A stretch of 45,804 nt of DNA from Rikenella microfusus (lineage in GTDB: Bacteria; Bacteroidota; Bacteroidia; Bacteroidales; DYQK01): contig DYQK01000008.1 in assembly GCA_020719385.1 (NCBI GenBank), positions 1-45,804 of the forward strand. The letters are read 5' to 3'. The position numbers and the translations under genes were made by a program. A model generated the notes under the pieces. That model was not told the origin of the DNA and made no database searches. It saw nothing but the letters and a program-made list of their open reading frames with translations. Shown here one piece after another: positions 1-45,804 of the stretch (its first letter is position 1; every line of letters begins with the position of its first letter).

Positions 1-51
1 TTTTATAAAAATTAAGATATTTTTAGTAAAAAAAATTTATTTCGAAAAAAT

Positions 52-83
52 ATTTGATTTTTAGAAAAATATTTATTATCTTT
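52..83 (+). promoter_or_regulatory. Bacteroidota-type promoter (-33 TTTG-like, -7 TATCTTTG)
   Basis: TTTG at ~53-56 and TATCTTTG at 76-83, about 20 bp apart; matches the TTTG/TAnnTTTG consensus. Confidence 0.55.
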
Positions 84-87
84 GCAG

Positions 88-195
88 CGACAATTCGTTT
101 GGGACGTAAAGAGCGACGCCTCAAGTTATTGGGTAGCACGTTTCGTTTGTCTATTTTAAAAGAAAAGCCCGTTATTTCGGGGCTTTTCTTTTGTA
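88..195 (+). ncRNA. candidate small RNA (~105 nt) ending in an intrinsic terminator
   Basis: Promoter-like box just upstream, no ORF in the interval, hairpin TTGGGaCGT...ACGcCTCAA, then a GC stem followed by a T-rich tract. Confidence 0.35.
158..195. terminator. bidirectional intrinsic terminator
   Basis: AAAAGAAAAGCCCG-TTATTT-CGGGGCTTTTCTTTT, U-tract on both strands. Confidence 0.75.
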
Positions 196-606
196 CATTG
201 TTTCCATAACAATTCTTTTTTTACCTTTTCGATTTACTCGAATACTTTCAAAATAGAAATATAAAATTTCACCAATAATATATTCATATTGTAGAACGTC
301 TAGGTTTTGTTGATTTTTCCCCACATAACTAATCATTCCTTTCTCAAGAATTAATGGAATTAAATTAAAATCTTCGGTGATAACATTTATTTGTCCCCTA
401 TTTTTTTCTTTATAAAAATCTCCGTGATGTTTAAAAGTGTGTTTAATTGCATAAGTATCAATTAATCTCTCAAAATTTGAAGTATCAAAACCAAGATTTT
501 TTATTTTTTTTATATCAGAATCAGAAATTAAACCCAAACTAAATTCAAATTGTTGATTTGAATTGTCATTCAAAATTTTCTCAACAAAAGTTTTCAAATT
601 GTTCAT
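172..606 (-). CDS. PBECR (Barnase/EndoU/ColicinE5-D/RelE)-like nuclease-domain protein, 144 aa
   Basis: ORF; pattern 'YAIKHTFKHHGD...ITEDFNLIPLILEKG...FESIRVNRKGKKRIVMETMYKRK' resembles PBECR domains. Confidence 0.5.
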   Translation of the reverse strand: MNNLKTFVEKILNDNSNQQFEFSLGLISDSDIKKIKNLGFDTSNFERLIDTYAIKHTFKHHGDFYKEKNRGQINVITEDFNLIPLILEKGMISYVGKNQQNLDVLQYEYIIGEILYFYFESIRVNRKGKKRIVMETMYKRKAPK

Positions 607-662
607 TGAAATAAAAAAAAAGTTAAATTCTCAAATTTTTTCTTTCGAAAAACGAAAATAAT

Positions 663-1874
663 TTATTTTTTGAAGTAAAAATCGCCTGTCATTGAACTGG
701 ATTTCCAAGGACATTGCTTTTTATTTGTACTTTTCGAGACATTGCCGCTCACTAAATTAAAAATCTGGTCTATTGTTAAACCTGATTTTGTTATATTTTT
801 CAAAATGGATTCTGTGTAAACGCCATTTCTGCCATTTCCATCTGCCGCAGTGCTACCAGGCGAAGTGGCAAAACCAATAAACGTACCTTCAGGATAATTT
901 TTCATTTCAGTTAAACCATTGCCATTGCCATCAACATCACGAATTACACCCCAAGAACGCTCAAAAGGATTATTGCGGCAAGCATCTAACAAAACAATAT
1001 TGGTCGGAGTACGAGAACCCATACGAGACAAAATTTTACTCAACGGATAACATTCATACGAAACATCAGATTCCGCTTTTAAAGTTGCATCAATAGGAAT
1101 CAAATAATTTTCGCCCTTCACTTGAACACCGTGACCCGCATAAAACAACAAACTTATTTGAAAATTTGCCAATTTGTCATAAAATAAATCCATCGCATCT
1201 ACTAAATCTCGCTTACTGACATTTTTATAAATCAAAACTTCGAAACCCAAATCGCGCAACACTTTTGCGATGTCGTCAGCATCATTGACAGGATTTTTCA
1301 ACGGACAAGACACATAAGACGCATTGCCGATAACCAATGCCAAACGTTTCTCTTTTATAACTTCTTCATATTCAACCGAATACAAATATTTACTCGCGCC
1401 GCCATTGTTTTTGGCGGTTATCGAAAAACGATTTTGACCAACAGATAATTTGACTTCAGGTTTGTAAAAATACGTATTGCCACTCACACGCACTGCCTCA
1501 AGCACAGGAATAAAACCACGACTATCTTGCGACAACGTAACCACAGGCAATTCAGACGAGGTAACCGAAAAGTCTAATGTAACGGAACTCAAAGACGAAA
1601 GTGAAATTGGATTTTGAACTTGAATAATTGGAACTGACGCACCAATATTCACTTTTATGCCTTTGCTTTGGGCAGTTACATAGTCAGAAATGTAAACTTT
1701 TATGCCTTTGCTTTGGGCAGTTACATAGTCAGAAATGTAAACTTTTATGCCTTTGCTTTGGGCAGTTACATAGTCAGAAATGTAAACTTTTATGCCTTTG
1801 CTTTGGGCAGTTACTTCCTGACCAAAAAGCACAGAAACATTTAGACAAAACAAAATGAAAAATATTAATCGCAT
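663..1874 (-). CDS. secreted caspase-like (peptidase C14) protein with N-terminal 15-aa tandem repeats
   Basis: Signal peptide MRLIFFILFCLNVSVLFGQ; KRLALVIGNASY...YAGHGVQ...LLDACRNNPF caspase His/Cys motifs; repeats VTAQSKGIKVYISDY. Confidence 0.85.
   Translation of the reverse strand: MRLIFFILFCLNVSVLFGQEVTAQSKGIKVYISDYVTAQSKGIKVYISDYVTAQSKGIKVYISDYVTAQSKGIKVNIGASVPIIQVQNPISLSSLSSVTLDFSVTSSELPVVTLSQDSRGFIPVLEAVRVSGNTYFYKPEVKLSVGQNRFSITAKNNGGASKYLYSVEYEEVIKEKRLALVIGNASYVSCPLKNPVNDADDIAKVLRDLGFEVLIYKNVSKRDLVDAMDLFYDKLANFQISLLFYAGHGVQVKGENYLIPIDATLKAESDVSYECYPLSKILSRMGSRTPTNIVLLDACRNNPFERSWGVIRDVDGNGNGLTEMKNYPEGTFIGFATSPGSTAADGNGRNGVYTESILKNITKSGLTIDQIFNLVSGNVSKSTNKKQCPWKSSSMTGDFYFKK
1651..1814. 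repeat. perfect 45-bp tandem repeat, ~3.6 copies, in frame
   Basis: acttttatgcctttgctttgggcagttacatagtcagaaatgtaa starts at 1651, 1696, 1741 and 1786 (partial) without substitutions. Confidence 0.97.
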
Positions 1875-1968
1875 ATTTAGAAATCATTTACTATTCCCTT
1901 TTGGAAATTAGTTGTTCTATAATTTTGTCGAAAGTTCTTTGTAAAATAAGAACTTCAGTGTATAATTT

Positions 1969-2391
1969 TTACATGCTACCAAAGCCGTCTCCTTTACGCA
2001 CTTTTACTTCGAAAGTGACGTTGTTGTTTATTAATTCCTGCAAATCTTTTTTTACCAACCATTTTAATTGCAATTTACTGAATTTTTTGCAAGGCAAATT
2101 GTAAAAATATTTATACGGATATGATACAACATTTCCTTTCTCGTCTCGATAAGAGAAAAGTGATTTGCATTTTTGAAAAGTTTTTCCACCGTCTAAGGAA
2201 TAATAAAGAGATGCAGAGATATCAAAAGTTTTTTCATCTTTTTCAAGAATAATTTTTTTCACTTCAAAATCGACAACAATGGTATCGCCGTTTTGCGTTG
2301 CTTCTACGTTTTTCAGTTTAAACATTTGTGCTTCGCAAACATTACCACAGAATAAAATTATTGTGGCAATAAAAAAAATCAGTTTTTTCAT
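1969..2391 (-). CDS. secreted hypothetical protein (start re-annotated to MKKLIFFIATIILFCGNVCEAQ)
   Basis: ORF with signal peptide; the listed upstream start would run through an inverted-repeat element. Confidence 0.7.
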   Translation of the reverse strand: MKKLIFFIATIILFCGNVCEAQMFKLKNVEATQNGDTIVVDFEVKKIILEKDEKTFDISASLYYSLDGGKTFQKCKSLFSYRDEKGNVVSYPYKYFYNLPCKKFSKLQLKWLVKKDLQELINNNVTFEVKVRKGDGFGSM

Positions 2392-2430
2392 TTTTGGAAA
2401 AATTGTAAACGCTGTCAGGATTTTTGTCTT

Positions 2431-2488
2431 CCCACGACTGAAGTCGTGGGTTAAAATGCGAATCTTAGCCCACGATTTTAATCGTGGG
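2431..2488. repeat. REP-like doublet of two related 20-nt palindromes
   Basis: CCCACGACTGAAGTCGTGGG (2431-2450) and CCCACGATTTTAATCGTGGG (2469-2488), 18-nt spacer. Confidence 0.8.
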
Positions 2489-2616
2489 AATAAAAATGTA
2501 GATTTTTCGGTTTTCATTTTTGTAAAAATTTAGAGGTTTTTCGCAGCAAAGATAAAAAAGTTTTTTGTAAAAAAGAAATTTTTTTGTATTTTTGTAAAAA
2601 TAAATTTCTTTTTTCT

Positions 2617-5600
2617 ATGAAAACGCAAATTATTTTCTTTTTCATTTTTCATTTTTGGGCAAATATTATTTTCTCGCAAACGCAAAATTATTCTTTTGCT
2701 GCAAACACAAATTCTTACTCTGAATTGATAAATCCAAATGTGCTTGCCTCTCGAAATTTTGATAATTCTATTTTTCAAAATATTCCACTAAATTTTCAAT
2801 TTGGTTTTAACGGCAATATTTTTCATTCGTTAAATATTTCTTCAAATGGTTATGTTTGGTTTGGAAATGGAGTGTTAAACGTTGAAAATCAAGCACTTGC
2901 AGCAGAAAATTCTCCCGATGTGGAAGGAATAATTGCTGTTTTGTCTCTCGATTTGCAGCCGCAAGTTTTCTCTGAATTGTCTTATAAAACCGAAGGAATT
3001 GCTCCGAATCGCGTTTTTACGGTGCAATGGAAAAATTTTAAGTCGCAGGGAAATGCAGGAAACGGCGATAAATTTAATTTTCAACTCAAATTAGTCGAAA
3101 ATTCTTGGCAAATAAAGTTTTGTTACGGCAATTTTGTGAAAAATTCTGTCTCGCAAAACGCACAAGTTGGAATAAAGGGCAATTCGCAACTCGATTTTTT
3201 GATTCGAAAAACTTCAACAGATTGGTCGCAAACAACGGCGGCAGATTCTATTTTTGAAACTTGTTTACTCTCGCAAAATGTAAAACCGCTTGATAATCAA
3301 GTCTTTACATTTACGCCGCCGACAAAAAACATTCCGCAAATTGAGATTTTGCAGGCAAGCACCGAAACGGCTGTGCCGAATGGAAATCATTATCCGATGT
3401 TATTGATTCATCCGAAACTTCGTTGGGGAACAGGAAATAAAATTCTGAACTCTCTAATTATCAACACTTTAAACACAGATAATTCTGACGTAAAACCTAA
3501 CGGAGTGAAAATTTTTTTCACAAAAAAACCGTTTTTCAACTCTGATTCTCTGCTTGCGGCAACTTCGATTTCGAATAATTCTGCGAATTTTGAAAATTTA
3601 AACTTTGAAATTTGCGACACAAATACTTTTTTTTGGGTGACTTTTGATATTTCTGCCTCCGCCACGGTTTCGAATATTCTCGATGCACAAATCTTAGCGA
3701 ATCAAATTTTAATTTCGAATTTGCCTTACCCAAATCTTGATGCGAATCCCGCGGGAAATCGGCAAATTTCCAATGAAAAATCTGTCTTTTCTGTCTCTGC
3801 CAAGCAAATTGCGACTTCTTTTTTAGAACAAAATTCTACAGAAAACCCAATTTTAATGCTTGATATTGAGATTCGCGGTAACGAAGGAAATTTATCGCTT
3901 GACTCTTTGCAATGCGTTGATTTACAAGGAGATACAGGAATATTTTCTCCTGATGGAATAAAATTATTTCGAACAACAGACACTTTTTTTTCGACAGCTA
4001 ATTTGCTAGCAGCAACGAATTTCGAAAACCAAATTGCAACGTTTAACATTGCGAATCCATTGAATTTACCGCAAGGACACACTTTTTTGTGGATTTGTGC
4101 CGATATAAAATCCGATACAAAATTGCACAAAAAAATTGATTTTGCTATTTTGCCGCAAAAAATTAAAATTAATAACAAATATTTCCCCGATTTTGCCTTA
4201 AATCCTGAAGGTGAATCTTACACGGAAGTAGTTGTAAATCAATATTTTCCGTACATTGAAAAATTAGATTCTGCTTCGTTTTCGAAATTTATTCACTCAA
4301 AAACTTTTTTGCGAGACACCGTTTTTTGGAAGATTAACTCATCGCAATGGGTTAATAATCAAAGAGATACAAATTCTTTTGCCTCAATTTCATATCAAAG
4401 CACAAATTTGTCAGATTGGTTCATTTCGCCTCCTGTCAATTTAGGTAATTTAGGCAATTATTTACTCGAATTTGATATTTCTCTTTGCGGAAATCCTCCG
4501 AATTTGCAAAATAATAACCGTTTTGTCGTTTTAATTTCGTCTGAAAATGGAGAAATTTTTAAACTTTCAGATACGTTAAAGACTTTTAAATCAACAAGTT
4601 ACATCGATTCTATTTTTCAACACGAAATTATTGACCTGCAAAATCGAACAGGAATTGTGCGTTTTGCTTTTTATGCCGAATCGCAATATCAAAAAAGTCT
4701 TAACTTCTTGAATATCAAGAATTTACAAGTGAGAAAAAAATCTCCGATGCGTTTAATTTCTTGCAAAGCAACGCAAAAAAACACAAATTTTGTTTTGCCA
4801 AATACTTCGAACGTTGAAATTTTGAAAATTGAAATTGAAACTCAAAACGCATTTTCGCCGCTCAATGTAAATTTTTTCAGTATTGATATGCTTGAAAATC
4901 AAGGAACTACAAATATTTCAGACGTTTCGAAAGTGAAAATTTTTTACACAGAAAATTTTGATACTTTAAATTTTCAACATCCTAAAACTAAACTTTTTGG
5001 TACTGAATTACCTTTTTCATATTTGGGAATTAACGGAAATCAAACACTTTTAGATGGGAAAAATTATTTTTGGGTAGTTTTTGATGTTTCGCAAAATGTT
5101 ATTGAGGGACATTTCTTAGATGCCGCTTGCCCTTCGATTTTGATTTCTGATACGATGAGAAATGTGCAAAATTTTAGCCCGCAAGGAAAACGAAAAATTG
5201 CGGATGCACCGAAAATTTCGTTTATTCCGCAAAAAAAAGCACTCGGAATGTCTGTGCGAGTGCTTGATAATGTGCAAATTAGCGATATTTCTCAAGTAAA
5301 CTTTTCGCAAAATTTTAAACCGCGTTTGTATTTCAAAAAATCGACTTCGCCGAATATTTTTGTCAATAATAGCGACACAACTGACGGCTGGAAATTTGTG
5401 GAAGCAACGATGAAAAACAATATTTCTGTCTCGTTTTCTATTGATTATCAATTACTTAACACCGAAATTGATACTTTTGATGAAATTGATTATTTTATCA
5501 TTGCTCAAGATACTTTCTCGACACCGAATGTTGCTGTGAATCAAGGAATTTTCAATGTTTTTCCGCAAAATGTCAATTTAACTTCTGAACATTTTCCTGT

Positions 5601-8600
5601 CATCAATACTCATCGTTACTCCGTGATAATCAATTCATTAAGTGGAATTATCAACGTTGGAAATGGGCAAAATTTTACTTCTCTCACAAATGCAGGTGGA
5701 ATTTTTGAGGCAATAGAAAATTCGGTGATTTCGGGCAATTTGGAAATAAAAATTACCTCAAATTTGAACGAAACGGGCAATTTTGCGTTGCGAAAATGGG
5801 CAGAAAATGGAGCAGAAAATTATACAATTTCGATAAAACCCGCAGATGCGGCGGCAAAAATTATTTCGGGAAATAAACCCTCGAAACCCTTGATTTTGCT
5901 TGAAAATTCGGGTAAAGTAATTATTGACGGCAGTTTTAACAACGCAGGAAGTTTTTTAACTTTTTCGAATAATGCGGTAACAGACAGCACGACGGTTCTT
6001 GCGTTGCAAAACATTGATTTTCAACGAATTATGATAAAAAATTGTAAATTTTTCACAGGTTCGAATGCGGCAAAAACTTTCTCAATTTTGATTTCAAATA
6101 AAAATTTTGAAAGTAAAAATATTTCTCAAGATACAATTTTTATCTCAAATAATCAAATTTCGAAAGCAAGTTGCGGATTAAGAATCGAAAAAATGAAAAA
6201 TTTGGTGATTTCAGAAAATATTTTTGGGGCAGAAACGTCTGCAAATTATCTCACCGAATCAGGAATTTTTGCAAATTTTTGCGAAAATATTAAAATTTCA
6301 CAAAATTTGTTAAAAAATATTATCAATAATTCAGAAAATATTGTCATCGGAATTGATTTAGGTGAAAAAAATAAACGCATTTTTTTGGAAAAAAACACGT
6401 TGACAAATTTTCAAAGTACAACTTCGGGAGCAAAAGGAATTTTTATTCACACGCAAAGTCTTGATAATCAAATTGTTGTCTCAAATAATTCTATTTCGAA
6501 AATTTTTGGTCTCGGCGGTGCAGAATTTTCAGACGCAAATATTGGAATCGGAATTGAACATTCTGATAATATCTCGTTGATTTTCAACGCAATATCGCTT
6601 TCGGGAATTGCAGATAATTCGCTTGCAACGACAAGTGCGGCACTTTGGTTAAATAATGGAAATTCTCGTTTAAATATTCGTAACAATGTCTTTTTCAATG
6701 AGTTAACAAACACTTCGACTAACTCTGAATCGTTTGCCGTTTTGAACGAAAATGAAAAAATTGCGTTTGCAAATATTGATTTTAACGATTATTTTGTCAA
6801 TGGAAATCAAGGAATTTTGGGCTATTTCGCAACTTATCAGCGAAATTTAAACGAATGGAAAACGGCTACCTCGCAAGACGATAATTCTATTTCTGCGAAT
6901 CCGTTTTTTACCTCGGCGTCAAATTTGTTGCCGCTTCAAACTTCGTTAGTCGCAACCGAAGGGCAATTTTTAACCAATTTTTCTACCGATATTTCAGGAA
7001 ATTTGCGAGATTCGGTTTTGCCATCGATTGGTTGTTATGAAATTTTGCCCGCCTTCGCAACGATTCAGAACTTTAACAAAGAATGTGCCAAAAAACAAGA
7101 CACAATTTTTATTTCAGGAACATTTTTTACGAATGCGATTTCTGTGAAATTTTGCGGCAAAACGGCTTTGAGTTTTTCTGTCGATTCTGCAACGCAAATT
7201 CGGGCTGTTGTTCCTTCAGGTGACACAACAGGAAATATCGAAATTCGCACCAAAGCAGGCAATTGCGTAAGCGTTTCGACGTTTACAATTGATAATCGAA
7301 AACCAAGAACAACGATTTCGAGTAACGCAAATTTGTTTTTAAATCAAAATTTTGAGGCAACAATTCATTTTAACGAGCCAATTTTGTCTTTTGATACTTC
7401 CGATATTTTTCTCGAAAACGCAAAAATTTTAAATTTTCAAAAACTTAATGATACAAATTTTTCAATAACTATTTCTCCGTTAAATGAAGATACGGTTTTT
7501 GTGCAAGTGCTTGATTCTGTGTGCGTTGACCGTGCGGGAAATGAAAATTTAAAATCAAATTCTTTGTTAAAAATTTTCGACCAAACTGCTCCTTTCGTTC
7601 AATTTTCTGCGACCAACGAAATTGATACGGTTTTTAAATCTTTCGAGATACATTTTATTTTCAACGAAGAGGTGAAAAATTTTACAACTTCGGGCATCTC
7701 AGTAACGAATGCGACTCTAAAAAACTTTCGAAAATATACAAATTTTCTTTACATTGCGGAAATTGTGCCGTTAAACGAAGGTTTAGTGCAGATTTTTTTG
7801 CGAAAAAATGCTGTTTTTGACGAAGCAGGCAATGGAAATGAGATTTCTGATACGTTTGCGATTCCGTATGTTATTGATACGATTTCTCCCGAAATTCAAG
7901 TGCTTTCGGCAGTGCAAAGCGGAGGAACGGTTTATTCGCCGTTTGAAGTTACGTTTAAATTTTCTGAAAAAGTTAAACAATTTGCGGCAAATGATATTCT
8001 TGTTACGAATGCGACTTTGAAAAATTTTTCAGGCAGTAATTCGGTTTACAAAGCGAAGATTTTTCCGCAAAACGAGGGAATTGTTACGTTAAATATTTTT
8101 GCGAATGTGGCTTTTGACTTTGCGGGCAATCCGAGTGCGGAGGCAAAAACTTTTTTTGTGGAATATAAAATTGACGTTTCTGCTCCGAAGATTCAAATTA
8201 TTTCGAGTGCTGGAAATCAAGTTGTGTTGCCTTTTTCGGTGAAAATTTTGTTTAATGAAGATGTAAATGGTTTTACTTTGTCGGATATTTCGGTGAAAAA
8301 TGGCAGGGAAATTGACTTTTTGATGTTAAACAAAAGAGAATATTCTGCGACAATCATTCCGTTCAAAGAGGGTGCGGTGCAAGTTTCGATTCCCGATAGT
8401 GCGGCTCAGGACAATGCTGGAAATTTCAACGAAGTTTCGAATATTTTGGTGCGATATTTCTATATTGATGCGATAAGTCCGACTATTTTGATTACCGCAA
8501 ATACTTCAGGAACTACGGTTCAGACAAATTTTGTGGCAACTTTTTCGTTCAGCGAGGCAGTTGTTGGTTTTAACGAAAATGATATTGTTCTGACGAATGC

Positions 8601-9015
8601 TTCGAAGGATTATTTTATGAAAAAAACGCCGACAAGTTATCAAATAACGGTTTTTCCGTTAAATGCGGGTTTTGTTTACATTGATATTCCTGAGGGTGCT
8701 GTTGAGGATTCTGCGGGCAATGCGAATTCTGCCATTCGATTTACAATTTTTTATAAACCGTTTAATATCAATACTTTAACGGATTTAGAATTTTCGATTT
8801 CTCCGAATCCTGTTGGAGAGAATTTTAAAATTGAAGTTTTCGAAAATAAATTTTTTGATGTAGAAATTTTTAATAACGAAGGGAAAAAACTTTTTTCAGC
8901 AAAAAATTGTCGAGAAAATATTTTTATTGATGGTAAAAATTTTTCGAAAGGAATTTATTTGGTGAAAATTTGTGTTGGCGAGCGATTTGTGTTGAAAAAA
9001 ATTGTTAAAAATTGA
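2617..9015 (+). CDS. very large secreted surface protein: BNR-associated-like N-terminal modules, beta-helix-like region, five Ig-like repeats, T9SS type A sorting domain
   Basis: Start re-set to MKTQIIFFFIFHFWANIIFSQ; repeated 'ISP..QV..A..GG....F..TF.FSE.V..F...DI.VTNA' blocks; C-term 'FSISPNPVGENFKIEVFE...GKNFSKGIYLVKICVGERFVLKKIVKN'. Confidence 0.85.
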   Translation: MKTQIIFFFIFHFWANIIFSQTQNYSFAANTNSYSELINPNVLASRNFDNSIFQNIPLNFQFGFNGNIFHSLNISSNGYVWFGNGVLNVENQALAAENSPDVEGIIAVLSLDLQPQVFSELSYKTEGIAPNRVFTVQWKNFKSQGNAGNGDKFNFQLKLVENSWQIKFCYGNFVKNSVSQNAQVGIKGNSQLDFLIRKTSTDWSQTTAADSIFETCLLSQNVKPLDNQVFTFTPPTKNIPQIEILQASTETAVPNGNHYPMLLIHPKLRWGTGNKILNSLIINTLNTDNSDVKPNGVKIFFTKKPFFNSDSLLAATSISNNSANFENLNFEICDTNTFFWVTFDISASATVSNILDAQILANQILISNLPYPNLDANPAGNRQISNEKSVFSVSAKQIATSFLEQNSTENPILMLDIEIRGNEGNLSLDSLQCVDLQGDTGIFSPDGIKLFRTTDTFFSTANLLAATNFENQIATFNIANPLNLPQGHTFLWICADIKSDTKLHKKIDFAILPQKIKINNKYFPDFALNPEGESYTEVVVNQYFPYIEKLDSASFSKFIHSKTFLRDTVFWKINSSQWVNNQRDTNSFASISYQSTNLSDWFISPPVNLGNLGNYLLEFDISLCGNPPNLQNNNRFVVLISSENGEIFKLSDTLKTFKSTSYIDSIFQHEIIDLQNRTGIVRFAFYAESQYQKSLNFLNIKNLQVRKKSPMRLISCKATQKNTNFVLPNTSNVEILKIEIETQNAFSPLNVNFFSIDMLENQGTTNISDVSKVKIFYTENFDTLNFQHPKTKLFGTELPFSYLGINGNQTLLDGKNYFWVVFDVSQNVIEGHFLDAACPSILISDTMRNVQNFSPQGKRKIADAPKISFIPQKKALGMSVRVLDNVQISDISQVNFSQNFKPRLYFKKSTSPNIFVNNSDTTDGWKFVEATMKNNISVSFSIDYQLLNTEIDTFDEIDYFIIAQDTFSTPNVAVNQGIFNVFPQNVNLTSEHFPVINTHRYSVIINSLSGIINVGNGQNFTSLTNAGGIFEAIENSVISGNLEIKITSNLNETGNFALRKWAENGAENYTISIKPADAAAKIISGNKPSKPLILLENSGKVIIDGSFNNAGSFLTFSNNAVTDSTTVLALQNIDFQRIMIKNCKFFTGSNAAKTFSILISNKNFESKNISQDTIFISNNQISKASCGLRIEKMKNLVISENIFGAETSANYLTESGIFANFCENIKISQNLLKNIINNSENIVIGIDLGEKNKRIFLEKNTLTNFQSTTSGAKGIFIHTQSLDNQIVVSNNSISKIFGLGGAEFSDANIGIGIEHSDNISLIFNAISLSGIADNSLATTSAALWLNNGNSRLNIRNNVFFNELTNTSTNSESFAVLNENEKIAFANIDFNDYFVNGNQGILGYFATYQRNLNEWKTATSQDDNSISANPFFTSASNLLPLQTSLVATEGQFLTNFSTDISGNLRDSVLPSIGCYEILPAFATIQNFNKECAKKQDTIFISGTFFTNAISVKFCGKTALSFSVDSATQIRAVVPSGDTTGNIEIRTKAGNCVSVSTFTIDNRKPRTTISSNANLFLNQNFEATIHFNEPILSFDTSDIFLENAKILNFQKLNDTNFSITISPLNEDTVFVQVLDSVCVDRAGNENLKSNSLLKIFDQTAPFVQFSATNEIDTVFKSFEIHFIFNEEVKNFTTSGISVTNATLKNFRKYTNFLYIAEIVPLNEGLVQIFLRKNAVFDEAGNGNEISDTFAIPYVIDTISPEIQVLSAVQSGGTVYSPFEVTFKFSEKVKQFAANDILVTNATLKNFSGSNSVYKAKIFPQNEGIVTLNIFANVAFDFAGNPSAEAKTFFVEYKIDVSAPKIQIISSAGNQVVLPFSVKILFNEDVNGFTLSDISVKNGREIDFLMLNKREYSATIIPFKEGAVQVSIPDSAAQDNAGNFNEVSNILVRYFYIDAISPTILITANTSGTTVQTNFVATFSFSEAVVGFNENDIVLTNASKDYFMKKTPTSYQITVFPLNAGFVYIDIPEGAVEDSAGNANSAIRFTIFYKPFNINTLTDLEFSISPNPVGENFKIEVFENKFFDVEIFNNEGKKLFSAKNCRENIFIDGKNFSKGIYLVKICVGERFVLKKIVKN

Positions 9016-9136
9016 AAAAATTAAGAAAAAAAATGTTATAAAAAGTTAAATTTTATTTAAAAAAATTAACTTTTGAGTTTTTTTCGAAAAAATGAGAGAA
9101 AAATTTTGTAAATAGAAAAAAAATTATTTTCTTTGC

Positions 9137-9248
9137 AGCCCAATTTGAAAGAAGTTGGAAAAACGCAATCTTCGTATTGCAAGTTAAAGAGCGAAACAAA
9201 AGTTGTTTCACTTAATTTATTCACCAAACACTCTTTTATGTACTACGA
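9137..9248 (+). promoter_or_regulatory. structured 5' leader of the arginine decarboxylase gene
   Basis: Two consecutive hairpins GCAATcttcgtATTGC and GAAACAAaagTTGTTTC between a CTTTG promoter-like motif and the ATG at 9249. Confidence 0.4.
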
Positions 9249-9859
9249 TGAGAGAAAAAATAGTAGCACAACAATTTTCGCAGGATGGTCGTGAGTTTGC
9301 AGGTGTGTTGATGGGCAACCGCATTCCTAAGGACTATTTCGTAACAAAAGGCACAGGACAAAGCGATATCGCTATTCACGCAGGTTCTTATCACCTTGCT
9401 TTGAAGTCAGCCAATATTGAGATGTGTAACATAATGACTTATTCGTCCATTTTGCCTCCCATTGCTTGTCGTATTGACCGCCCGCAGAAGTTGGTTCATG
9501 GGGCAGTGATGGAATCAATAATGGCTGTTTGTACTGCAAACAAAGGCGAACGTGCCACTGCAGGAATAATTTATGGTTGGCTCATTGACAGACAAACTAA
9601 TGAACGGTACGGCGGACTCGTATGCGAGCATTACGGCAATTATACTGTTGATGAGATTTCTACTCTTCTACGTGCCAGTTTAAATGAGTTGTTCGAAAAT
9701 GGTTTTTCAGAACAATGTCGACTGGAAAATATCGAAATCTTTACAGAAAGCTTCGTTCCCGAAAAAACATACGGCACCGCACTTGTCGCCCTGTGTTTTG
9801 TGAACTACGTTTTTCCAATCTTAGAAAATTCGTATGTAACAGAAATGAAAGTGAAATAA
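9249..9859 (+). CDS. pyruvoyl-dependent arginine decarboxylase
   Basis: MREKIVAQQFSQDGREFAGVLMGNRIPKDYFVTKGTGQSDI...TYSSILPP (Ser-Ser self-processing site)...FVNYVFPILE. Confidence 0.85.
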
Positions 9860-9976
9860 AATTTTCTGTATTCGCAAGACTTCACTGAAATAAAAAATTT
9901 TCAAAGTTTTTAATAAATTTTGAGAATTTTTTGTATTTTTTGAGAAAAATTTAGTATATTTGCGAAAAATTTTCTT

Positions 9977-10168
9977 ATGTTTACGAGATATATCAATTTA
10001 TTTACCGATTTTGGGTTTATTGAGAAAGGCATCGAGCAAGGAATTGAGAAAGGTTCGCAAGAAAGCAAACTCGAAATAGCTCGAAATTTGAAAAAATTAG
10101 GACTTTCTATTGAGAATATTTCTCAAGCAACAGGTCTTTCGCAAACAGAAATCGAAAATTTGAACTAA
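9977..10168 (+). pseudogene. internally deleted Rpn/PD-(D/E)XK transposase-family remnant (63 aa)
   Basis: N-term RYINLFTDFGF plus C-term GIEQGIEKG...LEIARNLKKLGLSIENISQATGLSQTEIENL, both typical of Rpn-family termini, with no catalytic core. Confidence 0.6.
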
Positions 10169-10182
10169 ACTTTTCAATAATA

Positions 10183-10215
10183 AAAAATGTTACTCAAAAT
10201 TTGAGTAACATTTTT
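10183..10215. terminator. bidirectional intrinsic terminator
   Basis: AAAAATGTTACTCAAA-A-TTTGAGTAACATTTTT between convergent genes. Confidence 0.85.
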
Positions 10216-10220
10216 GTTTT

Positions 10221-11969
10221 TTACACGCAACGAATGTGCAATTCGTTAATTTGTTGTTGCGAAATCGGTGCTGGAGTGTCAAGCATCATATCTCTGCCTG
10301 CGTTGTTTTTGGGAAATGCCATTACATCTCGGATACTTTCTGATTCGTTGAAAATGGCTGTCCATCTGTCGAAACCAAACGCAATGCCTCCGTGCGGAGG
10401 TGCTCCGAATTTAAACGCATTTAAAAGAAAACCAAATTGTTTCTCCGCTTCTTCTTGAGAAAAACCAAGAACATTAAACATTTTTTTCTGCAATTCAGAA
10501 TTGTGAATTCTTATTGACCCGCCGCCAATTTCTGTTCCATTTATCACTAAATCGTATGCGTTTGCCCGAACTTCGGCAGGATTTGAGTCTAAAAGAGAAA
10601 AGTCTTCTTTGTGCGGAGACGTAAACGGATGATGTTTTGCTTGAAAACGTTGATTTTCAGCATCCCATTCTAACAACGGAAAATCGAGAACCCAAAGCGG
10701 GAAAAATGTTTTTGAATCTCGCAAACCGAGACGTTTTGCCATCTCAAGACGCAACTCGCCCAACGCAACAAGCGTTTTTTCTTTTTCGCCGCACAGAATC
10801 AATAACGTATCTTGTTCTTGTGCGTTACATTTCTCTGCCCAAATTTTTAACTCATCAGCGGAATAAAACTTGTCAACAGATGACTTTATGCCCGAAGTGT
10901 TGGGAGAAAATTTAACATAAACTAAACCTTTTGCCCCAATTTGAGGACGTTTAACCCATTCTGTCAATTCGTCAATTTGTTTTCGCGAGTATTCAGAAAT
11001 ATTTTTCACGCAAATTGCTCCGATATATTCTGATTCGTCAAAAACTTTGAAATTTTTACCTTTCACCAAATCGGTAATATTCGTAAAACGCATATCAAAA
11101 CGCAAATCGGGCTTGTCTGAACCGTAAAATTCCATCGCCTCGGCGTAAGACATTCGCAAAAACGGCTTTTCAAATTCAATATTTCTCACCGTTTTGAACA
11201 AATGTTTCGCTAAACCCTCGAAGGTTTGTAAAATATCTTCTTGCTCAACAAAGGACATTTCGCAATCGATTTGTGTAAATTCAGGTTGACGGTCTGCTCG
11301 CAAATCTTCATCTCGAAAACAACGCACAATTTGATAATATTTGTCGTAACCTGCCACCATCAACAATTGTTTAAAAAGTTGTGGAGACTGCGGAAGTGCG
11401 TAAAATTTCCCTTCGCCTGCACGCGAGGGAACAACAAAATCTCTCGCCCCTTCAGGAGTTGAACGAATCAAAAACGGCGTTTCAATGTCTAAAAAGTGTT
11501 TTTCATTGAGATATTTTCGCGTTTCTTGACTCATTTTGTGCCGCAATTCGAGTGCTTTTTGCAACGGAGTTCGTCTCAGGTCGAGATAACGATATTTCAT
11601 TCGCAATTCCTCGCCGCCATCGGTTTCGTCTTTGATGGTAAAAGGAGGCACTTCTGACGGATTTAAAATATTTAACGTTTCAACATCCATTTCGATGTCT
11701 CCTGTCGGCAGGTCGGGATTTTTGCTACTGCGTTCAATAACTTTTCCCTCAACTTGAATAACAAATTCTCGTCCCAAAAATTGCGTCATCTCGCACAAAT
11801 CCTTATTTTTTGCGATATTAAAAACCAACTGCGTGATTCCATAACGGTCGCGAAGGTCAACAAAAGTCATTCCGCCCATTAAACGAATTCGTTGCACCCA
11901 ACCACACAATTTTACGATTTCATTCACATTTTCGATGCGAAGTTCACCGCAAGTATGACTTCTATACAT
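10221..11969 (-). CDS. aspS: aspartate--tRNA ligase
   Basis: 582-aa full-length class II synthetase: [15 protein letters not shown]...[23 protein letters not shown]...[10 protein letters not shown]. Confidence 0.98.
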
Positions 11970-12067
11970 AAAAAATTATTTTATCAAATTTCAAATTACA
12001 AAAGTAAAAATTTTTCTCGAAAAATTTTGTTTTTTCCCAAATTTTTTTTATCTTTGCAAAAAAAATT

Positions 12068-12697
12068 ATGGCATACTCAAGTTTTTCTTACACCGATTTA
12101 GAAGAGAAATTTGGAATAAAATTTAAGGAAAAAATTTTATTTTCAAATTTTAAAAAAATTAAACCGTCGAAATGGTTAATTGCTGCTTTGCAAAGATTAA
12201 AAAAATTAGGAATTGGAAACGAAAAATCTCGTTCCGAGAGAATTATTACTCCCATTTTGGCAGAAGTTGCTTCGTTAAACGAGAATTTATTAAACGAAAG
12301 TTTATTTGCGATTATTTCGGGAGTAAATCTTGATGTTGATGTTTCGCTTGGTTTAAATGGCGAATGCGATTTTATGTTTGCCCTCGGCGGCTCGCAAGAG
12401 TTGATGTCTCCTCCGATTTTTTGTATCGCTGAGGCAAAACGTCAAGATTTGGAAGCAGGGATAATTCAAGCATCAGCACAAGTTGTCGGGGCAAGAATCT
12501 ATAATGAAAAGAAAAAATTTCCATTAGAAACTTTGTACGGAGCAACAACGACAGGCGAGGTTTGGCGTTTTTTGAAATATGAAAAAAATGAAATTACTTT
12601 CGACAAAAATCGATATTTCATCGACAATTTGTCTAAACTTTTGGGTGTTTTACAAAATATTGTTGAGATTTCTGCAAAATCTGTTTTTTCAAAGTGA
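12068..12697 (+). CDS. standalone PD-(D/E)XK-like nuclease-fold hypothetical protein
   Basis: GECDFMF...PIFCIAEAKRQDLEAGIIQASAQ fits the D...ExK pattern; ATG preceded by TATCTTTG. Confidence 0.5.
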   Translation: MAYSSFSYTDLEEKFGIKFKEKILFSNFKKIKPSKWLIAALQRLKKLGIGNEKSRSERIITPILAEVASLNENLLNESLFAIISGVNLDVDVSLGLNGECDFMFALGGSQELMSPPIFCIAEAKRQDLEAGIIQASAQVVGARIYNEKKKFPLETLYGATTTGEVWRFLKYEKNEITFDKNRYFIDNLSKLLGVLQNIVEISAKSVFSK

Positions 12698-12813
12698 GAA
12701 AAATTAGTTTTATCGCAAAAAAATAAATTTGCAAGTTTTAAACTTGTGAATTTATTTTCTTTTAACAAAAAAATTGTTTTTTTGTATATAAAATTTGTAT
12801 TTATAAAATTAAA

Positions 12814-12840
12814 ATTTTACTTTTGCCCCAAAAGTAAAAT
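12814..12840 (+). promoter_or_regulatory. palindromic element containing a TACTTTTG -7 box
   Basis: ATTTTACTTTT-GCCCC-AAAAGTAAAAT, perfect 11-bp arms, ~10 nt before the ATG. Confidence 0.5.
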
Positions 12841-12849
12841 CATTTTTCT

Positions 12850-15800
12850 ATGACGTTTCATTTCTCTTATATAAAAATTTATTTATTTCTCATTTTTGCG
12901 TTTATTTTTTCGAATCTTTACTCGCAAACTAAAAGAATTAAATTTCAACGCATCTCTTTTGAACAAGGATTATCTGAAAGTTACGTTAAATCAATTATTC
13001 AGGACAAAAAAGGGTTTATTTGGTTCGCAACATTGGACGGACTAAATAAATATGACGGCTATAAAATCCGTATTTACCGAAATAAAGTACACGATTCGAC
13101 TTCTATTTCTGATAACGATGTGAATATTTTATACGAATCTGACGGAATTCTTTGGGCAGGAACGAATAATCAGGGAATTTGTCGTTATGATGCACTTCGA
13201 GATAAATTTCACACATATAAAACCAACGCAGGTTTAACCAACAATAAAATTACTGCCATCAGTGGCAAAAACGAAATTCTTTGGGTCGGAACAGCAAACG
13301 GACTCAATAAATTAAATACTCAAACAGGGAAGATTCAGAATTTTAAACATTCAGAAACCGAAAATTCGCTTTTGAGTAATAAAATTACCGCTCTTTTGCA
13401 AATTTCAGATGAAATTTTGTGGATCGGAACAGATAAAGGACTCTCGCAATTCAATTTTAAAACCGAAAAATTTACTCATTTTATCATCAGTGAAATTACA
13501 ACGTTGTTTTTGGACAAAGAAAATTTTCTTTGGGTCGGGACAAAGCAAGGTTTAGCGAAACTCGATTCTCAAAAAAATTCGTTCACAAATTTTAGAAATG
13601 ATTTAAAAAATGCAGAAACAATCGCGAATAATTGGGTCACAGGAATTATTGAAGACGCAGAAGGTTTTATTTGGGTGAGTACAAACGGCGGCGGACTCAA
13701 TAAACTGGATAAAAAAACAGGACTTTTTCAACGTTTCGAAACAGACCCCTCTGACGAAACAGGACTCAAGACCAACAACATTTTAACTTTATATCAAGAC
13801 GCAACATCAATTCTTTGGGTCGGAACAGCGTACAAAGGCGTTTATAAATGGAATCGAGCCGCAGAAAACTTAGATTTATTTCGACATAATCCTTATGTTA
13901 CTTGGAGTCTGAGTTCCGACCAAGTACGCACAATTTACGAAGACCGAGAAGGAACAATTTGGATAGGAACCGTCGAAGGCGGACTAAATCAATGGAATAA
14001 AAACGAAAACAAATTTATTCATTACAAGCACAGCAATTCTGACGCAACAACATTGAGTCATAATCACATTCGAGCCATTTTCGAAGATTCGAAAGGAAAT
14101 TTTTGGGTCGGAACACACGAAGGAGGACTCAATAAACTCGATAAAAAAACAGGAAAAGCAAAACGTTACCTCGCAGATGGAAAATTAAACTCTATCTCGC
14201 ACAACAGCGTCTGGAAAATTTACGAAGACAAAAAACAAAATCTCTGGATTTGCACCAACGGCGGCGGTTTAAACTTATTCGATTATAAAACAGAAACATT
14301 TTCTGCCTTCCGCACAGACTCAACATCGAAAACTTCAATATCAGACGACAGAGTAACCACCGTTTTTCAAGATTCAAAAGGAATTTTATGGGTCGGAACA
14401 TTCGGCGGCGGTTTAAACGCCTTCGATTACGAGAAAAAAACTTTCACGCATTACAAAAACGACAAAAATAATCCCAAAAGCATCAGCGACAACAGAATTT
14501 ATTGCATAATGGAAGACAAAAACGACACATTATGGATAGGCACAAAAGGAGGATTAAACAAATTTGACAGAAACTCGCAAACTTTTTCGCATTACACCGA
14601 AGAAAATGACTTTCCTAACAACGTAATGATGGGAATATTAGAAGACGAACAAGGTTGTTTATGGGTAAGCACAAACAACGGTCTCGCCCGATTCAACAAA
14701 AAAACAGGAAAAGTTCGAAGTTACAGCGTCAGAGACGGTTTACAAAGCAACGAATTCTTAGTTGGGTCATATTGCAGAGCAAAAAATGGCGAAATGTTCT
14801 TCGGCGGCGTTGATGGTTTTAACGTTTTTTATCCCTCAAAAATCAAAGAAAATACAAATAAACCGTTAGTCGTTATTACGGGGTTTCAAATTTCAAACGA
14901 ATTTGTCGAATTTGACACCGTTATCGCAGAAAAAAAACATATCGAACTGGAATATTGGCAGCGAGACCTGTCTTTTGATTTTGTTGCGTTAGACTACATT
15001 TTTTCTGAAAAAAATCAATATAAATATAAACTTGAGGGTTATGACAAAAAATGGACTTTCGCAAAAAATCGCCGCGCCGCTTCTTATACAAACCTTCCGC
15101 CAGGAAATTATGTGTTTAAAGTTATTGGGTCTAACAATGACGAAGTGTGGAACGACAAAGCAACAGAGATAAAAATCGTTATTGTTCCTGCTATTTGGCA
15201 GCGAAAATGGTTTATTCCTGCGTTAGTCGGACTTGGCGTTTTGATAATTATCTCGGTTTTACTTTTGCGAATGAAAAGAATCCGCGAGCAAAACGAAAAA
15301 CTCGAAAAATTAGTTCAAATTCGGACAGCAGAAGTGGTTAAACAGAAAGAAGAAATTGAAGTACATCTCAAGGCTATTGAGTTGAAAAATGTCGAAATCG
15401 AGAAAAAGAACGAAGTTTTAGAGGAACAGAAATCTCTTATTCAAGCACATTTAACAGAAATCGAAGCAAAAAATATCGAACTTGCTCATCAAAAGAAGGA
15501 AATTATTGACAGTATTCACTACGCAAGACGCATTCAGACAGCCACATTGCGTAATCCCTTAGCGAATCGCGATGTTGAACATTTTGTCTTGTTCCGACCT
15601 AAGGATATTGTCAGCGGCGATTTTTACTGGATTAGCGAAAAAGATAATCGACTCATTATTGTTGCCGCAGACTGCACAGGTCACGGAGTTCCGGGGGCAT
15701 TCATGTCAATGTTGGGTGTTTCTTTGTTAAATAAAATTGTCAATGAAGAAGGAATCACTCAACCAAGTGAAATCTTGAACTGGTTGCGAGATAACATTAC

Positions 15801-16248
15801 TGTTTTATTGGGACAAACGGGCAAAGAAAACGAACCAAGAGACGGAATGGACATCGCACTTTGTGCCATTGACAAGGGAAATGGTACAATTGAGTTTGCT
15901 GGGGCAAATAATCCGTTGTATTATCTGCGACCCGCAGCAAATGCCATCGAAATTATTGAAGCCGATGGAATGCCGATTGCGTTTTACGATGTGATGGATC
16001 CGTTTAAAAATCACGTAATTAACTACGAAAAAGGCGACCAATTTTATATATTTTCTGATGGTTATGCCGACCAATTCGGCGGAGAAAAGGGCAAAAAATT
16101 CATGTCAAAACGAATGAGAGAGTTAATTGTCAATATTCGCGAACAACAAATGCCCGACCAACGAAATTCGCTTGTGCAAGCATTTGAAAACTGGAAAGGC
16201 GATTTGGAGCAAGTTGATGATGTTGTAGTTATTGGAATACGAATGTAA
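12850..16248 (+). CDS. two-component-regulator-propeller / Y_Y_Y sensor with coiled coil and SpoIIE (PP2C) phosphatase output
   Basis: Many 'LWVGT..GGLNK' propeller repeats, TM helix (WFIPALVGLGVLIIISVLLL), then 'SIHYARRIQTATLRNP...DIVSGDFYWI...CTGHGVPGAFMSMLG'. Confidence 0.93.
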   Translation: MTFHFSYIKIYLFLIFAFIFSNLYSQTKRIKFQRISFEQGLSESYVKSIIQDKKGFIWFATLDGLNKYDGYKIRIYRNKVHDSTSISDNDVNILYESDGILWAGTNNQGICRYDALRDKFHTYKTNAGLTNNKITAISGKNEILWVGTANGLNKLNTQTGKIQNFKHSETENSLLSNKITALLQISDEILWIGTDKGLSQFNFKTEKFTHFIISEITTLFLDKENFLWVGTKQGLAKLDSQKNSFTNFRNDLKNAETIANNWVTGIIEDAEGFIWVSTNGGGLNKLDKKTGLFQRFETDPSDETGLKTNNILTLYQDATSILWVGTAYKGVYKWNRAAENLDLFRHNPYVTWSLSSDQVRTIYEDREGTIWIGTVEGGLNQWNKNENKFIHYKHSNSDATTLSHNHIRAIFEDSKGNFWVGTHEGGLNKLDKKTGKAKRYLADGKLNSISHNSVWKIYEDKKQNLWICTNGGGLNLFDYKTETFSAFRTDSTSKTSISDDRVTTVFQDSKGILWVGTFGGGLNAFDYEKKTFTHYKNDKNNPKSISDNRIYCIMEDKNDTLWIGTKGGLNKFDRNSQTFSHYTEENDFPNNVMMGILEDEQGCLWVSTNNGLARFNKKTGKVRSYSVRDGLQSNEFLVGSYCRAKNGEMFFGGVDGFNVFYPSKIKENTNKPLVVITGFQISNEFVEFDTVIAEKKHIELEYWQRDLSFDFVALDYIFSEKNQYKYKLEGYDKKWTFAKNRRAASYTNLPPGNYVFKVIGSNNDEVWNDKATEIKIVIVPAIWQRKWFIPALVGLGVLIIISVLLLRMKRIREQNEKLEKLVQIRTAEVVKQKEEIEVHLKAIELKNVEIEKKNEVLEEQKSLIQAHLTEIEAKNIELAHQKKEIIDSIHYARRIQTATLRNPLANRDVEHFVLFRPKDIVSGDFYWISEKDNRLIIVAADCTGHGVPGAFMSMLGVSLLNKIVNEEGITQPSEILNWLRDNITVLLGQTGKENEPRDGMDIALCAIDKGNGTIEFAGANNPLYYLRPAANAIEIIEADGMPIAFYDVMDPFKNHVINYEKGDQFYIFSDGYADQFGGEKGKKFMSKRMRELIVNIREQQMPDQRNSLVQAFENWKGDLEQVDDVVVIGIRM

Positions 16249-16277
16249 AAATACTCTTTTTTTCAAAAGAGTATTTC
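16248..16277 (+). terminator. intrinsic terminator
   Basis: AAATACTCTTTT...AAAAGAGTATTT directly after the CDS stop. Confidence 0.6.
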
Positions 16278-16326
16278 AATATAATATACTATGAAAAAGA
16301 AAAGATACTTACGTAAAAGCTATTTG

Positions 16327-16400
16327 TAGCGAGAGGCAGGATTGAACTGCCGACCTTATGATTATGAATCATACGCTCTAACCGACTGAGCTACCTCGCC
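16327..16400 (-). tRNA. tRNA with CAT anticodon (tRNA-Met type; lysidine tRNA-Ile2 not excluded)
   Basis: Reverse strand folds as GGCGAGG-TA-GCTC-AGTCGGTTA-GAGC-G-TATGA-TTCATAA-TCATA-AGGTC-GGCAG-TTCAATC-CTGCC-TCTCGCT-A; no encoded CCA; TATCTTTG promoter box upstream. Confidence 0.95.
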
Positions 16401-16509
16401 ATCATTTTTTTACTTTTGCGGTGCAAAGATAAAAACTTTTTTCGAATTTTGTATACTTTTTTCAATTTTTTTTCAAAAAAAATTTTATTTCGTTGATTTT
16501 CAAAAAGTT

Positions 16510-17916
16510 ATGAATCAAAAAATTATCGAATTATTTGAAAATTGGGCAAAAGAATCGATTATTTCTGTCGAAAAATTGCCTCCTTCGGGTTCATATCGAG
16601 AATATTTTCGCTTAAAAAGTGAAAATAAAACCGCCATCGCAACGCAAAATTTTGATAAAAAAGAGAATATTGCGTTCATTGAACTCACTAAACATTTTTT
16701 TGCGAAGGGTTTTTCCGTTCCCGAATTGTACGCAACCGATATTGACAACAACATTTATTTGCAGCAAGACTTAGAAAATCTCTCTTTGTTTGATTTTTTA
16801 ACTTTTTCACGCAAAAACTCGGACGATTTTCCCGCAGAAGTTCTCGAAATGTATCAGAAAACTATTCAAAAATTAATTTTGATACAACTTTTTGGAGGAG
16901 AAAACCTCGATTTTTCCCTTTGTTATCCGAGAGAGGCTTTCGACAAACAATCGATTATGTGGGATTTGAATTATTTTAAATATTATTTTCTAAAATTTTC
17001 TAAAATTCCTTTCGACGAGCAACTTTTGGAAAATGATTTTCATACGTTTTGCGATTTTTTGTTAAAAACGGGGCAAAATTATTTTTTATACCGCGATTTT
17101 CAATCGAGAAATATTCTGATTTTTCAAAATGAACCGTATTTCATTGATTATCAAGGTGGTAGAAAAGGAAGTTTATTTTATGATTTAGCCTCATTGTTGT
17201 ACGATTCGATAGCAGATATTCCGCAAAAAGTTCGAAACGAACTCACAGAATTTTATATTCAGGAATTGCAGAAATTTATTTCGGTCAATAAACAAGATTT
17301 TTATTTGTATTTTGATGGTTATATTTTGATTCGACTTTTGCAAGCAATGGGTGCTTTTGGGTTTCGCGGAATGTATGAAAAAAAAGAAATTTTTTTACAA
17401 AGCATTCCTTTCGCACTTCAAACTCTGGATAATTGGTTGAAAAACAATCAATTAGCGATAGAAATTCCCGAACTAAAACGAACACTTTGGTTGTTGGTTG
17501 AGAATGAAAATTTGCGAATTTCGAAAAATGTTTTGGTTGTTTCGATTCAAAGTTTTTCGTATCGCAAAGGCATTCCTGAAATTGAGAATGAGGACAAAGG
17601 CGGTTTTGTGTTTGATTGTCGTTGTTTGCCGAATCCTGGTCGCGACCCCGAGTTGAGTGTTTTTACAGGAAAACATCCGAAAATTCAAGAATTTTTCGAA
17701 AAGCAAATCGAAATTCAAGAATTTTTAAATTCTGTTTATTCTCTTGTAAATCAAGCAATTACAAATTATCAAAAACGCAATAAACTTCGTTTGTCAATTT
17801 CTTTTGGTTGCACAGGCGGCAAACATCGTTCTGTTTTTTGTGCGGAAAAAACTTTTTCGTACATAAAAAAATATTTCTCGGTTTCTGCAAATTTAAAACA
17901 TTGCGAAATTGAGTAA
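16510..17916 (+). CDS. fusion of aminoglycoside phosphotransferase-like kinase and RapZ C-terminal domain
   Basis: APH motifs (LYRDFQSRNIL, FIDYQGGRKG) followed by RapZ-C motifs (FVFDCRCLPNPGRDPEL, SFGCTGGKHRSVFCAE). Confidence 0.9.
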   Translation: MNQKIIELFENWAKESIISVEKLPPSGSYREYFRLKSENKTAIATQNFDKKENIAFIELTKHFFAKGFSVPELYATDIDNNIYLQQDLENLSLFDFLTFSRKNSDDFPAEVLEMYQKTIQKLILIQLFGGENLDFSLCYPREAFDKQSIMWDLNYFKYYFLKFSKIPFDEQLLENDFHTFCDFLLKTGQNYFLYRDFQSRNILIFQNEPYFIDYQGGRKGSLFYDLASLLYDSIADIPQKVRNELTEFYIQELQKFISVNKQDFYLYFDGYILIRLLQAMGAFGFRGMYEKKEIFLQSIPFALQTLDNWLKNNQLAIEIPELKRTLWLLVENENLRISKNVLVVSIQSFSYRKGIPEIENEDKGGFVFDCRCLPNPGRDPELSVFTGKHPKIQEFFEKQIEIQEFLNSVYSLVNQAITNYQKRNKLRLSISFGCTGGKHRSVFCAEKTFSYIKKYFSVSANLKHCEIE

Positions 17917-17917
17917 A

Positions 17918-18056
17918 TTTTTTTGTTTTTTCAAAAAATTAAATTAACTTTGTAATTTGAAAAATTATGGTATAATTTTTGTTTTTTCAAAAAATTAAAT
18001 TAACTTTGTAATTTGAAAAATTATGGTATAATTTTTGTTTTTTCAAAAAATTAAAT
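17918..18056. repeat. 56-bp direct tandem repeat (~2.5 copies) carrying promoter-like TAACTTTG boxes
   Basis: gttttttcaaaaaattaaattaactttgtaatttgaaaaattatggtataattttt begins at 17925, 17981 and 18037 (partial). Confidence 0.95.
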
Positions 18057-18085
18057 TTTTTATTAACTCAAAATCTCTTTGACAA

Positions 18086-19732
18086 ATGACAAATTTATCA
18101 ATTCTTTTGGGAATGGAACAATATATGGTTATTGTTACTACAGTAGTTATATTGTTCGTTTTTATGTTGATTTATTCGCTTTTCAAGCGTTATAAGCGTT
18201 GTCCTTCTGACAAAATTTTAGTTGTTTATGGAAAAGTCGGGAACAAAGAAGGTGAGAAACGTACTGCAAATTGTATTCACGGAGGAGCGGCTTTTATATG
18301 GCCGATAATTCAGGATTACGAATATCTTGATTTGACGCCGATTCCTATTGTTGTTGATTTGCGAAATGCGTTGAGTAAGCAAAATATTCGTATCAGTGTT
18401 CCGTCTCGTTTTATGGTCGGCGTTTCTACCGAGCCCGGGGCAATGGACAATGCCGCTGAACGTTTATTAGGTCTGAATCTTTCGCAAATTCACGATTTGG
18501 CAGCTGATATTATTATCGGTCAACTCCGCGTTGTTATTGCAACAATGTATATCGAAGAAATTAACAGTGATAGAGAAAAATTTCTTACCAACGTTTCTGA
18601 CAGTGTTGAACACGAATTAAGAAAAATCGGTTTAAAACTCATCAACGTTAACGTAACCGATATTACCGATGAGGCGGGTTATATCGAGGCATTGGGAAAA
18701 GAAGCAACTTCTCACGCAATAAACGAGGCAAAGAAAGTTGTTGCCGAGAAAGACCGCGATGGAGCAATCGGCGAGGCAAATGCCCGCAAGGAACAAAGAA
18801 TTCAAGTGGCAAACGCAAATTCTGACGCAGAATCAGGCGAAGCAGCAGCAACACAGAGAAAGCGCGTTCAAGTAGCAAACGCCAATTCCGAAGCAGAAAT
18901 GGGAGAAGCAAACGCAAATCAGCGAAAACGCGTTCAAGTGGCAAACGCATTAGCAGAGGCACAAATCGGCGAATCTAACGCACAACAAAAACAGCGTACA
19001 GAAATGTCAAAAGCAAATGCTTCGGCTGTCGAGGGTGAGAATATTGCGAAAATTACTATCGCAAATTCTGATGCTATTCGTAGAGAACAAGAAGCTGAGG
19101 CACAAAAAAGAGCCACTATTGCGGAAAAAGTAAGTATCGCAAAAGCATTAGAAGAGTCTTACTCCGCCGAGCAAACTGCTGAGACAATACGTGCAGAACG
19201 CGATAAAGCAACGCAAACTGCGAATGTCGTTATTCCTGCACAGATTTTTAAACAAAAAATCGAAATCGAAGCAGAAGCAGAGGCAGAAAAGATTCGCCGT
19301 ACAGCGAAAGGTCAAGCAGACGCAACATTCTTCCAAATGGAAGCACAAGCAAAAGGTATTTTCGAGATTCTTTCGAAACAATCAGAAGGTTTCACGCGTT
19401 TGGTTCAAGCAGCAAAAGAAAATCCACAAGATGCCGTAATGCTTATGATTGCCGACAAATTGCCTGATTTGGTGAAATTGCAAGTCGAAGCAATTAAAAA
19501 TATCAAAATCGATAAAATTACCGTTTGGGACAATCTTGGCGGTGGAAAAACAGGAAACACAGCAACAGCGGGCTTTTTGTCAGGAATGTTGGGTTCATTG
19601 CCTCCATTAGAAGACATTTTTAAACTCGCAGGAATGCAGTTACCTGAATATTTGCGAAGCAAAGGAAAAATTCCTGAAGAAAAAACCATCAAAACAACGG
19701 CAAAAACCGAAACTGACGAAAAAGAAAAGTAA
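18086..19732 (+). CDS. flotillin / SPFH-domain membrane protein
   Basis: N-terminal TM helix, SPFH-like segment, long Ala/Glu-rich coiled coil with 22-aa repeats. Confidence 0.9.
   Translation: MTNLSILLGMEQYMVIVTTVVILFVFMLIYSLFKRYKRCPSDKILVVYGKVGNKEGEKRTANCIHGGAAFIWPIIQDYEYLDLTPIPIVVDLRNALSKQNIRISVPSRFMVGVSTEPGAMDNAAERLLGLNLSQIHDLAADIIIGQLRVVIATMYIEEINSDREKFLTNVSDSVEHELRKIGLKLINVNVTDITDEAGYIEALGKEATSHAINEAKKVVAEKDRDGAIGEANARKEQRIQVANANSDAESGEAAATQRKRVQVANANSEAEMGEANANQRKRVQVANALAEAQIGESNAQQKQRTEMSKANASAVEGENIAKITIANSDAIRREQEAEAQKRATIAEKVSIAKALEESYSAEQTAETIRAERDKATQTANVVIPAQIFKQKIEIEAEAEAEKIRRTAKGQADATFFQMEAQAKGIFEILSKQSEGFTRLVQAAKENPQDAVMLMIADKLPDLVKLQVEAIKNIKIDKITVWDNLGGGKTGNTATAGFLSGMLGSLPPLEDIFKLAGMQLPEYLRSKGKIPEEKTIKTTAKTETDEKEK
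18791..18990 (+). repeat. 22-aa (66-bp) coding repeats in the flotillin coiled coil
   Basis: EQRIQVANANSDAESGEAAATQ / RKRVQVANANSEAEMGEANANQ / RKRVQVANALAEAQIGESNAQQ. Confidence 0.85.
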
Positions 19733-19752
19733 ATTTTTTTCGAAAAAAAGCG

Positions 19753-19780
19753 AAAAATCTCTCAATTTTGAGAGATTTTT
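19753..19780. terminator. bidirectional intrinsic terminator
   Basis: AAAAATCTCTCAA-TT-TTGAGAGATTTTT between convergent genes. Confidence 0.8.
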
Positions 19781-20131
19781 CTATTCTTTTATAAAAATTA
19801 ACGGGTCAATTTCGATAATTGTGCTGTCGGGCAAACGCAATTTTATCTCCTCGAAATAAATTTGCTTCCCTATTTTTGCTTTTTTTATCAAATTTATTTG
19901 TCCTCTGCTCAATCTCTCGGAATTACTGCTTTCGAAAAACATATAACCCGTGTCAACCATTGACATCTCGAATTTTACAATGCTGCCTTTGTTTTGAAAT
20001 TCGGCGAGAGTGCAACTTGTGTCGGCAAGAGAAATTTTCCCTTTGCTTTTCCCACAAAATACAACTTTTATATCCTGACTCATTGCGTTAAAACTCAACG
20101 CAAAAAAGAAAATTAACATTATATTTCTCAT
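19781..20131 (-). CDS. small secreted protein resembling a GldM C-terminal domain
   Basis: Signal peptide MRNIMLIFFFALSFNAMSQ; 'LSRGQINLIKKAKIGKQIYFEEIKLRLPDSTI' resembles GldM C-terminal sequence. Confidence 0.45.
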   Translation of the reverse strand: MRNIMLIFFFALSFNAMSQDIKVVFCGKSKGKISLADTSCTLAEFQNKGSIVKFEMSMVDTGYMFFESSNSERLSRGQINLIKKAKIGKQIYFEEIKLRLPDSTIIEIDPLIFIKE

Positions 20132-20205
20132 TTTTCTCAAAAATTTTATTTGCAAAATTAAAAAAAAAATTGTATTTTTGTAGAAATTTAAAAAAAAATT
20201 GAATT

Positions 20206-21009
20206 ATGAAACGTATTTTTCTAATTTTTGTCTTAATCTTGTCGGTTGCACTCTGTTTTGGGCAACGAAAAAAACGAAATAGCGAAAGTACAATTAAATG
20301 GTTAAGTTTAGCGGCAAAAGGCGGCGGCGGAATTTCAATGTTATTGAACAACGATGTCTCAAATGACAAAAACATAAATTTCGAACCGTTAAATCTCGCA
20401 TACACGCTCGGCGGCAGATTCGGAGTAACATACGGCGATTATGTCGGGTTATTTTTCGAAATGATGTACACTTCTTACGGACAACAATATTCCTTTAACA
20501 AGGAAAACAAAGCCGCAACAGAGTATAAAAAAGACTTAAAACTCACCTCAATGGACTATTTAGTCCTGTTGCGTTACACGGGAGACTACGGTTTTTACGC
20601 AGAATTGGGACCACAATTCACAAATGTTAGTTCATTAACCGAGACAAATTCCATAAATCGCTCTGAATTTCGTTCAACAGAAAATATTAAAAACAATTAC
20701 AATTCGAGTTATACCTCGATGGTCTTAGGTTTTGGACTTTCATTGTTTCGCGGCGAAAGAATCGCAGTAACATTAGGTTTACGAGGCACTTATTCCTTCT
20801 CGGATTTCGTTTTAGAAAATAACGCAGGAACGGACAAATATTACGTTCTCGACGACGGCGTCTACGACCCAAGAAGAGATAATCTCACTTTCTCCCCAAA
20901 AGAACCAACAAATCCATTTACAACATTCGTTATTTTAGATGTAAATTATTATTTTGGGTTTTGGGGCGATGCTGCTTGCGGCAAAAAACGTTTAATGTTG
21001 TTCAAGTAA
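20206..21009 (+). CDS. outer-membrane beta-barrel protein (PorT-like)
   Basis: Signal peptide, alternating barrel strands, 'VILDVNYYFGF' near the C-terminus. Confidence 0.65.
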   Translation: MKRIFLIFVLILSVALCFGQRKKRNSESTIKWLSLAAKGGGGISMLLNNDVSNDKNINFEPLNLAYTLGGRFGVTYGDYVGLFFEMMYTSYGQQYSFNKENKAATEYKKDLKLTSMDYLVLLRYTGDYGFYAELGPQFTNVSSLTETNSINRSEFRSTENIKNNYNSSYTSMVLGFGLSLFRGERIAVTLGLRGTYSFSDFVLENNAGTDKYYVLDDGVYDPRRDNLTFSPKEPTNPFTTFVILDVNYYFGFWGDAACGKKRLMLFK

Positions 21010-21031
21010 AACAAATTTTTAACTCTTCTCG

Positions 21032-21074
21032 GCGTTTTTCATTGCTCAAAGCAATGAAAAACGCTGTTAATTTT
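21032..21074 (+). terminator. intrinsic terminator
   Basis: GCGTTTTTCATTGC-tcaaa-GCAATGAAAAACGC followed by TTTTTTT. Confidence 0.8.
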
Positions 21075-21159
21075 TTTGAAAAAAAATTAACAAAAATTAA
21101 TATTGAATTTAAAAAATATTTGTTATCTTTGCGGCATTATTTATTTAACTTTTTTCAAA

Positions 21160-21807
21160 ATGAAAAAATCTCGTTTTCTTTTTATTTGTTTTTTATTCTC
21201 GTTCTTTTTGAACGTAAATTTTGCAATAAGTGCAGATAATTCTGTTAGTCAAAATCAACAATTTTCTTTTACAGAAATGATTCCCGCCGAAAAACTTGAT
21301 ACTCTTGTTTTAAAAAACGGTGAGGAAATAAAATGTAAAATCATAGAAATTGGGACAACAGAGATTAAATATAAAAAATGGGATAATCTTGAGGGACCAA
21401 CTATTGCAATTTTAAAATCTGACGTTTTTATGATAAAATATGCAAACGGAACTTCAGTAGTTGTTGTAACGCAGCCAACAACCAACACAAATACAGGGGA
21501 AAAAATTTCAGGCGATACTTGTATATTAGCCGCCAAAGACGCAAATGAACGCTATACAGCCAACGGACCTTTTTGGGGTGGTTGGTGGATGGGATTTTTA
21601 TTCGGAATAATTGGGATATTACCGGCACTTATCATTTCTTTTACTTCTCCCAAAGAACACAATCTGAATATGCCCGCAGACAAAGCAACAAACTTGGAAT
21701 ATAAAAATTGTTATAAACAGCAAGCAGACAAAATTAAATCTGGACGCACTTGGAAAGGATTTTTAATAGGACTTGCTATTTTTGTTGTTATTCTTCTCCT
21801 TATTTAA
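21160..21807 (+). CDS. secreted/membrane hypothetical protein (start re-set)
   Basis: MKKSRFLFICFLFSFFLNVNFAISA signal; TTATCTTTG box upstream; two further TM segments. Confidence 0.6.
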   Translation: MKKSRFLFICFLFSFFLNVNFAISADNSVSQNQQFSFTEMIPAEKLDTLVLKNGEEIKCKIIEIGTTEIKYKKWDNLEGPTIAILKSDVFMIKYANGTSVVVVTQPTTNTNTGEKISGDTCILAAKDANERYTANGPFWGGWWMGFLFGIIGILPALIISFTSPKEHNLNMPADKATNLEYKNCYKQQADKIKSGRTWKGFLIGLAIFVVILLLI

Positions 21808-21862
21808 CATTTTTTCACAAATTCTTCTCAAAAAAATTTTTTCGAGAAGAATTTTATTTGTT

Positions 21863-24298
21863 CTAAAATTTTAAACTCAATCTTAGATTTAACATTCGGC
21901 TTGTCAAGTGATTCGGAACTGCGTACATTGTCGGAAGTGAAGCATTTTGATTATTCTCATTCGGCACAACAGAAATCCACAAATACGAAACCGTGTTGGA
22001 AAAACCTAATAAATTAAAAACTTCAAAACTCAAATACGCACTTTTGAGAAAACGAAACGGATTCGAAGCAGATAATTTTGTTTTTTCATCAATAAAAATT
22101 TTCGAAAAACCAATATCGACGCGTTTATACGAAGGCATTCGCAAAGTTGCTTTTCCTCTTTCCGTATTCGGCGGACCGAAGGGCAACTCCGAACCATAAT
22201 ACAAACTCAAATACATTTTATAAGAATCGTTGTTGGGCAAATAATCTTGAAAAAACAACGCAATATTTAAAAGTTGGTCGCTTGGTCGCGGAATATAACC
22301 AAAATCATCGCCGTCAATGTCTTCTTTTGTCTGCAAAAGAGAAATACTTGCCCAAGATTCTGTGCCTTCCACAAATTCGCCGTTCAAACGCAAATCGATG
22401 CCCGTTGCGTAACCCTTCGCAATTTGCCTCGCATAATATCGAATCCGAATGTTGTCAACTTCGTACGGAATCAAATTGTCTAATTTTTTATAATACAATT
22501 CCGCAATAAATTTAAACGGTCTATCCCAAATTTTCATATCATATTCGCTGCCCAAAACAAAATGAATCGACTTTTGAGACTTAATATTTTTATTTATATT
22601 GCCGTCAAAATCTCGCAATTCCCGGTAAAAAGGCGGTTGATAATAAAAACCTGTTAAAAATTTGAGAATAAATCTCTTCGAAACGGGATAAGAAATTGAA
22701 AAACGCGGCGAAAGTAAAAATTCTTTGTTAAAATCCCAATAATGAAAACGAATTCCTGCTGTTATTGAAAAATTTTGAACATCAGAAAAGGAGTAACAAT
22801 CTTGAATATAGCCCGAAAGCCGCTGTGTGGTGAGAGAATTTTTTGCGTTAAAACTACGATTTAACGGAATATTTTTTTCATTATACGGAATAGAATAACC
22901 CGCAGAATCCATTAATTTCCACTCATTTAATTTATCAGAAATTGATTCTTGCTGAAATTTTATTCCCCATTGAATAAAATGATTTTCTGCTGTAAAATCT
23001 GCCTTGTGATTAATGTTTAAAACCGTCGCGGTGAGATAATTTCTCGCATGTTCGAGATAAGAACCATAACCTAAATTCAATAAACTATCGCCAAAACGCT
23101 CAGAACTCATCGTTTGGTCAAGTTCATTTAACAAATACAACCCAAAAATATCGTAAGTCTCAGTCTCTTGCGTTTGAAAAGATGACGCAATTAATTTTAA
23201 TCGCAAATTTTTATTTGGGTGAAAATCGAAAGTCAAAGCACCGAATTGTGTGAAATATTCATCTTTTTCCTGCCCCGCAAAGTCAATATTGAGACTCACT
23301 GCATTTTGCAGCGTTCCAAAAGTTGTCTCGCGACTTTTTGGGATATATTTATACGAATTTTGAGAAATATTTGCCAAAAAAGCAACATCAAATTTCGAAG
23401 AAAATTTATAGGTCAGATAAGTTTGTATATCAAGAAAATTCGGGTTATATTCGCCTGATTCCTCAAGATTTTTCAACAAATATTTGGAACTTTTGTAACG
23501 AATTCCTGCGAGAAAAGTCAATTTTTCCTTAAATCCTGTTCCTTCAACGTGTGCGTTTGTGCCGAGCAAACTTCCTGAAACCGAACCACCGAATTCTATT
23601 GGGCGGCGATATTTGATGTCTAAAACTGATGACATTTTGTCATCATATTTTGATTCGAAACCGCCTGTCGAGAAGGAAATGGCAGAAACTAAATCAGAAT
23701 TTAAAAAACTTAAACCCTCCTGCTGCCCCGAACGAATCAAAAAAGGACGATAAATTTCAATATCATTGACGTAAACCAAATTTTCATCAAAATTCCCACC
23801 TCTGACGCAATATTGAGAACTCAACTCGCTATGCGAGGAAACGCCTGCCGTCAGTTTTATCATCGTTTCGATAGAATTCCCCGAAGCGGAGGGCAACAAC
23901 TGAACCACTTTTGGGTCTAACTTCACAATACTCACCTCGTTACGTTTTTTGTTATCAACAACAGAAATCTCGTTTAAATAAACTTCATCAATTTCTAACG
24001 AGATATTTTGTTCAATAAACAATCTTTTCTCGTCGGCAGAAATCGAAAACTCTTTTGCCACATAACCAATTAACGAAAAAATTAACGTAGAATTTTTTTT
24101 CGAAGAAATTTTCACCAAATATTTACCCGTCTCATCGCCCAAAACGCCTGTTGTTGTGCCTTGCAAAATAACATTTACACTTGGAATTGGTTTACCTTTA
24201 GAATCAGAAATGACACCAAAAATAGTAATTTCGTTTTGCGAAAATACAGGAAAAACGATAACAAAAACTAAAAACAAAAAAATGATTTGTTTTTTCAT
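21863..24298 (-). CDS. TonB-dependent receptor with N-terminal carboxypeptidase-like regulatory domain
   Basis: ITIFGVISDSKGKPIPSVNVILQGTTTGVLGDETGKY..., plug (CVRGGNFDENLVYVNDIEIY), C-terminal LRLSLKF. Confidence 0.93.
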   Translation of the reverse strand: MKKQIIFLFLVFVIVFPVFSQNEITIFGVISDSKGKPIPSVNVILQGTTTGVLGDETGKYLVKISSKKNSTLIFSLIGYVAKEFSISADEKRLFIEQNISLEIDEVYLNEISVVDNKKRNEVSIVKLDPKVVQLLPSASGNSIETMIKLTAGVSSHSELSSQYCVRGGNFDENLVYVNDIEIYRPFLIRSGQQEGLSFLNSDLVSAISFSTGGFESKYDDKMSSVLDIKYRRPIEFGGSVSGSLLGTNAHVEGTGFKEKLTFLAGIRYKSSKYLLKNLEESGEYNPNFLDIQTYLTYKFSSKFDVAFLANISQNSYKYIPKSRETTFGTLQNAVSLNIDFAGQEKDEYFTQFGALTFDFHPNKNLRLKLIASSFQTQETETYDIFGLYLLNELDQTMSSERFGDSLLNLGYGSYLEHARNYLTATVLNINHKADFTAENHFIQWGIKFQQESISDKLNEWKLMDSAGYSIPYNEKNIPLNRSFNAKNSLTTQRLSGYIQDCYSFSDVQNFSITAGIRFHYWDFNKEFLLSPRFSISYPVSKRFILKFLTGFYYQPPFYRELRDFDGNINKNIKSQKSIHFVLGSEYDMKIWDRPFKFIAELYYKKLDNLIPYEVDNIRIRYYARQIAKGYATGIDLRLNGEFVEGTESWASISLLQTKEDIDGDDFGYIPRPSDQLLNIALFFQDYLPNNDSYKMYLSLYYGSELPFGPPNTERGKATLRMPSYKRVDIGFSKIFIDEKTKLSASNPFRFLKSAYLSFEVFNLLGFSNTVSYLWISVVPNENNQNASLPTMYAVPNHLTSRMLNLRLSLKF

Positions 24299-24355
24299 AA
24301 AAAATGTTAAAAAAATTTAGTCGATTTTCACCATATTTTCTGAAAATTTAAAAAA

Positions 24356-25303
24356 TTATTTGTCTAAAAGTCCGCGACCTTGTTTTTTAATAATTCCTTG
24401 TTTTTGAAGTTTATTAAAAATTTTGTCTAAAATTCCGTTGATAAACGTACTACTTTTCTCGGTGCTGTACATTTTTGCGAGGTCTAAAAATTCGTTTATC
24501 GTTACTTTTGTCGGAATCGAAGGGAAAGTTACTGCCTCGGCAATTGCCAATTCCATTATTAGTCGGTCAATGAAGGCAACGCGTTCCAAATCCCAATTCT
24601 CGATATTTTCCTCAATTAAATCGTGATATTTCTGTTGATTCACAGAAACCATTCGAAATAATTTTTTTCCAAATTCTCTGTCGTCATCTTGTTTGTAAAG
24701 TTTAGGAAGCATTGCCCTTTGGTCGAAACCAATTTTAAACTCTTTTAACATTTTGACTATCATTGAGATAGCAAAGTCGATGTCGTCATTCCAAAACAAA
24801 TCAGTTTCCTCAAGATGTTGATAAAGTGTCTCGCTGTTGTAAAAAATCTCGAAAAAAACGTATAAAATAAAACTTTTATCCACTTCATAACCCGAAATTT
24901 CCGATGTCATATAATTTTTATACACCTCCGAATCAGAGATTTCGAGAAACATTTGTTTAACCACATCGGGCGAAGTCTTCCAAGAAAATTCTACTTTACT
25001 CAAATAAGTTTTCAACGCAAGATTTTCGGCTAACTGCTTGATTAGTTGATTATTAACAAAACGCAAATTCGGATTCAAGTCTTCTTTTGTTGGAAGTTGC
25101 TTTTGTCTCGCAATCTCAAGACGACTGCTAGAATATTTTGCCGTTTCAATAACTAACTGCAACAAATAACAAAATAACTCGTGAAAACGTTGAAGACTTT
25201 TATCTAAATCCTTCTCTGCTTGAAAAACTGAAGTATTGCTTTGCATTGTGTGAGAAAATAAAATGTGCAACACTTTCATTCTAATAATTCTTCTGCTTAT
25301 CAT
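24356..25303 (-). CDS. nusB: transcription antitermination factor NusB (long Bacteroidota form)
   Basis: MISRRIIRMKVLHILFS... 'FIDRLIMELAIAEAVTFPSIPTKVTINEFLDLAKMYSTEKSSTFINGILDKI'. Confidence 0.93.
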   Translation of the reverse strand: MISRRIIRMKVLHILFSHTMQSNTSVFQAEKDLDKSLQRFHELFCYLLQLVIETAKYSSSRLEIARQKQLPTKEDLNPNLRFVNNQLIKQLAENLALKTYLSKVEFSWKTSPDVVKQMFLEISDSEVYKNYMTSEISGYEVDKSFILYVFFEIFYNSETLYQHLEETDLFWNDDIDFAISMIVKMLKEFKIGFDQRAMLPKLYKQDDDREFGKKLFRMVSVNQQKYHDLIEENIENWDLERVAFIDRLIMELAIAEAVTFPSIPTKVTINEFLDLAKMYSTEKSSTFINGILDKIFNKLQKQGIIKKQGRGLLDK

Positions 25304-25357
25304 ATAAAAAAATTTTCGCTGCAAAAATAAGAATTTTTACTCAAAAAATAAAATTTT

Positions 25358-26311
25358 TCAAATATTTTTTTCAAATCGAATAATTGCCGTTCTTGAAATC
25401 AAATTAAAAATCAAAACAATAACGAAAAGCACTAATGCCGAAAACATTAACGCAGAATCGTACTTTGGAATCGACAACATTTCTCCGTAATTGTTTGCGA
25501 TTAACGCAGGAAGCGGATACCCGGGTTGTAAAGTACCGCTCGGAATTTGCGAAACATTCCCAACAACCATCAAAACCGCAATTGTTTCGCCGAAAGCACG
25601 AGCAAGACCAAGTGTTATCGCAGAGATTAGTCCAGGAAACGCTTTGCGAAGTATAACCAACTTTATCGTCTCCCACCGACTTGCACCTAAGGACAAAGAT
25701 GCTTCAGTTAATTCGTCAGGAATACTGCGAAAAACCTCAATCATAATGTTTAAAATGAACGGAATTATCATTATCGCAAGAACTATTGCTCCTGCCATAA
25801 TGCTGTAACCCGAAATTTGTTTTCCAAAAATCGGAGCAATATAATTTGCAATAAACGGAACAACTCCAACAACACCCCAAACGCCGTAAATTATTGAAGG
25901 AATTCCTGCCAAAATATCAATAATAGGACGCATAAAAGTTAAAAGCGTCTTCGGTGCATATTGCGTAAGGTGAATCGCAGATAACAAACAAATTGGTCCC
26001 GCAATGATTAAAGCAAGTAAAGTCACCCAAATCGAACTAATGATAAACGGTAATAACCCAAATTTTTCCTCTGAAGGTTTCCATTCTGTCGAAAATAATA
26101 AATCTAAGAGAGAATGATTTTCCAACAGCGGTTCAGACTTGAGATATAAACCGATTGCCATGATAAACGGCATCAAAAGAACAAACAACAGCCACAAAAG
26201 CATCCATCCGTTCACAATTTTATCTTTTTTGTGGCGGTTAATATTGATGATTTTGAGAGAATAAAGTTTATAATAGATAAAACGAAAAAAACGAATCATA
26301 AAAATCCACAA
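25358..26311 (-). CDS. pstC: phosphate ABC transporter permease PstC
   Basis: 'ILAGIPSIIYGVWGVVGVVPF...EASLSLGASRWETIKLVILRKAFPGLISAITLGLARAFGETIAVLMVVGN'. Confidence 0.92.
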   Translation of the reverse strand: MWIFMIRFFRFIYYKLYSLKIININRHKKDKIVNGWMLLWLLFVLLMPFIMAIGLYLKSEPLLENHSLLDLLFSTEWKPSEEKFGLLPFIISSIWVTLLALIIAGPICLLSAIHLTQYAPKTLLTFMRPIIDILAGIPSIIYGVWGVVGVVPFIANYIAPIFGKQISGYSIMAGAIVLAIMIIPFILNIMIEVFRSIPDELTEASLSLGASRWETIKLVILRKAFPGLISAITLGLARAFGETIAVLMVVGNVSQIPSGTLQPGYPLPALIANNYGEMLSIPKYDSALMFSALVLFVIVLIFNLISRTAIIRFEKNI

Positions 26312-26440
26312 AATTTTGCTGCAAAGATACTATTTTTTATAAGAAAAGACAATTCTTATAAAAGAGAAATCAATTTTTGAGTGAAAAATTCGAAAAAAAA
26401 CATTATTTTTGCCGCAAAAATTTCACAAAAATATTTTTCA

Positions 26441-27037
26441 ATGGCAAAAAAAGCGTTTTTATTGGCAGGAATTTTATTAATTATTGACCAGATAATAAAA
26501 ATTTGGGTAAAAACCAATATGCAACTTGAGGAACAATTTGCGGTTTTGGGACAATGGTTTTTTATTCGTTTCATAGAAAATTATGGAATGGCGTTTGGAA
26601 TGGAATTCGGCGGAGAAATTGGAAAAATTATTCTTACAAGTTTTCGCTTTGTCGCTATTCTGGCTATTGCGTTTTACATTATTTATTTGGAAAAACACAA
26701 AGCACACAAAGGACTAATCTTTTGTATGGCGATGATTTTTGCAGGTGCGTTGGGCAATCTTGTTGATAGTATGTTTTATGGAATGATTTTTAACGATAGT
26801 TATGGACAAATTGCAACTTTTCTGCCGCAAAACGGCGGTTATTCGAGTTTTATGCACGGCAAAGTTGTTGATATGTTTTATGCACCGATAATTCGCGGAC
26901 ATTTTCCTGCCTGGTTTCCGTTTTGGGCGAATCAAAGTTTCGAATTCTTCCGACCAATATTTAATTTTGCCGATGCGTGTATTACGTCAGGCGTTTTTAC
27001 GGTGATTATTTTTCAGAGAAAATTTTTCAAAAAATAA
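26441..27037 (+). CDS. lspA: signal peptidase II (start re-set)
   Basis: MAKKAFLLAGILLIIDQIIKIWV...ENYGMAFGME...GALGNLVDSMFYG...VVDMF...FNFADACITSGV. Confidence 0.95.
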   Translation: MAKKAFLLAGILLIIDQIIKIWVKTNMQLEEQFAVLGQWFFIRFIENYGMAFGMEFGGEIGKIILTSFRFVAILAIAFYIIYLEKHKAHKGLIFCMAMIFAGALGNLVDSMFYGMIFNDSYGQIATFLPQNGGYSSFMHGKVVDMFYAPIIRGHFPAWFPFWANQSFEFFRPIFNFADACITSGVFTVIIFQRKFFKK

Positions 27038-27057
27038 AATTCCCATTCAGAAAAGTG

Positions 27058-27090
27058 TTGCCATCGCTTAAAACGATGGCAATTTTTTTT
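27058..27090 (+). terminator. intrinsic terminator
   Basis: TTGCCATCG-cttaaaa-CGATGGCAA-TTTTTTTT. Confidence 0.88.
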
Positions 27091-27183
27091 ATTTTCCTAC
27101 AAAAATAAACGGCGACCAGAAAAATTGCAAAAAAAGTTTTCATAAAATGAACTTTTTAAATTAAACTTTGCAAAAATAAGAAA

Positions 27184-29085
27184 TTATTTTACTTTTAAAT
27201 CATTTTTTTCCATTTTTTCGTAAAATTGTTGAATAATTGCTTTTAATTTCGACTCCATTTTTGCAGAAATCATCAAATTTGAGTCAACTAAATTATTTTG
27301 TAACCATTTATCGCGTTTATAATTGAAAAAACCAACAGATTTTTCACCATCAAAAAGTAAAATATTCGGTTTTTCAACAATTTGATACAACCCATTTTGA
27401 AACATTACCGCAAAACGTTGAAGCGAATCTCGAAAAATACTATTTCCAAAAGAAACAATTTTTGTTGAACAATGCAAATAATCAACAACTGAAGGAAAAA
27501 TATCAATTTGCTGCACAAGAAGAGAATCATTTTTACCTTTCAAAGTCGAATCTTGCGGATGAAAAAACAAAATCGGCACAGAATATTTCCCAATTCTATT
27601 TTTAAAATCCTTCGAAAACGCCGGTCCAGGATGGTCGGCAGTTAAAATAAACAAAGTATTTGAAAACCAATCAGTTTTTTTCGCTTCTTGAAAAAATTTT
27701 CGCAACGAAAAATCTGCGTAACGAATCGATTTGTGAATTTCTAAACTTCCTTCGGCAAAAAAATGTTGATATTTCTGCGGAATTTTATAAGGATGATGCG
27801 AGGAAAGAGTCATTATGCAAGAAAAAAACGGCTTTTTCATCATTTTCATTTTTTCAACGGCAAAAGAAAAAAACGAATCATCAAAAATTCCCCAACTTCC
27901 ATCAAAATCTTTGTCATTTTTATATTCGGTGCGACCAAAATAATTGTCAAAACCTGCCACTTTCGAAAAATTATCAAAACCAAGCGAACCGTTTGTTGCT
28001 CCGTGAAAAAATGCCGACGAATAACCAAATTGTTTCAAAATCGAAGGCAAAGAATTTATCGAATTGTCAATATAATATGAAGTAATAAACGGCTCGTCCA
28101 TCAGGGCAGGAATACTCGCACAAACTGACGGAATTGCCTCAATAGATTGCGTGCCATTGGAAAAACCTTCCGTGAACAAAAGTCCCTGAGCGGCAAGCGA
28201 ATCAAAAAACGGCGTAAAACTTTCCCTCGCACCGCAACAACCGATATATTCTCTCGAAAAACTTTCCAAAATTATCACAACAACATTCGTTTTGCGAATA
28301 TTTTCAGAAAATGTAAACTCTATTTCGGGAGAAAAAATTGTGTCAAGAATATTTTTTGCGAAATATTGTCTCGTTTCCAAAGGTTCTTTGTCCAAAGTTT
28401 TCATTATTGAAAATGGCGTGTTCAAAATTAACGGAATATTTTGCGGCGAAGTGTATTTTGCAGCGGTAATAATGCTAATTGGTTTCATTTGTAAACCGCC
28501 GCGAGCGGCGACTAACCACAAAAAACACCCCAAAATGAAAATTAAACTTTCAAAAATGAACGTTTTTTTAGTGTTTTTTAACTTTTCTTTTGAAAAATTA
28601 GGATAAAAATAATATAATAAAAATCCTAAAACCAAACTGATGACTAAGACGAACCAAAAATCCTTGAGAAATTCGGGTAAAAGTCTAACGGCATCTGCTT
28701 GAACTTTGTCATTTCCGCCGAATAATTTTAAAGTATATGCAGTTGAGCGTTTGCCGATGAATTTAAAATATTCTGCGTCAGCAATATTTGAGAATAAAAA
28801 CAACGAATTGATAAAAACGAAAAGAAATTTTAATATTTTTTGATAAATTTTAACATTTCGAAACGAAAAAGGAATTAAATGTAAAAAAATAATTAAAATA
28901 TTAGTCCAAACAATTGTCGAAATATCGAATCGGAGTCCGAAGAAAAAAATTTTTAACAACTCAGAAGCAGAAATATTTTCAAAAGCATTGAAATTTAAAA
29001 GTAAAAAAATTCCTCTTGCGAGAGAATACAAAATTAAAAGTAAAAATAAACGTTTAATTAATGTTAAACTATGTGAAAAAATCAT
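27184..29085 (-). CDS. LTA synthase-family sulfatase-like membrane protein
   Basis: Five N-terminal TM helices then 'VVVIILESFSREYIG...NGTQSIEAIPSV...ITSYYID...LFILTADHPGP'. Confidence 0.92.
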   Translation of the reverse strand: MIFSHSLTLIKRLFLLLILYSLARGIFLLLNFNAFENISASELLKIFFFGLRFDISTIVWTNILIIFLHLIPFSFRNVKIYQKILKFLFVFINSLFLFSNIADAEYFKFIGKRSTAYTLKLFGGNDKVQADAVRLLPEFLKDFWFVLVISLVLGFLLYYFYPNFSKEKLKNTKKTFIFESLIFILGCFLWLVAARGGLQMKPISIITAAKYTSPQNIPLILNTPFSIMKTLDKEPLETRQYFAKNILDTIFSPEIEFTFSENIRKTNVVVIILESFSREYIGCCGARESFTPFFDSLAAQGLLFTEGFSNGTQSIEAIPSVCASIPALMDEPFITSYYIDNSINSLPSILKQFGYSSAFFHGATNGSLGFDNFSKVAGFDNYFGRTEYKNDKDFDGSWGIFDDSFFSFAVEKMKMMKKPFFSCIMTLSSHHPYKIPQKYQHFFAEGSLEIHKSIRYADFSLRKFFQEAKKTDWFSNTLFILTADHPGPAFSKDFKNRIGKYSVPILFFHPQDSTLKGKNDSLLVQQIDIFPSVVDYLHCSTKIVSFGNSIFRDSLQRFAVMFQNGLYQIVEKPNILLFDGEKSVGFFNYKRDKWLQNNLVDSNLMISAKMESKLKAIIQQFYEKMEKNDLKVK

Positions 29086-29160
29086 AAAATTTTGTTTAAA
29101 GAATTTACAAAGTTAAAAAGTTTTTTGAAAAAAAAATTAATTTTGAAAAAATTTTAACAA

Positions 29161-29197
29161 AAAAAAACCCTGACAACACAAAAAATTGTCAGGGTTT
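29161..29197 (-). terminator. intrinsic terminator after rpmE
   Basis: AAACCCTGACAA...TTGTCAGGGTTT with T-run on the minus strand. Confidence 0.85.
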
Positions 29198-29206
29198 AAC
29201 GCAAAA

Positions 29207-29494
29207 TTAGTCTTTTTTTTCTTTTTCGACTCGTTCTGCTTGTTTTTTGAGATGTTTTTCGTAACGATTTCGAAATTTATCTACACGGCCAGCCGTATCA
29301 AGTAACTTCATTTTGCCCGTATAATACGGATGCGAGGCACTGGAGATTTCCAATTTTATCAACGGATAAGTCACGCCGTCAATAACGATTGTATCTTTTG
29401 TTCTGACTGCCGATTTTGTCAGAAAACAATGATCATTCGATAAATCTTTGAACGCAACTAAGCGGTAATCTTTGGGATGAATGTCTTTTTTCAT
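29207..29494 (-). CDS. rpmE: 50S ribosomal protein L31 type B (start re-set)
   Basis: [29 protein letters not shown]...[28 protein letters not shown]. Confidence 0.95.
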
Positions 29495-29566
29495 AAATAG
29501 AAATAAAGCAAAAAATTTTTTGCAAAAGTAAAACAATTTTTCGAATTTGCAAAAAAAAATTACAAA

Positions 29567-30430
29567 TTAATTTTTATTTTTCAAAATTTCATACGCAACA
29601 GCAATTTTATCAAACATTTGTCTTGCCCGCAAAATTGCTTCTTCGCCCAAATGCTCGTATTTGTCGGGGTGATAAGTTTGTGCCAAGCGATAATAAGAAT
29701 GTTTAATCTCTTCAAAACTCGCACTTTCTGAAACATTTAATATTTCGCAAGCATATAAAATTTGTGAATTTTTGTTAATTTCTGTAAAAGTTTGTGAATT
29801 TTCATTAAAATTTTCTGTTGGTTTAACAAACATTTTGCGGATTTTCTCAAAATTGACTTTCAAAATTCCGAGATGCTTCGAAATGAAACGCAAAAATTCG
29901 TCTTCTTTGTCCGAAAATTGTTTATCTGCCGCAGCAATCCGAAATAATTGATACAAAATTCTTATTTTTTCAGAATGCGGCAAGCGAAAACATTTTTTAC
30001 ATTCCTTCGCAACGTTGAAATTTGTTTTCGAAAATATTTCTAAATTTTTTATTCCCTCATTTTTTAATTTTTCGCCGTATTCTTTTTCCAAAAAATTCGC
30101 AAAACGTTCAATTTTTTCATCTTTATCCGAATCATCAACTTTTATCATTTCAGAAACAAAAATATAAAACGCTTTTCGCACCCAAAAAAATTTTGCAAAA
30201 TTAAGTTTTTTCAAATTTTCTGAGTTTGAAGTGTTTTTTGAAAAAATAGAAGTAAATATTTTCTCAAAAATTTCTGCAAAACTATCTGAAAAATAAAACA
30301 AAATAATAAAAATGAGATAAACTAAGAATAAAATACGAAAAAAAGAACTTGAACTATGAATTGCAAAAATAATAAACAAAGCAACGCCTGCGTAGAAAAA
30401 AAATATTCCTAACTCTGCATCTCGTTTCAT
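29567..30430 (-). CDS. membrane-anchored TerB-like / J-domain protein (DjlA-like)
   Basis: Two N-terminal TM helices; C-terminal J domain with HPDKY. Confidence 0.85.
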   Translation of the reverse strand: MKRDAELGIFFFYAGVALFIIFAIHSSSSFFRILFLVYLIFIILFYFSDSFAEIFEKIFTSIFSKNTSNSENLKKLNFAKFFWVRKAFYIFVSEMIKVDDSDKDEKIERFANFLEKEYGEKLKNEGIKNLEIFSKTNFNVAKECKKCFRLPHSEKIRILYQLFRIAAADKQFSDKEDEFLRFISKHLGILKVNFEKIRKMFVKPTENFNENSQTFTEINKNSQILYACEILNVSESASFEEIKHSYYRLAQTYHPDKYEHLGEEAILRARQMFDKIAVAYEILKNKN

Positions 30431-30448
30431 AAAATTTCATAAAAAATA

Positions 30449-30480
30449 AAAAATTATCACTCAAAAAAGTGATAATTTTT
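30449..30480. terminator. intrinsic terminator
   Basis: AAAAATTATCACT-caaaaa-AGTGATAATTTTT. Confidence 0.75.
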
Positions 30481-30487
30481 CGAAAAA

Positions 30488-31231
30488 TTAATGTTTAACA
30501 ATTAATTTTTTTGCTTTGATAGTTTTTCCTGCCACCGTTAAAGAGTAAAAATACACTCCTGACGGCAAATCGCTGACGTTGCAATTTATTTCGCGCGAAT
30601 TAGGTGTTAATTGTAATTTTTTCACCAAAATTCCTGCGATGTTAAAAATCTGAATTGTCGCTGCCGAATTTTCAATAATGTATGAGAAAGTAATTTTTGC
30701 ATCTGCGGGATTTGGGAAAACGTTTAAATCTGTGCTTTCTGTTTTTTCGATTCGAGAAGGCGTGAGATAATCAAATTGTACGGTAACCTTTGCAGAATCG
30801 GAGGTTTGGTCGGCATCGAAAAAAGTGTACACAATTGTTGTTGTTCCGCGGTGAAATTTTGGGGAATATTCACCGTAAAAGTTTTTTGTCAATGTTGTTG
30901 CTCCTGCGTCGATGGAAAACGCATTCGGCGAGGTAAAAACGGTTGTTGGATAGCAATTTTCTCCCCAGCAAAATAAATTTTCTGTATTTTGTATCACAGA
31001 AATTTCTCGTTTTTTCACTTTGACATTTTTTGCAGCGGCACTTTTGTTTTTCACTAAAACGTATGCTTTCATAATTCCGTCTGTCGAAGTGTCGGAACAG
31101 CGAATCGTTTTACCCGTGATGTCGTTTTTGTCTTTGTCTAACAAAACGAAACTTTGCGATTTTACCTCAAAACCAAGCAACAAGATTGCAAAAGAGAAAT
31201 AAAAAATCAGATGTGCGAATTTGTGTTTCAT
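30488..31231 (-). CDS. secreted protein with T9SS type A sorting domain
   Basis: Signal peptide; C-term 'LNVFPNPADAKITFSYIIEN...LPSGVYFYSLTVAGKTIKAKKLIVKH'. Confidence 0.85.
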   Translation of the reverse strand: MKHKFAHLIFYFSFAILLLGFEVKSQSFVLLDKDKNDITGKTIRCSDTSTDGIMKAYVLVKNKSAAAKNVKVKKREISVIQNTENLFCWGENCYPTTVFTSPNAFSIDAGATTLTKNFYGEYSPKFHRGTTTIVYTFFDADQTSDSAKVTVQFDYLTPSRIEKTESTDLNVFPNPADAKITFSYIIENSAATIQIFNIAGILVKKLQLTPNSREINCNVSDLPSGVYFYSLTVAGKTIKAKKLIVKH

Positions 31232-31285
31232 TGAGTTTTGTAAAAAAATATTAAAAAAAATTCAGGGCAAATATACAATTTTTTT

Positions 31286-33871
31286 TTATTCTGTGAGTAA
31301 TTTTTGTCTCAAAATTTCATAATCTTCAGACAAATAAAACGAACACAACGAAGCAATTCGAATGGCTAACTCTTGGAAAATAAACGTTTTATCTATATTT
31401 TGCTTCAACAAAACTGTTCTTAAACCTTGCGATTCGGCTGTTGAAAATTCTGCGGAATAGCGTTTTGACGTTAAAAATATTCCGCGAATAGCAGCTTTTA
31501 AATCGCCGCAAAAAACAAGTCCTGCTCGGTCTGATGTCAATAACATTAATCGTGAGGTTGCCATTAATTCTTGTTCTTTCTCTTGTTTTGCGGAAGTTTT
31601 TTTCGCCGAATTTTTGTAAACATCAATAACTTGCGTTGTAAAACTCATTGCATCTTTAGTTTTTGACCCGATATTTCCGATTTTTTGCAAAATTGTTCCG
31701 ACAAGATAAAATCGCGAGATTTTGCCGATTGCTTTTCCCAAAAGTCCTGCGGCGGGCAACAACAAAAGCAACGCATCCAAGAGCCAAGTGCCTTTGTCCA
31801 ACGCACCTTTCCAAATATCAGACGAGGTGAAACGCGTGTGTTTGAAAAATAAGTGCGAAAATTCCGTTCCCAAAACAAATAACCACTCTTTTGGAGTCAA
31901 AAAATTCGGAGAATCGGGCAATAAATGGTCATTTCCGATGAATAAACACGGCGGCTGTTCTTCAAAACAATGAACTCCAATATTTTTTTCGCCTCTTGTA
32001 ACAAAAATTTCGACCTCAGGAAGTTGAAAAGCATTCTGAATCTGCGATGTCATCTCAATTAAACCTGAAAAATTTTTTTCAGTAACAATTTCGGAATACG
32101 ATTTTATTGTTTCGAGATTCGGCGTTTCAGTTTTTGCCAGCCATTTTTGCAAATTCTCAAACCACGAAGAATTTTTACTCGCAGGATGTTGCAAATGCGT
32201 TTCAATTAATTCTTTGGGCAAAATGTTAAATTTCTCCAAAACAAATTCGGAATTTTCTGTCGGTTGTAAACCTTGAAGTTCAAGTAATTCATTGATAATC
32301 AACGCTTTATCTCTCAATTTTCCTTCGCTAATATCAATTAAAGTTTCGATTCGATTTTTCACCAACGGCTGCAAACGCGCCAGTTGCACCATATTGGGAA
32401 GTGCTTTTTCCTTTGCCTGAGCCGAGATTAACAACTCAATTATCGCAATTTTTAATTGTTGACCGCTGTTTTCGCTTGTAAAATCAACATCTTGAGATGG
32501 AATAACTTCCAAAAGAACCTCTTCGGGCAATTCTTTTAAACGTTTTTCCAAAATCGAAGTTGCCTCGTGCCGCAAATTGCAAAGCAAAAGATGATGACAA
32601 AACTGAATATCAAACAAAACCTGACTTATTGAGTCGCTGTTTTGTGAAAGAAAATTTTCCCGCACTTCGCGGTGAATGTTCAATAATCTCTCGAAATGCA
32701 CCGATTCTTCGGCAAGTTCGAACATTAATTCGACCAAAGCCACGCTATCTAAAATCGCAATTTTCCATTCCAAAAGCCACGCAATAAACCATTTATCGCT
32801 TTCGGGAAGGTCTAAAATTTCCTTGAGATATTTTAACAAATTATTAGAATCACTTTTCACAAAATCTTTGTCCTTATCAAAATGATTCGCAAACGGCAAA
32901 AATGACAAAATAAAATCATCAAAAATCGAAGGTTTAGATTCGGCAATTAAACGAATCCACGCAGAGGTCGATTGTTGAAAAATTTTTTCGTTAGTTAAAT
33001 AATTTAAACGAGCAATCTCGCGAATCCGATTTTCTGCCTCGTAACTCGTTGATAATTTGATATTTTCGAAAAGTGAAACATTTGTCAAAGAACTTGTCCA
33101 CTCAATCTCGCCTGCTTTGATAGAATGATGTAAAAGTTCATTTTTCACTTCTAACGGCTTGATACTCAACGAGATAAATTCCTCAATGTTATGATTTTCG
33201 TCGAAACCAACTAAAAACGAAGTTTTTGAAGTTAACAAATATTTCCAATCTAATTTATTTTCGATTTTAGGATTTTTCACTTCAGAAACGTTTAAAAAAC
33301 TCAATAACATTTCGTTTTCATCGCAAAACGTATAAAACCAAATTTTTTCGAATTTCGACATTTCCTCAACGTAGCGGTTTTCAAGAATACCGTTTTTCAA
33401 ATTCTTCTCGGCAAACAAAATATTTTGCAAATAATCTGCGATAAATTGCGAGATTTCCTCGCGATTCGAAAGATTTAAGAATCTCCCGATTTGTCCTTTC
33501 CAGTCTGCTTCTTTTTTTGTCTGCCATTCGAGAGGTTTGATGTTGAAAATCAACTGATTAGGAACAACGGTGAGGTACAATAAAAACGTACTTCGCAACC
33601 CAATAGATGAAATAAAACCTTTTGTGGCTCGATATTGAACAATAATTGTGTCGGTTTCGGGATACAAAATTAGGATTTCGAATTTCAAATTTTCGCGTAA
33701 AAAACGAATTAAATTGTCGCTAAATAATTGAAAATCAAAGGATTCCGATGTGAAAAATGAGTATCCTTCTTGTAATAAAAATAATCGCGGTGAGAATTCA
33801 GTTTTCTCGTCAATTAAACGCTGAATTTCTGTTTGTTTATATTCTGAAATTTTTTGCGAAAAATCTTTCAT
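31286..33871 (-). CDS. large protein with C-terminal degenerate M48 peptidase-like region
   Basis: 'LFVLGTEFSHLFFKHTRFTSSDIWKGALDKG...MATSRLMLLTSDRAGLVFCGDLKAAIRG' resembles M48 architecture. Confidence 0.6.
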   Translation of the reverse strand: MKDFSQKISEYKQTEIQRLIDEKTEFSPRLFLLQEGYSFFTSESFDFQLFSDNLIRFLRENLKFEILILYPETDTIIVQYRATKGFISSIGLRSTFLLYLTVVPNQLIFNIKPLEWQTKKEADWKGQIGRFLNLSNREEISQFIADYLQNILFAEKNLKNGILENRYVEEMSKFEKIWFYTFCDENEMLLSFLNVSEVKNPKIENKLDWKYLLTSKTSFLVGFDENHNIEEFISLSIKPLEVKNELLHHSIKAGEIEWTSSLTNVSLFENIKLSTSYEAENRIREIARLNYLTNEKIFQQSTSAWIRLIAESKPSIFDDFILSFLPFANHFDKDKDFVKSDSNNLLKYLKEILDLPESDKWFIAWLLEWKIAILDSVALVELMFELAEESVHFERLLNIHREVRENFLSQNSDSISQVLFDIQFCHHLLLCNLRHEATSILEKRLKELPEEVLLEVIPSQDVDFTSENSGQQLKIAIIELLISAQAKEKALPNMVQLARLQPLVKNRIETLIDISEGKLRDKALIINELLELQGLQPTENSEFVLEKFNILPKELIETHLQHPASKNSSWFENLQKWLAKTETPNLETIKSYSEIVTEKNFSGLIEMTSQIQNAFQLPEVEIFVTRGEKNIGVHCFEEQPPCLFIGNDHLLPDSPNFLTPKEWLFVLGTEFSHLFFKHTRFTSSDIWKGALDKGTWLLDALLLLLPAAGLLGKAIGKISRFYLVGTILQKIGNIGSKTKDAMSFTTQVIDVYKNSAKKTSAKQEKEQELMATSRLMLLTSDRAGLVFCGDLKAAIRGIFLTSKRYSAEFSTAESQGLRTVLLKQNIDKTFIFQELAIRIASLCSFYLSEDYEILRQKLLTE

Positions 33872-33996
33872 TGAAAAAAAGTTTAAATTTTTTTACAAAG
33901 ATAAGAAAAATTTTTGAAAAAATAAAATTTGCGAAAAATGTTTTTCTCAAAAAAAAATTATATTTTTGCACTCGAAAAATAAAAATTTTAAAATTT

Positions 33997-35076
33997 ATGC
34001 GTTTAAAAACTCTCGATTTGTATATTATCAAAAAATTTTTGGGAACATTTTTTTATGCCATCGGACTAATCATTAGCATTGCGATAATCTTTGATATTTC
34101 GGAGAAATTGGACGATTTTATGCAGAAAAAACCGCCCTTGAGTGCGATAATTATTGATTATTATTTGAATTTTATTCCTTATTGGGTGAATCAGTTTAGT
34201 TATCTGTTTATTTTTATTTCGGTGATTTTTTTCACCTCACGAATGGCTTCGAACACCGAGATTGTCGCTATTTTGGGCAGCGGAGTAAGTTTTGCGAGAT
34301 TGATGTTTCCGTATTTTGTCTCGGCAACGGTTCTGGCGGGTTTTATTTTTCTCTTGGGAAATTACGTGATTCCTTACTCTGTGAAGGTGAAATTGAAATT
34401 CGAAAATTTGTATATCAAAAATCCGTATTACAACGATGAACGCAATATTCACCGACAAATTCAGCCGGGAACGTTTATTTATATGGAAAATTACAACAAC
34501 ACTTCGAACACGGGCAGACGTTTTTCGTTGGAGCGTTTCGAGGATAAACAATTGAAACTCAAAATTTTCGGCGAAATTATTCAATGGGACAGCACTCAAC
34601 GTTGTTGGCAGATTCAAAATTATTATCTCCGTATTATTGAAAAAGACCGAGAAATTATTCGTCGCGGCGATAAACTTGATACGGTTTTAAATTTGCGAAC
34701 ATCCGATTTTAGTGAGCGAAATAATATTTGCGAAACGATGAATCTCAATAAATTGAATCAATTTATTGAGGAGAAAAGACTTCGCGGCGAGCGCATCGAA
34801 GAGTTTCAAATGGAGAAATATCGGCGTTTGGTTGCTCCGTTTGGTGCGTTTATTATGACTCTTTTGGGCGTAACAGTTGCGTCTCGAAAGGTTCGAGGCG
34901 GCATTGGGCTTCATATCGGAATCGGACTAACATTGAGTTTTGGTTATCTCTTATTTTTACAAATTTCGAGACAATTTGCTGTGTCAGGTGGACTTCATCC
35001 GTTGTTGGCAATTTCTATTCCGAATGTTATTTTTGCAATTATTGGGGCAATTTTGTACCGTTTGGCTCAGAAATAG
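33997..35076 (+). CDS. LptF/LptG-family permease (start re-set)
   Basis: MRLKTLDLYIIKKFLGTFFYAIGLIISIAIIFDISEKLDDFM...; TATTTTTG box upstream. Confidence 0.9.
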   Translation: MRLKTLDLYIIKKFLGTFFYAIGLIISIAIIFDISEKLDDFMQKKPPLSAIIIDYYLNFIPYWVNQFSYLFIFISVIFFTSRMASNTEIVAILGSGVSFARLMFPYFVSATVLAGFIFLLGNYVIPYSVKVKLKFENLYIKNPYYNDERNIHRQIQPGTFIYMENYNNTSNTGRRFSLERFEDKQLKLKIFGEIIQWDSTQRCWQIQNYYLRIIEKDREIIRRGDKLDTVLNLRTSDFSERNNICETMNLNKLNQFIEEKRLRGERIEEFQMEKYRRLVAPFGAFIMTLLGVTVASRKVRGGIGLHIGIGLTLSFGYLLFLQISRQFAVSGGLHPLLAISIPNVIFAIIGAILYRLAQK

Positions 35077-35629
35077 AGAGAACATCTGTCCAAATAATGC
35101 CGTATAAATACGAATCTTCGAATTTTCTCTGAATAAAGAAATTTTTTCGAAGCAAACCTTCTCGTTGAAAATGAGATTTTTCCATCACGCGACAGCCCAC
35201 TACATTTCCCGTATAAACTTGCCCTTCAAGACGCTGCAATTTTAACTCGAAAAATGCGTATCGCAACATTGCTCCAACCGCCTCGGTCATCAAACCTTGA
35301 TTCCAAAACGGTTTAGCAAGCAAAAAGTGAATTACTCCGAATTGATGTCGAACATTGAGATGCGAAAGTCCAATTACTCCGATAATTTTTTCGGAATTTA
35401 ACAACGAGATGCCGAGAAAAATTTGTTCACCTCTTTGAAAACCTTTTTCGAAATTCCGAATCATTCTTCGGGTCTGAGCCACGCGCAAGTGAGGTTCATT
35501 ATCTGTAAATTGAATTATCTCCTCGTTAGAGTAAAGTTCAAATAAATCGTAACAATGCGATAATGAAATTCGCTGCAATTTCAGGCGGGCTGTGGTTTGA
35601 GTTTGAAAATTAAAAGTATATCTAAACAT
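35039..35629 (-). CDS. GNAT N-acetyltransferase (RimJ/RimL type)
   Basis: TTARLKLQRIS...IIGVIGLSHLN...VIHFLLAKPFWNQGLMTEAV...FELKLQRLEGQVYTGNVVGCRVMEKSHFQREG. Confidence 0.9.
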   Translation of the reverse strand: MFRYTFNFQTQTTARLKLQRISLSHCYDLFELYSNEEIIQFTDNEPHLRVAQTRRMIRNFEKGFQRGEQIFLGISLLNSEKIIGVIGLSHLNVRHQFGVIHFLLAKPFWNQGLMTEAVGAMLRYAFFELKLQRLEGQVYTGNVVGCRVMEKSHFQREGLLRKNFFIQRKFEDSYLYGIIWTDVLSISEPNGTKLPQ

Positions 35630-35643
35630 AATTTTAGAAAAAA

Positions 35644-35669
35644 GGTAGCACAAAAGACGAAATGCTACC
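35644..35669 (-). terminator. intrinsic terminator after rpmH
   Basis: Minus strand GGTAGCA...TGCTACC followed by TTTTTT. Confidence 0.7.
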
Positions 35670-35686
35670 CAATTTTTACAGAATTT

Positions 35687-35845
35687 TTAGGCTTTGTGTC
35701 TCTTTTCGTCAGAAACTGTTAATCTTTTTCGTCCTTTTGCTCTGCGAGACGATAAAACTTTGCGTCCATTGTGAGAAGACATACGTTCTCTAAAACCGTG
35801 TTTATTTCGGCGTTTGCGAATTGAAGGTTGAAACGTTCTTTTCAT
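35687..35845 (-). CDS. rpmH: 50S ribosomal protein L34
   Basis: Translated from the raw sequence, not in the ORF track: [52 protein letters not shown]. Confidence 0.98.
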
Positions 35846-36005
35846 TGCGAAAATGTATTAATACAAAAATTTTTCTTATTTTTGGGGCTGCAAAAATAGA
35901 GATATTTTTTGAAGTTTCCAAATTTTATTTAAAGTTTTTCGAGAAAATTTGGGATAAAAGGCAAAAAATTAATAATTTTTAACTTTTCGAAAATAAAAAT
36001 GACCA

Positions 36006-36371
36006 ATGAATTCTAAAATTTTTTGGATAACGTACAAAAATGTTCCAATTTTATATACTAATTGGAGTAATTTCCCTACAGAAAAAGAATTTCTTGATGC
36101 AACAAAAGAGACAACAAATTTTGTCGTTGAACAAAATTTGGGCAATTTATTAGAACTCGTTGACGTTACAGATTCAGTTACGACCACCGAAATTATCAAA
36201 GCGAGCAAAGAAGCAGCCATTTTAACGAAACCTTTTAACAAAAAAAAGGCTGTCATCGGTATTTCGGGGTTAAAACGAATTTTATTGAACGCAGTAAATC
36301 GAATTGCGTCAGAGAAAATTGTTGCTTTCGAAACGAAAGAACAAGCACTCGAATGGTTAATTAAACTGTAA
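36006..36371 (+). CDS. small conserved hypothetical protein (STAS/SpoIIAA-like fold possible)
   Basis: 121-aa ORF MNSKIFWITYKNVPILYTNWSNFPTEKEFLDA... Confidence 0.6.
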   Translation: MNSKIFWITYKNVPILYTNWSNFPTEKEFLDATKETTNFVVEQNLGNLLELVDVTDSVTTTEIIKASKEAAILTKPFNKKKAVIGISGLKRILLNAVNRIASEKIVAFETKEQALEWLIKL

Positions 36372-36816
36372 CCTCTTCATTATCAATTGAATACCATTCT
36401 GAAAACGAAGTTTCTGTTTCCTGTAATTTTAAACAAAAAAGTTTAACATTACAGGGAAGATGTTTTTTCAAAATTTCAGAAAAATAGATAAGCAAATTCT
36501 CGCAAGTTGGCTGAAACGAAGTAAAAAGACATTCTTGCTCCAAATTGTCAAAAAATTTTTTGTACTCAGAGTTTTCGTTTAACATTAAATGATGGTCTAA
36601 CTTGTTGATAATTCGTTCGTTAACAATTTTTTTTAAATCTCCAAAATCCATCACCATTCCGTTTTTGTGGTTTTTCGAATCGAAAATGGGTTCGCCGATA
36701 ATTGTAACGAATAATTTGTAAGAATGTCCGTGAATATTGCGGCATTTTCCGTCATAATTAAAAAGTGCGTGTGCCATTTCGAAATCGAAAATTTTTGTCA
36801 AGCGAATTTTTGTCAT
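36361..36816 (-). CDS. queD: 6-carboxytetrahydropterin synthase family protein
   Basis: FEMAHALFNYDGKCRNIHGHSYKLFVTIIG...GMVMDFGDLKKIVNE...LDHHLMLN. Confidence 0.9.
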   Translation of the reverse strand: MTKIRLTKIFDFEMAHALFNYDGKCRNIHGHSYKLFVTIIGEPIFDSKNHKNGMVMDFGDLKKIVNERIINKLDHHLMLNENSEYKKFFDNLEQECLFTSFQPTCENLLIYFSEILKKHLPCNVKLFCLKLQETETSFSEWYSIDNEEVTV

Positions 36817-36846
36817 TTTTTAAACAAAATTAAGAAAAATTAAGAA

Positions 36847-38724
36847 TTATTTGCCGAGATAAATCAACAAAATATTAATATCTGACGGCGAAACACCTGA
36901 AATTCTTGATGCTTGCCCGATAGTTTGCGGGCGAATTTTCGACAATTTCTGTCTTCCTTCCGTAGAAAGTGAGTGAATTCTTTCATAATCCATATTTTCT
37001 CGAATCTCAATATGCTCCAAACGCCGCAATTTTTCCGCAATAATTTGTTCGCGTTCAATATAACCTTTGTATTTGATTTCAATTTCAACGGCTTCAATGA
37101 TTTCTGAAATATTTATCGGCGATTCCTTCGCAATTTTTTCATAAGGTTTCAGAAAATGCAGAAAAGAATTTAACGACAACTCAGGACGAAGGATTAATTG
37201 CGATAATTTCACCGAATGCTGCAACAGAGAGGAGTTAAATGTTTCCAAAAAAGGATTTATCTCGTCTGCTTTTACTAAAAATTGATTCGCAAAATCGACA
37301 AATTCCTTAATTGCGTTTTGTTTAAACTGCAAAATATTTTTTCGTTCAGAATTTGCGAGTCCAATTTCGAAACTTTTCTGTGTTAAACGAAAATCTGCGT
37401 TGTCTTGTCTCAATAAAATTCGATATTCCGCCCGCGAAGTAAACATTCGATACGGTTCATCAACGCCTTTTGTGATTAAATCATCAATTAAAACGCCGAT
37501 ATATGCCTCATCTCTTGCGAGAATAAAATTTTTATTCGAAAAAATTTTGCGATGTGCGTTAATTCCTGCCATTAAACCTTGAGCGGCGGCTTCTTCGTAG
37601 CCTGTTGTTCCATTGACTTGCCCTGCGAAATACAAATTTTCAATAATTTTCGATTCTAAGGTAGGTAAAAGTTGTGTTGGTTGGAAAAAATCGTACTCAA
37701 TTGCGTATCCTGGACGATAAATTTTTGCGTTTTCGAGACCGTTGATATTTCTGATGGCTTGATATTGAACTTCTAAGGGCAAAGAAGACGAAAAACCGTT
37801 GAGATAATATTCATTTGTGGTTAAACCTTCGGGTTCGATGAAAAGTTGATGTTTATCTTTGTCGGAAAAAGTAACTAATTTCGTTTCGATGCTGGGGCAA
37901 TATCTTGGTCCGATGCTTTTAATTGTGCCGTTGAAAAGCGGCGATTCGTTAAAACCTGTTTTTAAAATATTGTGAACATTTTCGTTTGTGTAAGTTATCC
38001 AACAGGATTGTTGCGGCAAAAATTCGTTGATATGCGGGAGATAGGAAAATTTTTCGATGGGAAAATCGCCTTCTTGCTTGATAAGTTTTGAGAAATCAAT
38101 GGTTCTTCCGTCAATTCTTGCGGGTGTTCCTGTTTTCATTCTGTCGGTTTCCATTCCGAGAGATTTTAATTGTTCGGTTATTCCAGTTGAAGCGGGTTCG
38201 GAGATTCTGCCGCCGACGGTCTGACTTTTTCCAACGTGAATTAAACCGTTGAGAAATGTTCCTGCCGTGAGAATGACGGTTTGAGCGAAAAATTCTATTC
38301 CGAGATGCGTTTTTATTCCTTTAACTTTTTGATTTTCAATGATTAAACTGTCTACGTTGTCTTGCCAAAAGTCGAGATGTTGTAAATTTTCGAGAATTTT
38401 TCTCCACTCAATAGAGAATAAAACTCTGTCGCATTGTGCGCGTGGACTCCACATTGCGGGACCTTTGGAGCGGTTTAACATTCGAAATTGAATCATTGTT
38501 TTGTCGGTAATTATTCCTGAATAGCCGCCGAGTGCGTCTATTTCGCGGACTAATTGTCCTTTTGCGATTCCGCCCATTGCGGGGTTGCAAGACATTTGTG
38601 CCATTTTAGTCATATCCATTGTTACGAGCAAGGTTTTTGAACCTAAATTTGCTGCCGCGGCGGCTGCCTCGCAACCTGCGTGTCCTGCACCGATAACTAT
38701 TACGTCGTAATATTGAGGAGACAT
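36847..38724 (-). CDS. mnmG: tRNA uridine-5-carboxymethylaminomethyl modification enzyme MnmG
   Basis: YDVIVIGAGHAGCEAAAAAA...SCNPAMGGIAKGQLVREIDALGG... Confidence 0.98.
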   Translation of the reverse strand: MSPQYYDVIVIGAGHAGCEAAAAAANLGSKTLLVTMDMTKMAQMSCNPAMGGIAKGQLVREIDALGGYSGIITDKTMIQFRMLNRSKGPAMWSPRAQCDRVLFSIEWRKILENLQHLDFWQDNVDSLIIENQKVKGIKTHLGIEFFAQTVILTAGTFLNGLIHVGKSQTVGGRISEPASTGITEQLKSLGMETDRMKTGTPARIDGRTIDFSKLIKQEGDFPIEKFSYLPHINEFLPQQSCWITYTNENVHNILKTGFNESPLFNGTIKSIGPRYCPSIETKLVTFSDKDKHQLFIEPEGLTTNEYYLNGFSSSLPLEVQYQAIRNINGLENAKIYRPGYAIEYDFFQPTQLLPTLESKIIENLYFAGQVNGTTGYEEAAAQGLMAGINAHRKIFSNKNFILARDEAYIGVLIDDLITKGVDEPYRMFTSRAEYRILLRQDNADFRLTQKSFEIGLANSERKNILQFKQNAIKEFVDFANQFLVKADEINPFLETFNSSLLQHSVKLSQLILRPELSLNSFLHFLKPYEKIAKESPINISEIIEAVEIEIKYKGYIEREQIIAEKLRRLEHIEIRENMDYERIHSLSTEGRQKLSKIRPQTIGQASRISGVSPSDINILLIYLGK

Positions 38725-38782
38725 TTTTAAATAAAAAATTTTGCGGCAAAATTAAGAAAAATTTTGGTAAAAAACGAAAAAC

Positions 38783-38806
38783 TTCAAGATTTTTGCGAAT
38801 CTTGAA
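38783..38806 (-). terminator. intrinsic terminator
   Basis: TTCAAGATT-tttgcg-AATCTTGAA; minus-strand T tract follows. Confidence 0.7.
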
Positions 38807-38813
38807 ATTTTGT

Positions 38814-38924
38814 TTATAAATTTTCTGGTGGTTTGTCGGAGTAAAAACGTTGAGTCAACCATTTAATTATGTGTTTCATTAAACGGACTAACTGACTCTC
38901 GACTGCGTTATTTTCTTTTGCCAT
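38814..38924 (-). CDS. 36-aa small protein directly downstream of the DUF29-like gene
   Basis: MAKENNAVESQLVRLMKHIIKWLTQRFYSDKPPENL*; ATG 2 nt after the upstream stop, own terminator. Confidence 0.5.
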   Translation of the reverse strand: MAKENNAVESQLVRLMKHIIKWLTQRFYSDKPPENL

Positions 38925-38926
38925 TT

Positions 38927-39418
38927 TTAAGATGCAAGTTTTAATTTTTCCTCTTGTAACATTCGTTCTTCCCACAAACAAAGATATTCCTTCTCAAAAA
39001 CTTCGTACCAAGACAGAGAATTGACAGAAGTTTTTTTCACCCAAATTTCTGCCTGTTTTTTTGAAAACGCAAAAACTTCATCCCAAATACTTTTTATAAA
39101 ATCGTCAGTGCTACACTCAACATTTTTGCGGGCATACTCAATATTATCTCGCAACTGTTCAATTCTGTTTGCCCAACGACCAATTCTGTATTTTGAATTC
39201 GTGATACCTTTGATAATCAATATCATAAGTTCTGTCAAATAACGACTTACCTCAAATTTTTCGTCAATAGTTGCGTAATGATGTAATTTGTGAATTCCGA
39301 TTTTTGCGTTTTCGATATCGCCGCAATCGATTAAACGTTTAATTTCACAAATCATTTGATAATCGGCAATAACTGCCATTTCGTCCCAACGGTCTAACTG
39401 TAAATTTTCATTTTCCAT
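38927..39418 (-). CDS. DUF29-like hypothetical protein
   Basis: 'RYLTELMILIIKGITNSKYRIGRWANRIEQLRDNIEYA...IKSIWDEVFAFSKKQAEIWV' pattern resembles DUF29. Confidence 0.5.
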   Translation of the reverse strand: MENENLQLDRWDEMAVIADYQMICEIKRLIDCGDIENAKIGIHKLHHYATIDEKFEVSRYLTELMILIIKGITNSKYRIGRWANRIEQLRDNIEYARKNVECSTDDFIKSIWDEVFAFSKKQAEIWVKKTSVNSLSWYEVFEKEYLCLWEERMLQEEKLKLAS

Positions 39419-39453
39419 AGAAAAATTCTTTTTTTGCGAAATTAATAAATGTA

Positions 39454-39499
39454 GGGACAATTTGCAAATTATTTCTGTTTAATTTTGCGAATTGTCCCC
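39454..39499. repeat. imperfect palindrome, REP/MITE-like
   Basis: GGGACAATTTGCAAA...TTTGCGAATTGTCCC, 15-nt arms with one mismatch. Confidence 0.7.
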
Positions 39500-39522
39500 A
39501 TTTTTATTTTGCGAATATTATT

Positions 39523-41940
39523 TTATTTGATTCGCATTTTGTAAAATGAACGCCAAACAAAAACAAGAGCAATGGCAAAAAATATTAATCCGACATACGT
39601 TGCGATGCCTCGAAAAGCATCAGAAATTGCAATTTCCATTGCCAAAAGTCCGAATAAAGTAGTAAACTTAATTATCGGATTCATCGCAACAGACGAAGTA
39701 TCTTTGAATGGGTCGCCTACGGTATCACCGACAACGCAAGCATTGTGTAATTCTGTGCCTTTTTCTTTCAAATCAACTTCAACAACTTTCTTTGCGTTGT
39801 CCCAACAACCACCTGCATTTGCCATGAAAATTGCTTGAAACAACCCAAAAACAGCAATCGAAATCAAATACGCAATAAAAAACGCAACTGCCGCAGATAC
39901 CTTCGCTTTTAGAACAATATTATCACCTGCCGCAGAAATATCGCCCGGAGCAGACAAAAACGCAAACGCAAGAGCAAAAGAAAAGACAGCAATAAAAATG
40001 TTAAACATCCCTTTTTGGGCATATTGCGTACAAATTTTTACTACTTGCTTCGATTTCTCTATTGACGCACTCAAACTGGCATTTTCATCCAAATTGATAT
40101 TTTTCTTTATATATTCCACCGCTTGATACGCTCCTGTAGTTACCGCCTGAATGGAAGCACCTGTAAACCAATAAATTACTGCTCCACCGCAAAGTAAACC
40201 AAAAATCGTGTAAGGGTTCAATAAATTCAAAATCAATTCAGGTTCAATTCCGAGTTTATTTTTGATAACTAATATCAATGAAAATATCATTGTTGTTGCA
40301 CCGACAACCGCTGTTCCGATTAATACGGGTTTGGCGGTTGCTTTAAAAGTATTTCCTGCTCCGTCATTTGCCTCAAGATAATGTTTCGCCTTATCGAAAT
40401 CGGGTTTAAAACCGAAGTCTCTTTCTATTTCTTTGTCAACATCTTTGCGAGATTCTATCAACGAAAGTTCATAAACTGACTGTGCGTTGTCGGTTACAGG
40501 TCCATAACTGTCTACTGCGATAGTTACTGGTCCCATTCCCAAAAATCCGAAGGCAACTAAACCGAAAGCAAAAATTGATTCGTAATGCATAAAATTGTTT
40601 AATCCTTTCGAACTCACATAAAAAGCGATGAACATCAACAGGAGAAAAACCATTCCTTTCCAAAAAGCACTAAAATTTCCTGCAACTAATCCTGACAAAA
40701 TGTTCAATGAAGGACCACCTTGACGTGAAGCAATAACAACTTCTTTTACGTGAGCCGATTTCGGTGAAGTGAACAGTTTTGTAAACTCAGGAATCAATGC
40801 GGCACCTAATGTGCCGCAACTAATTATCACAGAAAGAGTAAACCATAACTCATGAGGCAAATGCCCAATTAAAATTTTGCTGATGATAAAAGTTGCAGCG
40901 ATAGATAAAATGGAGCTTATCCACACTAACGAGGTTAAAGGTTCTTCGAAATCCATTTCATCTTTGTCCGAATAACGAAGTTTACTGATAAAACGGTTGA
41001 TGTAAAACGCAACAATGGAGGTAAAAATCATTAAAATACGCATCGCAAAAATCCAGGTCAACAATTCTTTTTGATTTTCGACATCCATTACGGCAAGAAC
41101 AATAAAACTTATTAACGCAACGCCTGTTACGCCATAAGTTTCGAAACCGTCTGCTGTCGGACCAACACTGTCGCCTGCATTATCGCCTGTGCAGTCAGCA
41201 ATAACTCCAGGATTTCGCGGGTCGTCTTCTTTGATTTTGAACACAATTTTCATCAAGTCAGAACCAATATCGGCAATTTTTGTGAAAATGCCGCCCGCAA
41301 TACGCAACGCACTTGCTCCCAACGACTCGCCGATAGCGAAACCAAGAAAACTTGCTCCAGCATGCTCGCGAGGAACGAATAATAAAATTATCAACATCAT
41401 TATTAACTCGACACAAATCAATAAAACGCCGATACTCATTCCTGCGTCAAGAGGAATATTCAACAACTTCAAGGGTTTTCGCTCCAACGAGGCAAAAGCC
41501 ATTCGACTATTCGCAAGAGTATTCATTCGTATTCCGAACCACGCAACGCCATAAGAACCAAGAATACCAATAACCGTCCAGAAAAGAATCAAAACTACGC
41601 CGCCGAAACCTGTTTCCTGCAGATAACCAAAGTAAAAACCGATACATACAGCAATGAAAACAAATAAAATAGCGAGAAATTTGCCCTGCTGAGTGAGATA
41701 AGTTTTACAAGTCTCAAAAATTGTACCTGCCACATCCAACATTGACTGATGGGCTTTGAGGTTTCGCACTTTGTAATATTGATAAACCCCAAACAATAAT
41801 CCCAAAAAACACATCGCAAAACCAAACATCAACAATGAATTTTGCGAATCCGAAAGAGATGGAATTTTTAAATCTGCTTCACTTGCCCAAGTTGTAAAAG
41901 GCAATAGAAGAGATAACAGAAAGAGAAATTTCTTTTTCAT
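39523..41940 (-). CDS. hppA: membrane-bound cation-translocating pyrophosphatase
   Basis: 'NPGVIADCTGDNAGDSVGPTADGFETYGVT', 'NAGGCWDNAKK', 'VVGDTVGDPFKDTSSVAMNPIIK'; start re-set to MKKKFLFLLSLLL. Confidence 0.97.
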   Translation of the reverse strand: MKKKFLFLLSLLLPFTTWASEADLKIPSLSDSQNSLLMFGFAMCFLGLLFGVYQYYKVRNLKAHQSMLDVAGTIFETCKTYLTQQGKFLAILFVFIAVCIGFYFGYLQETGFGGVVLILFWTVIGILGSYGVAWFGIRMNTLANSRMAFASLERKPLKLLNIPLDAGMSIGVLLICVELIMMLIILLFVPREHAGASFLGFAIGESLGASALRIAGGIFTKIADIGSDLMKIVFKIKEDDPRNPGVIADCTGDNAGDSVGPTADGFETYGVTGVALISFIVLAVMDVENQKELLTWIFAMRILMIFTSIVAFYINRFISKLRYSDKDEMDFEEPLTSLVWISSILSIAATFIISKILIGHLPHELWFTLSVIISCGTLGAALIPEFTKLFTSPKSAHVKEVVIASRQGGPSLNILSGLVAGNFSAFWKGMVFLLLMFIAFYVSSKGLNNFMHYESIFAFGLVAFGFLGMGPVTIAVDSYGPVTDNAQSVYELSLIESRKDVDKEIERDFGFKPDFDKAKHYLEANDGAGNTFKATAKPVLIGTAVVGATTMIFSLILVIKNKLGIEPELILNLLNPYTIFGLLCGGAVIYWFTGASIQAVTTGAYQAVEYIKKNINLDENASLSASIEKSKQVVKICTQYAQKGMFNIFIAVFSFALAFAFLSAPGDISAAGDNIVLKAKVSAAVAFFIAYLISIAVFGLFQAIFMANAGGCWDNAKKVVEVDLKEKGTELHNACVVGDTVGDPFKDTSSVAMNPIIKFTTLFGLLAMEIAISDAFRGIATYVGLIFFAIALVFVWRSFYKMRIK

Positions 41941-42150
41941 TTCTTCAAATTTTTTTTGTTTATAACATTTTTTATTGTTTTGCAAAAATAGAAAACTTTA
42001 ATTAAAAAACAAATTTTTCGCAAAAAATTTTTCGCAAAAAAAGTAAAAATGAAATTTTTTTAATAATTTTTAAAAAATTTTTTATTTTTGAGTAAAAAAT
42101 TTAAAAAAAAATTATACTTTTGCCCTATAATTTAAAAAAAAATTACTCGT

Positions 42151-43116
42151 ATGAAAAAATTATTGTTTTCATTCTTTACTTTTCTTTTGGGAATATTTTC
42201 GTTGTATTCTCAAGGTTGTTCCGATTTGTTTATCTCGGAATATGTTGAAGGAGGCGGCAACAACAAAGCCATCGAAATCTATAACCCAACTAAAAATCCC
42301 ATTTCTCTGTCAACGTATATTTTGTGTCGTTACAGCAATGGCAGCCTGACAATCACTGCGTCAGTTTCATTGTCAGGTGCAACAATTCCCTCCTACGGCA
42401 CAAGAGTCATTGTTTTAGACAAGAGAACGCCAGGATTAATAGGGCAAGACACAATGGTTGATTTAAAATTACAAGCAAAAGCAGACACTTTTTTGTGTCC
42501 CATTTACAACGACAACAGCGTGATGTACTTCAATGGCAATGACGCAGTGACACTCGAAAAAGTTGACGGAACTTTGGTTGATATTTTTGGAAAAATCGGC
42601 GAAAATCCTGCCATCGGAAACGGAACAGGCAGCGAAGGCGGTTGGACGAATAGAGATACTTTAAATTATTGCTCAGGCCCCAAATACTGGACTGCTTGGA
42701 CAATGAACCACACAATGATTCGCAAAAAAGCCGTTAAAAAAGGTGTTGTCTCGAATCCTGCAAGTTTTAATGCCTCAGTAGAATGGGATACTTTACCCAA
42801 CAACACTTTTACCAATCTCAAAACGCATACTTGCGACTGCAGCCAAGTTTCTGTTCAAGAAATTTCGGAAAAACCACACAACGCATTTTTCTTCCCAAAT
42901 CCTGCAGTTAATCAGAATTTTTTAGTAAAAGCAACGCACATTATCGCTAATGTTGAGGTAACAAATATTTCGGGACAAACAATTTACAAAAAACAAAATC
43001 CCGACCAACGCGGCGATATGACGGTCAATTTAGGAAATTGTGCATCAGGAATGTATTTTGTAAAAATTACGTTCGCAGATAAAACGGTTATCACCGAAAA
43101 GATTTTTGTAAAATAA
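42151..43116 (+). CDS. secreted lamin-tail-domain protein with T9SS sorting domain
   Basis: Signal peptide; 'CSDLFISEYVEGGGNNKAIEIYNPT'; C-term 'GMYFVKITFADKTVITEKIFVK'. Confidence 0.88.
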   Translation: MKKLLFSFFTFLLGIFSLYSQGCSDLFISEYVEGGGNNKAIEIYNPTKNPISLSTYILCRYSNGSLTITASVSLSGATIPSYGTRVIVLDKRTPGLIGQDTMVDLKLQAKADTFLCPIYNDNSVMYFNGNDAVTLEKVDGTLVDIFGKIGENPAIGNGTGSEGGWTNRDTLNYCSGPKYWTAWTMNHTMIRKKAVKKGVVSNPASFNASVEWDTLPNNTFTNLKTHTCDCSQVSVQEISEKPHNAFFFPNPAVNQNFLVKATHIIANVEVTNISGQTIYKKQNPDQRGDMTVNLGNCASGMYFVKITFADKTVITEKIFVK

Positions 43117-43131
43117 TTTTTCAAATTCTTC

Positions 43132-43161
43132 AAAAACCCGCAAAAAATCTTGCGGGTTTTT
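43132..43161 (+). terminator. intrinsic terminator
   Basis: AAAAACCCGCAA-aaaatc-TTGCGGGTTTTT. Confidence 0.88.
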
Positions 43162-43184
43162 ATAACTCTAATTTAAAAAAATTT

Positions 43185-45804
43185 ATGAAACGATTTTTTT
43201 TTCTTTTCATTTTTCAAATTTGTTTTCTCTCAATTTTTGCACAGAAAACTCAAATTTCGGGAATAATTCGAGATTCAGAAAGTAAAGAATCTTTGCCCAA
43301 CGCAACCATTTGGTTTGCAGATGGAATCGGTACGGTCACCGACATTGATGGAAATTTTTCTATCGAAGTGAACAACGGCACTTATAATGTTAAAATCTCT
43401 TTTGTTGGTTATGAAACCGTAATGCAAAAAGTTGATGCAGCGGGAACGCCTATTGCGTTAAATACCGATTTGAATCCCTCCATTGCGTTGGAAGAAGTGC
43501 GTGTTACCGCAGACGTTGCGCGTGCAAGAGAAACACCTGTTGCCTTCACAAATATTTTACCTGCCAAAATCGAGGAGCAAATTGCAGGTAGAGACTTGCC
43601 GATGGTTCTCAACACAACACCCGGCGTTTACGCAACACAGCAAGGCGGCGGAGACGGTGACGCAAGAATCACAATTCGAGGTTTTACTCAACGAAATGTC
43701 GCAGTAATGTTAGACGGAATTCCTGTCAATGATATGGAAAATGGTTGGGTTTATTGGTCTAATTGGTTCGGACTTGATGCAGTAACGCGTTCTGTTCAAG
43801 TACAACGCGGACTCGGTGCCTCAAAACTTGCACTTCCTTCTGTCGGCGGAACAATGAACATTATGAGTAAAGGTATCGAAGACAAAAAAGGAATCACCGT
43901 CAAGCAAGAAGTCGGAAGCGGCGGTGCTTTGCGTACCTCGTTAGGTTTAACATCAGGAAAATTAGCAAACGGATGGGGAGTAACACTTGCTTTTTCGTAC
44001 AAAAAAAGCGATGGACTTGTCGACCAAACTTGGAGCGAAGGTTGGTTTTACTTCGTCAGAATCGACAAACGAATCGGAAAACACTTATTTACCGTCTCCG
44101 CTCTCGGTGCTCCGCAAGAACACGGACAAAGAAGTTATAAATCTTCTATCGCAACTTTCGACAAAAAATACGGTGCAAGTATTTTCGATGGCGATAAAAA
44201 ATTATATGAACTCGCAAGTCAATATGATGCGGTGAAAAAATATTCTTTCGACCCTAAGAATCAAGATAAAGTAGTGAAAATCTTATCCGATTTCGAAACT
44301 GCTTATCCTCAGTATATTAATTCCGATTGGAAAAAATATACAGACTCAGCAGAAGTGTTATTCAATCCGTTGAAAAAATTTTATGATGCTTTCCCAAATT
44401 ATGTTGACACAAACGAAGCAAAAAATTACGGACGTTATTACAGCTCAGAATGGGGATATTTGAACGGAGAAAAGAAAAATGATAAAGTTAATTTTTATCA
44501 CAAACCACAATTTACCCTGCGAGATGTTTGGACTATCCATAAAGATTTAACCATTTCGAGTAATTTATATCTCTCCATTGGAAATGGCGGCGGAACGCAA
44601 CTCACAAATCGACCAACAATTATCAAAGATGGACAAGTTTTGTTAGATTTTCAAAAAGTTTATGACAACAACTTAATTGCCGCAAACAGAGGAACCGGAA
44701 CAAACTCTATTATTCGAGCCTCAATGAACGACCATTTTTGGTATGGATTCCTCTCTACAGCAACTCTTTCTTTGAATCAAAATTTTACTCTATCAGGTGG
44801 AATTGACCTGCGAAGTTATGAAGGAGACCATTATAACAAAATTTATGATATGCTCGGAGGTGCATATTACAACGATGTTTCCTCAAACAATGTTCCGTCA
44901 AACCAATCTTCCCTCATTTTTAGCAAAACAGATGAAAATAGAATTGGCAGAAACTATCTCGGACAAGTAAGATGGGGCGGACTTTTTGGGCAAATCGAGT
45001 ATAAACAAGAAAAATTCAGTGCCTTTCTCAACATCTCAACTGCTTACAGCGCATACAAACGAATCGATTATTTTCAAAAGAAAATGATAGAATTACCTGA
45101 CACAACTCTCCTTGTCGGAGTAAAATGGAATAACTCGCAAACGGCTATCATTCCCGATTCCGTCAAATATCAAGGAAAAGCATACACTATTTTCTCACCC
45201 GAAGCAAAAACTAACACCGTAGATTGGCAGCAATTTTGGAGTTATACTTTCAAAGGTGGAATGAATTACAATTTTAACGAATATTTGAATGCGTTTTTTA
45301 ATCTCGGATATCTCACAAAAGCACCGCGTTTCAACAATGTCATTGACAACACGAACCGTTTAATGAAAGACATTGAAAACGAAATTGTTAAAGCAGCCGA
45401 AATTGGGGCAACGTTTAAAATTTCTAAATTTGTAACGAATGTCAACCTTTATTATACCATTTGGGAAAATAAACCCGTAGAATCGGCAAGTTCAATACAA
45501 ATTGGAGATGTACGATATTCGTTTAATATCAACGGAATGAATGCTTTACACAAAGGAATCGAACTCGATTTTGCTTTTAAACCAATCAAAAAAGTTGATA
45601 TTGAAGGAACAGTCTCGCTCGGAGACTGGAGATGGACATCAAGCGACACTGCTTATTTCGAAGACGATGACGGAAACTACATTATTGTTGGTGGAAAAAG
45701 GCAATTTGTTGCTTTCGATGCTAATAATGTTCACGTCTCAGATGCTGCTCAAACACAATTCGGAGGAAGCGTACGTTATGAAATCATCAAAAATTTGTAC
45801 GTAA
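43185..45804 (+). CDS. TonB-dependent receptor with carboxypeptidase-like regulatory domain (3' truncated by window edge)
   Basis: Translated from raw sequence (open-ended, absent from ORF track): MKRFFFLFIFQICFLSIFAQKTQISGIIRDSESKESLPNATIWFADGIGTVTDIDGNFSI...RITIRGFTQRNVAVMLDGIPVNDMENGWVYWSNWFGL. Confidence 0.93.
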   Translation, partial: MKRFFFLFIFQICFLSIFAQKTQISGIIRDSESKESLPNATIWFADGIGTVTDIDGNFSIEVNNGTYNVKISFVGYETVMQKVDAAGTPIALNTDLNPSIALEEVRVTADVARARETPVAFTNILPAKIEEQIAGRDLPMVLNTTPGVYATQQGGGDGDARITIRGFTQRNVAVMLDGIPVNDMENGWVYWSNWFGLDAVTRSVQVQRGLGASKLALPSVGGTMNIMSKGIEDKKGITVKQEVGSGGALRTSLGLTSGKLANGWGVTLAFSYKKSDGLVDQTWSEGWFYFVRIDKRIGKHLFTVSALGAPQEHGQRSYKSSIATFDKKYGASIFDGDKKLYELASQYDAVKKYSFDPKNQDKVVKILSDFETAYPQYINSDWKKYTDSAEVLFNPLKKFYDAFPNYVDTNEAKNYGRYYSSEWGYLNGEKKNDKVNFYHKPQFTLRDVWTIHKDLTISSNLYLSIGNGGGTQLTNRPTIIKDGQVLLDFQKVYDNNLIAANRGTGTNSIIRASMNDHFWYGFLSTATLSLNQNFTLSGGIDLRSYEGDHYNKIYDMLGGAYYNDVSSNNVPSNQSSLIFSKTDENRIGRNYLGQVRWGGLFGQIEYKQEKFSAFLNISTAYSAYKRIDYFQKKMIELPDTTLLVGVKWNNSQTAIIPDSVKYQGKAYTIFSPEAKTNTVDWQQFWSYTFKGGMNYNFNEYLNAFFNLGYLTKAPRFNNVIDNTNRLMKDIENEIVKAAEIGATFKISKFVTNVNLYYTIWENKPVESASSIQIGDVRYSFNINGMNALHKGIELDFAFKPIKKVDIEGTVSLGDWRWTSSDTAYFEDDDGNYIIVGGKRQFVAFDANNVHVSDAAQTQFGGSVRYEIIKNLYV

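Follow-up and report, generated by a model that had tools for sequence, protein, structure and literature searches.

Our analysis of 45,804 nucleotides from Rikenella microfusus (contig DYQK01000008.1, the whole of which is called the window here) revealed a perfect 45-bp in-frame tandem array immediately behind the signal peptide of a secreted caspase-like protein; the array is probably a coding minisatellite private to this lineage and located in a flexible linker, which arose through slippage or unequal recombination and is tolerated since the reading frame is kept. This reading is built on features that were seen directly, namely, the array and its reading frame, the order of the domains, a unit confined to this one locus, the intact putative dyad, and other in-frame arrays. 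Perfect repetition in frame, low model confidence (pLDDT) for the segment, a repeat-free paralog (L010), a segment without convincing homologs in 393 genomes of the order, 22 other perfect arrays in the sampled part of the same genome, and a conserved caspase domain all speak in its favor. The relevant features are as follows.

663 to 1874, including the stop codon, minus strand: secreted caspase-like protein of 403 amino acids (open reading frame; Pfam PF00656, E = 8.8e-40)
1815 to 1874, minus strand: N-terminal 20 residues, MRLIFFILFCLNVSVLFGQE, interpreted as a signal peptide of type I (sequence inspection; AlphaFold2 helix at residues 2 to 16)
1651 to 1814, minus strand: 45-bp in-frame tandem array encoding (VTAQSKGIKVYISDY)x3 plus VTAQSKGIKV, residues 21 to 75
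1365 to 1637, minus strand: all-beta Ig-like domain, about residues 80 to 170 (AlphaFold2 strands at residues 83 to 169; alignment with paralog L010)
675 to 1349, minus strand: Peptidase_C14 (caspase) domain, residues 176 to 400 (Pfam), with His248 (YAGHG) and Cys299 (LLDACR)
1969 to 2388, minus strand: small secreted protein, upstream (ATG at 2388, MKKLIFFI...; no family match)
172 to 606, minus strand: protein with a PBECR3 nuclease-like domain, downstream (PF18812, E = 2.2e-13; 56-bp gap to the caspase gene)

Tandem Repeats Finder placed the array at positions 1651 to 1814 (period, 45; 3.6 copies; 100% matches; score, 328), exactly where the original prediction had reported a perfect 45-bp repeat. 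Its 164 bp hold 3.64 copies with zero mismatches, the last a partial copy of 29 bp, and have a self-overlap of 119 bases; the longest self-match in the window at offsets of 9 to 399 is these 119 bases, compared with 11 to 15 in 20 base-shuffled windows, and chance is thereby excluded as its source. Read in the coding direction (minus strand), the array starts at gene nucleotide 61 (codon 21) and spans codons 21 to 75, and after three VTAQSKGIKVYISDY units and VTAQSKGIKV the protein sequence switches to NIGASV, leaving a repeat segment of 55 residues directly behind the signal peptide. The open reading frame, the start at codon 21, and the PF00656 match agree with the earlier description of an in-frame repeat right after the signal peptide of a caspase-like protein. 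The sequence beyond the array was considered as a diverged further copy and rejected, with 7 of 16 bases matching by eye, close to chance.

With 3.64 in-frame copies of 45 bp, the array belongs among coding minisatellites, whose tandem units are roughly 10 to 100 bp. It is like bacterial intragenic minisatellites, or variable-number tandem repeats (VNTRs), in that perfect in-frame units lie in a coding gene and the frame is kept at any copy number, whereas the hallmark of bacterial VNTRs is copy-number polymorphism and this array is known from one assembly. That 45 is divisible by 3 and that length could thus change without a frameshift, as first suggested, follows arithmetically. The accompanying suggestion of phase variation fails on the same arithmetic: because the array lies inside the open reading frame, a change in copy number shifts no frame, which excludes frameshift switching, and an on/off phase-variable contingency locus was rejected.

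The domain order is signal peptide, repeat segment, Ig-like domain, and Peptidase_C14. The PF00656 match scores 137.3 bits against a curated cutoff of 21.4, and His248 and Cys299 are invariant across an alignment of 11 sequences (the query and ten distant relatives from several bacterial groups); judged from sequence, the putative catalytic dyad is intact. Two narrower assignments were rejected, namely, an EACC1-associated caspase (NF047832; 40.1 bits, below the curated cutoff of 140) and an anti-phage caspase (only 33.8 bits to the PADLOC "caspase" model); no defense partner was recognized among the scanned neighbors of the gene, and PHROGs gave no match. The same-strand PBECR3 gene gives the caspase a toxin-like nuclease as a neighbor; it lies outside the repeat and is possibly cotranscribed with the caspase gene, as is possibly the upstream gene for the small secreted protein.

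The AlphaFold2 model consists of a signal helix (residues 2 to 16), an unmodeled stretch (residues 14 to 79; pLDDT below 50), a beta-sandwich (residues 83 to 169), and then the caspase fold, with a pLDDT of 62 to 81 in the blocks of the Ig-like domain and mostly 76 to 97 in the caspase domain. It was built on 11 sequences in which the repeat segment has no homologs; the low pLDDT at residues 14 to 79 is compatible with disorder and may merely reflect those missing homologs. The best solved-structure matches found by Foldseek were to the MALT1 paracaspase (PDB 3uo8, 3v4o, and 4i1p), the closest solved structures for the caspase domain in both sequence and fold. MALT1 is also similar in having an Ig-like domain beside its caspase domain. 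The Ig3 domain of MALT1 is C-terminal to the caspase domain, whereas the Ig-like domain here precedes it. Prokaryotic caspase homologs likewise begin with a helix or signal peptide, after which comes a C14 domain whose Cys-His dyad is intact, and there are several caspases per genome (PMC3501461); the protein described here is unlike them in its Ig-like domain and in the perfect repeat linker ahead of it.

The repeat segment had also been proposed to form an exposed region, which our searches do not support. No sorting or anchor domain was detected in the caspase-like protein with Pfam and NCBIfam, and no lipobox was seen by eye; the same searches recognize a type IX secretion system (T9SS) tail in a neighboring protein of 2,143 residues, and the T9SS sorting domain and PorZ-like match reported by NCBIfam in the window suggest a Bacteroidota-like host. 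Because no T9SS tail, anchor, or lipobox was found, a periplasmic or soluble secreted location is at least as likely as surface exposure. The missing anchor and tail likewise weigh against a selected N-terminal segment of variable length, a contingency-type VNTR in which copy-number differences between strains would tune the distance of the caspase from the membrane or a partner. Perfect identity, the kept frame, a secreted product, and the longest perfect array in the sample would fit such a role, and repeat-based length variation is known in surface proteins (PMC8201768), but a 15-residue unit that forms no folded domain in the AlphaFold2 model and a segment with no convincing homolog among 393 genomes make it unlikely. 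The array resembles the repeats of Periscope Proteins in its near-identical tandem units, in the export of the protein, and in a length that is variable in principle, whereas Periscope units are folded domains that form a stalk on an anchored surface protein (PMC8201768). The 15-residue units have no predicted fold, are short for a domain, and lie where pLDDT is below 50 and the alignment has no homologs of the segment; no cell-surface anchor was found by Pfam, NCBIfam, or inspection for a lipobox, which speaks against a Periscope Protein.

A propeptide with repeated self-cleavage sites was also considered, in which the caspase would trim its own N terminus after lysines of the unit. Each unit has two lysines (QSK-G and GIK-V), the His248/Cys299 dyad is intact, and orthocaspases are reported to cleave after positively charged, basic residues (PMC6426788), but lysines are common and the segment is not conserved, and we consider this explanation very improbable. 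Equally improbable is a repeat-tuned bacterial caspase, in which the repeat would be a length-variable leader and the number of copies would govern how the protease is exported, self-processed, or activated.

Comparisons within and beyond the genome bear on the origin of the segment. Paralog L010 of the same genome (34% identity over query residues 94 to 317) has the same layout of signal peptide, linker, Ig-like domain, and caspase, with a short, unrelated linker free of repeats, indicating that the effect of the repeats is a longer stretch from the signal peptide to the Ig-like domain. The 45-bp unit was absent elsewhere in the genome at up to 3 mismatches, the three full copies being the sole matches, and was not found in viral contigs. 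The N-terminal segment had no convincing homolog in 393 genomes of the order, where only partial matches (E values of 5e-4 to 0.01) were seen. The 40 nearest relatives included no genome of the same family, and searches of the genome and viral collections gave no close relative; the repeat-free part of the protein matched 13 distant caspases in genome contigs at 35 to 44% identity, too distant for strain comparison, and the plasmid collection gave matches to the caspase domain alone, below 60% identity. Caspase genes of other species also have perfect arrays nearby, and at neither of the two loci placed do these lie at the linker position: those of L014 lie beyond the end of the open reading frame and those of L034 ahead of the first ATG.

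A second caspase-type gene of the genome, on contig C95 (L121, positions 7161 to 8830), has a broken frame: a 345-residue open reading frame stops close to where the caspase domain begins, and the remainder (L012) is in a different frame; it is a pseudogene or an assembly error. Window positions 2370 to 2560 and L121 positions 7118 to 7308 share about 137 bp that are identical at both sites. This element contains two CCCACGA-N6-TCGTGGG palindromes, lies just past a TATCTTTG motif and upstream of a secreted-protein gene, could encode the same 40-residue N-terminal extension, MKTEKSTFLFPRLKSWAKIRILTHDFSRGKTKILTAFTIF, at both sites, and looks like a REP-type dispersed element. The genome holds 16 exact copies of the palindrome at 11 places on contigs C178 (window positions 2431 to 2488), C89, C95, and C166. 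Five of the 11 places are pairs 37 to 62 bp apart, and four of these five have a caspase-like open reading frame no more than about 2 kb away, with about 0.1 coincidences expected by a rough, post hoc estimate made with the genes at the other sites partly read.

A census that covered about 40% of the genome (1.46 Mb without N) counted 23 perfect arrays, 18 of them with periods divisible by 3. The array in the caspase gene is the longest (self-overlap of 119 bases; runner-up, 90) and is the extreme of a class within the genome rather than a unique object. Among the first 19 arrays examined, 15 had a period divisible by 3, and 12 of these 15 lie in open frames of at least 199 residues; the in-frame arrays are often in coiled-coil stretches of nuclease-like proteins. 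Perfect in-frame arrays at L088 (5824 to 5937), L113 (9570 to 9675), L111 (14182 to 14238), L137 (416 to 617), and L138 (16254 to 16328) lie in a Transposase_31/YhgA-like (Rpn-type) gene and in genes for coiled-coil proteins with nuclease-like C-terminal parts, two of which start with MKKKKLTKQD, and several arrays resembling this set are located at contig ends. The window itself has a second perfect array, intergenic and of a period not a multiple of 3 (17920 to 18057; 56 bp x 2.46), before an SPFH/Band 7 gene (18086 to 19732) whose flotillin-like product contains degenerate 66-bp in-frame repeats (18801 to 18982).

Confidence in the copy number depends on the assembly. Exactly 55 terminal bases are common to another place in the sampled genome at 35 of 183 contig ends, and exactly 55 bases are common to both sides of 4 of 24 gaps (100 N each); such sharing is characteristic of de Bruijn assemblies whose final k is 55, the short-read default of SPAdes and metaSPAdes, and we take these as the probable type of assembler. 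In a k = 55 graph, perfect arrays with a 45-bp period form a loop once they reach about 100 bases, and miscounting is frequent for repeats that exceed the length of the k-mer or read (PMC6868369). Since the self-overlap of 119 bases exceeds k, the copy number and the identity of the inner copies would be assembler output rather than directly read sequence. It is quite possible, then, that the array is real and its 3.64 copies are the assembler's estimate for a graph loop, with inner copies that may not all be identical. A loop with whole 45-bp units and a 29-bp tail implies at least 2.64 copies (119 bases), any count beyond that needing read pairs or coverage, and the true number is probably at least 2.6, with 3.6 as assembled. 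Two other loci fit this explanation: a 24-bp perfect array (L088) adjoins a 100-N gap, and a 21-bp array (L140), whose self-overlap is exactly 55 bases, is truncated by the start of a contig. On the other hand, seven arrays with self-overlaps of 70 to 119 run through inside contigs (one beside a gap), and read pairs may have resolved them. An assembly effect is compatible with a coding minisatellite, as it alters the number and not the object, and is likely in part. For the original prediction, this means that three full copies and a partial one, identical at the nucleotide level, describe the assembled sequence rather than a secure measurement. The 0 differences over 119 positions, at face value a pairwise divergence between copies of less than 2.5% (95%), would point to the recent expansion or active homogenization that it proposed, provided that the assembly renders the copies correctly, which for the inner copies is insecure at k = 55.

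The coding minisatellite that we favor could have formed when a 45-bp piece just 3' of the signal-peptide codons was duplicated and then reduplicated, by replication slippage or unequal recombination. The array would persist because its period is a multiple of 3 and its product lies in a flexible linker between the mature N terminus and the Ig-like domain, where extra length may do little harm; near-neutrality and linker flexibility are here presumed. Two observations weigh against this account: a purely neutral process does not predict the most extended perfect array of the sample, and simple duplication between short repeats leaves the 29-bp partial last copy unexplained.

Coding minisatellites that keep the frame are already known, as are secreted caspases of bacteria; on their combination, a bacterial caspase with repeats, literature searches gave no relevant result. 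The array is a neat case of a minisatellite kept in frame within a coding gene, and also a caution that perfect arrays longer than the assembler's k in short-read metagenomes are neither measured copy numbers nor proof of homogenization. To our knowledge, the physiological roles of the bacterial caspase family are mostly unknown; a demonstration that the copy number varies and alters the behavior of the protease would tie repeat instability to a bacterial caspase.
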